A DNA stretch of 64,000 nt. It comes from Candidatus Gallionella acididurans. GTDB lineage: Bacteria; Pseudomonadota; Gammaproteobacteria; Burkholderiales; Gallionellaceae. The notes under the pieces are model-generated. The model saw only the letters and a list, made by a program, of their open reading frames with translations, was not told where the DNA came from and ran no database searches. The position numbers and the translations under genes were made by a program. The DNA lies in contig LSLI01000002.1 of assembly GCA_001577345.1 (NCBI GenBank), positions 1-64,000 of the forward strand, written 5' to 3'. Below, piece by piece: positions 1 through 64,000 of the stretch (its first letter is position 1; each line of letters opens with the position of its first letter).

Positions 1-53
1 TCAGTGGCATGTTTAAATGTATTGCGATGAGTTCCATATTTATCATTCAAAAG

Positions 54-1277
54 TCATAATACGATGTTGCTCGCCCAAGCCATTGCATCCAGTTGCGCCT
101 TCATGAGCTTGTTCATGCTTAGTGATGAATGGGAGAATATCGTATCACGCACGAACTCGTAATCGCCAGCCTCAAGCTTCTTGCAAAGGCTCAACAGATT
201 GCCCAATTCCCCATTGTGATACAACAAAGCCGTCTCAACATCAACATGCAGGTTGATGCGTTTCAGGATTTCCGGCAAAGCTTCGCCCAACAAGGCATCG
301 AGCAATGACAACATCCCAACCATAAACGCACGATCCGCATATTCGTGTGAGGCGGTATTTTCTTGCAGGGCGACCAATTCCATAAATTTCCCACGTGTAG
401 CGGCAAGTTGCATGAGTGGACTGACCGTGTTATTTCCTTTGTCTGAGGCATACAGCAGCAGTTGAACCCAGCGAGTCAATGGGCCGCGTCCCAGAACCAT
501 CAGCCCATGCTTGAGCGAACTGATTTTGGTCGTCAGGCCGGAACCGACCGAATTCACAATGCGCATCAGGCTATATGTCAGGTCGGCATGCTCCTTGAAA
601 GCGTCTTCGATTTCGTGATTCTCTGCTCCGCTAACCATCATCGAAAAGATACGTAACAGGGCTATTTTGGATGGGTGTGCACGCCTGCCGGAAAGAATCT
701 CCGGGCGCGCGAAGTGATATCCCTGAAACAGGTCGAAGCCCATCTCGACACAGCGCCGAGCCTGCTCCATGTCTTCCACCTTTTCCGCGAGCAGTTTTAT
801 CGGGTAGCGCTTTAGTTCTTTCACCAGCGCCGGCAAATTGACAGGATCAATCGCCATCAAATCCAGTTTGACGATATCGACTATACGAAGCAGAGATTTT
901 ATTTCGTCATTGAATTCCACAACATCGTCGAGTGCAAGACTGAATCCGTCTGCTTTCAATTCGCTGCAACGTGCGATGATCGCGGTATCGATAGTGACTG
1001 TTTCCAACAGCTCGATGACCACATTTTTTTTGGGTAGCAGCTGGATCAGGTCGCTATGCAGAAACATGGCGTCTACATTAACAAAGCCCTTGTTTGCGCC
1101 GAGCACTTTCGCAATCCCCATTTCCCCAAACGCATTCACGATTACCTGTGAGGTAGCTTGAGTGTCGTCTATAACGCCCGCCTCCGTCTTGTTGGCAGAG
1201 CGAAATAACAATTCAAAAGCGACCAGACCTTCATTACGATCAACTATGGGTTGGCGGGCCAGAAAAATCTCCTGCAT
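54..1277 (-). CDS. EAL/HDOD two-domain signalling protein
   Basis: The 407-residue protein has an N-terminal EAL-like domain (about residues 1-205) and a C-terminal HDOD domain (about 210-400). The EAL signature is degenerate: FELLFRS stands where active phosphodiesterases have an EALLR-type motif, although the late FQGYHFARP motif is kept. It therefore probably binds partners or c-di-GMP rather than degrading it. Proteins of this CdgJ/YuxH-like architecture often affect motility, which fits the setting. It starts at ATG 1277 after a good ribosome binding site (AAGGAGAAAT). It is divergent from the downstream chemoreceptor. Lack of catalysis is inferred from the motif only. Confidence 0.85.
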   Translation of the reverse strand: MQEIFLARQPIVDRNEGLVAFELLFRSANKTEAGVIDDTQATSQVIVNAFGEMGIAKVLGANKGFVNVDAMFLHSDLIQLLPKKNVVIELLETVTIDTAIIARCSELKADGFSLALDDVVEFNDEIKSLLRIVDIVKLDLMAIDPVNLPALVKELKRYPIKLLAEKVEDMEQARRCVEMGFDLFQGYHFARPEILSGRRAHPSKIALLRIFSMMVSGAENHEIEDAFKEHADLTYSLMRIVNSVGSGLTTKISSLKHGLMVLGRGPLTRWVQLLLYASDKGNNTVSPLMQLAATRGKFMELVALQENTASHEYADRAFMVGMLSLLDALLGEALPEILKRINLHVDVETALLYHNGELGNLLSLCKKLEAGDYEFVRDTIFSHSSLSMNKLMKAQLDAMAWASNIVL

Positions 1278-1312
1278 ATTTCTCCTTGGTTAGGTCATTA
1301 AAATCGCAACCT

Positions 1313-1341
1313 GAAAAATGCCGTCGCTCGCGGCATTTTTC
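1313..1341. terminator. Perfect hairpin with flanking A and T runs between divergent genes
   Basis: GAAAAATGCCG (1313-1323) and CGGCATTTTTC (1331-1341) form a perfect 11-bp stem with a 7-base loop. A-runs and T-runs lie in the arms, so it could terminate transcription in either direction. It sits only 36 bp upstream of the EAL/HDOD start codon. It may attenuate that transcript or insulate it from leftward transcription. Its function is inferred. Confidence 0.5.
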
Positions 1342-1449
1342 GAACCTTGATTCAGTATATATCTGTCATTGCAGATCAGGCCGCGTTCGCTGATAGTTTA
1401 TCACTAAGGAGGGCCTGAATAAGTAACAACAAATGAGAACGACGAGCGC

Positions 1450-1476
1450 TCAAGAAGTTGACATTTGTGCCGATAT
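1450..1476 (+). promoter_or_regulatory. Candidate FliA (sigma-28) promoter for the first chemoreceptor
   Basis: TCAA (1450-1453), exactly 15 bases, then GCCGATAT (1469-1476) matches the flagellar sigma-28 pattern TAAA-N15-GCCGATAA with one mismatch in each box. It would give a 5' leader of about 145 bases before the MCP start at 1628. Chemoreceptors are usual FliA targets. The rest of the 1278-1627 gap shows only the hairpin and nothing else recognisable. Confidence 0.5.
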
Positions 1477-1627
1477 ACCATCATTCCATGATGATCTCAC
1501 GGTCAGAACGATCAAGTGGGACTTTGATATGGATAAACAGTGTGTTGCATTGCAGTCTTGGATACGGCAACAGATCTCTCCGCGAAACATGGGATGTTTC
1601 GTTTTTGAAAATACATAAGGAATAGTC

Positions 1628-3268
1628 ATGAATCACAAGAGCAGTCTCACACTCAAGGCGCGTCTTTATATTTTGCTCGTAAGCATGTTGCTGGGGCTCC
1701 TATTGCTTGGCGGGTATTCTGTGTTCAATTTGCGTTCGCACATCATGGAAGAAAAGAAGCAGGCACTCCAGGCCCTGGTGGATGCTGGAATGGGGGTCAT
1801 CCAGCAACAATATGATCTGTTCAAGGCAGGCAAACTCACGGAAGGGGAGGCACAGCGCCTCGCCAAGGACAACCTGCGCAAGAGCAGATACAACAGCGGT
1901 GCGGATTATTTCTTCATCTACGATATGAATGGCGTCAATATCATGCATGCCGCGAAACCGGATCGAGAAGGCCAGGATTTCCTTGATTCAAAGGATCCAA
2001 CCGGCAAGTACTTCTACAAGGAATGGATAGAGCTGCTTAAAAAGAACGACAGCGCTTACATGGACTTCATGTTCCCCAAGGCCGGCTCCAACGATCCGAT
2101 TCCAAAGGTGGCCTACGCCAAGGTGTTCCAGCCCTGGGGCTGGTGGCTTGCGACAGGCGTGTATATCGAGGATGTGGATGCCGATTTCAGGCAGGCGGCG
2201 CTGAGGTCCATCCTGTTCCTCGGGGTGATCGCGGTCATCCTCGGCACGTTGGGCTGGACGATCAACCGCAGTGTGCAACGCCAGATCGGCGGGGAGCCCG
2301 CCGTGGCCGCGGAACAGGCGGAAGGATTCGCCAGCGGCGACCTGACGCGGCGCATCGTTTCTTCCAGCGACCAGCCTGGCAACCTGCTGGCGACCCTGGG
2401 GACGATGCAGGACAGGTTGGCCGGCATCGTGCGCAGCATACTCGCCAGCACCGAAGTACTGGCCAAAGAATCCAAAGAATTGTCGGTGGCGGCCAACGAG
2501 ATCAGTCTGGCCACGCGCAACCAGGCCGAGTCCAGCGCCGCGACGGCTGCGGCAATCGAAGAGCTCACCGTCAGTATCAACGAAGTGTCGGAGATCGCCA
2601 TGACGACGGAAGTCAACTCGCGCGAGACGGCCGATCTGGCCGGCAGAGGAGGCGATGTCGTACGTCAGGCCGCGAACAAGATTGAGCATATCGCAGCCTC
2701 CGTTAAGGATTCCACCGGGCGTATCCAGTCCTTGGTCGACCGCTCACAGGAGATCGGGAAGATCACCCAGGTCATCAAGGAGATTGCCGATCAGACCAAC
2801 CTGCTGGCCTTGAATGCGGCTATCGAAGCTGCGCGGGCTGGCGAGCAGGGCCGGGGTTTTGCGGTGGTTGCGGACGAGGTGAGGAAGCTGGCGGAGCGGA
2901 CGTCACAGGCGACGGCCGAGATCTCCAAGATGGTCGATGCCATCCAGACGGATACCCAGAAGACGGTGGTTGCGATGGAAAGTGCTACACCGCTGGTCAA
3001 ACAGGGCCAGGAGCTGGCCCTGCAGGCGACCGGTTTGCTCGACGATATCCAGCGTCAGGCGACCGACTCGCTGTCCAAGGCGCGGGAGGTTGCGATTGCC
3101 ACCAAGGCACAGGCGGTGACGGCTAACGAGATCGCCGGCCATGTTGAGAGCATCTCCACAATGACCGAGCAGACCAATGCCGCCACCCAAAGCAACGCGG
3201 CGGCGGCGGATCAGTTGAATATGTTGGCCGGGAAGCTGAAGAAGGATATGGATTACTTCAAGGTTTGA
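1628..3268 (+). CDS. Methyl-accepting chemotaxis protein with periplasmic Cache sensor
   Basis: This 546-residue inner-membrane chemoreceptor has TM1 at about 12-34, a single Cache (sCache_2-like) periplasmic sensor at about 40-185, with motifs such as YFFIYDMNG and [10 protein letters not shown], then TM2 at about 192-212. A HAMP segment follows, then a cytoplasmic signalling domain with the conserved tip ([20 protein letters not shown] near residue 400). It ends DYFKV, so it has no CheR/CheB docking pentapeptide. The ligand is unknown; related Cache domains bind small organic acids. The start follows AAGGA. A candidate FliA promoter lies upstream at 1450-1476. Confidence 0.93.
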
Positions 3269-3391
3269 ATCCACAATGATCAGGCGAGCGAAATATCTCG
3301 ACTATCTTTGCGCTTATGGGTTAAATGTAATCTGAGTTTGACAATTTCGTGACCGAAACTTTGAACCCGCTAATTTCTTCGAACTCCCAAT

Positions 3392-3556
3392 GTGGTCGAA
3401 CAGCATCTCGTGGGTCTGGAGCAGATAGGCACGCAGGAAGAATGCTCGCCTGTGACTTAACTTGAATGTGCGATCTGCAACCTGGTATGCTCGCCCGCAA
3501 TGACCGCCCAGCCTTCGTTCCAATCAAACTGGAATGCTTCGCCGGAGGCGCAGGTG
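3392..3556 (-). pseudogene. Decayed fragment of an IS21-family transposase (istA)
   Basis: Reading the minus strand, one frame gives EAFQFDWNEGWAVIAGEH followed by TRLQIAHSS and a stop. A one-base shift then continues FKLSHRRAFFLRAYLLQ and THEMLFDH. Joined, these match the catalytic-core region of IS21-type IstA, where EAFQFDW...VIAG...VAH...SR.FFLRAY..QTHEM.FDAH is typical. Only about 55 codons survive. No IstB or terminal repeats are visible. It occupies most of the 3269-3614 gap, so a former IS21 insertion left this scar. Identification rests on motif memory, not on a search. Confidence 0.7.
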
Positions 3557-3614
3557 ACTGCGTGTGAATTATACTTATGCGATACGATTTATTGCAAAAC
3601 GGATTAACTGTGTT

Positions 3615-4385
3615 ATGCAACCCATGCAGATAAAATTCCCACCTTCCATCGTTGCGCTGCTGCTTCAATTTGCAGCTATTGTACTTCTGCTGTTGACGGT
3701 TAAGGTTACAGGTTGGCATGGCTCGCCGCTGTTAATCGCCGCGCTCTGCGGTCTATTCGCGTTGATTTTCAGTTTCATCGCCGGACTCGCTAAATGGTGG
3801 TTGGCAATCCAATTACTATTTGCACCAGCTTTGGTGCTGATGCTTGCAGCCGAATTCCCTCCCTCACTTTTTCTTGGCGCGTTTCTGATTTTGTTGCTTG
3901 TGTATTGGAGCACGTTCCGCACGCAGGTGCCGCTGTATCTTTCCAGCAACAAAGTGTGGCAGGCCATTGAGCATATGTTGCCAGGCGAAAAAGCCGGAAC
4001 GGGTTTCACCTTTATCGATCTGGGCTCCGGCTTGGGCGGGGTACTGACTCATCTTGCCAGTGTTCGCCCGGATGGACAGTACATCGGAGTTGAGTCCGCA
4101 CCTTTGCCGTTCTTCTGCAGCTGGTTACGTATCAGGCTGCTGGGCTACCGCAATTGCCGCGTGCAGTGGGGAAGTTTGTGGGACTGCGATTTGTCTGAGT
4201 GCGACATTGTGTTTGCCTATCTTTCCCCGGTACCGATGGAAAAGCTCTGGAATAAGGCACACACCGAAATGCGTCCTGGTACGAAGTTCATCAGCAATAC
4301 CTTCGATGTGCTCGAGCACCCGCCGCAAGAAACCTTACAGGTCGACGATATGCATCGTTCGACCCTTTATGTTTGGCTTATGTGA
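3615..4385 (+). CDS. Membrane-anchored class I SAM-dependent methyltransferase
   Basis: The 256-residue protein has two or three hydrophobic segments in its first 100 residues, then a Rossmann methyltransferase core with the SAM-binding motif FIDLGSGLGG and the acidic strand end IGVESAPLPF. The substrate is unknown. An in-frame ATG exists at 3564, but it lies beside the IS21 remnant, so the start at 3615 (MQPMQIKF) is preferred. Neither start has a strong ribosome binding site. It is convergent with the parA-like gene, 8 bp apart. Methyltransferase fold is seen; any flagellar link is only positional. Confidence 0.75.
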   Translation: MQPMQIKFPPSIVALLLQFAAIVLLLLTVKVTGWHGSPLLIAALCGLFALIFSFIAGLAKWWLAIQLLFAPALVLMLAAEFPPSLFLGAFLILLLVYWSTFRTQVPLYLSSNKVWQAIEHMLPGEKAGTGFTFIDLGSGLGGVLTHLASVRPDGQYIGVESAPLPFFCSWLRIRLLGYRNCRVQWGSLWDCDLSECDIVFAYLSPVPMEKLWNKAHTEMRPGTKFISNTFDVLEHPPQETLQVDDMHRSTLYVWLM

Positions 4386-4393
4386 CCCTGAAG

Positions 4394-5167
4394 TCAGGCA
4401 GGCGTCGCAAAGAAACCCGAGTCCAGCAATTCCTTGGTCAAAGCCAGATAGTCCGTCGCGCCCGGACTATGCGGCGCAAAAGCAAACACGTCCTGGCTGT
4501 GCATCGGGCTGGTCGCGAGTGCGACGGTTTCCCCGATGCGCGTATTGCAGACTCGAGAACCGTAGCGTTCCTTGAGTTTATCGTAGATGTCGTAGGAAAG
4601 TTTGCGCCGCGAATCGAAGCGCGTTATGACAATACGCCGCTCAAAAATGCGGTGTAATTTCTTTTCCAGCACATCGAGCGCGCTATCCAAACGATGAACA
4701 CCCTGCAGCGAAAGGAAATCGGCCGATACCGGAATCAAAACCCTGTCGGTGGCTAACAGGGCATTCAGCGTCAGTACGCCCAGCATCGGGCAGCAGTCGA
4801 TCATGATGGGTGCGCCGGTAAGCGCCAGTTCTTCGCGCAAGCCCTGTTTGAGCAAGGTTGCCGCCTTTGCATCGCTGCCGTACAGAGCATCTACCTTGGC
4901 CAGTTCCAGCGTCGCGGGAATGATCTTCCAACCGCGCGGCGTTTGGCACAGCAAGCGGTCAAGCGGAGTTTTGTGTTTGAAGAATGCGGCCATGCCACTA
5001 TCCGATGAAGTCCCTTTAACTCCACTGGACAGGGTCAAGTGCGCCTGGGGATCCATATCCAGTGCGATAGGGCACTGCTGCGCGATGTCGAGTGCAGCAG
5101 TCACATTCAGGCAAGTGGTGGTTTTCCCGACGCCACCTTTTTGATTAAACACGGTGATAACCGCCAT
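4394..5167 (-). CDS. ParA/MinD-family ATPase, orphan
   Basis: The 257-residue cytoplasmic ATPase has the deviant Walker A motif KGGVGKTT at residues 10-17, the switch motif DMDPQAHLT near 38, and the Walker B-like strand IMIDCCPMLG near 120. These are hallmarks of ParA partition ATPases, which cycle on nucleoid DNA and position cargo. No parB gene or parS-like repeat is seen nearby, so it is not a chromosome-partition pair here. ParA relatives also place chemosensory arrays or flagella. That role is possible from context but unsupported by direct evidence. Confidence 0.85.
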   Translation of the reverse strand: MAVITVFNQKGGVGKTTTCLNVTAALDIAQQCPIALDMDPQAHLTLSSGVKGTSSDSGMAAFFKHKTPLDRLLCQTPRGWKIIPATLELAKVDALYGSDAKAATLLKQGLREELALTGAPIMIDCCPMLGVLTLNALLATDRVLIPVSADFLSLQGVHRLDSALDVLEKKLHRIFERRIVITRFDSRRKLSYDIYDKLKERYGSRVCNTRIGETVALATSPMHSQDVFAFAPHSPGATDYLALTKELLDSGFFATPA

Positions 5168-5563
5168 TTAATACTCCACATCTTTTGAATAAGCACAATG
5201 TCCAGCGGTGAGTTCATGTGGATGGTGAAATATCATTGTTTCCCCAAATCTATTTTCTCTGCAATGCCATGCAATATGCCCGTAGTTGAATTGAAATGGC
5301 GTGCTGAATAGAGGGTGAATGCTCCATGTGTTTGGTCATTTGCTTGCAGAAAGAACAGCCCCGAATCAGCCGCAAAACGGATCTTTCAAAAATAGGGTGG
5401 TCCTTGCCCGTGGAGCTTTCCGGCCCGCGGAGCTTTCCGGGAATGATGTATAATTGCTCTGCCATTAATAATAATGGACGTAAGGCAACCGGGACGGTAG
5501 TAAAGCACTTCAGTTGCCCAAGGTGGAACAAATAATTTCTGTTTCCGCAAAAGCCATTAACCT
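5168..5563. other. 396-bp intergenic region with a 17-bp-period direct repeat and a TATAAT box
   Basis: This gap separates the parA-like gene from the response regulator. GGAGCTTTCCGG occurs twice (5412-5423 and 5429-5440), one and a half helical turns apart, directly upstream of TATAAT at 5449-5454. No good -35 box lies 17 bp upstream, so the repeats may be activator sites for the response-regulator promoter. On the minus strand a cysteine-containing reading frame (5250-5531) is present but has no convincing family match. Confidence 0.4.
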
Positions 5564-6202
5564 ATGACCAGAATCCTCGTAGTAGATGACCATGCTTTAA
5601 TCCGCAAAGGATTAAAATTAATTCTCGACGAAACTCTTGACCTCCAGGTCACCGGAGAAGCCGAGAGTGGCGTGCAGGCCATCAGTATGGCGCGCGAACA
5701 GCGATATGACTTGATCTTGCTTGATATCTCCTTGCCGGACAAACATGGTATCGATGTTCTCAAACAGCTCAAATTGGATCATCCTGATATCAGGGTCATC
5801 ATGCTCAGCATGCATCCGGAAGATCATTACGGAGTGCGCTCGCTGAAAGCGGGCGCACTGGGCTACCTCAATAAACAGAGTGCACCCGATCAACTTGTCG
5901 ATGCGATTCGCCAAGTTCTAAGTGGCCAAAAATACATCAGCAAAAGCATGGCTGAACAATTACTCAATAGCCTTATCGGTGAATCTCGAGAACTGCTACA
6001 CCAGACCCTGTCCAATCGCGAGTATCAAACACTCTGCCTTATTTCTTCAGGCAGGACTCTCTCGGAAATCGCTGATTCAATGACTCTAAGCCCCAAAACA
6101 GTTAGTGTCTACCGTACACGAATGCTGGAAAAAATGGGTTTCAAGAACAATGCTGAGGCAATTCACTATGCGATCACCCATCATTTAGTGGAAACGTCCT
6201 GA
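5564..6202 (+). CDS. NarL/FixJ-family response regulator, orphan
   Basis: This 212-residue two-component regulator has a receiver domain (1-120) with acidic pair D8/D9, phospho-acceptor D54 in LILLDISLP, Ser in VIMLSMH and Lys in YLNKQ. A LuxR-type helix-turn-helix follows at about 145-205 (LSNREYQTL, SPKTVSVYRTRMLEKM). All phosphorylation residues are present, so it should be switchable. No histidine kinase is adjacent; the partner must be elsewhere. Targets are unknown. The direct repeat upstream could be an autoregulatory site. Confidence 0.92.
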   Translation: MTRILVVDDHALIRKGLKLILDETLDLQVTGEAESGVQAISMAREQRYDLILLDISLPDKHGIDVLKQLKLDHPDIRVIMLSMHPEDHYGVRSLKAGALGYLNKQSAPDQLVDAIRQVLSGQKYISKSMAEQLLNSLIGESRELLHQTLSNREYQTLCLISSGRTLSEIADSMTLSPKTVSVYRTRMLEKMGFKNNAEAIHYAITHHLVETS

Positions 6203-6281
6203 TTGAATTAGGGGCATACTTCCCCGTTATTCGATCCTTTTCAATTTCCACGCTGCCAGATAATCGCGGACAAGCCATTCA

Positions 6282-8078
6282 ATGTCCCGAGTCATGAGCA
6301 ACCAATTTACCAATCCGTCAGAAATCGCCCGCGAAACCTTAAAGGCGCTGGCGTTACGCAAGACTCCCCCTACGCCGGCCAACTACGGCAAGATCTACGC
6401 CGAGATCAGCGGTGTCGCCGAGGAAGAAAATGATGATGCCCAGCAGGTGCTGCGCAGCATTGCCGATTTGTTGCACAAGCAAACGGGCAAATCTGCGGCA
6501 GCAGGTCATCAACTGAAAAAATCGCTGGCAGCCAAAGATTGGCAGAACTATCTCGCAGAATTGGAAAAGCTCCTGCCTCTCTCCAAGGAAGGCGGCGCCC
6601 TCCCCCCTTCCTGGTCGGAACTGATACGCGACCTGCTGCGACAACTGGAAACGCCGCACAAAGGCCTGACCATCACCCGCAAGAAAGAAGGCTTGGAAAC
6701 GGTGCTGAACCGCTTCGCCGGCAATCCTGAGAACCTGTTCGAAAAACTCAACGGTTTGGTGCGCTCATGGACAGTGACACCATCGTCCTCTTCCGGCACG
6801 ACCGAGCCGTTGGCTGATACCCCTCCTGTTGCCGCCGGCGCAAGTACGCCTGCGACCAGTTCAACGCACTCATCTACCACCGGTGTAGGGATGGACTCCC
6901 AACTGCGCGAATTGCTCGCACAAACGTTGGAAAGCATCCTCATCACCCAGCCTGAATTCAGTGCCGAGGTGAATTCATTCGCACAGCAGATACGCGCGGC
7001 AACCGACTATGATCAGATCACCAGTCTGGCCAAACAGCTGCGCCAGTTTTGGATCAAAATGGAATTGCGAGGCGGAGACAAAGTCAAAATACAGGAAGGC
7101 TTGGTTCGCCTGTTGCGGTTGCTGGTCGAGAACGTGGGTGAACTGGTCGAGGATGAAGAGTGGCTGCACGGACAGATTGCCACGCTGCAGGGAATCGTAG
7201 CCAATCCGATTGACAAGCGCATCATCGCTGATGCCGAGCGCAGCCTGCGCGATGCCATCATCAAGCAGAGCCTGCTTAAACAGAGCCTGACAGATGCAAA
7301 AATCACGCTCAAGAGCCTGATGACCACCTTCATTGATCGTCTGGGTGAATTGACCAAGAGCACTGGCGATTATCATCACAAGATCGAAAGTTACAGCCAG
7401 AAGATCGGCAAGACCAACAACATCACCGAACTCAGCCATCTGCTTGATGACATCATGCAGGACACTCGCATCATCCAGGCCAGCGCGTTGCGCTCCCACG
7501 AAGAACTGCTCACCACGCGCAAGCAGGTCCAGGAATCTGAAGACAAGATCAGGAAACTGGAACAGGAGCTGGAACAGGTCAGCGAACTGGTATACGAAGA
7601 CCAGCTCACCGGCACACTCAACCGTCGCGGACTGGACGAGGCCTTCGCACGCGAGGCCACGCGCGCGGACCGGGGCGAAGCACCGCTTTGCGTCGCGTTG
7701 CTCGACATAGACAACTTCAAGCGCCTGAACGACACTTTGGGCCATCAAGCAGGAGACCACGCGCTGATCCACCTGAGCAGCGTGATCAAGGAGACATTAC
7801 GCCCCAGCGATTCAGTCGCGCGTTACGGCGGCGAGGAGTTCGTCATCATTCTGCCAGATACCGACATCGCGAACGCTGAATTCATCATCACTCGCCTGCA
7901 ACGCGAACTCACCAAGAAGTTCTTCCTGCACGAGAACGACCGCATCCTGATCACCTTCAGTGCCGGCATTACATTACGGGCCCCCCAAGAAGACCAGGAA
8001 AATGTTCTGGGACGTGCCGACAAGGCGATGTATCAGGCAAAAAAAGTCGGCAAGAACCAGGTTATGGTCGCTCGATAG
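6282..8078 (+). CDS. Diguanylate cyclase with GGDEF domain
   Basis: In this 598-residue protein, residues 1-430 are largely helical with no clear membrane segment, a Ser/Thr/Pro-rich linker lies near 170-200, and a coiled coil precedes the catalytic domain. The C-terminal GGDEF domain (about 435-598) has the active-site form RYGGEEF, with RPSD five residues earlier, the RxxD inhibitory I-site. It should make c-di-GMP and be product-inhibited. It lies close to the motility genes, including the c-di-GMP receptor YcgR. An alternative start at 6294 would remove four residues. Confidence 0.92.
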   Translation: MSRVMSNQFTNPSEIARETLKALALRKTPPTPANYGKIYAEISGVAEEENDDAQQVLRSIADLLHKQTGKSAAAGHQLKKSLAAKDWQNYLAELEKLLPLSKEGGALPPSWSELIRDLLRQLETPHKGLTITRKKEGLETVLNRFAGNPENLFEKLNGLVRSWTVTPSSSSGTTEPLADTPPVAAGASTPATSSTHSSTTGVGMDSQLRELLAQTLESILITQPEFSAEVNSFAQQIRAATDYDQITSLAKQLRQFWIKMELRGGDKVKIQEGLVRLLRLLVENVGELVEDEEWLHGQIATLQGIVANPIDKRIIADAERSLRDAIIKQSLLKQSLTDAKITLKSLMTTFIDRLGELTKSTGDYHHKIESYSQKIGKTNNITELSHLLDDIMQDTRIIQASALRSHEELLTTRKQVQESEDKIRKLEQELEQVSELVYEDQLTGTLNRRGLDEAFAREATRADRGEAPLCVALLDIDNFKRLNDTLGHQAGDHALIHLSSVIKETLRPSDSVARYGGEEFVIILPDTDIANAEFIITRLQRELTKKFFLHENDRILITFSAGITLRAPQEDQENVLGRADKAMYQAKKVGKNQVMVAR

Positions 8079-8225
8079 TCCGACGTCCAATCTGCCAATT
8101 TCCATTTTTCGGACGAGTGCGATGTCACCAAAGCCCTTGAATGTTGCCGCCGTGGAATATCCGTTGCTATCGCTTCTACCGGGTGGAGCCCGATGCAAAT
8201 CTAACCAGATGAAAGCCTGATCCAG

Positions 8226-11200
8226 ATGAAAAACCTGACCCAGCTCAACGATTTTAATTTTCTGGTGAACGGGCGCAACGGACGGTTCCTGGCCAATCGC
8301 TACGACTCCTATCTGGGATACGCGCTCATCCAGTATGGGGAGTGTTGTGAGATAGAGGACAGGTTCCTATCTTCATTAGTCCTGCCGGGAGATGTGGTCG
8401 TTGAGGTGGGTGCCAATATTGGTGTGCATACCATCTCATTGGCAAAAAAGGTCGGGCCCCACGGCATGGTCATCGCGGTCGAAGCGCAACCTGTCATTGC
8501 GCAATATCTCTGTGCCAACATCTCGCTCAATGGCTTGTTCAATGTGGTCACGCACAACTGCGGGTGTGGTGCGAGACACGAGACGATGAGCATTCCTGTT
8601 GTGGATTATGCAGCACCGCAGATGCAGAACTTCGGCGAGGTGTCATTGGAGAAGCATGATGCGCGCGGGGTGTCTGTCAACGTGATGCCGCTTGATGAAT
8701 TGATAGCGGGTCTGCCGAAAGTTGATCTGATCAAGCTCGATGTTGAGGGCATGGAAGGCGAAGTATTGCAGGGAGCGATGAGAACTATCCAGCAACATCG
8801 ACCCTGGATATATCTGGAAAACGACAGAGTTGAAAATAGTCAGGCACTGATCGAGCAAGTCATGGCACTCGACTACCGATTGTGGTGGCACATTCCGTCG
8901 CTGTTTAATCCGGATAATTATTTCGGGGTAACAAAAAACGAGTACGGCAATGTCGCGTCGTTCAACATGCTATGCATTCCGCGTGAAGAGGGTAAGCAGG
9001 TTAATGGCCTGTCGGAGATCACCGATTCGACCCACCACCCGCTGAAAAAAATGCCGGCCAGTGCATCATCCCAACGACCTGTATCCGAAAAGACCGATCC
9101 GGACACCGCACACGGGGAGCTCGAAGCAGCAGTGAAACTTTGCCGTGATATTTTGGCAATGCAGCCGAGCAACCCTGAAGCCAATCACAGCATGGGCGAG
9201 ATGGCCGTCCATGCCGGACAGGCTGCGGCCGCGCTACCGTACCTCGTGACTGCACTGGCTGCCGACCCGGCGAACCGGAAATATTGGCTGGATTACATCG
9301 ATGCCCTGATACAGGCAGATCAACCGGAAGAAGCACGGGAGCAACTCTGCTTTGCACGGCAGCATGGACTACAAGGGGAAGAAGTTGAGGCATTGGCAAG
9401 CCGCGTGATTGGCCAACCTGTCGATGCCGTTAGCACGACCCTGCCCCCGCGTTTAAGCTGCCCCGTTTGCAATGGTATATGCTCGATACTCGATGTCGTG
9501 GACTTCAATAAATCCTGCGAGGAGGCCCGTGGCAAGTTCCTCAGCCCGGCAGGCATACCGATTACCTATGTGCGATGCAACAACTGCTATTTTTGTTTCG
9601 CCCCGGAGATTTCGAATTGGCCGATCGAAGAGTTCGAGCGCAGGATATACAACAATGAATATGTCTTGGTGGACCCGGACTACATCGAGGACAGACCCAA
9701 AGCGAGTGCACAAAGTCTGATCGCGATGTTTGGCGAACGCACCCGTGCGATCAGACACCTGGACTACGGTGGCGGGAGCGGCCTTCTGTCAAGGTTGCTG
9801 AGTGAAGCTGGCTGGCAGTCGATTTCCTATGATCCTTTTGTGGACAGAGACACCGACATCCGCCAGCTTGGCAACTTCGACCTGATCACTGTGTTTGAGG
9901 TGTTTGAACACGTGCCTGAGGTTCACACACTCATGTCGAACTTACGCTCCCTGCTCTCCCCCAATGGCATCATTTTATTTTCGACGCTGCTGTCTGACGG
10001 GAACATTCATCCCAAGCAAAAGCTAAGTTGGTGGTACGCCTCTCCTCGTAATGGGCATATCAGTTTGTTTTCGAGGAAGAGTCTTTCCATCCTCGCCCAA
10101 CAGAACGAATTTTCTTTTGGCAGCTTCTCGGCAGGATTTCATTATTTCTGTACCAATGTGCCGGGTTGGGCAGCTCACCTTATTCAAAAAAGCACTATCT
10201 CAATCGAACACGTGCAGATTCAAGCAGGGTTGCCGGCTGCGCCGGCAAAAAAAAACCATAAAAACCAGAACGACCCGGGCAAGCCGGGCAACATCAAAGC
10301 TCACAAGTGGGCAAAGCCCGGTGCGCAGGAGATGAACAAACTGGTGTCCCTGTTTAATCAGGGACAATTCAGCGCAGCCGAATCAATGGCCAAGACGATG
10401 ACGATGCGTTTCCCCTTGCACGGATTCGGCTGGAAGATGCTGGGAGCAGTGCTCAACAAACTTGGGCAGATCGAAGCAGCGCTCCACTGCATGAAAAAGG
10501 CGACCACATTGTTGCCGCATGACGCGGAAGCGCATAACAACCTCGGCTCAACACTGATGCGCGATGGACAAATGGCAGAAGCCGAAGCGAGCTGTCGGCG
10601 CGCGCTCAAAAGCAACCCCAATTACCTGCAAGCACATAACCTGCTGGGCGTTCTGCTGATGGACACAGGTCGGCAGGACGAAGCGGAAGCCAGTTATCAT
10701 CGTGCCTTGCAAATCGACCCTGATTACGCGGAAGCGAATAACAATTACAGTGTTCTGTTGATGCATGCCGGTCGACTCGACGAGGCAGAATTCCGCTGCC
10801 GCAGAACATTACAGATAGATCCTGATTTTATCTGGGCGTATAGCAATTTAGGCATCATTCTCATGGAGCAGGGGCACCTGGAAGAAGCCGAAGCCAGTTG
10901 CCGATGCGCACTGGAACGTGATGAACACCCGCCCGAAGTTGACTACAACCTGGGCTTGATACTCCTCGCACAAGGAAGTTATGTACGCGCTTGGCCGCAT
11001 TACGAGTCACGTTACGATCCGCGCCTCAAAAAACCCATCAGCAAGATGCCGAATATCTCTTGTCCCCAATGGCAAGGAGAATCCTTGCTGGGAAAATCGC
11101 TGGTGATCTGGACAGAGCAAGGCTTTGGCGACCACATCCAGTTCGTTCGCTATGCCCCGTTGCTCAAAGCGCGCGGTGTCTCCCGCCTGACCTTGCTTTG

Positions 11201-14120
11201 TCCCGCGCCCCTCAAAGCACTATTCGAAACTGTGCCGGGAGTGGATGACATCATCACAGACTTATCCGGAGTCGGCAGCTATGACTACTGGTCCTTCCCG
11301 TTAAGCCTGCCCTTGTATTTCGATACCACACTGGACACGATACCGGGTACAGAGCCTTACCTTTACGCTTCGCCTGCACGCCTCGATAAATGGCGCGACC
11401 GGTTGCCAGCAAGCACCTGCAAAGTGGGATTGGTCTGGAAAGGAAGTGCGGAACACAAGCACGATGCCCACCGGTCGCTATCCGGGCTGCACACCCTGGC
11501 ACCGCTCTGGTCGGTATCAGGTGTATCGTTCATCAGCTTACAGAAGGGACAAGGGGAAGAAGAGGCGAACAGTCCGCCTATCGAGCGACCCATCCTCGCG
11601 TTGGGTTCGGAGGTCAGCGACTTCGCCGATACCGCAGCCATCATCGAACAACTGGATCTCGTGATCTGCGTCGATACTTCCGTCGCGCATCTGGCAGGGG
11701 CATTGGGTAAACCCTGCTGGGTACTGCTCCCCGCCAACACGACCGACTGGCGCTGGCTGCGTGAACGCGATGACAGCCCCTGGTATCCCTCGTTGCGCCT
11801 GTTCCGGCAGAAAACACAAGGGGATTGGCAAACCGTGATCGCAAATGTGACAGAAGCATTGCGTGCGTTCAAGTCAGATTCGATGAAGACTGCTTCCGAT
11901 CACAACGCAAAAAACACACTGCCAGCCGAGGCCACACAACGGCCCGCTGCCGCAAAGATCGAACCGAATGTCGCGCACGGTGAGCTCGAGGAGGCAGTAA
12001 GGCTGTGCCGTGCCATTCTGGAAATGCAGCCGAATAACCCTGAAGCAAATCACAGCATGGGCGAGATGGCCGTCCATGAGGGACAGGCTGCGGCCGCGCT
12101 ACCATACTTCGAGACCGCACTGGCTGCCGATCCGGCGAACCGGAAATACTGGCTGGATTACATCGATGCCTTGATGCAGTCAGGGCAGCGGGAGGAAGCA
12201 CAGAAGCAACTTGCCTTTGCCAGGCAACATGGATTGCAAGGAGCAGAGATTGATGCATTAGCCTGTCGATTGGGTGTGGAACAACCCAATTCAAAAGACA
12301 CACATCCCACACTGAATAAACCGCTAAAACACAGTGCTAACAAGCAGAAAACTCCTGGCCAACCAGAGATCGATGCTCTGCTCGACCGGTTCAACAACGG
12401 GAAATTCACCGAGGTCGTCATGCTTGCCCGGCAAATGACGGAGCGTTATCCCAGGCACGGATTCGGCTGGAAAGGACTGGGATTGGCCTTACAAAAACTG
12501 GGACGTAATGAGGATGCCCTATTGGCCATGCAAGAGTCGATCACACTCTTACCGGACGATGCCGAAGCCTATAACAACCTGGGCAACACGCTCAGTTATT
12601 TGGGGCGGTCGGACGAATCGGAAAAGATATTTAGACGCGCGTTACAGCTCAAACCGGATTACGTTGAGGCACACATCAATCTGGGGGTGACCCTTTACGA
12701 CCTTGATCGTACCAATGAGGCTGAAGTGAGTTATCGGCGGGCACTGCAACTCAACCCGAATCATGCCGAGGCGCATTACAATCTGGGCAACAATCTCCAG
12801 CATATGAGGCGACTGGAAGAGGCTGTGGCGAGCTATCGACGGGCCTTGCAGCTCAGGCCAGAGCATACTGAGGCGCATTACAATCTGGGTGCGACCCTCT
12901 ACGACCTGTCTCGACTGGACGAGGCGGAGAAAAGTTACCACCACGCCTTGCGGCTCAAGCCTGACTATGCCGAAGCATTGAATAACCTTGGTGTCACACT
13001 CATGAAGATGGGGCGCGTAGACGAAGCGGAAGCCGCGTACAGACACACCCTTCAGCGCAAACCTGATTACCTTGAGGCACTGAACAACTTGGGTTTGACG
13101 CTCATTAATGCAGGCAAACTCGACGAGGCCGAAAGCAACTTCCGTCACGCGCAATCACTCAATCAGGGTTTCGCCGAAGCGCATTACAATCTGGGTCTGC
13201 TGCTCCTGAGTCAAGGTCGATATGCGGAAGGATGGCCGTATTGCGAACAGCGGTACAACCCGAGCATCAAAAAGTCCACGTTTAAGCTCCCAAGTCTCCC
13301 CTGTCCCCAATGGAAAGGCGAATCCTTGCTGGGAAAATCGCTGGTGATCTGGACAGAACAAGGCTTTGGCGACCACATCCAGTTCGTTCGCTATGCCCCG
13401 TTGCTCAAAGCGCGCGGTGTCTCCCGCCTGACTTTGCTTTGTCCCGCGCCCCTCAAAGCACTATTCGAAACTGTGCCGGGAGTGGATGACATCATCACAG
13501 ACTTATCCGGAGTCGGCAGCTATGACTACTGGTCCTTCCCGTTAAGCCTGCCCTTGTATTTCGATACCACACTGGACACGATACCGGGTACAGAGCCTTA
13601 CCTTTACGCTTCGCCTGCACGCCTCGATAAATGGCGCGACCGGTTGCCAACAAGCACCTGCAAAGTGGGATTGGTCTGGAAAGGAAGTGCGGAACACAAG
13701 CACGATGCCCACCGGTCGCTATCCGGGCTGCACACCCTGGCACCGCTCTGGTCGGTACCAGGTGTATCGTTCATCAGCTTACAGAAGGGACAAGGGGAAG
13801 AAGAGGCGAACAGTCCGTCTATCGAGCGACCCATCCTCGCGTTGGGTTCGGAGGTCAGCGACTTCGCCGATACCGCAGCCATCATCGAACAACTGGATCT
13901 CGTGATCTGCGTCGATACTTCCGTCGCGCATCTGGCAGGGGCATTGGGTAAACCCTGCTGGGTACTGCTCCCCGCCAACACGACCGACTGGCGCTGGCTG
14001 CGTGAACGCGATGACAGCCCCTGGTATCCCTCGTTGCGCCTGTTCCGGCAGAAAACACAAGGGGATTGGCAAACCGTGATCGCAAAGGTGACAGAAGCGT
14101 TGCGTGCGTTTAACCGCTGA
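8226..14120 (+). CDS. Giant multidomain methyltransferase-TPR-glycosyltransferase protein, candidate flagellin modifier
   Basis: The 1964 residues read as: FkbM-family methyltransferase (about 1-265, motif VEVGANIG); a short TPR-like module A (about 290-393); a zinc-ribbon (CPVC at 412, CNNC near 450) leading into a second SAM methyltransferase (about 490-655, LDYGGGSG); a Lys-rich linker; TPR array 1 (about 700-930); glycosyltransferase 1 (about 946-1214, DTSVAHLAGALGKP, GT9-like); module A' (about 1246-1345); TPR array 2 (about 1380-1680); glycosyltransferase 2 (about 1693-1961). It ends 162 bp before flagellin. TPR-glycosyltransferases beside fliC commonly glycosylate flagellin, and the methyltransferases could methylate the glycan. 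That role is inferred; the domain reading is from motifs. Confidence 0.85.
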   Translation: MKNLTQLNDFNFLVNGRNGRFLANRYDSYLGYALIQYGECCEIEDRFLSSLVLPGDVVVEVGANIGVHTISLAKKVGPHGMVIAVEAQPVIAQYLCANISLNGLFNVVTHNCGCGARHETMSIPVVDYAAPQMQNFGEVSLEKHDARGVSVNVMPLDELIAGLPKVDLIKLDVEGMEGEVLQGAMRTIQQHRPWIYLENDRVENSQALIEQVMALDYRLWWHIPSLFNPDNYFGVTKNEYGNVASFNMLCIPREEGKQVNGLSEITDSTHHPLKKMPASASSQRPVSEKTDPDTAHGELEAAVKLCRDILAMQPSNPEANHSMGEMAVHAGQAAAALPYLVTALAADPANRKYWLDYIDALIQADQPEEAREQLCFARQHGLQGEEVEALASRVIGQPVDAVSTTLPPRLSCPVCNGICSILDVVDFNKSCEEARGKFLSPAGIPITYVRCNNCYFCFAPEISNWPIEEFERRIYNNEYVLVDPDYIEDRPKASAQSLIAMFGERTRAIRHLDYGGGSGLLSRLLSEAGWQSISYDPFVDRDTDIRQLGNFDLITVFEVFEHVPEVHTLMSNLRSLLSPNGIILFSTLLSDGNIHPKQKLSWWYASPRNGHISLFSRKSLSILAQQNEFSFGSFSAGFHYFCTNVPGWAAHLIQKSTISIEHVQIQAGLPAAPAKKNHKNQNDPGKPGNIKAHKWAKPGAQEMNKLVSLFNQGQFSAAESMAKTMTMRFPLHGFGWKMLGAVLNKLGQIEAALHCMKKATTLLPHDAEAHNNLGSTLMRDGQMAEAEASCRRALKSNPNYLQAHNLLGVLLMDTGRQDEAEASYHRALQIDPDYAEANNNYSVLLMHAGRLDEAEFRCRRTLQIDPDFIWAYSNLGIILMEQGHLEEAEASCRCALERDEHPPEVDYNLGLILLAQGSYVRAWPHYESRYDPRLKKPISKMPNISCPQWQGESLLGKSLVIWTEQGFGDHIQFVRYAPLLKARGVSRLTLLCPAPLKALFETVPGVDDIITDLSGVGSYDYWSFPLSLPLYFDTTLDTIPGTEPYLYASPARLDKWRDRLPASTCKVGLVWKGSAEHKHDAHRSLSGLHTLAPLWSVSGVSFISLQKGQGEEEANSPPIERPILALGSEVSDFADTAAIIEQLDLVICVDTSVAHLAGALGKPCWVLLPANTTDWRWLRERDDSPWYPSLRLFRQKTQGDWQTVIANVTEALRAFKSDSMKTASDHNAKNTLPAEATQRPAAAKIEPNVAHGELEEAVRLCRAILEMQPNNPEANHSMGEMAVHEGQAAAALPYFETALAADPANRKYWLDYIDALMQSGQREEAQKQLAFARQHGLQGAEIDALACRLGVEQPNSKDTHPTLNKPLKHSANKQKTPGQPEIDALLDRFNNGKFTEVVMLARQMTERYPRHGFGWKGLGLALQKLGRNEDALLAMQESITLLPDDAEAYNNLGNTLSYLGRSDESEKIFRRALQLKPDYVEAHINLGVTLYDLDRTNEAEVSYRRALQLNPNHAEAHYNLGNNLQHMRRLEEAVASYRRALQLRPEHTEAHYNLGATLYDLSRLDEAEKSYHHALRLKPDYAEALNNLGVTLMKMGRVDEAEAAYRHTLQRKPDYLEALNNLGLTLINAGKLDEAESNFRHAQSLNQGFAEAHYNLGLLLLSQGRYAEGWPYCEQRYNPSIKKSTFKLPSLPCPQWKGESLLGKSLVIWTEQGFGDHIQFVRYAPLLKARGVSRLTLLCPAPLKALFETVPGVDDIITDLSGVGSYDYWSFPLSLPLYFDTTLDTIPGTEPYLYASPARLDKWRDRLPTSTCKVGLVWKGSAEHKHDAHRSLSGLHTLAPLWSVPGVSFISLQKGQGEEEANSPSIERPILALGSEVSDFADTAAIIEQLDLVICVDTSVAHLAGALGKPCWVLLPANTTDWRWLRERDDSPWYPSLRLFRQKTQGDWQTVIAKVTEALRAFNR
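11061..11869 (+). repeat. Glycosyltransferase-domain direct repeat, copy 1
   Basis: This 809-bp stretch recurs in frame 2241 bp downstream (13302-14110). By eye I count nine base differences, about 99% identity, of which five change residues (Q/K, A/T, S/P, P/S, N/K). The flanking TPR arrays are far more diverged. Confidence 0.95.
13302..14110 (+). repeat. Glycosyltransferase-domain direct repeat, copy 2
   Basis: This is the second copy of the 809-bp segment at 11061-11869. Identity begins at the Cys-Pro-Gln-Trp motif and ends within the last codons of the gene. The real differences between copies argue against an assembly artefact that simply repeated one read. Confidence 0.95.
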
Positions 14121-14167
14121 ATTGATAAGCAAGATTGATGGTTGACTTAAAATTTCCATCCCGACCC

Positions 14168-14194
14168 TAAAGATTTTTGAACTCATACCGATAA
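14168..14194 (+). promoter_or_regulatory. FliA (sigma-28) promoter of fliC
   Basis: TAAA (14168-14171), exactly 15 bases, then ACCGATAA (14187-14194) gives one mismatch to the sigma-28 consensus. It predicts a start of transcription near 14201 and a leader of about 80 bases before the fliC ATG. FliA control of flagellin is standard. Confidence 0.85.
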
Positions 14195-14282
14195 CTGGAC
14201 TAACCGAGGTTGATATGCAGCACAAAACCAACGTAAACGGCACTTAAGCCGGACATAAACCCTAGTTATAAGGAGAATTATC

Positions 14283-14999
14283 ATGGCACAAGTCATCAAC
14301 ACCAACGTTGCAGCCCTGTTCGCCGGTGCCGCACTGAACGTCTCAGCCAATGCACTACGTACCGCCCAAGAGCAGTTGTCTTCAGGCCTGCGCATCAATA
14401 GCGTTGCAGACGACCCTACCGGCCTGGGTATCGCTACTAAATACGATAGCCAAATCAACGGTACCAACATCGCTATCCAGAATGCCAATAACGGCATTTC
14501 AACCGCACAAATCAATGACGGATATGGAGCGCAGATGACTGCCAACCTGCAACGTCTCTATCAAATCGCGGTTCAACTGGGTGGCACAGCTTCCGGTCCC
14601 GAGACTACTGCTCTGCTCGCAGAAAACGCTCGTATCGCTGGATTAACTACTGCTACTGGTGCCGTCGTTGTAAACGGCAGCGGAGGTACCGTGACAGGCG
14701 TAGGCGTGGCAATTGCGGCACCCACTTCCGTTACGGTTGCCGGCATCAGTGCGGACATCACTGCGGTCACCAACTCACGCCAACTCTTCGGTGCTGACAT
14801 CGCGACATTCAATTCTGCTGTTGCTGTTATGCAGACCACTTCGGTCAACTTGTCCGCATCGTACAGCCGTATTATGGATACTGATTATGCGGCAGCCACG
14901 ACGGCGATGACACGAAACAACATCCTGCAACAGGCCGGAACAGCGGTCCTGGCCCAGGCGAACCAGACACCGAATACCGTAATGACTTTGTTACGTTAA
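14283..14999 (+). CDS. fliC: Flagellin, short form
   Basis: At 238 residues this filament subunit is short for the family. The N-terminal D0/D1 helices are clear (INTNVAALFAG, LSSGLRINSVADDPTGLGIA) and the C-terminal D1/D0 ends with ILQQAGTAVLAQANQ and LLR. Only about 70 Gly/Ser/Thr/Val-rich residues separate them, so the outer D2/D3 domains are essentially missing. This Ser/Thr-rich patch is the likely surface and a plausible glycosylation target of the upstream giant protein. The ATG follows AAGGAGAATTATC. Transcription is from the FliA promoter at 14168. Confidence 0.95.
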   Translation: MAQVINTNVAALFAGAALNVSANALRTAQEQLSSGLRINSVADDPTGLGIATKYDSQINGTNIAIQNANNGISTAQINDGYGAQMTANLQRLYQIAVQLGGTASGPETTALLAENARIAGLTTATGAVVVNGSGGTVTGVGVAIAAPTSVTVAGISADITAVTNSRQLFGADIATFNSAVAVMQTTSVNLSASYSRIMDTDYAAATTAMTRNNILQQAGTAVLAQANQTPNTVMTLLR

Positions 15000-15008
15000 G
15001 CAAACTAA

Positions 15009-15044
15009 CGAAGCCCCGATCAGCTTGATTGGGTCGGGGCTTCG
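15009..15044 (+). terminator. Stable hairpin after fliC, partial terminator or mRNA stabiliser
   Basis: CGAAGCCCCGA (15009-15019) pairs with TCGGGGCTTCG (15034-15044), an 11-bp GC-rich stem with a 14-base loop, nine bases after the fliC stop codon. No U-run follows, so it is more likely to stabilise the abundant fliC mRNA or to reduce readthrough than to stop it fully. Confidence 0.6.
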
Positions 15045-15061
15045 AGCAAAGGAGAGGTCAA

Positions 15062-15427
15062 ATGCTCATTCAAGATACCAGCGTCGCCGTTCCAGTCGCG
15101 CCACCAATCCCTGCTATGGGCTATGGTGCGTCAAGTATCGTTCCGAACGTCGCAAGCGCAAGTCCATCGAACAACCTATCGGCTCCTGACCCATCGCCCG
15201 CACAATTAAGCAGTGCCGTTGGTAGCCTGAACCAAGCGATGCAGCAGTCGAATATCAGTCTAGCGTTCAGCGTTGATACCACCACAAAAACCCCCATCGT
15301 AAGTGTGACCGACTCGTCAACCGGGCAGGTGGTCGCGCAGTTTCCCTCAAAAGTCACCTTGGCTATCGCACAAGCGATAGATCAAACCGAAAAACGGCAA
15401 GGTCTGTTATTTAATCAGAAAGCGTAG
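15062..15427 (+). CDS. flaG: FlaG family flagellar protein
   Basis: This 121-residue protein sits between flagellin and the filament cap. The last 70 residues carry the FlaG pattern: LNQAMQQSNISLAFSVD, then VSVTDSSTGQVVAQFPS. The N-terminal half is Pro/Ala/Ser-rich and low in complexity. FlaG proteins influence filament length in other bacteria; the exact mechanism is uncertain. The ATG at 15062 follows AAAGGAGAGG and is preferred over an upstream in-frame TTG. It is probably cotranscribed from the fliC promoter. Confidence 0.88.
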   Translation: MLIQDTSVAVPVAPPIPAMGYGASSIVPNVASASPSNNLSAPDPSPAQLSSAVGSLNQAMQQSNISLAFSVDTTTKTPIVSVTDSSTGQVVAQFPSKVTLAIAQAIDQTEKRQGLLFNQKA

Positions 15428-15437
15428 GAGACCGAAC

Positions 15438-16874
15438 ATGACAACCACCTCAGTTGCTTCATCATCAGCCCCGGGCACAATTGATGTCCAGTCGCTGGTG
15501 TCACAGTTGATGGCGGTTGCCAAACAGCCTATCACCGCGCTCAACACGCAGATCAGTACTGAGCAGACGCAACTATCCGATTTCGGCACCATCAGTGGAA
15601 TGGTCTCCAGTCTGCAAACCGCAATCACCAACTTGAATATCTCCGCTGTCGTAAATAGCGCCAGCTCATCCAATACCGCAGCCGTCACCGCAACTGCTGC
15701 CAGCAATGCGGTCGCTGGCAGCTATTCCATGAATATAACCGCGCTGGCACAATCGCAAAGCCTGGTCTCTGCTGGACAAGCTAGCAGCAGCACAGCCATC
15801 AGTAACGGAACCGCGACCACGGTCACCTTCGCTTTCGGCACCACCAGTGGCACCACCTTTACCTCCAACGGCAGCGCCACGAAAAGCATCACCATCGATA
15901 GCACCAACAACACTTTGTCGGGCATCGCATTGGCGATCAACTCAGCCAATATCGGCGTGACCGCAACCATCATCAATGACGGCAGTGCCACCGCACCGTA
16001 TCATATAGCCCTGACATCAAATAGTACCGGCGCCAGCAACAGTCTCCAGATCACCACCTCGGGAGGAGATGGCACCATCAACACTCTACTGGCCTACAAT
16101 CCAGCAGGGGCCATGAATATGAGCCAAACCGTTGCGGCGCAAAATGCCAGCTTCACTTTGAATGGCATCGCGATCAGCAGCGCGTCGAATACCGTAACAA
16201 ATGCCGTCCAAGGCGTCACCCTGAGTCTCGCCAGCCTCACTTCATCACCTGCCGTCGTGACAGTTGGGCCGAACACGCAAGGGGTAACTGCCAATATCAC
16301 ATCGTTTGTTACCGCATACAATGCATTATGGAACGAACTGCAGACCGTCTCTTCCTATGGCACAGCCTCTACGACCGGCGGGGCCACCACCGGGGCGGGA
16401 GACTTGCCCGGCAACAGCACTGTGCGCATGATGATGAATCAAATGCAGAGCGTCCTGGACACCGCGACCACCCCGGCGGCGGGGGGCAGTCTGAGCTATT
16501 TGGCTCAAATCGGCGTTGCTTTGCAAACCGATGGAACGCTGTCAGTCGATAGCGCGACATTAAGCAATGCGCTGACCAATAACTTTAGCGATGTCAGTAA
16601 TCTGCTCACTTCGGCAACCGGTGTCGGCACCAACATGAACACTTGGGCGAATTCGGTTCTTGCGCCGGGTAATGGATTGATACCCAGCGCGACTACTGCG
16701 ATCAATTCCACCATTACCGACCAGCAAAATAAGATCACCCAAATGACCGCACAAATGACCGTACTGCAAGCCCAATATCTACAGCAATACACCAATCTGA
16801 ATATGCTGCTGACCAGCATGAACAGCACCAGCAGCTACCTGACACAACAATTTTCAAGTTCTAATCTTAGGTAG
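15438..16874 (+). CDS. fliD: Filament cap protein FliD (HAP2)
   Basis: The 478-residue secreted protein forms the cap at the filament tip and guides flagellin folding. The N-terminal coiled region GTIDVQSLVSQLMAVAKQPI and the C-terminal helices (ITDQQNKITQMTAQM, LQAQYLQQYTNLNML) are diagnostic. The centre is very rich in Ser/Thr/Asn/Ala, as is usual for exposed domains. It starts 10 bp after flaG with AGGAG upstream, so it lies in the fliC-flaG-fliD unit. Confidence 0.95.
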   Translation: MTTTSVASSSAPGTIDVQSLVSQLMAVAKQPITALNTQISTEQTQLSDFGTISGMVSSLQTAITNLNISAVVNSASSSNTAAVTATAASNAVAGSYSMNITALAQSQSLVSAGQASSSTAISNGTATTVTFAFGTTSGTTFTSNGSATKSITIDSTNNTLSGIALAINSANIGVTATIINDGSATAPYHIALTSNSTGASNSLQITTSGGDGTINTLLAYNPAGAMNMSQTVAAQNASFTLNGIAISSASNTVTNAVQGVTLSLASLTSSPAVVTVGPNTQGVTANITSFVTAYNALWNELQTVSSYGTASTTGGATTGAGDLPGNSTVRMMMNQMQSVLDTATTPAAGGSLSYLAQIGVALQTDGTLSVDSATLSNALTNNFSDVSNLLTSATGVGTNMNTWANSVLAPGNGLIPSATTAINSTITDQQNKITQMTAQMTVLQAQYLQQYTNLNMLLTSMNSTSSYLTQQFSSSNLR

Positions 16875-17023
16875 CCATGGGACAGATTCGTCAGGCCATC
16901 GTTGCGGGGGTAAGCATCGCACTTGCAAGGGTTCTGGGTCATTGCCAGCTTTGCACTTGGACAGACTCAAGATTAGCTTTGTGACACAGCAGTACTAATA
17001 AAACCAATTATAGGGACATCATC

Positions 17024-17473
17024 ATGAACAACTTTGCTGCCATTAGCACCTATACCAAAGTCGGTCTCGAATCTGGTGTGACGGCTGCCGATCCGCACAG
17101 ACTGATCTTGATGTTGTTCGAAGGCGCGCTGAAAGCAATCGGCAATGCAAAAAGCGAAATGCAGCGCAAAGAAATCGCAGCCAAAGGAAAATCTATCTCT
17201 CATGCCATCAGTATCATCGGCGAAGGTTTGGATGCAAGCCTGAACAAGACCGCAGGAGGCACATTGGCACAAGACCTTTCTGCGCTATACGCTTACATGA
17301 TCAGCCGCCTGTTTGATGCCAACTTGAAAAATGACACCGTCACACTGGATGAGGTCACTCGCATGCTGTCCGAATTAAAAGAAGCCTGGTCGGACATCCG
17401 CCCCAACAAGCCGTCCCCGTTGACACCATCCAAACCCGCCCAAAGCGAGCAACTGATCTACGCCCGAGGATAA
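17024..17473 (+). CDS. fliS: Flagellin export chaperone FliS
   Basis: The 149-residue cytoplasmic four-helix chaperone binds the C-terminal helices of flagellin and prevents early polymerisation. Family motifs are TYTKVGLESGVTAADPHRLI and LMLFEGALKAIG near the N terminus. The last 20 residues are Pro/Ser-rich and variable. A 149-bp gap separates it from fliD; I see no sigma-28 site in that gap. fliT-like follows 4 bp later. Confidence 0.95.
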   Translation: MNNFAAISTYTKVGLESGVTAADPHRLILMLFEGALKAIGNAKSEMQRKEIAAKGKSISHAISIIGEGLDASLNKTAGGTLAQDLSALYAYMISRLFDANLKNDTVTLDEVTRMLSELKEAWSDIRPNKPSPLTPSKPAQSEQLIYARG

Positions 17474-17477
17474 GACG

Positions 17478-17831
17478 ATGAACAATCAAACAACGCCCCA
17501 GACCGCTGCAAACCAGGTCGTCAGCAATTACGAATCACTGTCTGCGCTGACCGGCCGGATGCGCGAAGCGGCCGTGCAAGGTGAATGGGATCATCTGACC
17601 GTTCTCGAAAAGCAATGCAGCCAGCACGTCGCCACCATGAAGCCCGTCGATGCGGCCAGCACATTGGATGAACAGGCCAGGCTGCTCAAGATCGAGATCA
17701 TTAAAAAAATCCTGGCTGACGATGCCGAGATTCGCAATCGCACCGAGCCGTGGATGGAACAGTTGCAGCGCATCATGCACAGTAATCGCCAAGAGCAACG
17801 GCTGCAACAGGTTTATTTCGCCGACAATTAA
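17478..17831 (+). CDS. fliT: FliT-like flagellar chaperone
   Basis: This 117-residue, mostly helical cytoplasmic protein follows fliS directly, where fliT lies in many flagellar clusters. FliT is the export chaperone for FliD. Similarity is weak at the sequence level, as is usual for FliT. Features consistent with it are the early helix YESLSALTGRMREAAVQGEW and a second acidic/basic helix with LDEQARLLKIEIIKKIL. The assignment leans on position and size. Confidence 0.75.
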   Translation: MNNQTTPQTAANQVVSNYESLSALTGRMREAAVQGEWDHLTVLEKQCSQHVATMKPVDAASTLDEQARLLKIEIIKKILADDAEIRNRTEPWMEQLQRIMHSNRQEQRLQQVYFADN

Positions 17832-17851
17832 CTCTTGCAACAGCATGCGCA

Positions 17852-18880
17852 ATGCAACCAACCAACCTGACCAATGCACTGCAAGCAGTGTTACGCTCAG
17901 GCAAGCCGCTTGTCACTGCTGCTGCCGACACAGCCTATCCCATAACCAAACTTGAACCCGGGCAGCAATTACAGGGATCGGTACAGTCCCGGGTTAGCGC
18001 GGGCTTATTCAAGGTGCTGGTCGCCGGACAAAGCTTGCAGATGCGCCTGCCGGACAACATACGCAGCGGCGACCTGCTTAATCTTCAGGTCATCTCGAAC
18101 AAACCACAATTGACTTTTGGCATTTTCGCCTCATCCACCCCGATTTCAACCCAAGAGCAAATTAGCGCAGCGGCACGCATATTCTCCAATCTTGCGGAGT
18201 TGCCGCTTGAGCAGCCCATTTTCCGGAAACTCGGCGGCACTGCAGTGTGGCAGACAGCTGACACCGCACCGGACAGCAAACAACTCGCCGCTGCGCTGCG
18301 TGATGCGTTGGCCAATAGCGGTCTTTTTTACGAATCTCATCAGGCGCAGTGGATAATGGGTGTACGCAGTCTGGCGCAGTTACTGACCGAACCACAAAAC
18401 CAACTGCTGGATAAACGCATGGCCTCGCCCGGTGCGGACCAAACAGAACGTTCCGATGAGTTGAATACACCTGCCTTGTCCATAAGTCAAAACGGCAAAG
18501 CAGCCGAAGCGGCCATGCCGATTGCAAGGGAATTATTACCCCTGGTTCAGCAACAACTGCATACGCTGGAAACCCATCAATTGACCTGGTCCGGGCAAGT
18601 CTGGCCGGGGCAGGAAATGCAGTGGGAAATACAGGGCCAGCCTGAACCTCACCGCGTTCAGCAGGATGAACGCCAGTGGAGCACGGAAATTGAACTAGCG
18701 CTACCCAAGCTGGGCGATGTCCATGCACGACTGGTTTTTTCCGAAAACGGGTTGAAACTGGCCCTGCATGCGGCGGACTCAGCCACGGCCTCATTGTTCA
18801 ATCGGGCCATGCCAAAATTGCAATCCGCGCTGGCTGATATCGACATCCCGCTGATCTCGGCGGCAGTGGAAACACCATGA
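17852..18880 (+). CDS. Second FliK-like hook-length control domain protein
   Basis: The 342-residue protein has a C-terminal quarter resembling the Flg_hook domain of FliK (WSTEIELALPKLGDVHARLV, ending PLISAAVETP). The N-terminal part has a beta-rich segment near 30-75. It is separate from the canonical fliK at 25751. Its stop overlaps the start of a free FlhB C-terminal domain protein (ATGA at 18877), so the two are translationally coupled. FliK talks to the FlhB C-terminal domain during substrate switching, so this pair looks like a miniature copy of that switch. Function unproven. Confidence 0.7.
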   Translation: MQPTNLTNALQAVLRSGKPLVTAAADTAYPITKLEPGQQLQGSVQSRVSAGLFKVLVAGQSLQMRLPDNIRSGDLLNLQVISNKPQLTFGIFASSTPISTQEQISAAARIFSNLAELPLEQPIFRKLGGTAVWQTADTAPDSKQLAAALRDALANSGLFYESHQAQWIMGVRSLAQLLTEPQNQLLDKRMASPGADQTERSDELNTPALSISQNGKAAEAAMPIARELLPLVQQQLHTLETHQLTWSGQVWPGQEMQWEIQGQPEPHRVQQDERQWSTEIELALPKLGDVHARLVFSENGLKLALHAADSATASLFNRAMPKLQSALADIDIPLISAAVETP

Positions 18881-19179
18881 AACACCCCGCACCCACAGCA
18901 CAGCAATATGCGGTCGCGATGGCTTACGGAAATTCAGCCGGCACACCCAAGGTCGTGGCCAAAGGGCGCGGACTGATCGCACAGGCCATCATCGAACGCG
19001 CCAGGCAACACGGCATCTATGTGCACGAATCAGAAGACCTGATCGGCCTGTTGATGCAAGTCGAGCTGGACCAACAAATTCCTCCCCGGCTTTACCTGGC
19101 TGTGGCCGAACTGCTGGCCTGGCTATATCGACTGGAACATGTCGACAGAACCGCTATTCCCCCGTTTATAAAAAAATAG
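18877..19179 (+). CDS. Free FlhB C-terminal (export switch) domain homologue
   Basis: The 100-residue protein matches the cytoplasmic C-terminal domain of FlhB/YscU: AVAMAYGNSAGTPKVVAKG corresponds to the strand after the cleavage site, followed by AQAIIERARQHGI and LAVAELLAWLYRLE. It lacks the transmembrane part and the NPTH autocleavage motif; full-length FlhB is at 50613-51761. Such solitary domains, called FlhB-like or FlhX, can substitute for the cleaved fragment in some species. It overlaps the FliK-like gene by 4 bp. Confidence 0.85.
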   Translation: MKHPAPTAQQYAVAMAYGNSAGTPKVVAKGRGLIAQAIIERARQHGIYVHESEDLIGLLMQVELDQQIPPRLYLAVAELLAWLYRLEHVDRTAIPPFIKK

Positions 19180-19235
19180 TTTTGCTATCATGCAACGCGC
19201 GGATCAAAACACAACCACGGATACGGAACAATTAG

Positions 19236-19979
19236 ATGGACAAAGACATTACATTGAAGGTCAAGGTATTTTCCGGCGACTCGGAAGACAAATACTGCAT
19301 TACATCCGCCAGGGAGATCGCGTTCACCCTGCGCGACATCTCCGAGAGGCGGAGGCCTGTCGCGCTGTATTACGGAAACGCGAACGAATTCATCCTGGCA
19401 ACGTTATTGTTTGTGGAGACCCACGGTCTGTGGCTGGAACAGAGTCCCGATGCCGCAACCAATCAAAAAATCTCCGCGAGCGACGACCTGATCGTCGTCG
19501 GCTCCCACCTCAACGTGAAAATCCAATTCTCCTCGGGCAAGCCGTCACTGGAAGAACACCGGGGATACAAGACTTTTTTCCTGCCGCTCCCGGAAAAATT
19601 GTTCCGTCTGCAACGGCGGGAATATTTTCGCCTGACCACCCCTGCCACCAATCCGTTGAAATGCGTGATCGCAAGCAATCTCAAGACGAGCAAGCTGCCG
19701 CGCGAGGTCACGGTCATGGATATCAGCATCGGCGGAATCGGATTGATTTGCTCAGAGGACGATACCGAGTTGTTCCCGGGAATATCCTACCCGGATTGCC
19801 GCATCGATCTTCCGGAGTTCGGCTCGATCATCGGAAAGATAGTGGTGAAGAATATGGCCGTCCTGACCGGAACATCGGGTCAGAGTTTCAAACGCGCAGG
19901 TTGTGAACTGCTGAACCTGGATAACCCGTCAAAAGTCCTGTTGCATCGTTACGTGTTGCATTTGCAGCGCGTCAAATAG
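19236..19979 (+). CDS. ycgR: YcgR-type c-di-GMP-binding flagellar brake protein
   Basis: The 247-residue cytoplasmic protein has an N-terminal YcgR domain (about 1-115) and a C-terminal PilZ domain (about 120-240). Both c-di-GMP contact motifs are intact: the RxxxR arginines in LQRREYFRL and DISIGG (D/NxSxxG). On binding c-di-GMP, YcgR proteins slow the motor at FliG/MotA. It follows the filament genes and could report the output of the GGDEF protein at 6282. The upstream 56 bp contain no clear promoter. Confidence 0.88.
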   Translation: MDKDITLKVKVFSGDSEDKYCITSAREIAFTLRDISERRRPVALYYGNANEFILATLLFVETHGLWLEQSPDAATNQKISASDDLIVVGSHLNVKIQFSSGKPSLEEHRGYKTFFLPLPEKLFRLQRREYFRLTTPATNPLKCVIASNLKTSKLPREVTVMDISIGGIGLICSEDDTELFPGISYPDCRIDLPEFGSIIGKIVVKNMAVLTGTSGQSFKRAGCELLNLDNPSKVLLHRYVLHLQRVK

Positions 19980-20037
19980 CGGGAACTTCGAAAAAACTGC
20001 CGCGCCCTGGCGCGCTACGACATGGATGTGCCGCGAC

Positions 20038-20358
20038 TTATACCTGCATGTTCATGATGTCATTATAGGCCTGCACGAATTTATTGCGCACCTGCACGGT
20101 CGCCTGGAAATTGACACCTGCTTTCTGCAACGCGATCATTGTGTCACTCAGGCTCACCTTGTCATCCCCCATCACGAATGCCTTCTGCATGGACTCCGAC
20201 CTAGCCTGCACTTGTGCGACGCCATCGAGGGATGACTTCAGTACATTGGAGAAATCCACCTTGGGTGTCTGGTTCGTTTGAGCTGTCTCGCGCAAGCCTG
20301 CTTGCGCTGCAGCGACCCGCATCTGTGCCAACAAGTTATCTACTGCGGAAGTATTCAT
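20038..20358 (-). CDS. fliE: Flagellar hook-basal body protein FliE
   Basis: The 106-residue secreted rod-junction protein joins the MS-ring to the rod. The C-terminal family motif is clear: VSLSDTMIALQKAGVNFQA and VRNKFVQAYNDIMNMQV. Here it is transcribed away from fliF instead of leading a fliEFGHIJK operon, with a shared 156-bp divergent region. No sigma-54 or sigma-28 consensus was found in that region. Confidence 0.95.
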   Translation of the reverse strand: MNTSAVDNLLAQMRVAAAQAGLRETAQTNQTPKVDFSNVLKSSLDGVAQVQARSESMQKAFVMGDDKVSLSDTMIALQKAGVNFQATVQVRNKFVQAYNDIMNMQV

Positions 20359-20514
20359 TTAGCTCTCCATTTTCAGTGTTCGCACAATAGTCCCGGCCGT
20401 GCAATGTTCTAGGTCGGAAAAGCATAGCAATCCGCCCCTTATTCAACACTTCAAAACGCCAGACGAATCTGATAATGCGCTCAGTGCCTCAATGGCTAAC
20501 CAAGCGCGAAAATC

Positions 20515-22146
20515 ATGGCAGAACCTGCAAGCATACCTACAACGGGTCTGGGGCAATTCAACACAAGGCAGATGATCAGTATCGGGGTCGGCGTGGCCGC
20601 GTTGATCGCACTGCTGAGCAGCGTGTGGATGTGGGGCCAGACGCCCGATTATCGGGTTCTCTACAGCAATCTGTCCGATCGGGATGGCGGGGCCATCATA
20701 GAATCCCTGCAACAACTGAACGTTCCGTACAAGTTCGCCGAAGGCGGCGGTGCGCTGATGGTTCCCTCCAATCTGGTCTATGAGACCCGCTTGAAACTGG
20801 CCACCCAGGGGTTGCCCAAGGGCGGAACAGTCGGTTTCGAGCTGATGGAAAACCAGAAGTTCGGCATCAGCCAGTTCGCCGAACAGGTCAACTACCAACG
20901 CGCGCTGGAAGGGGAACTGGCGCGCTCGGTCCAGAGCATTGCCGCGGTACAGGTGGCGCGGGTACATCTGGCTATCCCCAAACCCACGGTGTTCGTCAAG
21001 GAGCAACAAAAACCCAGCGCTTCAGTCGTACTGATTCTGCATCAGGGTCGTTTACTTGATTCCGCACAAGTCAGCGCGGTGGTCCATCTCATCTCGAGTA
21101 GTGTGCCAGAAATGTCTGCCAAGAACGTGACGGTTGTCGACCAGAACGGGACGCTGCTGAGCGCCAATCACGAAGGCCTGTCCGATGAAGGTTTGGACGC
21201 GAACCAGCTCAAATACATCCAGCAGATCGAACAAAACTATGTGGAGCGTATCGAATCCATCCTGACCCCGATGCTGGGTGCGGCCAACGTGCGGGCCCAA
21301 GTAAACGCCGATATCGATTTTTCGCAAATCGAGCAGACGGCGGAGACCTACCAACCCAATACCAAAGACAGCACGCTGCGCAGCCAGCAAACGGTGGAAA
21401 CATTGAATGGCAGTTCCGCTGCGAGTGGCGTCCCAGGGGCATTGAGCAACCAGCCGCCGGTGCCGGCAACCGCGCCTATCGTCGCCGCGGCAGGCAGCTC
21501 GCCCAACAACGTCAGCAACCCCACCAGCCTGCACAAGGAATCAACGACGAACTATGAGGTGGATCGCACCATACGCCATACCAAGTTGCCGGTAGGTTCC
21601 ATCAAACGACTTTCGGTCGCCGTGGTGCTGAACAACCGCAAAGTCACCGATGCCAAAGGTCAGGTCAGCTTCAAGCCCCTGAGCGATGCGGAAAAAGCAC
21701 AGATCAATAATCTGGTCAGTGACGCCGTGGGTTTTGACAAGACTCGGGGTGACTCATTGAATGTACAGAATATAGCCTTTAATGATGAAAAAGAAATCAC
21801 TCCTCCCGAAGTCCCGTTGTGGAAACAACCCGACACGATCGATCTGGCCAAGAATCTGGTGAAATACGTGCTGATCGCAGTGGTGATGCTGATCATCATA
21901 TTCGGCGTCATCAAACCCGCGCTAAAACCCTTGCTTCATCCCCCCAGTGGGCCGGCGAATGGGCCTGCGGCACAAGGTGAAGCGGGAGCGGCCGGAGCCG
22001 CATCATCCGCACAGTTCGCGAACATCCCCACCTCATCAGGCTCTCCCCAGTATGAACAAGGTTTGCAGGCGGCAAGGCAAATCGTTCAGCAAGACCCGAA
22101 GATCGTCGCGAGCGTGATAAAGGAATGGGTGAGCGGCAATGAGTGA
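20515..22146 (+). CDS. fliF: MS-ring protein FliF
   Basis: The 543-residue inner-membrane protein forms the MS-ring. TM1 is near residues 22-42. The ring-building motifs include RVLYSNLSDRDGG and GFELMENQKFGISQFAEQVN. A Pro/Ala/Ser linker follows at about 310-345, TM2 lies at about 445-468, and the cytoplasmic C-terminal tail binds FliG (ASVIKEWVSGNE). Its stop overlaps fliG by 8 bp, indicating coupling. Confidence 0.97.
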   Translation: MAEPASIPTTGLGQFNTRQMISIGVGVAALIALLSSVWMWGQTPDYRVLYSNLSDRDGGAIIESLQQLNVPYKFAEGGGALMVPSNLVYETRLKLATQGLPKGGTVGFELMENQKFGISQFAEQVNYQRALEGELARSVQSIAAVQVARVHLAIPKPTVFVKEQQKPSASVVLILHQGRLLDSAQVSAVVHLISSSVPEMSAKNVTVVDQNGTLLSANHEGLSDEGLDANQLKYIQQIEQNYVERIESILTPMLGAANVRAQVNADIDFSQIEQTAETYQPNTKDSTLRSQQTVETLNGSSAASGVPGALSNQPPVPATAPIVAAAGSSPNNVSNPTSLHKESTTNYEVDRTIRHTKLPVGSIKRLSVAVVLNNRKVTDAKGQVSFKPLSDAEKAQINNLVSDAVGFDKTRGDSLNVQNIAFNDEKEITPPEVPLWKQPDTIDLAKNLVKYVLIAVVMLIIIFGVIKPALKPLLHPPSGPANGPAAQGEAGAAGAASSAQFANIPTSSGSPQYEQGLQAARQIVQQDPKIVASVIKEWVSGNE

Positions 22147-23131
22147 CGGCGTTGAAAAGAGTGCGATCTTTCTGATGACGCTCGGCGAAAGCGAAGCCGC
22201 CGAAGTGCTGAAGTATCTCGAACCCAAGGAAGTCCAGAAGATCAGCTCGGCGATGGTGAACTTGAAAAATCTCACGCGCGAGCATATCGCTCACGTGTTC
22301 CACGATTTTCTGCTGTCCGCGTCGAGCAAGACCAGCATCGGCATGGATTCCAACGATTACATACGCAGCATGCTCACCAAGGCGCTCGGCGACGACAAGG
22401 CGGCCAACCTGCTGGACCGCATCATGCATAACAGCGACACCAGCGGCATAGAAAGCCTGAAATGGATGGACCATGGTGCGGTCGCGGAAATGATAGGCAA
22501 CGAACACCCGCAGATCATCGCGACCATCCTGGTGCATCTGGAACCTGATCAGGCGGCAAGCATTCTAAAAATGCTCACGGATCGTACCCGGAACGATGTG
22601 CTGCTGCGCATCTCGACGCTGGATGGCGTACAGCCATTGGCATTGCGCGAACTGAACGATGTCCTGAGCCGCCTGATGTCGGGCAGCGGCACCGGCAAAA
22701 AAAATCTCCAAGGCGGAGTCGGTGCGGCGGCCGAGATACTCAATTACATGGGCAGTACGCTGGAAGCCGAAATGATAGAGAACGTGCGCGGCTACGATCC
22801 TGAGCTGGCGCAAAAAATCGAAGACAAGATGTTCGTATTCGAGAACATTTTGGAAATCGATGACCGCGGCATCCAGCTCATCCTCCGCGAAGTCCAATCG
22901 GAATCCTTGATCGTTGCACTCAAGGGCGCAAACGAAGAATTGCGCGAAAAAATATTCAAGAACATGTCGCAGCGCGCTGCGGAGATGATGCGCGAAGATC
23001 TCGAATCCAAAGGCCCGGTCAAGCTAAGCGAAGTCGAAGCGAATCAAAAAGAAATCCTCAAAACAGTACGGCGCCTGTCCGACGAAGGCCAGATCGTATT
23101 GGGTGGCAAAGGAGAGGAAGCGTATGTCTAA
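22139..23131 (+). CDS. fliG: Motor switch protein FliG
   Basis: This 330-residue rotor protein links the MS-ring to FliM and takes torque from the stator. Conserved elements are KSAIFLMTLGESEAAEVLKY, the middle-domain EHPQ motif (residues near 122) and the charged torque helix with LREVQSESLIVALKGA. It starts inside the end of fliF and overlaps fliH, as expected for the fliFGHIJK order. Confidence 0.97.
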   Translation: MSDGVEKSAIFLMTLGESEAAEVLKYLEPKEVQKISSAMVNLKNLTREHIAHVFHDFLLSASSKTSIGMDSNDYIRSMLTKALGDDKAANLLDRIMHNSDTSGIESLKWMDHGAVAEMIGNEHPQIIATILVHLEPDQAASILKMLTDRTRNDVLLRISTLDGVQPLALRELNDVLSRLMSGSGTGKKNLQGGVGAAAEILNYMGSTLEAEMIENVRGYDPELAQKIEDKMFVFENILEIDDRGIQLILREVQSESLIVALKGANEELREKIFKNMSQRAAEMMREDLESKGPVKLSEVEANQKEILKTVRRLSDEGQIVLGGKGEEAYV

Positions 23132-23864
23132 CAGAACTGCTGATAGAACCACTAACCATCCGGTCAACCCGGCAAAAGATGCCGGGCAAGCCATCGGCAA
23201 TAGCAATTCAGCTGGCCCGGCAAGCAGCAACCGCCAAATCGCCGGGGCAATTATTCCCAAGGAACAGTTGACCGCCTACCAGCGTTGGGAGATGCCCTCT
23301 TTCGACCTTGCCTCAACAGCTCAAACCGGCAAGGCCTCACTCGCATCTGCCGTGGCGCTAATGGATATTCAACAACAAGCCCATGCGGAAGGTTATGCCA
23401 GCGGCCAAAGCGCGGGCTATTCCGCTGGAATTCAGCAGGCACAGGCAGAAGCCGCGCAGATTCATGTCCTGTTGCAAAGCCTGCAAGAAGGATTGAACCA
23501 GATTGACCAGCAAGTTGCACAGTCACTGCTCGACTTGTCGCTGGAAGTTGCTCGCAAGATGATTTTTGAAACCATGCAGGTTAGACCGGAAATTATTCTG
23601 GAAATCATAAGTGAAGGCATCAGCCACCTGCCCCATTTCAATCAGAACGCCCATTTGATCCTGCATCCGCAAGACGCAGAATTGGTGCGTGAACACATGG
23701 GGGAACGGCTGAGTCAGGCGGGCTGGAGGATATTTACAGACAATCAGATGCAACGCGGCGGGTGCAAATTGGAAACGGCACACAGTCACATCGATGCAAG
23801 CAATGCGGAGCGCTGGCGTCAAATTGTAGAATCAATCGGCCAGAATAAATCATGGCAAGCATGA
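23124..23864 (+). CDS. fliH: Flagellar export ATPase regulator FliH
   Basis: This 246-residue cytoplasmic protein binds FliI and docks it to the export gate. A variable Ala/Gln-rich N terminus is followed by GxxxG-like repeats ([20 protein letters not shown]) that mark FliH, then the E2-type C-terminal domain ([15 protein letters not shown]). An upstream GTG at 23103 exists, but ATG 23124 has AAGGAGAGG at the right distance and is chosen. It overlaps fliG by 8 bp and fliI by 13 bp. Confidence 0.93.
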
Positions 23865-25261
23865 ACAAGCATTGCCAGCATTGGCGGGAATTTCTGCTCG
23901 AAGGGCGCGAGTACTTGAAAGAATGCAATCCGATGCCTCCAAGTGGCCATCTCACCAAGGTCACCGGCCTGGTGATGGAGGCGGTAGGCCTGAAAATGCC
24001 TGTGGGCAGCACCTGCGAGATACATCTGCCCAACCACATCGTCGAAGCTGAAGTGGTGGGATTTTCCGGCGAGCGTTTGTTCCTGATGCCGGAAAAAGAT
24101 ATCTATGGCCTGGTTCCGGGCGCGCGCGTAATGTCTATCGCACCTTCTCATCTACTGATGTCGGGTAACAAGCGCAAACCCCTGCGCCGCCGAACCGCCG
24201 ACCGCGCAAAACATCTTCCAGTGGGCAACATGCTTCTTGGCCGCGTGCTCGATGGGGCAGGCAAACCCCTCGACCAACTCGGACCACTCATCGATGCCGA
24301 ATCTGCTCCTTTGCAAAGTCGTCCAATCAATCCATTAGAGCGTGCCACGATCGACAGCTCATTGGATGTGGGTGTGCGAGCGATCAATAGCTTGCTCACG
24401 GTCGGGCGAGGACAACGCATGGGCCTGTTCGCCGGCAGCGGTGTCGGCAAAAGCGTGTTGCTTGGCATGATGGCGCGCTACACCAGTGCCGATGTGACCG
24501 TGGTCGGATTGATTGGTGAGCGCGGGCGCGAAGTGAAAGAATTCATCGACAATATATTAGGCCCGGAGGGAATGGCGCGTTCGGTCGTCGTCGCCACCCC
24601 GGCGGACACTTCACCGCTGATGCGTCTGCAGGGCGCGGCCTACGCCACCACCATAGCCGAATATTTCCGCGACCAGGGCAAGAATGTGCTGTTGATCATG
24701 GATTCGCTGACCCGCTACGCGATGGCGCAACGCGAGATCGCGCTGGCCGTAGGCGAACCTCCCGCTACCAAAGGCTACCCGCCTTCAGTATTCGCCAAGC
24801 TGCCGCAATTGGTCGAACGCGCCGGCAACGGACTGGATGGCAGTGGTTCGATCACCGCCTTCTACACTGTGCTGACCGAGGGTGACGACCTGCAGGACCC
24901 GATCGCGGACAGCGCGCGCGCCATCCTGGATGGACACATCGTGCTGTCGCGACGCCTGGTTGAACAAGGCCACTATCCAGCCATCGACATCGAAGCTTCG
25001 ATCAGCCGGGTCATGTCGCATCTGGTTAAACCAGAGCACTTGACGCTGGTGCAACGCTTCAAGCACCTGTATTCGCACTATCAGCGCAACCGCGATCTGA
25101 TCAGCGTCGGCGCATACGTCAGCGGCAGCGATCCCTTGCTGGATGAGGCGATCACGCTATACCCACGTCTGGAGAATTATTTAAAACAAAGCATGTTCCA
25201 GCAGGAAAATTACCAGGACAGCATTGCTCAACTTTACGCTTTGTTCTCAGCACCTCATTAA
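23852..25261 (+). CDS. fliI: Flagellum-specific ATPase FliI
   Basis: The 469-residue export ATPase is related to the F1 beta subunit. Walker A is GSGVGKS near residue 195, Walker B is [13 protein letters not shown], and the type III ATPase signature [20 protein letters not shown] is complete. It energises unfolding and delivery of substrates with FliH and FliJ. The start at 23852 lies inside fliH. Confidence 0.97.
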
Positions 25262-25272
25262 GGAGCCCTCTC

Positions 25273-25737
25273 ATGACCAAACCATTTTCCCTGCAACCCC
25301 TGATGAACCTGGCCCAGCATCAGAATGAATCGGCGACGCGCGAACTCGGCCAACTCAACAAACAACAACACGATGCACAGGGAAAACTTGAGATGCTGCT
25401 GCAATACCGCAGCGAATATCAGGCACGTTTGCAGAAATCCACGCTGAGCGGGATTAATCCAGCGGAATTGCGCAATTTCCAGCAATTCATCAACAAACTG
25501 GATGCGGCCATCGCACAACAGATCAAGGTGTTGGAACAGGGCAAAGTCTCGCTACAAGCGGGCCGCGGAGAATTCAACAACACACAACGCAAACTGAAAT
25601 CATTTTCCACACTTCAAGAACACCACTTTGAAGAACAAAAAAAAGTCGCCACAAAATCAGAACAACGCGTGCTGGACGAACATAACGGTCGTTTTGTGGC
25701 TATCCGAATGCAGGAAGCTGAAGATCAAAATCACTGA
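25273..25737 (+). CDS. fliJ: Flagellar export protein FliJ
   Basis: The 154-residue, almost wholly coiled-coil protein is rich in Gln and Lys (RELGQLNKQQHDAQGKLEML; FNNTQRKLKSF). It sits between fliI and fliK as usual. FliJ forms the central stalk of the FliI ring and handles chaperones. The ATG follows AAGGAGCCCTCTC. Confidence 0.93.
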   Translation: MTKPFSLQPLMNLAQHQNESATRELGQLNKQQHDAQGKLEMLLQYRSEYQARLQKSTLSGINPAELRNFQQFINKLDAAIAQQIKVLEQGKVSLQAGRGEFNNTQRKLKSFSTLQEHHFEEQKKVATKSEQRVLDEHNGRFVAIRMQEAEDQNH

Positions 25738-25750
25738 ACCGGGAAGTGCC

Positions 25751-26989
25751 ATGACCAAACTTACCGTGATCAACCAGCTATCCGCTCCGGCAGTCTCGGC
25801 CAAGACACCGCCCAACAGCGGAGTGTCCGGCACGCACGCAGCCGGATTCTTCGGTGAACTTTTGGCGCAACAAGTGGAAAGCAATCCTCCGGTCACTGCA
25901 GAACCCGCACAGGCCAATCCCGCACCAGGAAAGGCTGTCCCGGGAACCAGGACGATTGCATCGAACAACACTCCAACCGACCTGAATCCAGCCGCACCGG
26001 ATACACCAGCCGATCTTCCCGGCAACATGCTCGCGCTGCTGCAACCCGCACAGGAAGCCAATCGACCTGGAACAAAGGATATTCCGAAAGGAAAAACTAC
26101 AGACTCGAACACAGTCGCCGAAGCTAAAAAGACCAGCACCCAGAGCACGCCTGCCGACCTGTATGGCAATGCATCACTCCTCCCGCCCCAGGAGATTCGC
26201 ACTCCTGATACGGCCACCCTGTCGGGCGATGCCAGGCTCACAAAAGGAGTTGTCGCCAAGCCAGGCGCGACTGAACTGACAACCCCTTTGAACGATACAC
26301 AAGCTGCAAAAGACGCGCCCGTCGCTGACATGGTCAAGTCCCAGGCCGCGCCATCGAGTGACAAGGCGCTTGCGCCAGAACATCTCTCGGCAAATGCCGG
26401 AAAGCTGGCAGAAACGCCGCAAGGCACGGGTCTTGAAAAGACCGCAGCCCAGCCTGCACAAAACTTCGCCACATTGCATACACCGAACCTGCCGAATGGC
26501 GCACCGTCTTCGACTGTGCATCCTGCCACTCTGCCGCAGTCCGTTTCGACCCCGCTGGCAAGCGACGGCTGGGCCGATGAGTTCACACAAAAGATCAGCT
26601 GGATGAGCACGAACCAGAACAACCAGGTCGCCGAACTGCACCTTAATCCACCCGACCTCGGGCCATTGAATGTGGTGCTGAAAGTCACGGACAACCAAGC
26701 CACAGCGACTTTCACTTCGCCGCACAGTGCAGTGCGCGAAGCGGTAGAGAATGCGTTGCCTAAACTTCGCGAAACATTGGCCGATAACGGAATTACGTTA
26801 GGCAACACCACGGTCAGCGACCAACCACAACGTGATGGTAATACGGGGGCATTTTTCGGCCAGCAATCCAATGAACGCGGGGGTCGCTGGGTAACGCATC
26901 ACGTCGATGGCGCGGAGAACGCGGCGCGGCCAACCGGGCCGCCAAATACGGGGCGGAGACACAACGGCATGGTGGATACTTTCGCCTGA
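25751..26989 (+). CDS. fliK: Hook-length control protein FliK
   Basis: This 412-residue secreted molecular ruler has residues 1-300 that are Pro/Ala/Thr-rich and low in complexity. The C-terminal Flg_hook domain is typical (VAELHLNPPDLGPLNVVLKV; AVREAVENALPKLRETLADN). The ATG at 25751 is preferred to longer forms that run back through fliJ. A 105-bp gap then separates it from fliL, where a weak sigma-70-like pair (TTGAAC 27042, CATAAT 27063) is visible. Confidence 0.93.
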   Translation: MTKLTVINQLSAPAVSAKTPPNSGVSGTHAAGFFGELLAQQVESNPPVTAEPAQANPAPGKAVPGTRTIASNNTPTDLNPAAPDTPADLPGNMLALLQPAQEANRPGTKDIPKGKTTDSNTVAEAKKTSTQSTPADLYGNASLLPPQEIRTPDTATLSGDARLTKGVVAKPGATELTTPLNDTQAAKDAPVADMVKSQAAPSSDKALAPEHLSANAGKLAETPQGTGLEKTAAQPAQNFATLHTPNLPNGAPSSTVHPATLPQSVSTPLASDGWADEFTQKISWMSTNQNNQVAELHLNPPDLGPLNVVLKVTDNQATATFTSPHSAVREAVENALPKLRETLADNGITLGNTTVSDQPQRDGNTGAFFGQQSNERGGRWVTHHVDGAENAARPTGPPNTGRRHNGMVDTFA

Positions 26990-27094
26990 CTGGGTATCAG
27001 AAAGGGTGAGTTGATGGGAAACATTCGCCCTAATCGTTTTATTGAACACAGTCTTTTTTTCTCATAATTGCACCGCCAATCAAGGAATCTGAAA

Positions 27095-27778
27095 ATGTCG
27101 AAAGCCGAAAAACCAGTTGCTGCAGAAGCCCCCAGGAAAAGCAAGAAAATTCCCATCATTGTCGCAGCCGTCATACTTCTGATAGCGGGTGGAGTTGCGG
27201 CTTTTCTGTTACTGAAACCGGCACATGCACCCGCAACCGAGGCAAGCGCTGAAGAGGCACACCCGGAGGCGCCACCAAAATATGTTGAGCTGGGCACATT
27301 CACCGCCAATCTGATCCACGAAGAGGGTGATCGCTACTTGCAAGTCGCGATTTCACTCAAGCTAACCAAGCCGGAGCTGGAAGAAAAAATAAAAGCGAGC
27401 AGTCCGGAAATCCTGCACCGCGTGAATATGCTGTTGCAAAGTAAAAGCCCCTCGGAGCTCGCCACCCTGGAGGGCAAGGAAAATTTGGCCAGTGACATCA
27501 AAGCGCAAGTCGAGTATGTCATTGGCATCCGAAAAATTCCGCCACCCTACGGCACCGCGCATACTGCTGTTCAGAATGCCGGGTCGCCTGCTTTCCATAG
27601 TGCTGAGCCCCCTCCTGTTCAGGGCTCCGGGATAGCTGCCGTTCAAAGCGTTGGGGTTACTGCCATTCAGGACGAAGGTGAACGTGTCGCAGCGGCGGAA
27701 AAGGCCGGCGTTGAGAACAAGATGATAGCCAGGAGTGGCATCGCCGAGGTGTTGTTTACCTCGTTCATTATCCAATAG
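27095..27778 (+). CDS. fliL: Flagellar basal body-associated protein FliL, with unusual insertion
   Basis: The 227-residue single-pass inner-membrane protein (TM about 17-39, KIPIIVAAVILLIAGG) surrounds the stator. The periplasmic domain has YVELGTFTANL and the C-terminal FTSFIIQ strand. Between IGIRK and that strand lies an insertion of roughly 60 residues with degenerate repeats (AVQNAG, PVQGSG, AVQSVG, AIQDEG). The start at 27095 follows AAGGAATCTG; an upstream start at 27068 has no such site. It heads the fliLMNOPQR group. Confidence 0.92.
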   Translation: MSKAEKPVAAEAPRKSKKIPIIVAAVILLIAGGVAAFLLLKPAHAPATEASAEEAHPEAPPKYVELGTFTANLIHEEGDRYLQVAISLKLTKPELEEKIKASSPEILHRVNMLLQSKSPSELATLEGKENLASDIKAQVEYVIGIRKIPPPYGTAHTAVQNAGSPAFHSAEPPPVQGSGIAAVQSVGVTAIQDEGERVAAAEKAGVENKMIARSGIAEVLFTSFIIQ

Positions 27779-27783
27779 TAGTC

Positions 27784-28773
27784 ATGAGTGAATTCCTGTC
27801 ACAAGATGAAGTTGACTCCCTGCTCAAGGGGGTATCCGGCCAGGCAGATGATGAAAAAGATCATCCGGATGTTGCGCCGGGAGAGGTTCGCCCATACAAC
27901 CTTGCCTCACAGGAACGCATCGTGCGTGGGCGTATGCCCACGATGGAAATCATCAACGAGCGTTTTGCGCGCTTGTTCCGTATCGGCCTGTTCAATTTCA
28001 TACGCCGCACGCCGGAAATTGCGGTCGGACCGGTGCGCGTATTGAAATTTGGTGAATTCATCCGCAATCTGCATGTACCGACCAACCTGAATCTGATCCA
28101 GGCCAAGCCACTGCGCGGCAACAGCTTGTTCATTTTCGATCCCAATCTGGTCTTTCTGGTGGTGGACAATATGTTCGGCGGTGACGGGCGTTTTCACACG
28201 CGCGTGGAAGGGCGTGAGTTCACCCAGACCGAGCAGCGCATCATTCAAAAAATGCTTGAGGTCGTGTTTGAGACCTATGGCAAAGCATGGGAAGCTGTAC
28301 ATCCGTTGGAATTCGAGTTCGTACGCTCCGAAATGAATCCCCAGTTCGCCAACATCGCCACGCCGAACGAGGTGGTCATCGTCACTTCCTTCGACATCGA
28401 GCTGGGCGGCAATGGCGGTGCGTTCCATATTTGCATGCCCTACTCCATGCTGGAACCCGTCAAGGATTTGCTTTATAGCACCATGCAGGGTGAACACATG
28501 GCGGTGGACAAACGCTGGCTGCAACTGCTTTCCAGACAAGTGCAATCTGCCAACATCGAATTGGTTGCCACGCTGGGGCTAGCCAACTTGACGGTAGAGC
28601 AGGTGCTGAAAATGCACAGTGGCGATGTGATCCCACTGGAAGTGGATGAGAACATCACTGCGTCAGTGGATGGAGTCCCGATGATGGAATGCCAATATGG
28701 GGCATTCAACAACCAATATGCACTCAAAATAGAAAAGATGCTCACGATAAATGAGGGAGAAAACCATGTCTGA
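27784..28773 (+). CDS. fliM: Motor switch protein FliM
   Basis: The 329-residue C-ring protein binds phospho-CheY. The CheY-binding N-terminal peptide is intact (LSQDEVDSLLKG, residues 5-16), followed by the CheC-like middle domain (PTMEIINERFARLFR; MFGGDGRFHTRVEGREFT) and the FliN-like C-terminal domain. fliN begins inside its last codons. Confidence 0.97.
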   Translation: MSEFLSQDEVDSLLKGVSGQADDEKDHPDVAPGEVRPYNLASQERIVRGRMPTMEIINERFARLFRIGLFNFIRRTPEIAVGPVRVLKFGEFIRNLHVPTNLNLIQAKPLRGNSLFIFDPNLVFLVVDNMFGGDGRFHTRVEGREFTQTEQRIIQKMLEVVFETYGKAWEAVHPLEFEFVRSEMNPQFANIATPNEVVIVTSFDIELGGNGGAFHICMPYSMLEPVKDLLYSTMQGEHMAVDKRWLQLLSRQVQSANIELVATLGLANLTVEQVLKMHSGDVIPLEVDENITASVDGVPMMECQYGAFNNQYALKIEKMLTINEGENHV

Positions 28774-29182
28774 TGAAGCAACAGCAACCAGCCCGGCGAT
28801 CACTGCAGACGATTGGGGTGCGGCGATGGCCGAACAAGTCGAGGTCGGCAGCACACCCGCCGAAGCAGTCAAGCCGCATGTGTTTGAACAATTCGGCTCT
28901 GCTGGCGGCGCGACCACGCAAAACGATCTCGATATGATATTGGACATCCCGGTGCAGCTTTCCGTTGAACTGGGGCGCACCAAGATGCCGATCAAGAACC
29001 TGTTGCAACTGGCGCAAGGCTCGGTGGTGGAACTCGCCGGCATGGCCGGCGAACCGCTGGATGTGATGATCAACGGCTTCCTGATCGCGCAAGGCGAAGT
29101 CGTGGTGGTGAACGACAAACTCGGCATACGCCTGACCGACATCATCACCCCTTCAGAACGACTGCGCCGCTTGAACCGCTGA
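28766..29182 (+). CDS. fliN: Motor switch protein FliN
   Basis: This 138-residue C-ring protein has an acidic/Ala-rich N terminus and the SpoA/FliN domain (DMILDIPVQLSVELGRTKM; LLQLAQGSVVELAGMAGEPL). The ATG at 28766 has GAGGGAGA upstream and is preferred over ATG 28751. It overlaps the end of fliM by 8 bp and abuts fliO. Confidence 0.95.
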   Translation: MSDEATATSPAITADDWGAAMAEQVEVGSTPAEAVKPHVFEQFGSAGGATTQNDLDMILDIPVQLSVELGRTKMPIKNLLQLAQGSVVELAGMAGEPLDVMINGFLIAQGEVVVVNDKLGIRLTDIITPSERLRRLNR

Positions 29183-29183
29183 T

Positions 29184-29633
29184 ATGCGCACATTTATTCG
29201 CTCCATGCCGGTCGGCATCACACTGGCGATCTCCTCGCCGGCCTTTGCCGACGTGGTGGCCCATCCGCCCTTGCCTTCGCCTGTCCCCGCGGTCGGCTCG
29301 GGCAGCATCCTGCAAATCATTTTCAGCCTGCTGCTGGTGTTGGCAGCCATCGTATTGGTGGCCTGGCTGCTCAAACGCATGAACGTCACCCGGCAAGGCC
29401 CGGGAAATCTCTTGAAAGTAATCGGTGGCGTCGCGGTCGGTCAGCGCGAGCGCGTCGTACTGGTCGAAATTGAAAACACCTGGCTGGTCGTCGGGGTCGG
29501 CCCCGGCCAGATCCGCACGCTGCATACCATGCAGAAATCCGATCATGTGGATACGGGCACACCCATCGCAGCGCAGGCCATACCGTTCAATGCCTGGTTA
29601 AAGAAATTCATCGAGAAACGCGATGCGGCGTAA
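29184..29633 (+). CDS. fliO: Flagellar biosynthesis protein FliO
   Basis: The 149-residue membrane protein assists FliP assembly in the export gate. It has an N-terminal signal-like hydrophobic stretch, one TM at about 42-64 ([20 protein letters not shown]), then a cytoplasmic domain with the FliO motif [15 protein letters not shown]. It overlaps fliP by 11 bp. Confidence 0.92.
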
Positions 29634-30375
29634 TCCTTTCATCCTCTTCGCCATACTGATCGCCCTGACCCTGAGCACTCAGAACGCGTGGGCGGAAGCC
29701 GGCCTGGCAGCCATCACGAGCACCCCTTCGGCGGGTGGCGGACAGACCTACAGTCTGAGCCTGCAAACCCTGTTGCTGCTTACGTCGCTGAGTTTTCTGC
29801 CGGCAATCCTGCTGATGATGACCGGCTTCACGCGCATCATCATCGTGTTGTCGATGTTGCGTTCGGCGATTGGCACCCCTTCTTCTCCGCCCAATCAGGT
29901 GTTAATCGGCCTGGCCCTGTTCCTGACCTTCTTCGTGATGTCGCCCGTGCTGGACAAAATCTATACTGAGGCTTATCTACCCTACAGCGAGAACAAACTC
30001 AGCCTGCAGCAAGCCGTGGAAAAAGGCGTCGTCCCGCTCAAGACCTTTATGCTGCGCCAGACCCGCGAAGCCGACCTCGCGCTGTTCGTCAAGATATCCA
30101 ACAGCGAACCGCTGCAAAGTGCCGATCAGGTACCACTGCGCATCCTCGTTCCGGCTTATGTGATAAGCGAATTGAAGACTGCTTTCCAGATCGGCTTCGT
30201 GGTGTTCATTCCCTTCCTGATCATCGACATGGTAGTGGCCAGTGTGCTGATGTCGATGGGAATGATGATGGTATCCCCGGCGGTGATCTCGCTGCCGTTC
30301 AAGATCATGCTGTTCGTCCTCGCCGACGGATGGAATCTGCTGATCGGCTCATTGGCGCAAAGTTTCTACACCTGA
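29623..30375 (+). CDS. fliP: Flagellar export gate protein FliP
   Basis: This 250-residue export-gate membrane protein has a cleavable signal peptide ([18 protein letters not shown]). Signature segments include [33 protein letters not shown] and [16 protein letters not shown]. It sits in the invariant fliOPQR order. Confidence 0.97.
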
Positions 30376-30377
30376 TC

Positions 30378-30647
30378 ATGAGCCCTGAATCCGTCATGAC
30401 ATTGGCGCAGCAGGCGATGGAACTCACCTTGATGGTTTCCGCCCCGCTGCTGCTCAGCGCGCTGGTGATCGGACTGGTGGTCAGCATCTTTCAAGCTGCC
30501 ACCCAGATCAATGAGCAGACGCTGTCCTTCATTCCCAAACTGCTGGGGATGTTCGTTGTGCTGATGCTGACCGGTTCGTGGATGATAGGCATGCTGGTCG
30601 ATTACGTGCAGCGGCTGTTCGGCAACATTCCCTGGATGATAGGCTAA
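30378..30647 (+). CDS. fliQ: Flagellar export gate protein FliQ
   Basis: The 89-residue protein has two transmembrane helices (LMVSAPLLLSALVIGLVVSI; FVVLMLTGSWMIGMLVDYV) joined by the conserved QAATQINEQTLSFIPK loop. The ATG at 30378, two bases after fliP, gives the usual FliQ length; an earlier in-frame start would overlap fliP. Confidence 0.95.
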   Translation: MSPESVMTLAQQAMELTLMVSAPLLLSALVIGLVVSIFQAATQINEQTLSFIPKLLGMFVVLMLTGSWMIGMLVDYVQRLFGNIPWMIG

Positions 30648-30651
30648 GGCC

Positions 30652-31431
30652 ATGATCGGCTTCACCAGTGCCCAGCTGGATGCTTGGCTGGTCGCATTCA
30701 TCTTTCCCTTCACCCGTATCCTTGCGCTGATCGCCAGTTCCCCGGTGCTTGGCGACAAGCAAGTCCCGGTGCGGGTCAAAATCGGGCTGTCCATCTTCAT
30801 TACCCTGATCGTCGCGCCAACGCTCAATGAACTTCCTCACATTGAAGCCGGCTCACCGCAAGGACTATTGATCATGGTGCAGCAGATCATCATCGGTGTC
30901 GCGATGGGCTTCACGATGAAGCTGATCTTTACTGCCATAGAAATGGCGGGGGAATTGGCCGGACTGCAAATGGGATTGGGATTTGCCAGTTTCTATGACC
31001 CGGTCAACGCCTCACAGTCGCCCATCATCTCGCAATGGCTGAGCATCGTCGCCTCACTCGCCTTTCTCGCACTGAACGGACACCTGTTCATGCTGGCTGG
31101 GTTAGTGGAAAGTTTCAATACACTTCCGATAGGCAGCATGATTTCTGCCCGGGGATTCTTTGGGATCGCGAGTTGGGGGGGAGTCATCTTTGCCTACGCA
31201 TTGCAACTCTCGCTTCCGTTGCTCGCGGCACTGCTCATCACCAATCTGGCACTGGGCATACTGACTCGCGCCGCACCGCAACTTAACTTGTTCGCGGTGG
31301 GTTTCCCCGTCACATTGGCCATCGGGTTCATCGTGCTGATGCTCATGACTCCCTACTTCGCACCACAACTGGACAAGCTGACCCACGATGCGCTCGACAC
31401 CTTGCTCAAACTGTCCAACCCGACCCGATGA
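30652..31431 (+). CDS. fliR: Flagellar export gate protein FliR
   Basis: This 259-residue, multi-helix inner-membrane component of the export gate has the conserved elements VRVKIGLSIFITLIVAP, GFTMKLIFTAIEMAGELAG and QMGLGFASFYDP. It ends the plus-strand fli cluster and is convergent with flgL, 16 bp apart, with no visible terminator between them. Confidence 0.96.
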   Translation: MIGFTSAQLDAWLVAFIFPFTRILALIASSPVLGDKQVPVRVKIGLSIFITLIVAPTLNELPHIEAGSPQGLLIMVQQIIIGVAMGFTMKLIFTAIEMAGELAGLQMGLGFASFYDPVNASQSPIISQWLSIVASLAFLALNGHLFMLAGLVESFNTLPIGSMISARGFFGIASWGGVIFAYALQLSLPLLAALLITNLALGILTRAAPQLNLFAVGFPVTLAIGFIVLMLMTPYFAPQLDKLTHDALDTLLKLSNPTR

Positions 31432-31447
31432 TTGACCCAGACAAGAA

Positions 31448-32632
31448 TTACATATAGGTGAATAACGATAGACCCGATACCTGAGCGAAGGATTTTTGCG
31501 CGGCCTGCAACGCAAGCTGCTGCTGGGCTAATGTGGTAGCCGCCTGGGCGAAGTTCGTATCCTGAAGCTGGGATAGGGTTTGCTGATAATTCAGTCCGAG
31601 ACTGCTTCCGGTCGCTTGTGCAGCTGTGATGAGATTCAAGTTCGAGCCGACGATAGCTTCCGCATTGGACACACTGCTGATCCCGGCGTCCAGATTGTTT
31701 ACTGCATCAGCAATATTCAGCGTTGCAGCCGGCGTGTTCAAGGCCGTGACGAAATCGGAGATCGTTTTGAATATACTGACATTGCTGCTTGGTGCAACCG
31801 TGAATTGATCTCCGTTGGCCGGCGCACCCTGGATGTTAAACTGCATCCCGGCAAAACTGATGGCTTGCCCGCCCACATAGGCATTCCCTGTGGAAAGCAC
31901 CGTACCCGTCGAGGTATTGGTCACGCTGTAGGTCGTCGATCCCGCAGCCACGCTGAAGGCGACACTGTAATTGTTACCGGTCAGCAGTGCCGGATTGGTG
32001 ACGCTTCCCTGGCTAGCCACACCCGTACCCGTATTGCTCGCTGCAGCCTGCGTGACGAACGTGCCATTGCCGTTCTTCACGCGCATGAATATATCCGCAC
32101 CCGACAGTGTCGTGCCGACCTGCAAGGTACTGCTGACCTGGGTCATCTGCTGACCACTATCGCCAAAATACGCATAGCCCGCTGCCGTGTTGGAAATAGG
32201 CTGAGTCTTGGCCTGGAATCCCGAAAACAGATAGTTCCCCGTACCGTCGGTACTGTTCGCCAGGCTGACCAACTGCTGCAGCTGACCGTTCAAGCTGGTC
32301 GCAAGACCTTGTCGCTGGCTGGTAGTGAGATTCGTGCCGGCAGAGATCATTTGCGACCTGATGCTTTGCAACGAGGCCGTCACGTTCTGCAATGTGGTAC
32401 CCATAATCGACAGGGTGCCCTGTGCCGTCGAACTATTGGCCGTATATTGGGTATTGGTCGCGTTGGCCTGGGTTACGGCAAGTGCTTGCGCGGTCGCAGC
32501 AGGATCGATAGACGGGTTGATCAGCCTCGTACCGGTGGCAAGCTGCTGCTGGGTCTGCAGCAACGACGCTTGCTGCTGGTTCATCGTCGCGACGTTTGCA
32601 TCGTAGATCATACTGGTACTGATACGCATCAT
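31448..32632 (-). CDS. flgL: Hook-filament junction protein FlgL (HAP3)
   Basis: The 394-residue secreted protein connects hook to filament. Flagellin-like ends are present: MRISTSMIYDANVATMNQQQ at the N terminus and QQTLSQLQDTNFAQAATTLA near the C terminus. A variable Ser/Thr-rich middle lies between. It starts 9 bp after flgK ends, so it shares the FliA promoter upstream of flgK. Confidence 0.94.
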   Translation of the reverse strand: MMRISTSMIYDANVATMNQQQASLLQTQQQLATGTRLINPSIDPAATAQALAVTQANATNTQYTANSSTAQGTLSIMGTTLQNVTASLQSIRSQMISAGTNLTTSQRQGLATSLNGQLQQLVSLANSTDGTGNYLFSGFQAKTQPISNTAAGYAYFGDSGQQMTQVSSTLQVGTTLSGADIFMRVKNGNGTFVTQAAASNTGTGVASQGSVTNPALLTGNNYSVAFSVAAGSTTYSVTNTSTGTVLSTGNAYVGGQAISFAGMQFNIQGAPANGDQFTVAPSSNVSIFKTISDFVTALNTPAATLNIADAVNNLDAGISSVSNAEAIVGSNLNLITAAQATGSSLGLNYQQTLSQLQDTNFAQAATTLAQQQLALQAAQKSFAQVSGLSLFTYM

Positions 32633-32641
32633 GCACCTGCC

Positions 32642-34549
32642 TTATCTGAGAGTGAGTAATGTGTCGAACAATGTATTGGCCACCTGTATCGCTTTACCTG
32701 CGGCCTGATAGGCTCGCTGGTAGCGCATCAGGTTGGCCGCTTCCTGGTCAAGGTTGACGCCCGATACGGATTGCTGGGTTTGCACCAGCTGGTTGACCAT
32801 TGTGGTTTGTGTGGTACTCGACTGCGTTATCGCACTGGTGGTGTTACCGATTTGGGCAACCAGTTGAGCATAAGCCCCCTGAAAACTGCTAGTACCTCCG
32901 GACAAGGTATTCTGATTCTGCAATCCCGCCATCAACAAGGCATTGCGATTGTCTCCGGTGCCATTGATGTTAGCTGCGATGTTGAACACATCCCCTGCTG
33001 CCGGTGTTCCGCTTAGCTGTGTCGTCCAGCCGTTATAGCTGATGGTCTGCCCCGATGCATAGGCTACCGTCCCGGCGACTGCCGGTACCGCGCCCGAGAC
33101 GGTAAACGTGGTCGGGCTGGTAAAAGTGATGCTGACGGATGTTTGCAGATTAGCGTTGGGCGGTGCCGGTGGCACCACCGAGCCGTTGCCGATGACGCCA
33201 CTGCCGGTATTGGTCAATGCCGCGCTGGCCAGTATCGGCGCAGCGGCGGCGATCTTCGCCGGATCGTTGGTCGCCATCGCGATGCTTTGCGCCCCCATGA
33301 CCGTCGGGCGAATCAAGAACGTATCTCCCGCAACTGCCGAACCGGATGACAGGTTCAACGTGACTCCGTCCACCGTCTGCGGCAAAGCAGAAATGGCCGT
33401 GACCGTATTGTCCGACAATCGGGTCAATGTATAGCTGGTCCCACCGTTGAACTTCAGGGTATAGTCGCTGGTCGTCAAGGCGTTCGAATTGCTTATGCTT
33501 GCCGAGATGACAGCATTCCCGGCGTTATTGCTCGCCGCATTCACCACCGGCGAGGAAACCGTGAAAATATTGCCACCCAGCGCGCCGTTCAAATCCTGCC
33601 CCAACTGGTTCTGCTGGTTCACACTCGTCGCGACACCGATCGCAACCTGCCCCAGGGCATTCAGTGCCGGATTCAAACTTTGATCGCGGAATGCCAGCAA
33701 GCCACCCAGTACTCCGCCTTGTATGCTGCTCTGCTGCAACGGTATCGTGGTGCCGTTTGCCGTATATGCCACCTCGGTGCGAGTCGGATCGGTCAGAGAT
33801 GGCACTGTCGTTAATCCGAATGCCTGATTACCCACCACTAAAGACTGCCCGCTTCCCACGAAGACGTTGTAACTGCCATCCGATTGTTTGACCACTGTAG
33901 CTTTGATCTGCTGGTTCAATTGACTGACCAGCTGGTCGCGCTGATCCAGCAGGTCGTTCGGCGGTTGTCCGGTGGCCTGTGCAGACACAATGCTCTGGTT
34001 CAATGTCGCGATCTGCTGCGCCAGGCTATTTACCGTTGACACACTGGTGCGGATCTGACCGTTAAGTCCTGTGCTTATGCTGGTTAGTTGCTGACTCAGT
34101 GACTGGAATTGCGTCGTCAAAGACTGCGCACTACTCAATAGTGACTGGCGTGCCGGAACGGAATTTGGCGAACTGGCCACCGTATTCATGGAATTGAAAA
34201 ATCCCTGCAATGCAGATGACAGACCCGTGGCCGTGCTTCCTAATAGATTGTCGATCTGCGTGACCTGGGTTTGGTAAGTGCCCAACTGGCTGGCTTGCGA
34301 CTGTGCCTGGAGCAGCTGGGTATTCAGAAAGTCGTTATACACACGCTGGACTGTGGTGACATCGGTGCCTTGCCCGATAAACCCCGAGCCGGTGTATTGG
34401 GCCGTATTGGCCGCCTGGACGATCTGCTGCATGGAATAGCCAGGCGTATTGGCGTTGGCGATATTGTGCTGCGTGGTCGCCATGCCCGCCTGGGCAGCAT
34501 TCAAGCCGCTCAGACCGGAATTTAAGATACTGCTGATACTACTCATCAC
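32642..34549 (-). CDS. flgK: Hook-filament junction protein FlgK (HAP1)
   Basis: The 635-residue secreted protein has the N-terminal rod/hook motif LNSGLSGLNAAQAGMATTQH, NIANANTPGY, and a C-terminal helix with NLDQEAANLMRYQRAYQAAG. The long middle carries repeated beta-type segments (for example SGQTISYNGWTTQLSG) and is low in complexity. It is transcribed from a perfect FliA promoter that begins at the flgJ stop codon. Confidence 0.96.
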   Translation of the reverse strand: MMSSISSILNSGLSGLNAAQAGMATTQHNIANANTPGYSMQQIVQAANTAQYTGSGFIGQGTDVTTVQRVYNDFLNTQLLQAQSQASQLGTYQTQVTQIDNLLGSTATGLSSALQGFFNSMNTVASSPNSVPARQSLLSSAQSLTTQFQSLSQQLTSISTGLNGQIRTSVSTVNSLAQQIATLNQSIVSAQATGQPPNDLLDQRDQLVSQLNQQIKATVVKQSDGSYNVFVGSGQSLVVGNQAFGLTTVPSLTDPTRTEVAYTANGTTIPLQQSSIQGGVLGGLLAFRDQSLNPALNALGQVAIGVATSVNQQNQLGQDLNGALGGNIFTVSSPVVNAASNNAGNAVISASISNSNALTTSDYTLKFNGGTSYTLTRLSDNTVTAISALPQTVDGVTLNLSSGSAVAGDTFLIRPTVMGAQSIAMATNDPAKIAAAAPILASAALTNTGSGVIGNGSVVPPAPPNANLQTSVSITFTSPTTFTVSGAVPAVAGTVAYASGQTISYNGWTTQLSGTPAAGDVFNIAANINGTGDNRNALLMAGLQNQNTLSGGTSSFQGAYAQLVAQIGNTTSAITQSSTTQTTMVNQLVQTQQSVSGVNLDQEAANLMRYQRAYQAAGKAIQVANTLFDTLLTLR

Positions 34550-34587
34550 GCCACCTCTTTTTCATCCGACTCACCCATACGGAAAGG

Positions 34588-34614
34588 TTATCGGCACATC
34601 GTGGTAATTCTTTA
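34588..34614 (-). promoter_or_regulatory. Perfect FliA (sigma-28) promoter of flgKL overlapping the flgJ stop
   Basis: On the minus strand TAAA (34614-34611), exactly 15 bases, then GCCGATAA (34595-34588) matches the sigma-28 consensus at every position. The -35 box shares bases with the TAA stop of flgJ (34612-34614). It separates the late flgKL genes from the middle-class flgB-J genes. Confidence 0.9.
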
Positions 34615-35514
34615 GCCCAGATTTTGCTGTCCCGACATGTTCAGTTGCGACATGATGCTGGATAACTTGTCCGCATAATTGGGATCGGTGGCATACCCGG
34701 CTTTTTGTATCGCCTGCGCCATCCCCGCCGTATCACCGCCCTGCTGCAATACCGGCGCGTAGCGCGGGTTACTGCTCAACATATGCGCGTAGTCCTTGAA
34801 TGCCTCAGCATAGGAAGAGTAAGCGCGGAAACTCGCAACCTGTTTGGTTGGTGCGCCGTCCTGATATTCGGTGGTCGTCACGTTGGCGACTTTTCCATTC
34901 CAGTTCGCACCGGCCTTGATGCCGAAAAGGTTATAACTATTGCTGCCGTCCGGCATATGTATCTCGCGTTTACCCCAGCCGCTTTCCAGCGCGGCCTGAC
35001 CCAGCATCAGTTGCGGCGGGACACCGCTGGACTGACTGGCCTGCAAGGCATGAGGCAGCATGCGGTTCATGAAACTTTGCTGGTAATTCGCACTATACGG
35101 GGATGGCAAGGCACTTGCTGATGATCGATGATCGAGGATCGGGGTTTGAGGTTTCAACTTTCCATCTGCCGTTTCCAACTTGCCACTCCCCGCCTGTGCG
35201 CCAGTATTACGGCTCAATTGTTTTACCATCATGTCGGCCAAACCGACACCCTGCTTGGCCATGTTCTGCGCGAACTGCTGGTCCAGCATGCCGGTGAACA
35301 GCCTGGTCTGCTCGCTGTCGAACATGCCGTCCTGCGGAGTGGCCTCGCGCATGCTCTTGAGCATCATGTTCATAAACACCGATTCAAACTGCTGCGCGGC
35401 CGCCTTGAGCGCCTTATCCGGCGACTGTTTGGCCTCCACGCGCAATTGCGCCAGCGACCGTCCATCCAGCGCCAGCTTGCCCGACGTTGCCGTTGTGTCT
35501 GGCGGGGCGATCAT
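34612..35514 (-). CDS. flgJ: Rod cap and peptidoglycan hydrolase FlgJ
   Basis: The 300-residue periplasmic protein has an N-terminal rod-cap domain (about 25-105, AAQQFESVFMNMMLKSMREA) and a C-terminal GH73 glucosaminidase domain (about 150-300) with catalytic Glu in GQAALESGWGKRE. It opens the cell wall for the growing rod. The linker (about 115-145) is translated from DNA with short GATC-ATC repeats and looks acquired. The start touches the flgI stop. Confidence 0.94.
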   Translation of the reverse strand: MIAPPDTTATSGKLALDGRSLAQLRVEAKQSPDKALKAAAQQFESVFMNMMLKSMREATPQDGMFDSEQTRLFTGMLDQQFAQNMAKQGVGLADMMVKQLSRNTGAQAGSGKLETADGKLKPQTPILDHRSSASALPSPYSANYQQSFMNRMLPHALQASQSSGVPPQLMLGQAALESGWGKREIHMPDGSNSYNLFGIKAGANWNGKVANVTTTEYQDGAPTKQVASFRAYSSYAEAFKDYAHMLSSNPRYAPVLQQGGDTAGMAQAIQKAGYATDPNYADKLSSIMSQLNMSGQQNLG

Positions 35515-36612
35515 TTAGATGACTTCCAACTCCGCATGCAACGCACCTGACGACTTCATGGCTTGCAGGATAGACAGCAGGTCCTGGGGCGTTGCGCCGA
35601 TCGCGTTCAGCGCCTTGACTACCTCGCTCAACGACACACCCTTGGGAAGTTGTACCAAGCTGCCTTTGTCCGATTTTACGTCTATTGTCGTCTTGTCGAC
35701 CTGCACTGTCTTGCCGTCAGAGAACCCATTCGGCTGACTCACGGTACTATCGGTATTGATCACCACCGTCAAATTTCCATGCGCGACAGCGCAAGTATCC
35801 AGCGTCACCGCCTGGTTCATCACGACAGAACCCGTGCGGGCATTAATGGTCACTTTGGCGATGCCTTGCGCGGTTTTGACTTCCAGATTCTCGACCCTGG
35901 AGATGAATGCCACGCGCTGCGTGCCTGCGGGCGCGTGCACCTCGATGAGCCGGCCATCCTGTGCCGACGCAGTGTCCGGGGCGATTTGCTCATTGATGAC
36001 CTCGACGACACGTGCGGCAGTGGTGAAATCATTTGTCTTTAATTCCAAATGAATAAAATCCCCCTGGCCCAATAATGTTGACACCGCACGCTCCACCGTC
36101 GCGCCGGACGGCAATCGACCAACGCTAAGGTGATTCACCTGTACCGACGCACCGCCGGAAGATGCGCCCACACCGCCGACCAGCACGTTACCCTGCGCCA
36201 TCGCGTAGACCTGACCGTCCGCCCCTTTCAAGGGGGTCATCAGCAATGTTCCGCCGCTCAGACTCTTGGCGGTACCGAGAGAGGATGCCGTCACATCCAG
36301 GGTCTGGCCGGGTTTGGCGAACGGGGGAAGCATTGCAGTCACCATCACCGCCGCGACATTCTTGAGTTGCATCGTGGTGCTGGCACTCGGTGGCAGATTT
36401 ACACCCATCTGTGTAAGCATGCTCATGACGCTTTGCACCGTAAACGGAGTTTGCATGGTTAAATCGCCGCTGCCGTCCAGGCCAACCACCAGGCCGTAAC
36501 CTATCAGTTGGTTATCACGCACCCCCTGGATGCTGGCTATGTCCTTGATGCGGTCAGCCGATGCGCCGAACGGAAGTGTCAGGAAAAAAAGCAGCGCAAC
36601 AATCTGTTTCAT
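35515..36612 (-). CDS. flgI: Flagellar P-ring protein FlgI
   Basis: The 365-residue periplasmic ring protein has a signal peptide ending near FGASA. Conserved segments are DRIKDIASIQGVRDNQLIGY, GLVVGLDGSGD and FTVQSVMSMLTQMGVNLP. ATG 36612 (MKQIV) is preferred to an earlier start, because it opens the signal peptide. Confidence 0.95.
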   Translation of the reverse strand: MKQIVALLFFLTLPFGASADRIKDIASIQGVRDNQLIGYGLVVGLDGSGDLTMQTPFTVQSVMSMLTQMGVNLPPSASTTMQLKNVAAVMVTAMLPPFAKPGQTLDVTASSLGTAKSLSGGTLLMTPLKGADGQVYAMAQGNVLVGGVGASSGGASVQVNHLSVGRLPSGATVERAVSTLLGQGDFIHLELKTNDFTTAARVVEVINEQIAPDTASAQDGRLIEVHAPAGTQRVAFISRVENLEVKTAQGIAKVTINARTGSVVMNQAVTLDTCAVAHGNLTVVINTDSTVSQPNGFSDGKTVQVDKTTIDVKSDKGSLVQLPKGVSLSEVVKALNAIGATPQDLLSILQAMKSSGALHAELEVI

Positions 36613-36626
36613 CGCATTACACTCCA

Positions 36627-37307
36627 TTAGAATGGCAAAACAGACTTGAAGAATCTGCCCAGGAATCCCAGACTTTTCGTGTCGTTCATCACTTCACTCA
36701 TCTCGCCCGCATTCTTGTATTCCAGATGCACGTCGGAAATCTGGGTGGATAGCACGACATTACTGGAAATCGTGACAGGATTAACCACTCCCGAGAAACG
36801 GATGAATTCATCACTGTGATTCAAGGCCACCTGCTTCTCCCCGCTGACCAGCAGATTCCCGTTTCCCAGCACTTCAATCACGGTCACCGTGATTGTTCCG
36901 TTCAAACTCTCGCTCGCCGCGCCCACCCCGGTATTTGCCGAACTGTTTTTACTGCTACCGCTGATGGCGAACGGATTGAGCAGAGATGCGGCACCTCTGG
37001 TGATGCTCGGCGTGCTCGAGTTGGCACTGCTGGTACTGGTAGAACCCCCGCTGGCTTGCCTGCTCCCGGTAGTCTGCTCAACCAGACTGACGGTCAGGAT
37101 GTCGCCGACATTGCGCGCACGCTGATCCTCGAACAGCGGCCGCTCGTTCACTCCGGCATGAAAAATCCCGCCATCCGATGTCGCGGCCAATATCTTGGCG
37201 GGCGGCTTCGCACTCATTGGTTGCTGGATACGGGTAGGTGGTGTCATCGAACATCCTGCCAACACCACCAGCGCCCCAACCATAACTCGTTTAAGAATAA
37301 CTAACAT
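36627..37307 (-). CDS. flgH: Flagellar L-ring lipoprotein FlgH
   Basis: This 226-residue outer-membrane lipoprotein has lipobox LAGC near residue 19 and FlgH signatures ARNVGDILTVSLVEQTTGSR and LLVSGEKQVALNHSDEFIR. A Ser/Asn-rich segment sits in the middle. ATG 37307 has AGGG upstream; a GTG three codons earlier is possible. Confidence 0.95.
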   Translation of the reverse strand: MLVILKRVMVGALVVLAGCSMTPPTRIQQPMSAKPPAKILAATSDGGIFHAGVNERPLFEDQRARNVGDILTVSLVEQTTGSRQASGGSTSTSSANSSTPSITRGAASLLNPFAISGSSKNSSANTGVGAASESLNGTITVTVIEVLGNGNLLVSGEKQVALNHSDEFIRFSGVVNPVTISSNVVLSTQISDVHLEYKNAGEMSEVMNDTKSLGFLGRFFKSVLPF

Positions 37308-37317
37308 GTTCCGCACC

Positions 37318-38100
37318 CTACATCTGGGACAGTTTCTGCAACATCTGATCGGAAGCGGTGATAGCCTTGGAATTGATCTCGTAGGCGCGCTGCGTCTGGA
37401 TCATGTTGACCATTTCCTCCACCACGTTCACGTTCGAGGTTTCCACATAGGTTTGATTCAATGTCCCGGCACCGGTGGTACCCGGCACCATGACGCTGGG
37501 CGTGCCGGAAGAAGCGGTTTCCTGGTAAAGATTCCCGCCCATGCTCTGCAACCCGGCCGGATTGATGAAGGTCGCCAACTGCAAACTTCCGACTTGCACC
37601 GCTGCGGCCACCCCCTGTTGCGTGACTGAAACCGTGCCATCACGCCCTATCGTCACGCTGGTCGAATTGACAGGAATGGCGATGGCCGGTTGCACGGGAT
37701 AGCCGTTGGAGTTGACCAGATTCCCCTGGCTGTCACTTTGAAATGAACCATCGCGGGTATATGAAATCGTCCCATCCGGCATGAGTATCTGAAAAAAACC
37801 GGCACCTTGAATCGCCACATCCAGCTGGTTTCCCGTCAACTGAAGATTGCCTTGCGTGAAAATACGTTCCGCGGCCACGGGGCGCACCCCGGTACCAAGC
37901 TGCAAACCGGACGGAATCTGGGTTTGCTGCGAAGACTGTGCGCCGGGTTGGCGTATGGTCTGGTACAACAGATCCTCGAACACCGCTTGCGAACGCTTGA
38001 AACCATTGGTACTGACGTTGGCCAGATTATTGGCAATCACATCCATCTGTGTCTGCTGGGCATCCAGTCCGGTTTTTGCAATCCATAGAGAACGTATCAT
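37318..38100 (-). CDS. flgG: Distal rod protein FlgG
   Basis: The 260-residue protein has classic length and motifs: [40 protein letters not shown] and the C-terminal [17 protein letters not shown]. It is located between flgF and flgH in the usual order. Confidence 0.97.
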
Positions 38101-38127
38101 GATCCTGCCCTTTCAAATTTGAGTACA

Positions 38128-38871
38128 TCAACCCGTCACAGTAAGTATCGACGTGGACTTCTGCGCATCGTTGTCTGCTGTTTGCAACATTTTCATCTGC
38201 ATATCGAACTTGCGTGACAGCGAGATCATGTTCACCATCGCTTCCACGGTATTCACGTTGCTGCCTTCCAGATTGCCCGCGATGATTTGCACTTCGGCTG
38301 ACGCCGGTGCTGCGGCCTTTCCCTTAGTCCGAAATAGCCCGTCCGCACTACGATCCAGTTGTTTATCCGGCACATCGACCAGTTTTACACGCCCCACGAT
38401 AGACACTTGTGATGGAGTGGAATCGCTGGGCACCGTGGAGATCGTGCCGTCTTTTGCAATACTCACTTCGGTGTTCGGCGGTATCGTGATCGGGCCCCTC
38501 TCACCGGCCACATTCAATCCGCTGCGCGTCTGCAACACTCCGTTCGGAGAAACCTGAAGATTGCCATTACGGGTATAGGCTTCCTTGCCATCCGTCCCTT
38601 GCACCGCGATCCAGCCCTTGCCCTGTATCCCTATATCCAGCGCCCGACCGGTCTGCTGCAAGCCAGCCGGAGTGAAGTCAGAACCCACCGACGAGTCGAC
38701 GACAAAAGTACGCGTCGCCAGCCCTTCACCCACCAACGGTACCGCGCGAAAGGTATCCAGTTCGGCACGAAAACCATTCGTGTTCGCATTGGCCAGATTC
38801 TCGGAGACCGCTGCTTGTTGCTGCAACACCTGCGAAGCACCTGTCATTGCGGTATAGATCAGCCTGTCCAT
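38128..38871 (-). CDS. flgF: Proximal rod protein FlgF
   Basis: The 247-residue rod subunit has MDRLIYTAMTGASQVLQQQA at the N terminus, NLANANTNGFRAELD and the C-terminal VEAMVNMISLSRKFDMQMKM. It follows flgE and precedes flgG by 27 bp. Confidence 0.96.
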   Translation of the reverse strand: MDRLIYTAMTGASQVLQQQAAVSENLANANTNGFRAELDTFRAVPLVGEGLATRTFVVDSSVGSDFTPAGLQQTGRALDIGIQGKGWIAVQGTDGKEAYTRNGNLQVSPNGVLQTRSGLNVAGERGPITIPPNTEVSIAKDGTISTVPSDSTPSQVSIVGRVKLVDVPDKQLDRSADGLFRTKGKAAAPASAEVQIIAGNLEGSNVNTVEAMVNMISLSRKFDMQMKMLQTADNDAQKSTSILTVTG

Positions 38872-38925
38872 GTCGTACTCCTGTCTATCGTGAGAGGGAA
38901 ATGATTAGCCCCCTAACGCGCCCTG

Positions 38926-40356
38926 CTACCTCAAGTTGATCAACGTTTGTGTCAACTGGTCCTGTGTCTTGATGGTCTGCGCATTGGCCTGATAAGCGCG
39001 TTGGGCAGTGATCATGTTCACCAGTTCAGACGTCAAATCCACGTTGGAACTTTCCACTGCGCTGGATTGCAACACCCCCAGGCTGGCAGAGCCGGGCGCA
39101 CCGACAAGTGGCGCACCTGATGTGGCCGATTGTGCCCACTGGTTACCGCTCAGCGATTGCAGGCCTTGCGGATTGCTGAAGTTGGCCAGGACCACCTGCC
39201 CCAAACTCATTGTCTGTCCATTGGTATAACTGCCGACGATGGTGCCGTTGGCACTGGTATTGACTCCGATCAACTGTCCGGTGGTATAGCCATCCTGTGT
39301 CAGGCTGTTCACACCGAACGGCGCACCGTATTGGGTTGTACTGCCAAAGTTAAATGTCAGGGTTTGCGCAGCCGCACCCGGCGGGGTGAATGTTGCAGCA
39401 GCAGTAGGAGCTGATGCAAGCGTACCGCTGGTATTGAAGGTCAGGCTCGTCAATGTGGCAGGTAATGCTGGAACGGATGCGCCATCCACGGTCAGATAAG
39501 TGTTCCATGTTCCCGAGGGCGCATTGGTCGCCGTTGGCGCGGACGGACCGACAGCGGCCACGGTTGCTGGTGTCACGGTAAGCGTCGTGGCATTCGTCAC
39601 TCCGCTGATCGTGTATGTCACTCCCGCAACGGTGAGGGTGTCACCGGTTGCAAGCCCTGCTGTCGAACCTGACAAAGTCATCGTCGATGAACCGGCAGCC
39701 ATGCTCGCATTCCCCAGCGGCGCCAGCGGCAGAGGTTGCTGCTGGAAGTACAAAGTGGACACATGGCTGTTGCCCAGACTGTCGTACACCGTGGTCGACG
39801 TGGAATTGTTGTATGAGGTCGGATCCATCGGATTGAACACCGCCGTGGCCGGCGCGGTGGCATTCGCATTCAGGTTCAAACCCGCAGTCACATTGACGGT
39901 CGATTTGGGCGCCAAGGGTGCTGCCGACATTTGCAAAGGTACCGGATTTCCCGGCAGGATGGCCCCGGTTGCACTGACCGGATAACCCGTCAATTTCAAC
40001 CCCTGGGCGTTGACCATGAAGCCATTCTGATCGAGCTGAAACTGCCCGTTACGGCTGTATGTGACCGTGCCATTGTTGTCCATGCGATAGAAGCCGTTGC
40101 CATTGATTGCCATATCCATCGAATTGCTGGTCACGGTGATCGTGCCTTGCGCGAACTGCTGGGCGACTGTCGCCACCGTTGTACCCGAACCGACTTGCAA
40201 TCCACCCGAACCCACCAGACTGTTGGCGTACACATCCGCAAACTGCGCCTGCGATTCTTTGAAACCCACCGTATTTGCATTGGCCACGTTGTTGCCGATG
40301 ACATTCAAGTTCTGTACCGCTGCATTCAGCCCGCTCAATCCCTGATCAAAAGCCAT
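38926..40356 (-). CDS. flgE: Hook protein FlgE
   Basis: The 476-residue hook subunit has N-terminal FDQGLSGLNAAVQNLNVIGN, NVANANTVGFKES and C-terminal LVNMITAQRAYQANAQTIKT. Near residues 220-270 it carries a Thr/Ala-rich beta segment (GLATGDTLTVAGVTYTISGV) that reads like an added surface domain and makes it longer than the roughly 400 residues usual for FlgE. The 123-bp gap to flgD shows no promoter consensus. Confidence 0.96.
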   Translation of the reverse strand: MAFDQGLSGLNAAVQNLNVIGNNVANANTVGFKESQAQFADVYANSLVGSGGLQVGSGTTVATVAQQFAQGTITVTSNSMDMAINGNGFYRMDNNGTVTYSRNGQFQLDQNGFMVNAQGLKLTGYPVSATGAILPGNPVPLQMSAAPLAPKSTVNVTAGLNLNANATAPATAVFNPMDPTSYNNSTSTTVYDSLGNSHVSTLYFQQQPLPLAPLGNASMAAGSSTMTLSGSTAGLATGDTLTVAGVTYTISGVTNATTLTVTPATVAAVGPSAPTATNAPSGTWNTYLTVDGASVPALPATLTSLTFNTSGTLASAPTAAATFTPPGAAAQTLTFNFGSTTQYGAPFGVNSLTQDGYTTGQLIGVNTSANGTIVGSYTNGQTMSLGQVVLANFSNPQGLQSLSGNQWAQSATSGAPLVGAPGSASLGVLQSSAVESSNVDLTSELVNMITAQRAYQANAQTIKTQDQLTQTLINLR

Positions 40357-40479
40357 GATGTTCTCCTTGTGTTGCCCCAGTGCTGACTCAATTCACTTGC
40401 TGGCGGCTTACCCTTGCGGGTGTTAATGAAATGACACCGCATGCCATCTACCGAACCTGTTCCACAATATCCGCTTCAA

Positions 40480-41181
40480 TCAAAGTATCTGCTGCACCTG
40501 AGACATCGGCACCAGCCCGTTCTGGCCAACGTTCAAGCTGACTCCCGAACTGCCCGGCGTCACGCCGTTCACCAATCCATAGGTCAGAGCCGTAGCCGTC
40601 ACGGTATTGCTGCCCTGCGTCGCATTGACCGTAAAGGTGTAATTGCCACTGGGCATCGCCGCTCCTGCGGCATTTGCCCCATTCCATTGCCAGCTTTGCG
40701 CACCCGCCGGCATCGCACCCAACTGCAAAGTGTTAACGGCATTACCTGACGCATCCGTGATGGCGACTTGCACATTGCTTGCGGATTGAGCCAGGTTTAT
40801 TCCGCCGATCGCGCTGCCGTTGGCCAGACTCAGCGTGTTGCCGGGAGTCAGGACGCCATGCCCTATCATCGAGGCGGCTTGCAGCGATTGGTTGGAAGTG
40901 ACGCTGTTATTCAGGGCCTGCAGAGTCGTGTTCGTTTGACTGATCCCTTCAACTGTACTCAATTGCGCCATCTGGGACGTCACTTGAGAGTTGTCCATCG
41001 GGTTCATCGGGTCCTGATTCTGCATCTGGGTCACCAGTAACGTCAGAAACGTACTCTGAATGCTGGCTGCGGTTGGTGCACCCGCAGATGAAGAGGATGT
41101 GCTTGCAGTACTTGAAGAATTGGCACCTGCATTCAGCGAATTGAACAATGCTGAGTTGCTGCTTTGCGTGGCATTAACCAT
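40480..41181 (-). CDS. flgD: Hook cap (scaffold) protein FlgD
   Basis: The 233-residue secreted scaffold is required for hook assembly. The family motif TFLTLLVTQMQNQDPMNPMD is intact, followed by a FlgD tudor/Ig part (AGAQSWQWNGANAAGAAMPS, GNYTFTVNA). Its N-terminal 40 residues are Ser/Ala-rich export signal-like sequence. Confidence 0.96.
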   Translation of the reverse strand: MVNATQSSNSALFNSLNAGANSSSTASTSSSSAGAPTAASIQSTFLTLLVTQMQNQDPMNPMDNSQVTSQMAQLSTVEGISQTNTTLQALNNSVTSNQSLQAASMIGHGVLTPGNTLSLANGSAIGGINLAQSASNVQVAITDASGNAVNTLQLGAMPAGAQSWQWNGANAAGAAMPSGNYTFTVNATQGSNTVTATALTYGLVNGVTPGSSGVSLNVGQNGLVPMSQVQQIL

Positions 41182-41196
41182 GATGTACCCCTTTCG

Positions 41197-41601
41197 TTAC
41201 TGACCGATGGTCAGGGTTTTCGTTAAAAGATTCTTTGATGTATTCAACACTTCGACGTTGTTCTGATAAGAGCGCGAGGCCGAAATCATGTTCACCATCT
41301 CGTCCACCACGTTCACGTTGGGCATCGCGACATAACCATGTGCATCGGCCATCGGATGTTTGGGGTCGTACATCATTTTCATCGGCGAACTATCCTCGAC
41401 CACCGCCAGCACTTTCACACCTTGCGCGTCGCTGGCACCCACCGGGGTGGCACTGAACACCACCTGCTTAGCGCGATAGGGCTGGCCGTCCGCGCTGGTG
41501 GTGCTGTCGGCATTAGCCAGGTTGCTCGCCACTACGTTCAGACGCTGCGACTGTGCGGTCATCGCGGAACCGGCTACGTTAAAAATATCAAATAGCGACA
41601 T
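41197..41601 (-). CDS. flgC: Proximal rod protein FlgC
   Basis: This 134-residue rod protein of standard length has motifs [39 protein letters not shown] and [20 protein letters not shown]. flgB ends 3 bp upstream. Confidence 0.97.
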
Positions 41602-41604
41602 GAT

Positions 41605-42009
41605 CTATCCCTGTATGGCCTGCATGATTTCCTTGATGTCCTCGCTGATGAACTTCACGCTCGCCTCGTAACGCAATGCGTTGTCGGCGAACTGGGCGCG
41701 TTCGACATCCATATCCACGGTATTGCCGTCGGCGCTGGGCTGCAGCGGCCTGCGGTACATGACCTGCGACCCAAAAACGGACCCTCCTGCATTTCCCTCC
41801 AGATGCGCCGATGAGGTTTGTGCCACCGCGAGTTTGGGTGGCGAACCGGCCAGGGCATTCTGCAAGGCGCTGGCAAAATCGACATCTCTTGCCTTATAGT
41901 TAGGCGTGTCGGCATTCGCAATGTTGGAAGCCAGCAACTCCTGGCGTGCCGCACGCAGATTCAGCGCCGTCTGCTGGAAACGCAATGTCTCATCCAATTT
42001 GTTGATCAT
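41605..42009 (-). CDS. flgB: Proximal rod protein FlgB
   Basis: This 134-residue first gene of the minus-strand flg operon has motifs AARQELLASNIANADTPNYK and ARDVDFASALQNAL. The ATG at 42009 is preceded by AGGAGGGCTGG; a longer frame upstream has no such site. The 131-bp region divergent from flgA contains no clear sigma-28 or sigma-54 consensus. Confidence 0.96.
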   Translation of the reverse strand: MINKLDETLRFQQTALNLRAARQELLASNIANADTPNYKARDVDFASALQNALAGSPPKLAVAQTSSAHLEGNAGGSVFGSQVMYRRPLQPSADGNTVDMDVERAQFADNALRYEASVKFISEDIKEIMQAIQG

Positions 42010-42140
42010 CCAGCCCTCCTGTTTGCCTTTTCCTGATAACTTGGACGGCATACTACGCCGCGCAAAATTTCTTTTATCTGCCGAACAAGCGCGGATTTCT
42101 GCTTCAATTCCGGACTCCTCCCCGCGCGAGGGCAGGCACA

Positions 42141-42827
42141 ATGTGCACCATGAAAAAGCTATTTCTGATCCTCTGTATGGCCGTGCAAAGCACACAGGTC
42201 TTTGCCGTTGCAGAAGACCATCAGGTATTGCGCGAGACGGTGATCGCTTTCGTGCAACGGCAAACCGCCGCCCTGCCAGGCAAAGCGAGCTTTCATGTGG
42301 AAGAAATCGACCCCCGTCTCACCCTGCCGCAGTGCGAAAAACTAGAAGTATTCCTTCCATCTGGCAGCCAACTCCTGGGCAAAACCTCGATCGGTGTGCG
42401 CTGTGCTGAAAATCATGGCTGGTCTATCTTCGTGTCGGCACAGATCAAAATCAGCGTCGACCTGCTGATCAGCGCGCGGCAATTATCGGCAGGACATACC
42501 CTGCATCAAGAAGACCTTGCTACTCGAACTATCGAAATCACGCAGGCGGGCGGGATGACTGACCCCAACCAGGTGACCGGCAAGGTGCTGCGCTATAGCA
42601 TCACTGCGGGGCAAATTCTGCGCGAAGATATGCTGCGGGCACCGTTTAGCGTGATGCAAGGACAGAATGTACAACTGATTGTGCAAGGTATAGAATTCGT
42701 CATTCGTAGCGCTGGTGTGGCGCTCAGCAATGCCAGCGAAGGACAATATGTCAAAGTCAGAAATGTATCTGGCGGGGTTGTGAGTGGCGTGGCGCGAGCG
42801 GGTGGTGTGGTCGAGATCGCACCGTGA
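42141..42827 (+). CDS. flgA: P-ring assembly chaperone FlgA
   Basis: The 228-residue periplasmic protein has a signal peptide (LFLILCMAVQSTQVFA). The SAF-like domain holds LLISARQLSAGHTLHQEDLA and ITAGQILREDMLRAPFSVMQ, and the C terminus GEGQYVKVRN-type strand (ASEGQYVKVRN) is typical. It helps FlgI polymerise. It is divergent from flgB and is followed by the flgM promoter. Confidence 0.94.
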   Translation: MCTMKKLFLILCMAVQSTQVFAVAEDHQVLRETVIAFVQRQTAALPGKASFHVEEIDPRLTLPQCEKLEVFLPSGSQLLGKTSIGVRCAENHGWSIFVSAQIKISVDLLISARQLSAGHTLHQEDLATRTIEITQAGGMTDPNQVTGKVLRYSITAGQILREDMLRAPFSVMQGQNVQLIVQGIEFVIRSAGVALSNASEGQYVKVRNVSGGVVSGVARAGGVVEIAP

Positions 42828-42885
42828 AACTTAGACCGCAGCGGTGCCCAATACGCGTATAAGCCATAAGGACGAACAGCGGCCC

Positions 42886-42912
42886 TAAAGTTTTCCGTTT
42901 TTCCGCCGATAT
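42886..42912 (+). promoter_or_regulatory. FliA (sigma-28) promoter of flgMN
   Basis: TAAA (42886-42889), exactly 15 bases, then GCCGATAT (42905-42912) matches the sigma-28 consensus except for the last base. The predicted transcript starts about 40 bases before the flgM GTG. It makes FlgM part of the regulon it inhibits. Confidence 0.85.
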
Positions 42913-42961
42913 AATGCTCAACGACCCGGGTAACGGGAACATACAGACTGAGAGGATCATC

Positions 42962-43273
42962 GTGAAAATAGACAAACCTGGCAAACCGCTACCCGTCAGC
43001 CCCGCCGGTGAAAAGACAGCGCATGTCAGCACGGGCAAGGCCAATCAACCCGTTGCACCATCGCAATCCGGCAGCACCAGTGTTTCGCTGGGGACAAAAG
43101 CGACCCAATTGCAAAGCATGGAAAGCAGCATGGCCAATTCACCCGTGGCGAATCCGAACAAAGTGGCCGAGATCAAACAAGCCATCAGCGAGGGGCGTTT
43201 CACGGTCAATTCGGGAGTCGTCGCCGATAAACTGATAGAGACCGTCAAAGAATTGATCCGCAACAAGGGCTAA
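42962..43273 (+). CDS. flgM: Anti-sigma-28 factor FlgM
   Basis: The 103-residue protein binds and blocks FliA until it is exported through the finished hook-basal body. The C-terminal FliA-binding region is recognisable (VAEIKQAISEGRFTVNSGVV, ADKLIETVKEL); the N-terminal half is disordered, as in the family. It starts at GTG 42962 after GAGAGGATCATC; a longer frame has no good start. Confidence 0.92.
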   Translation: MKIDKPGKPLPVSPAGEKTAHVSTGKANQPVAPSQSGSTSVSLGTKATQLQSMESSMANSPVANPNKVAEIKQAISEGRFTVNSGVVADKLIETVKELIRNKG

Positions 43274-43276
43274 GGT

Positions 43277-43756
43277 TTGAATCAAGACAGCCGTATCAAA
43301 CTGGTTACCGCTTTGACTGCTGAACGCAATGCATTGCGCGATTTCGTCGGTTTGCTGGAGCGGGAGCAGAACACCCTGGTAGAAAACCTGACCGACCAGC
43401 TGCTGACTTTGGCTGAACAAAAATCTGCTGCTGCTCAGGCCCTGACCAAACTTATCGAAGCGCGCCATGCCTTACTGAACAATGCTCTTCCTGAATCCAG
43501 TTCAGCATCCATTCAGACCTGGCTACAAACCCACAACGCAGCAGCATGGCCGATCTGGCAAGAGGTCCGTGGGCTGACTGAACGCGCCCGACAACTCAAC
43601 CAAAGCAGTGGCGAATTGATCCAAATGAAACTGCGCTACAACAAGCAGGCATTAACGGTGCTTGGCAACGCAGTCAGCAAGGCCAACTTGTATGGGCCGG
43701 ACGGGCAGCCTAACCTGCCCAACTCGGGCCTGGGTCGCACACTCGGTAGCGGCTAA
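43277..43756 (+). CDS. flgN: FlgK/FlgL export chaperone FlgN
   Basis: The 159-residue, helical cytoplasmic chaperone has the family pattern LREREQ-like start (DFVGLLEREQNTLVE), AEQKSAAAQALTKL and the C-terminal MKLRYNKQALTVLGNA with YGPDGQ. It starts at TTG 43277, three bases after flgM stops. Its last 4 bp overlap the end of motD on the other strand. Confidence 0.92.
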   Translation: MNQDSRIKLVTALTAERNALRDFVGLLEREQNTLVENLTDQLLTLAEQKSAAAQALTKLIEARHALLNNALPESSSASIQTWLQTHNAAAWPIWQEVRGLTERARQLNQSSGELIQMKLRYNKQALTVLGNAVSKANLYGPDGQPNLPNSGLGRTLGSG

Positions 43757-44514
43757 GGAATAACGATGGCCTTTTCGGGCTCGGGTGCCAGAACGGTCAC
43801 CGCAACACGCCGATTGCGGGCACGACCTTCCGGTGTATCGTTGGATGACACGGGATAATTATCTGCATAGCCCGTCGCCTTGAGACGATTAGCCGCGATT
43901 CCCTGATCGATGAACAACCGCACCACACTGCTCGCGCGAGCCGACGACAACTCCCAGTTGGATGGAAATTGTGCGGTGTTGATCGGCACATTATCGGTAT
44001 GCCCTTCCACTTCGATCGCCAACTCCTCCTCTGCCAATATTTTGGCGATGTCCTTCAGCGCACTCACCGCATTGGCTTGCAAGCCAGCCTCACCCGGCTT
44101 AAACAGCATGCTGGCATTGATATCCAGTGTTACACCACGGTTGGATTGCGAGACATTCATCTGCCCGCTCTTCATGAAACCGGCCATTTTCAGGTTGAGC
44201 GTGTCCTTCAGTTTCTGTATGCGCTCGTCCAGTTTCTGTTGTTTTTCCAACAGCCGCGCGTTGCGCCTGTCCATCAGTGATTTGAAAAACATCTCATCTT
44301 CGGTTAAGTGAATCGAACCGCCTGCCGTGTTAGCGCCATCCGTACCGAACGCCTTGTTCACCGAAACGCTGAACACCTTGTACTTGCCCTCGTTGACTGA
44401 CGAGATGCCGTACATCACGACAAAGAAAGCGAACAACAAAGTGATGAAATCGGCGTAGGAGACCATCCAGCGATCGTGATTATCTTGCTGGATTCTTTTT
44501 GGGCGGCGCGCCAT
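43753..44514 (-). CDS. motD: Stator protein MotD/MotB
   Basis: This 253-residue inner-membrane stator subunit has the proton-carrying Asp at residue 22 in the single TM (VSYADFITLLFAFFVVMYG). A plug/linker follows, then an OmpA-like peptidoglycan-binding domain (EVEGHTDNVPINTAQFPSNW; ARASSVVRLFIDQGI). Placement next to motC and downstream of fliA matches MotCD stators rather than MotAB. It overlaps motC by one base. Confidence 0.93.
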   Translation of the reverse strand: MARRPKRIQQDNHDRWMVSYADFITLLFAFFVVMYGISSVNEGKYKVFSVSVNKAFGTDGANTAGGSIHLTEDEMFFKSLMDRRNARLLEKQQKLDERIQKLKDTLNLKMAGFMKSGQMNVSQSNRGVTLDINASMLFKPGEAGLQANAVSALKDIAKILAEEELAIEVEGHTDNVPINTAQFPSNWELSSARASSVVRLFIDQGIAANRLKATGYADNYPVSSNDTPEGRARNRRVAVTVLAPEPEKAIVIP

Positions 44515-45254
44515 CAGGAAAAGTAACCATTAAGTTTGTTCCCGATAAAATTCGGATGTTCGGCCTTGGCAATCATGCACAAACCGTCTATCAGCATCTC
44601 GCGCATATTCACTTGCTGTGCGATGAGTATCTTCAGTTTACCGGCGATCGGCAGAAACACCAGATTCGCGAACCCCACGCCGTAGATGGTGGCGATAAAA
44701 GCGACCGCGATCCCCGCGCCTAACCTGGCCGGCTCGCCCAGGCTCTGCATCACGTGCACCAATCCCAGCACGGCTCCCAGTATTCCGATGGTGGGTGAAT
44801 ATCCAGCCGCAGATTCCCATACGCGGGCCGATTGCCAGCGCAAGTTTTCATAGCTGCTCAGGTCAATCTCCAACAATTCCCGTATCTTCTCGGCGCTGTT
44901 GCCGTCCACCAACAGATGCAGACCTTTTTGCAAAAAAGGGTCACTCACAGTTTTAAGCTGTCCTTCCAATGCCAAAACGCCATCCTTGCGCGCAATGCCA
45001 CCCCAGGCAATCATGCGATAGATCAGTTGTTGCCTGTCGAGATGCGGCGGGACGAATGCCCAACGACCCATTTTGATGCCGGTGACAAATATTCTGAATG
45101 GATTCTGCAGCATTACGGCACCCAAAGTGCCTCCCATAACGATCAGGAACGCCGCCATCTGCAGCAAGACGGAAACAGAACCACCTTCAAGCAGTTGCCC
45201 GCCGACGATTCCGGTGGCGGCAATTAGGATACCAAACAGACTGAGCTTATCCAT
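44514..45254 (-). CDS. motC: Stator protein MotC/MotA
   Basis: The 246-residue protein has four transmembrane helices and a large cytoplasmic loop. The stator motif PTIGILGAVLGLVHVMQSL and the following helix GAGIAVAFIATIYGVGFANL are typical of MotC/PomA-class proteins. It pairs with MotD to form the proton channel. It is the penultimate gene of the flhB-motD operon and overlaps fliA by one base. Confidence 0.93.
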   Translation of the reverse strand: MDKLSLFGILIAATGIVGGQLLEGGSVSVLLQMAAFLIVMGGTLGAVMLQNPFRIFVTGIKMGRWAFVPPHLDRQQLIYRMIAWGGIARKDGVLALEGQLKTVSDPFLQKGLHLLVDGNSAEKIRELLEIDLSSYENLRWQSARVWESAAGYSPTIGILGAVLGLVHVMQSLGEPARLGAGIAVAFIATIYGVGFANLVFLPIAGKLKILIAQQVNMREMLIDGLCMIAKAEHPNFIGNKLNGYFS

Positions 45255-45970
45255 CAGTGGCCTTTCAACGCGCTGCGCAAGCGGGCGACCGCCTGACTGT
45301 GCAACTGCGAAACTCTCGACTCGCCCACTCCCAGTACCTCGCCGATTTCACGCAAATTCATATCTTGCTCGTAAATCATACCCATCAACATGCGCTCGCG
45401 TTCCGGCAGGTTATCGATCGCATGTTTCAGCTCCGCCTTGAAACGCTCGTCCTGCAACAAATCCAGCGGATTGGAGTCGCCGTCAAAAGAGAGCCGATCA
45501 AAATAATCCTGCTCGCCATCATCATTGAAATCCTCGAAATACACCAACTGCGCACCGCGTGTTTCCTGCAGCATCTGCTGATACTCGGCCAGCGTTACAT
45601 TCAGCTCTTTGGCAATTTCTGTTTCGTTGGGCGGCCTGCCCAGCTTCTGTTGCAACAGGCTGATCGATGCTTCGATACGCCGCATATCGCGCCGCAAACT
45701 GCGCGGCAACCAATCCGCATGACGCAATTCGTCGAGCATCGCCCCTCGGATGCGCTGCGTGGCATAAGTCTCGAACTGCGCGCCGTGAAAATCGTCATAA
45801 CGGCTCGCCGCATCCAGCAATCCCATCATACCCGCTTGAATGATGTCGTCTATCTGCACACTATAAGGAAGCCTGGTCATCAGTTGATGGGCAAGCTGTT
45901 TCACCAGCGGAGCATATTTTCGCAGGCAGTGGTCTTTGTCCTCTAATCCGTTAGCGGTATACATGATCAT
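45254..45970 (-). CDS. fliA: Flagellar sigma factor FliA (sigma-28)
   Basis: The 238-residue RNA polymerase sigma factor has region 2 QIDDIIQAGMMGLLDAASRY with FETYATQRIRGAMLDELR, region 3 RPPNETEIAKELN and region 4 MNLREIGEVLGVGESRVSQL. It should read the fliC, flgM and flgK promoters seen in this window. ATG 45970 or 45964 are both possible starts. It overlaps flhG and motC. Confidence 0.96.
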   Translation of the reverse strand: MIMYTANGLEDKDHCLRKYAPLVKQLAHQLMTRLPYSVQIDDIIQAGMMGLLDAASRYDDFHGAQFETYATQRIRGAMLDELRHADWLPRSLRRDMRRIEASISLLQQKLGRPPNETEIAKELNVTLAEYQQMLQETRGAQLVYFEDFNDDGEQDYFDRLSFDGDSNPLDLLQDERFKAELKHAIDNLPERERMLMGMIYEQDMNLREIGEVLGVGESRVSQLHSQAVARLRSALKGH

Positions 45971-46863
45971 CAATTCAACACCCGTGCCATTTCCCCGTTG
46001 CCCATCTGCCGTATCAAGCTTTGCAACATGGTCGGAATGCCGGCCACCGACTCGTCCTGTCCGACCGGCAGGCGCGATAATTTCTGTGCCAATTCCAGAT
46101 ATGCCCTGGCAGACGAAGACGAAGGAAAAGCCTCCGCCACCGACCTGCCCAATTGGGTGGCGCGCTGGAGTTTGGCGTCAAATGGGACGCATCCAAGATA
46201 TTCCAACCGTGCCGCAAGGTGATTGCGTGCCACCCTTGCCATGTTCTCAAACACGGTCATTGCCTCCAGCTCGCTACCCGCCTTATTCACCACGATCATG
46301 AACTGTAGGCGGGCATTTTCCAATGCCAATCGTTTAATCATGGCATAAGTTTCGGTAATGCCGCTCGCCGTCGCATCCACCACCACCAGCATCGCAACAC
46401 CTGTTGCCAATCCCGATGAAACAGCCAAATGCCCCTGCAATAACGCAGCGTCCACCAGCATCACGTCCACACCGTTATTTGCTTCAGTGAGCGCCTGTTC
46501 CAATCGTTGTTGCTCGACTGCATGCAACTGGTTCAACGTGCACATTACACGCGCGGCAGGCAATATGGAAAATCCCTGAGCGCGCATCACGGCTTGCTGC
46601 ACCGCGCATCTGCCTTGTGCTACATCAAGTAAATCCCGGTGCGGCGACAACATCAATCTATCCAGCAAATTATTCGGCGCCTGATTCTCGTCCAACACCA
46701 GCACATCCTTGCCCGAACGTGCCAGGGCGGCAGCAAGATTGATCGTCACGCTGGTACGTCCGATGCCTTGCTTACCCGCCACGACAGTGATGAGTCTGGT
46801 CTGGTTGACCATCAGCAAACTGCGCAATCCTTCGGCCTGATCCATGCCATGCTTAGTTTGCAT
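45970..46863 (-). CDS. flhG: Flagellar number regulator FlhG/FleN, with altered P-loop
   Basis: The 297-residue MinD-type ATPase sits after flhF, where FlhG limits the number of flagella. The P-loop reads AGKQGIGRTS (residues 29-38): the signature lysine is kept (K31), but the GKT/S lysine is replaced by R36. The next motif is VLDENQAPNN, where LDAD is usual, and Walker B is MLVDAALLQ. ATP hydrolysis may be weak. It overlaps fliA and flhF, so expression is coupled. Confidence 0.9.
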   Translation of the reverse strand: MQTKHGMDQAEGLRSLLMVNQTRLITVVAGKQGIGRTSVTINLAAALARSGKDVLVLDENQAPNNLLDRLMLSPHRDLLDVAQGRCAVQQAVMRAQGFSILPAARVMCTLNQLHAVEQQRLEQALTEANNGVDVMLVDAALLQGHLAVSSGLATGVAMLVVVDATASGITETYAMIKRLALENARLQFMIVVNKAGSELEAMTVFENMARVARNHLAARLEYLGCVPFDAKLQRATQLGRSVAEAFPSSSSARAYLELAQKLSRLPVGQDESVAGIPTMLQSLIRQMGNGEMARVLN

Positions 46864-48211
46864 AGGACACCACGCCTTCAGCTACGCCAGCCCTTGATCC
46901 CGCAAGGAGTACACCAAAGGCAGGCAATCCACCGCCGACCAAGGGCTGGACTGAATTGACACCGCCGGCGGTTACCCCGGCGCCTGCGCCAAGACCGACC
47001 GAAGGGCGAGTGTCTGGCGGCGTCCTCTTTACGAGGGTCTGCGCCGACCCTTCCGCTGCCATCAGGATGGGAAATTCCAGTTCCTGCAAGGTGTATGGGG
47101 TCATCTGTTCCGCCGGTTTAATGGCGCGATGCAACAGATAATCCAGATTGATAGGATGCAAGTCTTCCGGCACGCGCTGGCCGTTGGCCATGTAGTGCAT
47201 CATCAGCCTGTGCCTGACCGCCACATCCAGCACCGCGCCAACATTGACCGCTTCATCCAGCTTGGTGGCAATGCAACCGATGACTTGGGGGCTGTGATAC
47301 ATGCGCACCACATCTTCCAGCGTGTCGCCACTGCTGGTGGCGTTCAACAGCAACAAACGTTGCACGGCGGTCGCGTCAAACATTTTGTTCTGCTCGGCCA
47401 CACGCTCATCGCGCTGGCCCATGCCCACGGTGTCGATCAGCACCAGATGCTTGTGGCGCAAGCCCGACAGCGTCAGGCGCAGATCATCGGTATCTTTCAC
47501 CGCATGCACCGCCACACCGAGGATCTTGCCGTATATTCTGAGTTGCTCGTAAGCGCCGATACGATAGCTGTCCGTGGTCAGCAAGGCGACCTTGTCCGCG
47601 CCGTAGCGCACCACCGCGCGTGCCGCCAGTTTCGCGGTAGTGGTCGTTTTGCCTACCCCGGTTGGCCCGATCAGCGCGTACACCCCACCCTTGGCCACAA
47701 TATCATCGGCCTCTCCGGCAATACGTAAATTACGTTTCAGCACTTGTTTGACCCACGATTCGCCCTGTTCTTTTCCGGCCGGCATCTTGTCCATCAACTG
47801 CCGTGCCAGCAAGGTGCTGAAGCCGGCATTGAGCATCCTGCGCAACAACCCGGCACGCTGCGGGTCACGCAGCTGCACATCATTCCATGACATCGCACAG
47901 AGTTGTTGCTGCAACATGCCGTGCATGGATTTGATCTCACCGAGGATATCCGCGGCGCCAGTTGCGACCGGCACTGCTTCCTGCACAATGTGTTTGCCTG
48001 GTCTGGCTTTGGGTTCGGACACAAATGGCTGTTGCGCTGGCTTGGCGGAATGCCCGGTCAACCGAGCCATGTCTTCATTCGCCAACGCGATGATTTCAAC
48101 CCCTTGATCCACCTTGCGGTTGGACAGAATGACCGCCTCTTCACCGAGTTCATTGCGAATCTCCCGCAATGCCATACGCGCCGTCGGGGCAATGAATTTT
48201 CTGACGTTCAT
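46853..48211 (-). CDS. flhF: Flagellar placement GTPase FlhF
   Basis: This 452-residue SRP-type GTPase determines the polar site and number of flagella. An N-terminal basic B domain is followed by the NG domain with G1 GPTGVGKTTTTAKLA near residue 180, G3 DTVGMGQRD and G4 TKLDE. A Pro/Gly-rich C-terminal tail of about 50 residues (after residue 400) is atypical and variable. It implies a polar flagellum with FlhG. It overlaps flhA by 4 bp. Confidence 0.95.
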   Translation of the reverse strand: MNVRKFIAPTARMALREIRNELGEEAVILSNRKVDQGVEIIALANEDMARLTGHSAKPAQQPFVSEPKARPGKHIVQEAVPVATGAADILGEIKSMHGMLQQQLCAMSWNDVQLRDPQRAGLLRRMLNAGFSTLLARQLMDKMPAGKEQGESWVKQVLKRNLRIAGEADDIVAKGGVYALIGPTGVGKTTTTAKLAARAVVRYGADKVALLTTDSYRIGAYEQLRIYGKILGVAVHAVKDTDDLRLTLSGLRHKHLVLIDTVGMGQRDERVAEQNKMFDATAVQRLLLLNATSSGDTLEDVVRMYHSPQVIGCIATKLDEAVNVGAVLDVAVRHRLMMHYMANGQRVPEDLHPINLDYLLHRAIKPAEQMTPYTLQELEFPILMAAEGSAQTLVKRTPPDTRPSVGLGAGAGVTAGGVNSVQPLVGGGLPAFGVLLAGSRAGVAEGVVSYAN

Positions 48212-50292
48212 ACTTTGCCTCCTACCGTTGCGGTGACCCGGATGGTTTTGAAATCCGGCACTTCATCATGCGAAATGACTCTCAATTGCGGCACCGCACG
48301 CTTCAAAAAACGCGCCAGCAGATCGCGCAACTGAGCGGGAACCAGCAATACCGTCGGCAGCCCCATTTTCTCCTGCGCCAGAGCTGCGGCACGGGTTTCG
48401 CGCAGCACGGTATCGGCCAGCCCTGGTTCGATACCGGTGCCTTCATGGCTGGATTGCATCGCCTGGATCAGGATGTACTCCAGTTCTTTATCCATGCCGA
48501 TCACCTGCAATTCCTGTGTCGCTGGATAGAACTGCTGCACGATGGCCGGGCCGAGTGCGACGCGCACCAGGCCGGTAAGTTGGTATGGATCCTGGATACG
48601 CGCAGCATTTTCCGCCAGAGTCTCGACGATGGTACGCATATCGCGGATGTGCATGCCTTCGTCCAGCAGGTTCTGCAATACCTTCTGCACCGTCCCCAGC
48701 GGCAGTAATTTTGGCACCAGATCTTCGGTCAGCTTGGGCGCGATCTTGCCGAGATGATCGAGCAATTGCTGTACTTCCTGCCGCCCCAGCAACTGTGACG
48801 CATGGGTATTGATCAGGTGGCTCAAATGGGTCGCGACGACCGTGCCTGGATCAACCACGGTGTAACCCATGGCTTGCGCATGATCGCGTAACGCACCTTC
48901 GATCCACACCGCAGGCAGGCCAAATGCCGGATCAACCGTCTGTGTACCGGATAGCTCGCCGGAAACATTGCCCGGATTGATCGCCAGGAACAGATTGGGA
49001 TAAGACTCGGCGTTACCCAACTCCACGCCTTTGAGTGTGATGCGATAACCGTTGGGGCGCAGTTCGAGGTTGTCGCGAATGTGCACGGCCGGCGGCAGGA
49101 AGCCGATGTCCTGAGTAAACTTCTTGCGTATGCCTTTGATACGGCGCAGCAGGTCTCCGTCCTGGGCCTTATCCACCAGCGAAATCAGGCGGTAGCCTAC
49201 CTCCAGGCCCAACACATCCACTTGCGCGACATCCTCCCAGCTCGCGTCTGCGGCCTCCATCATGGACGGCGGCACGACCTCGGCCTGTTCCAGCCTGGCT
49301 GCTTTTACGCTTTGCTGGGACAGATAATAAGCCAGCCATATCATTGCTCCTGCCAGCGACAGAAAGGCAAAATGCGGCATGCCGGGTATCAAGCCCATCA
49401 TGCCGATGATCGAACCGGTCAGCATGATGATTTGCGGCTGTTTGAACAACTGTCCGATCATTTGCTGCCCGATGTTTTCATCGGTGGCAACCCGGCTTAC
49501 CACGATACCCGCAGCGGTGGAGATCACCAGTGCCGGAATCTGCGCGACCAGACCGTCGCCGATGGTCAGCAGGGTGTAGTATTTGGCAGCAGTGGCGATA
49601 TCGAGATTGTGTTGCAGCACGCCGACGATCAATCCGCCAATGATATTGATCAGCAATATGATGATGCCGGCAACCGCATCGCCGCGCACGAACTTGGACG
49701 CACCGTCCATCGCACCGTAGAAGTCCGCCTCCTGTGCGATTTCGGCGCGACGCTGGCGCGCGACATCTTCACCGATCAATCCGGCATTCAGGTCGGCGTC
49801 GATCGCCATCTGCTTGCCCGGCATCGCATCCAATGTGAAACGCGCGCCGACTTCGGCGATGCGGCCCGCGCCTTTGGTGATGACCACGAAGTTGATCACC
49901 ACCAGGATCGCGAATACCACGATACCGACCGCATAGTTGCCACCGACCAGAAAATGGCCGAACGATTCGATCACCTTGCCCGCTGCATCCGGGCCGGTGT
50001 GCCCTTCCAGCAGCACAATACGGGTCGAGGCGACGTTTAGCGACAGACGCAGCAACGTGGTAATCAGCAAAATGGTTGGAAAAGCGGCAAACTCGAGCGC
50101 TTTGGTGGTATTCATGCTGACCAGCAACACCATCACGGCGACCGCGATATTGAAGGTGAACAGGATATCCAGCAGAAACGGCGGCAACGGCAGCACCATC
50201 ATCGCCAGGATCATCACAATCAACACCGGACCGGCCAGGCTGCGCAGGTTGGCGGCGCGTTGTATAAAACCCTGAATGATCATCAGGTTCAT
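48208..50292 (-). CDS. flhA: Flagellar export gate protein FlhA
   Basis: The 694-residue gate subunit has about eight N-terminal transmembrane helices (ILFTFNIAVAVMVLLVSM), the FHIPEP signature region (RLSLNVASTRIVLLEGHTG), and a cytoplasmic docking domain from about residue 360. It is 4 bp overlapping with flhF and 4 bp overlapping with a tiny upstream ORF (50289-50408). Confidence 0.97.
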   Translation of the reverse strand: MNLMIIQGFIQRAANLRSLAGPVLIVMILAMMVLPLPPFLLDILFTFNIAVAVMVLLVSMNTTKALEFAAFPTILLITTLLRLSLNVASTRIVLLEGHTGPDAAGKVIESFGHFLVGGNYAVGIVVFAILVVINFVVITKGAGRIAEVGARFTLDAMPGKQMAIDADLNAGLIGEDVARQRRAEIAQEADFYGAMDGASKFVRGDAVAGIIILLINIIGGLIVGVLQHNLDIATAAKYYTLLTIGDGLVAQIPALVISTAAGIVVSRVATDENIGQQMIGQLFKQPQIIMLTGSIIGMMGLIPGMPHFAFLSLAGAMIWLAYYLSQQSVKAARLEQAEVVPPSMMEAADASWEDVAQVDVLGLEVGYRLISLVDKAQDGDLLRRIKGIRKKFTQDIGFLPPAVHIRDNLELRPNGYRITLKGVELGNAESYPNLFLAINPGNVSGELSGTQTVDPAFGLPAVWIEGALRDHAQAMGYTVVDPGTVVATHLSHLINTHASQLLGRQEVQQLLDHLGKIAPKLTEDLVPKLLPLGTVQKVLQNLLDEGMHIRDMRTIVETLAENAARIQDPYQLTGLVRVALGPAIVQQFYPATQELQVIGMDKELEYILIQAMQSSHEGTGIEPGLADTVLRETRAAALAQEKMGLPTVLLVPAQLRDLLARFLKRAVPQLRVISHDEVPDFKTIRVTATVGGKV

Positions 50293-50408
50293 GATCGATT
50301 TCCAGTTGCAGTCGCCAAGCCGCGCACCCCGATCAATTCTCCCGATTCCAGCTGGCGCACACCGCCGCTCATCAGTCCGTTGTTCAAAGTTTGCAGCAAA
50401 TTATTCAT
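50289..50408 (-). CDS. Small ORF translationally coupled to flhA (39 codons)
   Basis: Minus-strand ATG 50408 opens 39 codons (MNNLLQTLNNGLMSGGVRQL then ESGELIGVRGLATATGNRS) whose TGA overlaps the flhA ATG as ATGA. GAGAGG lies at a proper distance upstream. I do not recognise the peptide. Tight stop-start overlap and a good ribosome binding site support translation; conservation cannot be judged here. It could be a leader that sets flhA translation or a real small protein. Confidence 0.5.
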   Translation of the reverse strand: MNNLLQTLNNGLMSGGVRQLESGELIGVRGLATATGNRS

Positions 50409-50445
50409 ACACGCCTCTCGACATTCGCCTTGCTTGGAGTGCCAT
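50401..50445 (-). CDS. Tiny leader ORF upstream of the flhA-coupled small ORF (14 codons)
   Basis: ATG 50445 follows AGAGG by five bases and encodes MALQARRMSRGVYE, with the TAA stop 8 bp inside the next small ORF in another frame. CCATAA/TTATGG (50442-50460) forms a short palindrome at its start. This could be a regulatory leader of the flhA operon. The rest of the 50446-50612 gap shows nothing recognisable. Confidence 0.3.
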   Translation of the reverse strand: MALQARRMSRGVYE

Positions 50446-50612
50446 AAAAACCTCTTATGGTCGATGTGTATTATCCATGGCGCGCGCTAAATCAATGGAA
50501 GAAATAGAGAGGGATTTATGCGGCTATTTGTTTGAGATTCCATGAACCAGTCCGCCATGGTCCGCGTTGCGTCAAAATCGTGATGATCTCAAGGAGCGCA
50601 ATATCACACGGT

Positions 50613-51761
50613 TCAAATCTGGACAGCTTGCACCGCCGGATCGAGCGCTGCGGGCACGGGCAATTCATGGGGTTCCTGCGGGCGAGCGCCACCTTGGGTC
50701 TGGTAGCGCTTCAATTGATAAACATAGGCCAGCACTTCGGCAACAGCGGTATACAGCGCTTCCGGGATGGACTCGCCCAGATCTGTATGTTTGTGCAGCG
50801 CGCGCGCCAGCGGCGGGGCTTCCAGGATCGGCACATGGTTCTCCTGGGCGATCTCGCGGATGCGCAACGCCAGCAAATCCGAACCCTTGGCCACCACCAC
50901 CGGCGCGCGCGATCCCTTATCGCTGTACTTCAGTGCCACGGCGTAATGCGTCGGGTTGGTCACAACCACATCTGCAGTCGGGATCGCGGCCATCATGCGC
51001 CGGCGCGCGGCCTCGCGCTGCAAGTTGCGAATGCGTCCCTTGACCATCGGATCGCCTTCGGTTTCCTTGGCATCCTGACGCACCTCCTCCTTGGTCATCA
51101 TCAGCTTCTTGTTGTGCTCCCATAGCTGAAAGGGGACATCCACCAACACGATCAACAGCATCGCGCCGACCACCGCCATGAAGCTCGCGCCGATAAGATG
51201 TCCCACCTGCGGGATGGCCGCGCTCAGCGACTGGTTACCGAGCGCCATCACCGCGTCCTTGTTATGCCAAATCACCCATGCCGCCACGCCGCCCACCACC
51301 ACTGATTTCGCCACTGCCTTGGCGAGCTCGATCAGGGAATGCACAGAAAACATCCGCTCGATGCCCGACAGCGGATTGAGACGGGAAAATTGCGGCTGCA
51401 GGGATTGGACGCTGAACAGCCAGCCGTTCAGCAGCAGCGGAGAAAATGCCGCCGTCAGCAGCATCACCAGCAACAACGGGAGGAATGCCAGCATGGTTCC
51501 CAGCGACAAATCATACAAACGCGGCATCATCAGTTCCGGATGGAAGGCCATCTCCTGGTTCAGCGTCAAGCCATCGCGCAACAGCTTTAGCATCTGCTGG
51601 GTGAGTGACGAGCCCATGAACCACAGCGTGCCGCCGCCCGCCAGCAATATGGCGAACGTGGATAGCTCGCGCGAACGGGCGACCTGGCCTTTTTCTCTGG
51701 CCTGGTCAAGTCGCCGTTGTGAAGGCTGTTCGGTTTTCTCTAGATCGCTGTCTTCTGCCAT
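50613..51761 (-). CDS. flhB: Flagellar export switch protein FlhB
   Basis: The 382-residue export-gate protein has four transmembrane helices in the first 210 residues and the cytoplasmic domain with the autocleavage motif NPTH in VVVTNPTHYAVALKYSD near residue 265. After cleavage it switches export from hook to filament substrates with FliK. The N terminus EKTEQPSQRRLDQAREKGQV is canonical. A free C-terminal paralogue is at 18877. Confidence 0.97.
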   Translation of the reverse strand: MAEDSDLEKTEQPSQRRLDQAREKGQVARSRELSTFAILLAGGGTLWFMGSSLTQQMLKLLRDGLTLNQEMAFHPELMMPRLYDLSLGTMLAFLPLLLVMLLTAAFSPLLLNGWLFSVQSLQPQFSRLNPLSGIERMFSVHSLIELAKAVAKSVVVGGVAAWVIWHNKDAVMALGNQSLSAAIPQVGHLIGASFMAVVGAMLLIVLVDVPFQLWEHNKKLMMTKEEVRQDAKETEGDPMVKGRIRNLQREAARRRMMAAIPTADVVVTNPTHYAVALKYSDKGSRAPVVVAKGSDLLALRIREIAQENHVPILEAPPLARALHKHTDLGESIPEALYTAVAEVLAYVYQLKRYQTQGGARPQEPHELPVPAALDPAVQAVQI

Positions 51762-51838
51762 GATGGACTCCTCGGGTCATGGCAATTATCGACAACTGCG
51801 GAAAGTTTAATCGGGTGAATAGCATGCGGTTTGGCTGG

Positions 51839-52447
51839 TTATTTGTGCAAAACTCCGATGCTCGCAAGCACGCGAGCCGCCATTTTCTCCAATGGCACGA
51901 CCTCATCCACCGCGCCCATTTCAAGGGCGGCGCGCGGCATACCAAACACCACGCAACTGGCTTCGTCTTGCGCAAAGTTATAAGCGCCCGCGCTGTGCAT
52001 TTCCAGCATTGCCGTCGCGCCGTCCTTCCCCATGCCGGTCAACATCACGCCGACGGCATTCGTTCCGGCATATCGGGCTGCGGAACGGAACAGCACCTCC
52101 ACCGAAGGACGGTGGCGATTCACCGGCGGCTCTTTACTCAGCACCGTTTGATATCCTGCTCCGCTGCGCTCCAGCAGCAAGTGGGAGTGGCCGGGGGCAA
52201 GGTAGACATTACCCGCTTGAATGATTTCGTGGTGCTCGGCCTGTTTCACCCGCATCCTGCACAAGCCATCCAAACGCTGGGCGAATGACTGCATGAACAA
52301 TTCCGGCATGTGCTGGGCAATCAGAATGGATGGTGCATCGCTAGGCATGCCCGACAAAAACACCTTAAGTGCCTCCGCCCCGCCCGTTGAAGAGCCTACC
52401 ACGATGATGCGCTGACCGGATGGCAGCAAGCTTGCCTTGTTGTTCAC
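51839..52447 (-). CDS. cheB: CheB methylesterase domain protein lacking a receiver
   Basis: The 202-residue protein is the catalytic half of CheB, which demethylates and deamidates chemoreceptors. The triad is visible: Ser in VGSSTGG, His in AQHMP, Asp in GMGKDG. Standard CheB is about 350 residues with an N-terminal receiver; here the frame begins at the catalytic domain, so phosphorylation control by CheA is missing. It overlaps cheR by 4 bp. Confidence 0.9.
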
Positions 52448-53292
52448 ACCCGTGTCGCCTTTAACTTTTCAGCCAGCTCGTACACGGTATGTCCGCGCAA
52501 TTTGAAGTAGGCATCGGCGTGGTAAAAATTCTCGGCGTGCCCGGCAAACAGCAAGCCATCGCTACGCAGCAATGGCGCAAACTTTTTCAGGATACTCAGC
52601 TGGGTTTCCTTATCGAAGTAGATCATCACATTGCGGCAAAAAATCGCATCGAGCGGCTCGTGTATCGGCCAGGTGGTATCAAGCAGATTGATGCGCTGGA
52701 AGCTGATCATTTTTTTCAATTCCGTGCGCACTTGCACGAAGCCCGCCTCCTCGCCCGCACCGCGCAAAAAAAACCTGTCGATTTGCGGTGTGGATATTTT
52801 GCTAACCGACTCCAGTTTGTAGCGGCCGGTTCGCGCGGCTTGCAACACGCTGCTATCAAGATCGGAAGCGATGATTCTAACCGGATTGGAAAATCCGCCA
52901 AACGTTTCCACCGCCGTCATCGCCATGGAATAAGCTTCTTCGCCGGTGGAACTGGCGGAACACCACAACACGACGGGCCTCGCCTGATCCAGCTTGCGCA
53001 GATGTTCGGCCAATACCGGAAAATGATGTGCCTCGCGGAAGAACGAGGTCAGGTTGGTCGTCAAAGCATTGGTGAAGGCTTCCCATTCCGCCCCGTCACC
53101 GCGCTGCAAACGATCCAGATATTCGCCAAACGTTTTGATGCCGGTGGCACGCAGCCGCTGTGTCAGTCTGCTATATACCAACTCTTGCTTGCTCTCGCTG
53201 AGAGAAATTCCCGCGTGTCGGTAGATCAGCTTGCTGACCAGATGAAAGTCTTGCGTGGTGAAATGGAACTCGCGGTTATTCATTGCATTCAT
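52444..53292 (-). CDS. cheR: Chemotaxis protein methyltransferase CheR
   Basis: The 282-residue enzyme uses SAM to methylate receptor glutamates. Helical N-terminal domain ([20 protein letters not shown]), SAM site [19 protein letters not shown], and late motif [15 protein letters not shown] are all present. The receptors in this window lack a C-terminal docking pentapeptide, so it must act without tethering on them. It is coupled to the receiver-less cheB. Confidence 0.95.
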
Positions 53293-53385
53293 CCGTAAAG
53301 TTCAGGCATGATCGATGGGCTTATCCTGACCATATAACGGATTCCCAACCGCCGACACTTCACAGGCTGCCACAATCCCCGACCA

Positions 53386-55008
53386 TCATGAGCTCTGGAA
53401 GCGGTTAACTACAGTAAGCAAATCCTTGGAAAGCGCCTCCAGAGATCGTGCTGCATTGGTGCTTTGCTGCGCGGCATTGCTGTTGGATTCACTCATCTGG
53501 GCAATGCGCTCGATGTTTTGAGCTATCTGCGTGCTTGTGAGAGTCTGTTCCTTGGTCGCCACGGCAAGATCGACAAGGCTCGCAAGCGAGTCGACTGCGC
53601 CATGATGCAGTTCTTCCAGTGGCGTTTGCAATTCCTGTATCACTTGCACTCCAGCCAGAGCGAGCCCGCTTGCCTCCCGCATTTTGACAGCTGCCTGATC
53701 GGTCTGGGTCTGTATCGTTTCGATCATTGTCTTGATTTCATTGGTGGCACTCCCTGCCTTTTCGGCAAGCTTGCGCACCTCATCGGCGACCACGGCAAAA
53801 CCGCGTCCTTGTTCTCCGGCCCGGGCGGCTTCGATAGCCGCGTTGAGCGCCAAAAGGTTGGTCTGATCGGCTATGCCGCGAATGACATTGGCAATATTAC
53901 CGATCTGCTGTGAGCTCGATTGCAGGTTATCCATAACCAGCGAGGAACCCTCGACTGCTCCGGCGATTTTACCGATCTCGTCTGAAGCGCTGCGTAGCCG
54001 GTCGCGGCCTTGTTGTGCAATGTTCGAAGTACGCTGCGCGATTAGACGTGCAGTCTCGGCACCTTTAGAAACCTGTCCGATACTTACGGTCATTTCCTCG
54101 ACTGCCGCAGCCGTGCTCGTCACTGCTTCGCTGGACACGTTTAAGCTGTTGCTGATGTTGCCAGCGAATCCGGTCAATTCGACAGCCGAAGCACCTACCT
54201 GGTTGGCAGTCATGTCAATATGATGGATCATGTCGCGCAAACTATCCTGCATTTTTTTCAGTGCTTCCATCAGGTGCGCGATTTCGTCACTTCCTTCGGG
54301 ATGAATTGAGTTTTTTAAATCACCGCCGGCAATCCTGTCGGCGATATTGATGGCATTTGACACCGGCAGGGCAATGCCGCGCGCGATATACAAGCCGATC
54401 AGTATTGAAACCACTATGGCCACGATGACCAGGATCGCTGCTATAACCAGTGTGCGTATATAGGCGGCCGCGGCGGCTTCGTAACTGACTCTGCTCAGCT
54501 CGGACTCCAATGTTCGGAATTCATCTACATCCTTGCCCAACGCCAGAAACGTAGTATCTGCAGTTTGCATTGCGGAAAGACCGGTGCTGATGTCGACACT
54601 GGCGAGGTCCATCGCCTGGGCGATATCCTTGTGGTACTTGACCAGTGACTTGGCCAGTTTCCCGCCGATCGCAAGTTCTTGTTCTGTCAGATTCGGCTGT
54701 TTCAGAAAGTCGTCGAATGATGACGAATTGTCGGTCAATAATTTAAGCTGCTCCTTGATGATCGAGTCCATCTTGGATGCATCGTAATTGGCAGACCAGG
54801 TGATAACCCGATAAATATTTGCCTGTACACCATATACTGTTGTCTTTATATCGTTGGCCACCAAATTATGCTGTTCACGGACCTTGTAAAGGTCGTTCAG
54901 CGCGTTATTCGATTTGTTGAGTGCGTAATAGCCAAAGCCACCGAGCAGCAACATGCATGCAACCGCCGCTGCAGGTGCAACCAGTATCTTGTTCAGAATA
55001 TTCATCAT
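53386..55008 (-). CDS. Methyl-accepting chemotaxis protein, four-helix-bundle sensor type
   Basis: The 540-residue receptor has TM1 near 10-28, a helical periplasmic ligand region (about 30-185, 4HB_MCP-like), TM2 near 188-212, HAMP, and the conserved signalling tip ([20 protein letters not shown]). It ends NRFQSS. The gene lies between a free periplasmic Cache protein and cheR. Two adjacent ATGs (55008, 55005) are possible starts. Confidence 0.93.
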
Positions 55009-55110
55009 TCACCCCATACATATTGTAAGTGGCTCGGCATAAAACCAAGTCCCCACCGGCCACCAGCCTTGCCGGCTTATTGATGCTTCCATAATTCACG
55101 ACACCCTTGC

Positions 55111-55235
55111 CGTCATTGCGAACGAAGTGAAGCAATCCAGCAAGACCAAGATGCATTTTTTAAACCATCTGGATTGCCGCGTCGGCTTCGTCTCTGCCGC
55201 GCTTCGCCCGCAGCTGAAGCCTTGTTGCAATGACG
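55111..55235. repeat. REP-like dispersed palindrome
   Basis: CGTCATTGC (55111-55119) and GCAATGACG (55227-55235) form the outer arms, and GCAATCCAG (55132-55140) with CTGGATTGC (55169-55177) the inner arms. The wording TCATTGCGAACGAAGTGAAG with GCAATCCAG is that of a common dispersed intergenic repeat of proteobacteria. Spurious reading frames across it have the usual repeat-like peptides. It occupies the gap 55009-55347, which holds no gene. Confidence 0.8.
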
Positions 55236-55241
55236 GGGCAC

Positions 55242-55275
55242 TCCGGATTCCCCGAATTCGCGGGAATGACGCGCC
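55242..55275. repeat. Second, adjoining repeat fragment
   Basis: An imperfect palindrome centred on GAATTC (ATTCCCC...CGGGAAT) directly follows the first repeat. It resembles the widespread element with arms ATTCCCGC and GCGGGAAT. Two unrelated repeat types side by side suggest a favoured insertion spot. Confidence 0.6.
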
Positions 55276-55347
55276 GGTTTTTTAATTTCCCCTTACCGCA
55301 TTCCGAAAGATGCGTCACTGTCATCAAATATGAAAACCTCAATAAGC

Positions 55348-55803
55348 TTAGCGCTTGTAGACGCCAGCGCAGACCACTGCATTGCCAGCCTTTTCGCAAT
55401 AGGCTTCTTTCGGCAGCATCCTCCTGGTTTCCGGGTCGGTGAATTTATATTCCTGCCAGAACTTGCCTTTGCTGTTGGCTAATTCCACACGTTCCTTGAC
55501 GAATTCCTTGCCGTCCGGATCCTTCAGATCGATCAGGTCCTTGCCGACCATCTTGCTGTTTGCACCGTGGGCCAGCACCTTGCCCGACATGTCGTAGACG
55601 ACTGCATAGAGATCGCGGTCGATGTATTTCGGATCCTTGGCTGTAATTTCTTCAAGCGTCTTTGCTTGATTTGCTTTCAAAGCCGCCACTGTTTTGACTA
55701 CCATTGCTTCAGCTTCCTTTTTGGTCGCGAATTTTTCCTGCGCAAAAGCGGAAGCCGAAAAACATACGGCGAGAATGGACACCAGCACAATTGTATTTTT
55801 CAT
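55348..55803 (-). CDS. Free periplasmic Cache-domain protein
   Basis: This 151-residue protein has a signal peptide (IVLVSILAVCFSASAFA) and a single Cache-like domain with no membrane or signalling part. Motifs AVVYDMSGKVLAHG, LKDPDGKEFVKE and VVCAGVYKR match the Cache sensor of the receptor at 1628. Two cysteines near the end (YCEKAGNAVVC) could form a disulfide. Located between cheA and an MCP, it may be a soluble ligand-binding partner. ATG 55803 follows CAGGAGAAAAATTA; longer frames are not supported. Confidence 0.82.
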   Translation of the reverse strand: MKNTIVLVSILAVCFSASAFAQEKFATKKEAEAMVVKTVAALKANQAKTLEEITAKDPKYIDRDLYAVVYDMSGKVLAHGANSKMVGKDLIDLKDPDGKEFVKERVELANSKGKFWQEYKFTDPETRRMLPKEAYCEKAGNAVVCAGVYKR

Positions 55804-55989
55804 TAATTTTTCTCCTGAAGTTAACTGCTCCGGCTGTATGCCGGTGTTAAAATATAAAAACTGCACCACACTTGTGGGACTTGCGCCCCATCCAACATTC
55901 ACCGCATTTATCAAATGCGATTCATGAACCTGCTGCCTTTTTACGCCTTTACTATTGGCTTGAAAAAGAGATCCCGATTCAGGCCCGGG

Positions 55990-57882
55990 TCAACGTCCCT
56001 TCACATCGCTGAGCAATTCCTTGATATCCAGGATCAGCACGATGTCGCCTTCGCTTGACATCGTCACGCCCGCGACGCCCTTGGGCCTGAAAGTATCAAG
56101 CGACTTGATCACCACATCGTCGTGCCCGGCGAAACCGTCGGCGGACAGGATGAAACTGTTGTTGCCGACCTGCATCAGCACGCCCACCTCCGGTGCCTTG
56201 TCGCTTTCGTTCCAACCGATCAATTGCGCCAGCGGCAGCACCGGCAACACTTCGCCGCGCACCACCATCGTGGCGCGGCCTGATACCTGTTGCAATTGCT
56301 CCGGCGTGACCGACAGGATTTCGCGCACCATAGACAGCGGCACTGCAAAGGACTGGGCGCCCAAACGCAGTATCAGCACCGGGAGGATCGCCAGCGTGAG
56401 CGGCAACAAAATCGTGATCACGCTGCCCTGGCCTGGTTCCGAATGAATGTTGATCGTGCCGTTTAGCTTCTGGATATTGGTCTTCACCACATCCATGCCG
56501 ACACCGCGTCCGGACACGCTGGAGATTTCGTCCTTGGTCGAGAAACCCGGCAGCAGGATCAGTTCCAGGCATTGGTTTTCATCGAGCGTGTTGGCGATCT
56601 CGCTGGTGATCAGGCCTTTTTCGACCGCCTTGTTGCGGATCACTTCGGGGCGCATGCCGCGCCCGTCATCGGCGATCGTGATCAGGATGTGATCGCCCTC
56701 CTGACGCGCGCTCAATTCGACCTGGCTCTTTTCCGGCTTTCCCGCGGCGACGCGTCCTTCGACCGTTTCGACGCCATGATCGACCGCATTGCGCACCAGG
56801 TGCACCAGCGGGTCGTTCAGGTCTTCGATCATGGTCTTGTCCATCTCGGTTTCTTCACCGGACAACACCAGCTCAACATCCTTGCCCAACGACCGCGCCA
56901 GATCACGCGCCAGGCGCGGGTATTTATTGAACAGGCGACCGATCGGTTGCATGCGGGTCTTCATCACCGCGTTCTGCAGGTTCACCACCAGCATATCAAG
57001 CTGGCTGACGGACTGGTCGAGCTCGCGCAAGGTATCTGCATCGTGACGGCCCTGCATGATGTCTGAACGCAAGTGGGTCAGGCGGTTCTTGGTCAGCCCG
57101 ATTTCACCGGAAAGATTCAGCACCTGATCGAGACGAACCGTGTCCACCCGTATCGTGGTTTCTTTGGTTTCTTTTGCGGGCACATCACCCGCACGCCGCC
57201 CGACGGTACTGCCCGGCACATCGTCGGCGCGCCGTCCAAACACCTTTTGGCTGGATTCTTCTTCCGACACTGCTCGCGCGATCATTTCAGGATCGCGGGT
57301 TACGCCCACTTTCGCTGCGATGTCCGTTCCGGTCAGCGCGCTGTACAACGCGTCCCAGCCGGCATCCGTCACGTTACCGGCAGAGCTGCCAGCCATATGA
57401 CCAAGCGAGCCAGCTTCACTCGCCAAGTCACTGGTGATGGCGGAACCAGCCGTTTGCACAGCCTGGTTGCTCCCGTTCCTCGTCACGGGTTTGCCGCTCA
57501 ACGCCGCTTTCAAGTTATCCAGCATCTCAGCGGGTGCGGCAACAGGCTGCTGACTTTGCGACAGTGCTCCGAACATCTTGCCCACCTCACCGGTCGCCGC
57601 AAAAATCACATCCATGATCTCTGCCGTCAGCGACAAGTCGCCATTGCGAAGCTTGTCGAACAGGTTCTCGGTCAAATGGCACAAGGTCACCAATTCGCCC
57701 GCATTGAGGAAGCCGGCCCCTCCCTTGATGGTGTGAAAGCCGCGAAAAATATCATTGAGCAGCTTGCGATCATTGGGAGATTTCTCAAGATCGATCAGCT
57801 TGCTGTCCACGTCGGACAACATTTCGCCTGCTTCCTGCAAGAAGTCGCTCAGTAATTCTTCCATGCCTGCAAAGTCGTTCAT
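55990..57882 (-). CDS. cheA: Chemotaxis histidine kinase CheA
   Basis: The 630-residue kinase has HPt domain P1 with phospho-acceptor H50 in GFHTIKGGAGF, a long linker (about 110-235) with no obvious P2 domain but a repeated GRRADDVP / GRRAGDVP, dimerisation helices P3 (TVRLDQVLNLSGEIGLTKNR), ATPase P4 with N box HLVRNAVDHGVE and G boxes DDGRGM and GRGVGMDVV, then the CheW-like P5 domain. It phosphorylates CheY and possibly CheV receivers. Confidence 0.96.
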   Translation of the reverse strand: MNDFAGMEELLSDFLQEAGEMLSDVDSKLIDLEKSPNDRKLLNDIFRGFHTIKGGAGFLNAGELVTLCHLTENLFDKLRNGDLSLTAEIMDVIFAATGEVGKMFGALSQSQQPVAAPAEMLDNLKAALSGKPVTRNGSNQAVQTAGSAITSDLASEAGSLGHMAGSSAGNVTDAGWDALYSALTGTDIAAKVGVTRDPEMIARAVSEEESSQKVFGRRADDVPGSTVGRRAGDVPAKETKETTIRVDTVRLDQVLNLSGEIGLTKNRLTHLRSDIMQGRHDADTLRELDQSVSQLDMLVVNLQNAVMKTRMQPIGRLFNKYPRLARDLARSLGKDVELVLSGEETEMDKTMIEDLNDPLVHLVRNAVDHGVETVEGRVAAGKPEKSQVELSARQEGDHILITIADDGRGMRPEVIRNKAVEKGLITSEIANTLDENQCLELILLPGFSTKDEISSVSGRGVGMDVVKTNIQKLNGTINIHSEPGQGSVITILLPLTLAILPVLILRLGAQSFAVPLSMVREILSVTPEQLQQVSGRATMVVRGEVLPVLPLAQLIGWNESDKAPEVGVLMQVGNNSFILSADGFAGHDDVVIKSLDTFRPKGVAGVTMSSEGDIVLILDIKELLSDVKGR

Positions 57883-57983
57883 TTTTTTCTCCTATTGGGA
57901 TTGAGGAGCGGGGATAGAGGAGCGGGCAAAAAACGGTCTGGCGGGCTTGCCTCAATCATCAATCCACATTCCTCATCCCTGTC

Positions 57984-58009
57984 AAAATTCCAAACTTTCC
58001 AGCAGATAG
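57984..58009 (-). repeat. Partial copy of the cheZ 3' end
   Basis: The 18 bases CCAAACTTTCCAGCAGAT (57990-58007) recur exactly at 58145-58162, the last codons of cheZ. In the copy the minus strand again reads LLESLEF and a stop, against LLESLGF in cheZ. It is an imperfect direct repeat that brackets a 150-bp noncoding segment. It looks like a remnant of a duplication or a replaced gene end. The 254-bp gap 57883-58136 has no other gene. Confidence 0.6.
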
Positions 58010-58136
58010 CCATTCCGGCAAGGTGCGGCGAAGCCGTCTGGTGCGGGATAACCAGCGACTTGCCCGCTTGCGGGTTTGGTCGAATGGCCAGTAGTTGCAC
58101 CAGATGTGGCCGATCTGCTGTCAATAAGTGTCACAG

Positions 58137-58868
58137 TTAAAACCCCAAACTTTCCAGCAGATCGTCCACCTGATCCTGGCTGGTCACGACATCGGTACGT
58201 CCCTGCGCGTCAATGACAGGGCCGTTCAACAAGCCGGTTTGCAGATCGGCCTTGACGGACGGCGCGGCGTTCTCCACCAGCAGCGTCAACAGCTGCTGCT
58301 CCATCACTTGCGTCAGCGTGATGATCTTCTTGATGACCTGCCCGGTCAGGTCCTGAAAGTCCTGCGCCATCATGATTTCCGTCAGATAGGCATTGGTCAC
58401 CCTGGTCTGCTTGGGCACGTCATACAAGAACGCATGTGTCTGCGTCACCAGTGTTTTGAACTTCTCCACATTGAGTTTTCTCTCGAACAACAATTCCCAC
58501 TGTTTGGACAGGCGCTGCGCTTCGACTTCCATTTTTTCTAGCACCGGTTGCGCCGCTTCGGTGGCATTCAGCACTCGCTCGGCGGCCTTTTGCGTCAAAG
58601 TCGCCACATAGTTCAAACGGTCGCGCGCATCGGGGATGTTGGAGGTGGCCTTTTCGATCTCCTTGTTCAGTCCTAACTCGCGCAACGCTTCATGCAACGT
58701 TCTCGCCATGTGTCCGATATGATTGATCACTTTGCCGGGGTCAACGTCGCCCGTACTGGCCGCAGGGGTAGCGGGGACACTAGTTTCCCCGGCATTATTC
58801 GCGGCAATGATGCTGTCGAACAGGGCTTCCAGGTCTTCATTGTCTTGTGATGCGAGTTGTGTAGACAT
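58137..58868 (-). CDS. cheZ: CheY phosphatase CheZ
   Basis: The 243-residue protein has a long helical hairpin and the CheZ active segment AYLTEIMMAQDFQDLTGQVI, with the catalytic Gln in FQDLTGQ. The C-terminal CheY-binding helix reads DQVDDLLESLGF. It shuts off signalling by dephosphorylating CheY. ATG 58868 is chosen; a GTG at 58880 that overlaps the cheY stop is also possible. Confidence 0.95.
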   Translation of the reverse strand: MSTQLASQDNEDLEALFDSIIAANNAGETSVPATPAASTGDVDPGKVINHIGHMARTLHEALRELGLNKEIEKATSNIPDARDRLNYVATLTQKAAERVLNATEAAQPVLEKMEVEAQRLSKQWELLFERKLNVEKFKTLVTQTHAFLYDVPKQTRVTNAYLTEIMMAQDFQDLTGQVIKKIITLTQVMEQQLLTLLVENAAPSVKADLQTGLLNGPVIDAQGRTDVVTSQDQVDDLLESLGF

Positions 58869-58876
58869 GGCAGTTC

Positions 58877-59266
58877 TCACTTATTCATGTTTTGAAAGAT
58901 TTTCTTCAGCTTCTCATCCAGCGTTGCGGCGGTGAACGGTTTAACCACATAGCCGGAAGCCCCTGCCTGTGCTGCCATAATGATGTTTTCCTTTTTCGCC
59001 TCTGCCGTCACCATCAATAACGGCAAATGTTTTAGCTTGGCATCGGCGCGGATGTTTTGCAGCAATTCGATGCCCGTCATGTTGGGCATGTTCCAGTCTG
59101 ACACCACGAAATCAAAGGTGTCGGCTCTCAACTTGGCCAATGCTTCCACACCATCCTCTGCTTCCTGAACATTGGCAAAGCCCAACTCTTTAAGCAGATT
59201 GCGCACAATGCGGCGCATCGTCGAAAAATCATCCACCACCAGAAATCTTGTATTTTCTATACCCAT
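58877..59266 (-). CDS. cheY: Chemotaxis response regulator CheY
   Basis: The 129-residue single-domain receiver has D57 in VVSDWNMP, acidic pair D12/D13, Thr in MVTAEA and Lys in VVKPF, all as in well-studied CheY. It is phosphorylated by CheA and binds FliM. ATG 59266 follows AAGGAGAGTGCC; a longer frame upstream runs through noncoding repeat-like sequence. Confidence 0.96.
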
Positions 59267-59374
59267 GGCACTCTCCTTAAACCCCTCCAGACCTCCCCTT
59301 GTCAGGAGAGGATATTCCTTGCATTCTCTCCATCTCACCGTTTCATCCCCTGCCAAAGGAATGCCGGGATGGGG

Positions 59375-60322
59375 TTACGTAAGCAGCGGACGCAACGTAG
59401 ACGACAACACGATCGAATCGAATTTCGGCACGTAATAATCCACGCCGACACGTCTGCCCATCGCCCGGTTCGCTTCCGAAGAAAGCGACGAATGCATCAC
59501 CACCGGGATACCGTCGAAACGGTGATCCGACTTGATGTGCTGCGTCAGAACATAGCCGTCCATTTCCGGCATCTCCGCATCCGTCAAGATCACCTGGATC
59601 TGGTCGCACAGATTCGCGCCCGCACTCTGCGCCGTATCCGCCATGGCACGGAGCCTGTCCCAGGCCTCGTGGCCATTGGTCGCCTGAATGTGCTTGACAC
59701 CCATCTTGTCGAGCACCTCGGCAATCTTCCTGCGCGCGACCATCGAATCGTCGGCAAAGAAGATGCACAGTTCGCGCTCGGACTCCACACGCTCGACGTT
59801 ACCCACTACAGCTTCGCCAAACGCATTTGCCAGTATCTGCTCCACATCAAGGATCGAAATCAGCGTGCCATCCGGCAATTCGGTGATTGCTGTGATCAAC
59901 GCGCCCTTGTCGGAAAGCATGCCGTCGGTGGCGCGCACCTTGTCCCAATCGACACGGATGATGCGGTCAACCCCATGCACCAGAAAACCCATGATGTGGT
60001 TATTGAATTCCGCCACCATCATGGTCTGATGTTTTTCAACCGGGGATATCCCCATGAAATTCGCCAGGTTCAGCACCGGCATCACATGTCCGCGCAAGCT
60101 GACAATGCCATCGACACCGGCAGGCATGTTCGGTGTGCGGGTGATTTTCCCGGCCGTGCAGACTTCCTTGATCTTGAACACGTTGATGCCGAATTTCTCC
60201 CCGCTGCCCAGACTGAACAGCAGTATCTCCATTTTGTTGGAGCCCGCCAGATTGGTACGCGCATCGATCTGATCCAACATTCCATCCTGGTCAATGCCCA
60301 ATCCATCATCCGAGTAACTCAT
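59375..60322 (-). CDS. cheV: Coupling protein CheV, first copy
   Basis: In this 315-residue protein, a CheW-like domain (about 25-170, LLFSLGSGEKFGINVFKIKE) is fused to a receiver (about 185-310) with IFFADDSMVAR and QVILTDAEMPEMDG. CheV couples receptors to CheA and may act as a phosphate sink. It is clearly a paralogue of the next cheV. An 86-bp gap upstream carries CGTTAGTC/GACTAACG arms (60349-60390). Confidence 0.93.
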   Translation of the reverse strand: MSYSDDGLGIDQDGMLDQIDARTNLAGSNKMEILLFSLGSGEKFGINVFKIKEVCTAGKITRTPNMPAGVDGIVSLRGHVMPVLNLANFMGISPVEKHQTMMVAEFNNHIMGFLVHGVDRIIRVDWDKVRATDGMLSDKGALITAITELPDGTLISILDVEQILANAFGEAVVGNVERVESERELCIFFADDSMVARRKIAEVLDKMGVKHIQATNGHEAWDRLRAMADTAQSAGANLCDQIQVILTDAEMPEMDGYVLTQHIKSDHRFDGIPVVMHSSLSSEANRAMGRRVGVDYYVPKFDSIVLSSTLRPLLT

Positions 60323-60408
60323 GTTTTTCTCCTAATTCCGTTGCAAGTCGTTAGTCGCCGTGGGATTTAATTTACGACTCATGACTAACGTCTGCACTTA
60401 ACTGTCTG

Positions 60409-61350
60409 TTACCCCAACAGCCGCGCCAAAATCTGCGCCAATTTTTGCGGCTCGAACTTGGGCACATATTCATCCACGCCGACTGTCTTGCCCAGTTGCT
60501 GATTGGACGAGCTGGAAAGTGACGAATGCATCAACACCGGGATGCCGGCGAAACGCTTGTCCGACTTGATCTTGCGCGTCAGCATATAACCGTCCATCTC
60601 GGGCATTTCCACATCGGTGAGAATCACCTGAAACATTTCTTTCAGCGGCGTGTGCGTCGCATCCGCGTAGTCGGCCATCTTGGCCAGTTCGACCCAGGCC
60701 TGCCTGCCGTTGATCGCCGAAATGTGTTTGACCTGCATCGCATCCAGTGTCCGTGTGATCTGGTTGCGCGCCACCGAGGAATCATCGGCGAAGAAAACCG
60801 TCCTGTCCTTGCCCAGCGGTTTCACATTGTTGATGATCAACTCATCGCTATCGAAACAGGTGGTCTCGGACAATACTTTTTCCACGTCTATCATCATCAC
60901 CAGTCGCTGGTCATGCAATTCCGTGACCGCCGTCACCAGGCCGCCCATCTCCGCAACCAGCATTGCGGGAGGCACGCGCATCGACGCCCAGTCCAGACGA
61001 AGGATGTTATCGACCGCCCTGACCAGGAATCCCTGTGTGTGGCCGTTGTATTCGGTCACGATCATGATCTCAGGCTTGCAATCGGTCTCGATGCGTATGT
61101 ATTTGGCCAAATCTATCACCGGCACCAGCGCGCCGCGCAAGCTCACCATCCCTTCCACCGAAGCCGGCATTTCCGGAGCGCGCGTAATCGCCGGGATGCG
61201 CATCACCTCGCGCACCTTGAACACGTTGATGCCGAAGGTCTCCTCGCGGCCGGTGCGGTTGTCCTTGCCCAGCGAAAACATCAGGATCTCGAGCTTGTTG
61301 GTTCCCGCCAGCTTGGTGCGGGCATCGATGTTCTTTAACAGGTCAGACAT
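60409..61350 (-). CDS. cheV: Coupling protein CheV, second copy
   Basis: This 313-residue protein has the same CheW-receiver layout: ILMFSLGKDNRTGREETFGI then VFFADDSSVARNQITRTLDA and QVILTDVEMPEMDGYML. All receiver residues are kept. With no cheW in the window, the two CheV proteins may do the coupling here. ATG 61350 is preferred; the codon before it is TTG. Confidence 0.93.
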   Translation of the reverse strand: MSDLLKNIDARTKLAGTNKLEILMFSLGKDNRTGREETFGINVFKVREVMRIPAITRAPEMPASVEGMVSLRGALVPVIDLAKYIRIETDCKPEIMIVTEYNGHTQGFLVRAVDNILRLDWASMRVPPAMLVAEMGGLVTAVTELHDQRLVMMIDVEKVLSETTCFDSDELIINNVKPLGKDRTVFFADDSSVARNQITRTLDAMQVKHISAINGRQAWVELAKMADYADATHTPLKEMFQVILTDVEMPEMDGYMLTRKIKSDKRFAGIPVLMHSSLSSSSNQQLGKTVGVDEYVPKFEPQKLAQILARLLG

Positions 61351-61445
61351 CAATTTCTCCTTTTATGGGTAGTGGTGAGCAACAAGTGGGAATACTGCAC
61401 TTCCCGCTCAGGCACATCGTGCCAACTCGCTGACCACACTTCCCT

Positions 61446-63069
61446 TTACACCTTGAATCGACTTACTGCCGACTGCAATTCTTTCGCCAATTGCTCCAGA
61501 CGCACGATGTCCTGGGTATTGGATTCCACCGCCGCATGGTTCTCTTCCGACATCTGCGCGATTTTCTCGACGTTGCGCGCGATCTCGGTGCTGGCGATAC
61601 TTTGCTCGCCCACCGACGAGGCGATGTCGTTCACCCCCTTGCTGGATTGCGCGACCGCCTCGCCCGCTTCGGTCAGCACCGCGGCAACACGCCCAACCTG
61701 TTGTTGCGTCGTTTGCAGCGAGCGCAATCCGGCTTGCACCACCGCATCGACTTCGCCGGACTTATGGTTCAACGAGCTGGTCACCTTGTCGATCTCGCTG
61801 GCCGACCTTGCGGATTTTTCCGCCAGCTTGCGCACCTCGTCCGCCACCACCGCGAAGCCGCGCCCCTGCTCGCCGGCACGCGCCGCCTCGATCGCCGCAT
61901 TCAGCGCCAGCAGGTTGGTCTGGTCGGCGATGTCCTTGACCTGCTGGGTCATGCCAGTGATCGCGCGGGTGCTGTCGACGAACTCCTTGACCGATCCGGC
62001 GATCTGGTTGACGGCCTGTTCCACATGGCCGATCTCGGCGATCATCGCCGTTACATTCTGATTGCCTTCTACGGTTTGCTGCAGACTCTGCTCGGATAAT
62101 TTGCGCACATCAAGCTGTATTCGCCGCCACCGAACTGATGCTGACCGTTATCTGCTCCACAGCGGCTGCGGTGGAAGCCGCCGCCTCGCTTTGCGCCTGC
62201 GAACCTTGCGCGATCTGCAACGATGAGGCCGACAATTGCGCCGCCGTGCTTGACACGGTATCGGCATTCGCCAACACCTTCCGGATAATATTGGCGAAGC
62301 CTTCGATCAGCCCGTTGAACGCGGTCGCCGACTGGCCGATCTCATCCTGGCTATACACCCTGGCGCGAGCACTTAGATCGCCATCCGCCGACATCTTAAC
62401 CATCGCGCCGCGCAGCTCGGTTACAGAACGATTGATACCACGGATGATCGATAATCCCAGCAGCACTGACAGTAGTGCTCCGCAACCTATCATGGCTATC
62501 AGTACACCACGGAAAGTGTGGTAAGAAGCCGCAGAGTCATCAAAGGTTTTTTTGCTATCCTTGAACTCTGCTTCAAGCAATGCGCTGATTGCTGCACTCA
62601 ATCCCTCATACAAGGGACGAACATCCCGGACGATTATTTTTTTCAGTTGCGCCATGTCGCCGCTCTTTATCGCCGAGATAGCAGGTGCGACCGCCTCTTC
62701 ACGGTATTTTTTTCTCGCAGCGACCACCTTGTTGGTCAACTCCACCTGCTCCGGATTAGCGTGCGTGGCCATAAAGACATCCCAGTCTTTTCCTATTTCG
62801 TCAATATCGCCCTCAATATCAGCCAGCTTCTTGTCCGCAGCTTCCGGGGTGACATAGGCACCTGCAAGATCTGTGCGTATCTTCATGTTAAGCGTATCGA
62901 CTCGGTGGATTGCATCCACGCCAATCAAGTGATCCTTGTACAAGGATTCCATCTTGCTATTGGCATCCGCCAACATGTAAATACCCATGCCACCTGCCAG
63001 AAGCAACATCGCCAGCAGCATGGTTAGTAATGCCGTCAATCTGGTGCCGATTTTTATATCATTTAACAT
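61446..63069 (-). pseudogene. Chemoreceptor (MCP) gene split by a frameshift
   Basis: One receptor is read in two frames. The first (63069 to 62110) gives TM1, a helical periplasmic sensor, TM2, HAMP and the start of the signalling domain, ending at TGA after [11 protein letters not shown]. The second frame (62108 to 61446) continues [13 protein letters not shown] and the complete signalling tip to SRFKV. The break is near 62110. A lost copy of a doubled CAGCT would restore the frame. It may be a true inactivation, slippage or a sequencing error. Confidence 0.85.
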
Positions 63070-63150
63070 TGCCGCCCCCACAAAAATTTGAACTCTGAAC
63101 CTTAACCCTACCCCCATTCAACATTAGGGATACCACCCACCTCTCACTCA

Positions 63151-64000
63151 CTAAACCTTGAACCGCCCCACCGTTTTGGCCAGATCATCTGAAAGCTGCT
63201 CCATACTCTTCACCGCCAGTGCCGTGCGCGCGATTACCTCGTTGCTCTGGCTCGCCGTCTTGGCGATACGTTCCACGTTACCGGCGATCTGCTGACTGGC
63301 ATCACGCTGTGTATTGATCGAACCGGCAATTTCTTCCAGTCCGCTATTCACCCCGCCCACCGATGCATTGGATTCGATCAAAACGGCAGATACCTCGCGG
63401 ATTCGTGTCTGGCTGCTTTGCAAGGCATTCATGCCGCGCTGCACGGTCTTTTCCACTTGCCCGGATTGTTCCCCGAGCGATTGGGTCACTTTATCGATCT
63501 GAGTGGCTGACATGGCGGATTTTTCCGCCAGCTTGCGCACTTCATCCGCCACCACCGCGAAACCTCGTCCCTGCTCGCCGGCCCGCGCCGCTTCAATCGC
63601 GGCATTCAAGGCCAGCAGATTGGTCTGTTCGGCGATGTCGCGCACTTGCTGGGTCATGCTGGTGATGTTCTGGGTGTTGCGCACGAAATCACTGACCGAG
63701 GCTGCAATCTCGTTCACCGCACGCTCGACGCTCTCGAGTTCCTGCATCATCTCTGTCAGGCTTTCTTGTCCCTTATTGGCGCATGCCAGGCTTTGGTTGG
63801 ATAAATTTCTCACCTGATCAGCCTCTTCGGCCACTTTGGCGAAACGGGAACTGACCTGCTCCACCGACCTGGCGGCAGTATCGGCAGCTACGCTCTGTTG
63901 TTGTGCGCTTTGCGACATTTCTGTGACGTCCTGTGATAGCGCATGGGCTGCACCCTCCACCTGGCTGGCATGTCCTTCCACTTGGCTGACGATAGTCTGG
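63151..64000 (-). CDS. Chemoreceptor (MCP) signalling domain, cut by the window edge
   Basis: The frame stays open to base 64000 (reading [10 protein letters not shown] at the edge), so the N-terminal sensor lies outside the window. The visible part has the adaptation helices and the conserved tip ([20 protein letters not shown]), and ends GRFKV with no docking pentapeptide. The frame-shifted MCP follows 81 bp downstream. Confidence 0.92.

Follow-up and report, generated by a model that had tools for sequence, protein, structure and literature searches.

The 1964-residue protein encoded immediately upstream of the flagellin gene fliC in Candidatus Gallionella acididurans is most likely (a probability of about 0.7) a cytoplasmic, modular flagellin-modifying multi-enzyme, namely a FlmG/OGT-like glycosyltransferase-methyltransferase with built-in glycan methylation, for which flagellin docking, catalysis, O-linkage, methylation of the glycan and the order of the steps are predicted. 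In the window, which is the whole 64,000-nt stretch of DNA that was analysed, the modules of this protein were found to follow one another in the order FkbM methyltransferase, A module 1, zinc-ribbon methyltransferase, TPR array, glycosyltransferase (GT), A module 2, TPR array and GT. The sequence-only reading had described one open frame with an FkbM domain, a zinc-ribbon methyltransferase, TPRs and two GT9-like domains, and this was borne out by Pfam and NCBIfam searches and by motifs. The features of the gene are as follows.

8226..14120, + strand: fused methyltransferase-glycosyltransferase gene (ATG start, 1964 aa, single open frame, 0 internal stops)
8226..9011, + strand: FkbM methyltransferase domain (residues 1-262)
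9096..9419, + strand: A module 1, TPR-type, proposed flagellin-docking unit (residues 291-398; 76% amino acid identity to A module 2; flagellin linkage)
9423..10205, + strand: zinc-ribbon SAM methyltransferase domain (residues 400-660)
10326..11000, + strand: TPR array 1 (residues 701-925; Pfam TPRs)
11001..11930, + strand: GT9-like glycosyltransferase domain 1 (residues 926-1235; PF01075 and alignment; 93% identical to domain 2)
11115..11834, + strand: recently copied GT core, copy 1
11958..12281, + strand: A module 2 (residues 1245-1352)
12342..13190, + strand: TPR array 2 (residues 1373-1655; Pfam TPRs)
13191..14117, + strand: GT9-like glycosyltransferase domain 2 (residues 1656-1964)
13356..14075, + strand: recently copied GT core, copy 2 (DNA self-comparison)

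The lowest GC was at the second codon position in all 19 of the 19 blocks of 300 nt across the frame, and no 5-nt Shine-Dalgarno core was found before its internal in-frame ATG or GTG codons. The FkbM domain was recognized by Pfam (PF05050 at residues 60-204, 74.4 bits against a cut-off of 22.7) and by NCBIfam (fkbM_fam, TIGR01444, 97.5 bits against 37.7), and carries the SAM motif EVGANIG at residue 60. The second methyltransferase matched Methyltransf_23 (PF13489 at 486-629, 101 bits against a cut-off of 27); with the SAM motif DYGGGSG at 513 and two Cys pairs, CPVC at 412 and CNNC at 451, both N-terminal to Methyltransf_23, it has the attributes of a zinc-ribbon class I SAM methyltransferase, and it is 68% identical to a 279-aa open frame on contig C24 of the same genome. 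The two TPR arrays reported earlier are present and were refined into two A modules, at residues 291-398 and 1245-1352, and two longer arrays.

The two GT9-like domains are near-identical copies, both of which carry the motifs EQGFGD, DTSVAHLAGAL and DWRW. Over the whole protein, PF01075 (GT9) scored 46.6 bits against a cut-off of 22, in two partial stretches of which the best covers only 32 residues. A fold search was chosen because the GT profile gave only marginal matches to PDB sequences (best E 0.015). The GT domain was modelled with AlphaFold from 40 sequences, 2 from the window and 38 homologues from viral contigs, with a mean pLDDT of 91.2 and a pTM of 0.92. Eight of the ten Foldseek matches at E <= 0.001 were WaaF, WaaC or a GT9 enzyme (WaaF 1psw, 3.1e-8; the Veillonella GT9 enzyme 3tov, 6.0e-8; WaaC, 6.7e-5 and weaker), and the remaining two were photosynthetic supercomplex chains from plants; TibC, a protein heptosyltransferase, matched at 1.3e-3 and weaker. 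By its model, the GT is of the GT-B/GT9 fold, closest to heptosyltransferases, and the earlier assignment as GT9-like thus holds at the level of fold. The NCBIfam equivalogs for heptosyltransferase I, heptosyltransferase III and RfaQ were not reached (19-23 bits for the GT domain against cut-offs of 170-467). The OGT/GT41-type domain PF13844 was absent among the 25 of 32 Pfam families listed, and a search of the genome with PF13844 gave a match on contig C3 only and none in the 1964-aa gene. Flagellin glycosylation by Maf was rejected as a candidate, since the genome gave no match to PF01973; the control genomes that gave matches were archaeal only.

The second half of the protein (residues 1241-1964) was modelled with a mean pLDDT of 88.8 and a pTM of 0.72, as A module 2 with three helix pairs, a low-confidence, flexible linker, and nine helix pairs of TPR array 2 running into the GT. 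The best Foldseek matches of this model were SPINDLY and OGT, with low TM-scores among the top ten (0.31-0.40), and these matches are probably driven by the TPRs.

The stop codon of the gene at 14120 lies 162 bp before the ATG of fliC at 14283, as had been read from the sequence, and the following features surround it.

5564..6202, + strand: LuxR-type response regulator (Pfam), upstream of the slot between GGDEF and fliC genes
6282..8078, + strand: GGDEF protein (Pfam), upstream border of the fliC slot
14168..14194, + strand: sigma-28-like site before fliC, TAAA-N15-ACCGATAA, 11/12 to the consensus
14283..14999, + strand: fliC, short flagellin of 238 aa, the proposed substrate (Pfam Flagellin_N and Flagellin_C)
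15029..15427, + strand: FlaG (PF03646)
15438..16874, + strand: FliD (PF07195, PF02465)
17024-17473: fliS, named from gene order, as were its homologues

The sigma-28-like site between the two genes, one of three on the + strand of the window that score at least 11, suggests that fliC probably has its own promoter. The central part of this flagellin is rich in Ser and Thr, with 17 such residues between positions 102 and 165. Scans for sigma-70 promoters and terminators gave no excess over shuffled sequences (7 versus a mean of 7.2, and 12 versus a mean of 11.9, respectively).

Flagellin loci of relatives were also compared. Among 42 loci with fliC, which were chosen stretches rather than random ones and some of which may end before the GGDEF gene, 22 carry a GGDEF gene upstream of fliC in the same orientation. 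No frame of more than 150 aa was found between GGDEF and fliC in 14 of the 22, which indicates that this slot is usually empty. It was filled in the other eight: with A-module proteins in three (the window, L043 and L055) and with other frames in five (L067, L072, L073, L074 and L077). The L043 and L055 loci contain TPR-GT41 proteins, methyltransferases and other glycan-type genes. More widely, TPR-GT41 proteins were observed at the flagellin loci of other species, and TPR-GT9-like proteins in fewer genomes; in L041 and L044 they directly precede fliC, and in L049 and L057 they are more distant. The DT..HLA motif is lost in the three GT9-like domains that lie nearest to fliC genes other than that of the window (L041, L044 and L049), and kept in L057. 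In one further locus (L040:6693-12013, + strand, genome G021), a TPR-GT41 gene is separated from two short flagellins by genes for a DegT-type aminotransferase, an ATP-grasp protein and a radical SAM/SPASM protein.

Taken singly, the GT9-like, FkbM and zinc-ribbon domains are mostly located away from flagellin genes in the genus. By counts made by eye, 7 of 38 GT9-like matches (5 of 22 genomes) were within 20 kb of fliC, and near fliC only one of 13 FkbM matches and one of nine zinc-ribbon methyltransferase matches was found, in both cases the 1964-aa protein itself. The A module behaves differently and follows flagellin genes in the genus. We searched 76 genomes, using strict single-sequence searches for module assignment, with A module 2 and the start of its TPR array as the query; 6 of 68 matches were dropped as second pieces of A-bearing frames, leaving 41 with the A module, both copies in the 1964-aa protein included, and 21 without it. 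Matches with the A module were within 20 kb of a flagellin gene in 28 of 41 cases (16 of 19 genomes), and matches without it in none of 21 (16 genomes), where flagellin positions were 60 hand-picked matches from which FlgL-like ones (frames of about 400-430 aa with a weaker score) had been left out by eye. Fisher's test gave 5.6e-8, which is not a true probability because the matches cluster within genomes. The 13 A matches not within 20 kb comprised two at about 28 kb and 11 on contigs where no flagellin had been picked; among the latter, three (G004, contig C19) adjoin GGDEF and response-regulator genes.

Across the order the association is less tight. An A match was present in 18 of 250 genomes, the source genome included, and in the 17 others, 12 of 26 A matches (11 of 17 genomes) were within 20 kb of a flagellin gene, after 16 of 36 flagellin-family matches had been excluded by hand as FlgL-like. 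The remaining matches were farther away on the same contig (six, at 29.9 kb to 1.5 Mb) or on contigs without flagellin (eight). The distant ones at 0.3-1.5 Mb were two in G234, one in G299 and two in G278, and G176 has the A module and no flagellin match. At flagellin loci, for which frames of at least 90 aa were annotated and overlaps resolved by length, the partner domains of the A module were GT41, GT9-like and sulfotransferase domains, the GT9-like case being a free-standing A-TPR-GT9-like protein of 681 aa about 5 kb from fliC (L057). From these sequence comparisons, the A module is a putative flagellin-docking unit.

Several other arrangements of A-module and related genes were observed. 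A TPR protein of 700 aa (L060:5744-7846, - strand, genome G081) combines an A module with a Sulfotransfer_3 domain; its frame stops some 350 bp upstream of a flagellin frame of 567 aa, and it is a candidate flagellin sulfation enzyme. In L050 (G062) and L051 (G064), four tandem A-module TPR proteins stand beside one short flagellin and read away from it; in L050, GT41 was present in both of the two proteins checked of the four. Away from fliC, the source genome has a second cluster (C3:35367-41162, L080) with two TPR-GT41 frames and a TPR-GT9-like protein of 488 aa, in which no A match was found at E 1e-10. Larger GT9-like proteins are encoded by G097, including a 4628-aa frame with three GT9-like domains between TPR arrays (L096:4862-18748, + strand) and frames of 1315, 1471 and 1627 aa with one or two such domains. 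In IMG/VR, at least 555 viral-contig stretches, among the 600 listed, also encode relatives of the GT9-like domain (L113-L192), so that contigs classed as viral may commonly carry TPR-GT9-like enzymes.

A fused relative was found when the FkbM-A1 part was used as a query against 399 genomes drawn from the order. In a genome of another family of the order (L210, G345), an 1821-aa protein with the order zinc-ribbon methyltransferase, A module, TPR, GT9-like, TPR and GT41 is encoded 209 bp upstream of a gene for a 203-aa flagellin, which is followed by fliD. Pfam recognized Flagellin_N/C, FliD, Methyltransf_23 and GT41 at this locus; a nearby 184-aa frame holds an FkbM-like remnant by a phmmer match, in which Pfam did not find FkbM. 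The search for the architecture beside fliC in relatives, which had been proposed earlier, recovered a fused version; neither the 76 genomes of the genus nor the 399 from the order showed the exact chain of FkbM, methyltransferase and two GTs a second time. FkbM and GT9-like domains are fused in three further loci (L207, L208 and L212) and FkbM lies beside TPR-GT9-like genes in two (L214 and L088); the fetched stretches of all five showed no flagellin. FkbM and GT9-like enzymes are thus paired in several settings, of which the flagellin version is one.

The genomic context favours flagellin as the target, as suggested earlier, by the linkage of the A module, the L210 locus, and the TPR-GT41 and TPR-GT9-like proteins at other flagellin loci. 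We propose that the A modules, as small TPR domains on flexible linkers, would dock newly made short flagellin; that each TPR superhelix would present it to a GT9-like GT-B domain, which would add a sugar to Ser/Thr or extend a glycan; and that the two fused methyltransferases would methylate those sugars before the flagellin is exported.

Comparable systems have been described. In Caulobacter crescentus, the TPR domain of FlmG is described as binding flagellins and as being required for their modification (PMC7591256). FlmG and the protein described here both have TPR and GT-B domains in one chain, and here these stand beside flagellin; binding is reported for the TPR part of FlmG and predicted here. 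Compared by description, FlmG has 596 aa and one OGT-type GT, in contrast to the two GT9-like domains, two A modules and two methyltransferases here, where an OGT/GT41-type catalytic domain is lacking. In C. difficile, the type B GT2 combines a GT with a methyltransferase domain proposed to methylate the rhamnoses that GT2 adds (PMC5207246). Like GT2, the 1964-aa protein has a GT and a SAM methyltransferase in one chain beside fliC; GT2 is described with a Pfam 00535 GT and one methyltransferase, whereas GT-B/GT9-like domains, two methyltransferases and TPR arms are found here. In enterobacterial flagellin glycosylation islands, most GT41 enzymes are reported to carry methyltransferase domains, and FkbM enzymes occur as a separate family (PMC4875605); these are likewise methyltransferase-GT fusions within flagellin islands, with GT41 in place of GT9-like domains, and the term GT9 is absent from the main text of that article. 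FkbM genes are also listed in flagellin islands of Geobacillus (PMC5109656) and Dickeya (PMC7575072), and for Maf-1, flagellin specificity through a TPR domain has been reported (PMC13317340). TibC is described as glycosylating protein directly with a related GT fold (PMC4358343). By Foldseek, the GT-B/GT9 fold is common to WaaF/WaaC, TibC and the GT domain here, with about 10-15% identity and with the GT here below the listed NCBIfam heptosyltransferase cut-offs; TibC is described as a dodecamer with a beta-barrel and an iron finger (PMC4358343), unlike the protein here. In SPINDLY and O-GlcNAc transferase, as here, a long TPR superhelix leads into a GT-B domain; they differ in GT family, and the TM-scores are low.

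The combination had been called unusual, and this needs qualifying. The exact chain is confined to this genome among those searched, but fusions of GT and methyltransferase beside fliC have been published (PMC5207246, PMC4875605), so the kind of protein is already known, and FkbM-GT9-like fusions are also found where no fliC was seen. Among titles and abstract openings of the papers listed, no flagellin enzyme with FkbM and GT9-like domains in one chain was found. What is new among the papers found is the domain combination and the type of GT for a presumed flagellin role.

An alternative that we consider somewhat unlikely shares flagellin as the target and has the methyltransferases act on flagellin side chains or on free sugar precursors, or has one GT serve only as a scaffold. 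Methylation of flagellin Lys by FliB is described (PMC4875605), and the FkbM and zinc-ribbon relatives are mostly stand-alone genes distant from fliC. However, the repeated fusion or adjacency of FkbM to GT9-like enzymes suggests glycan methylation, and a scaffold role for one GT is opposed by the retention of all three motifs in both copies.

It is less likely still, and on the whole improbable, that the target is another surface molecule (LPS core, exopolysaccharide, pilin or another protein) and that the adjacency to fliC is incidental. In its favour, the GT shares its fold with LPS heptosyltransferases, fusions or pairs of FkbM and GT9-like domains occur at the five loci without a detected flagellin, and few GT9-like matches in the genus are near fliC. 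Against this, the heptosyltransferase cut-offs are far from reached, the A module is linked to fliC, and the fused protein of another family is also directly upstream of a short fliC.

DNA self-comparison showed two duplicated regions within the gene, the GT region (93.8% over 940 nt) and the segment preceding each TPR array (81.6% over 326 nt). At gene positions 2890-3609, the two GT copies differ at only 5 of 720 nt, and to the left of this edge 22-30 differences are found in each of seven 60-nt blocks. Such a sharp edge between the core and the diverged TPR flanks supports that the core was recopied recently between the halves, by what appears to have been gene conversion or an equivalent process. 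The gene may have originated from an A-TPR-GT9-like gene that was tandemly duplicated, with the zinc-ribbon methyltransferase put into the first copy and FkbM added at the front, before the GT core was recopied from one half onto the other. That the fusion is a draft-assembly artefact, in which near-identical GT repeats joined or reordered two genes, is very unlikely: the genome is in 316 contigs and the copies share identical stretches of up to a few hundred nt, but the copies differ in sequence and in flanks and so both exist, the frame is open throughout, the FkbM-A1-methyltransferase part lies outside the GT-core repeat, and the fused 1821-aa relative, which has part of the same module order, comes from an unrelated assembly.

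On a broader and tentative view, which we regard as less likely than not, the flagellin loci of this order would be assembly-line-like, with a portable A docking unit and interchangeable heads (GT41, GT9-like, sulfotransferase and methyltransferases). Fusion, duplication and recopying would build giant chains, and the order of modules would set the glycan on the flagellin of each species. To our knowledge, the way in which cytoplasmic flagellin glycosyltransferases choose their substrates is known for only a few enzymes. If the proposed role is true, an A unit travelling with flagellin genes and bearing various catalytic heads would allow flagellin-modifying enzymes to be recognized in genomes that lack annotation, and might serve to aim enzymes at flagellin. 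The presence of methyl- and glycosyltransferases in one chain also predicts a product that can be checked, a methylated sugar on the short flagellin.
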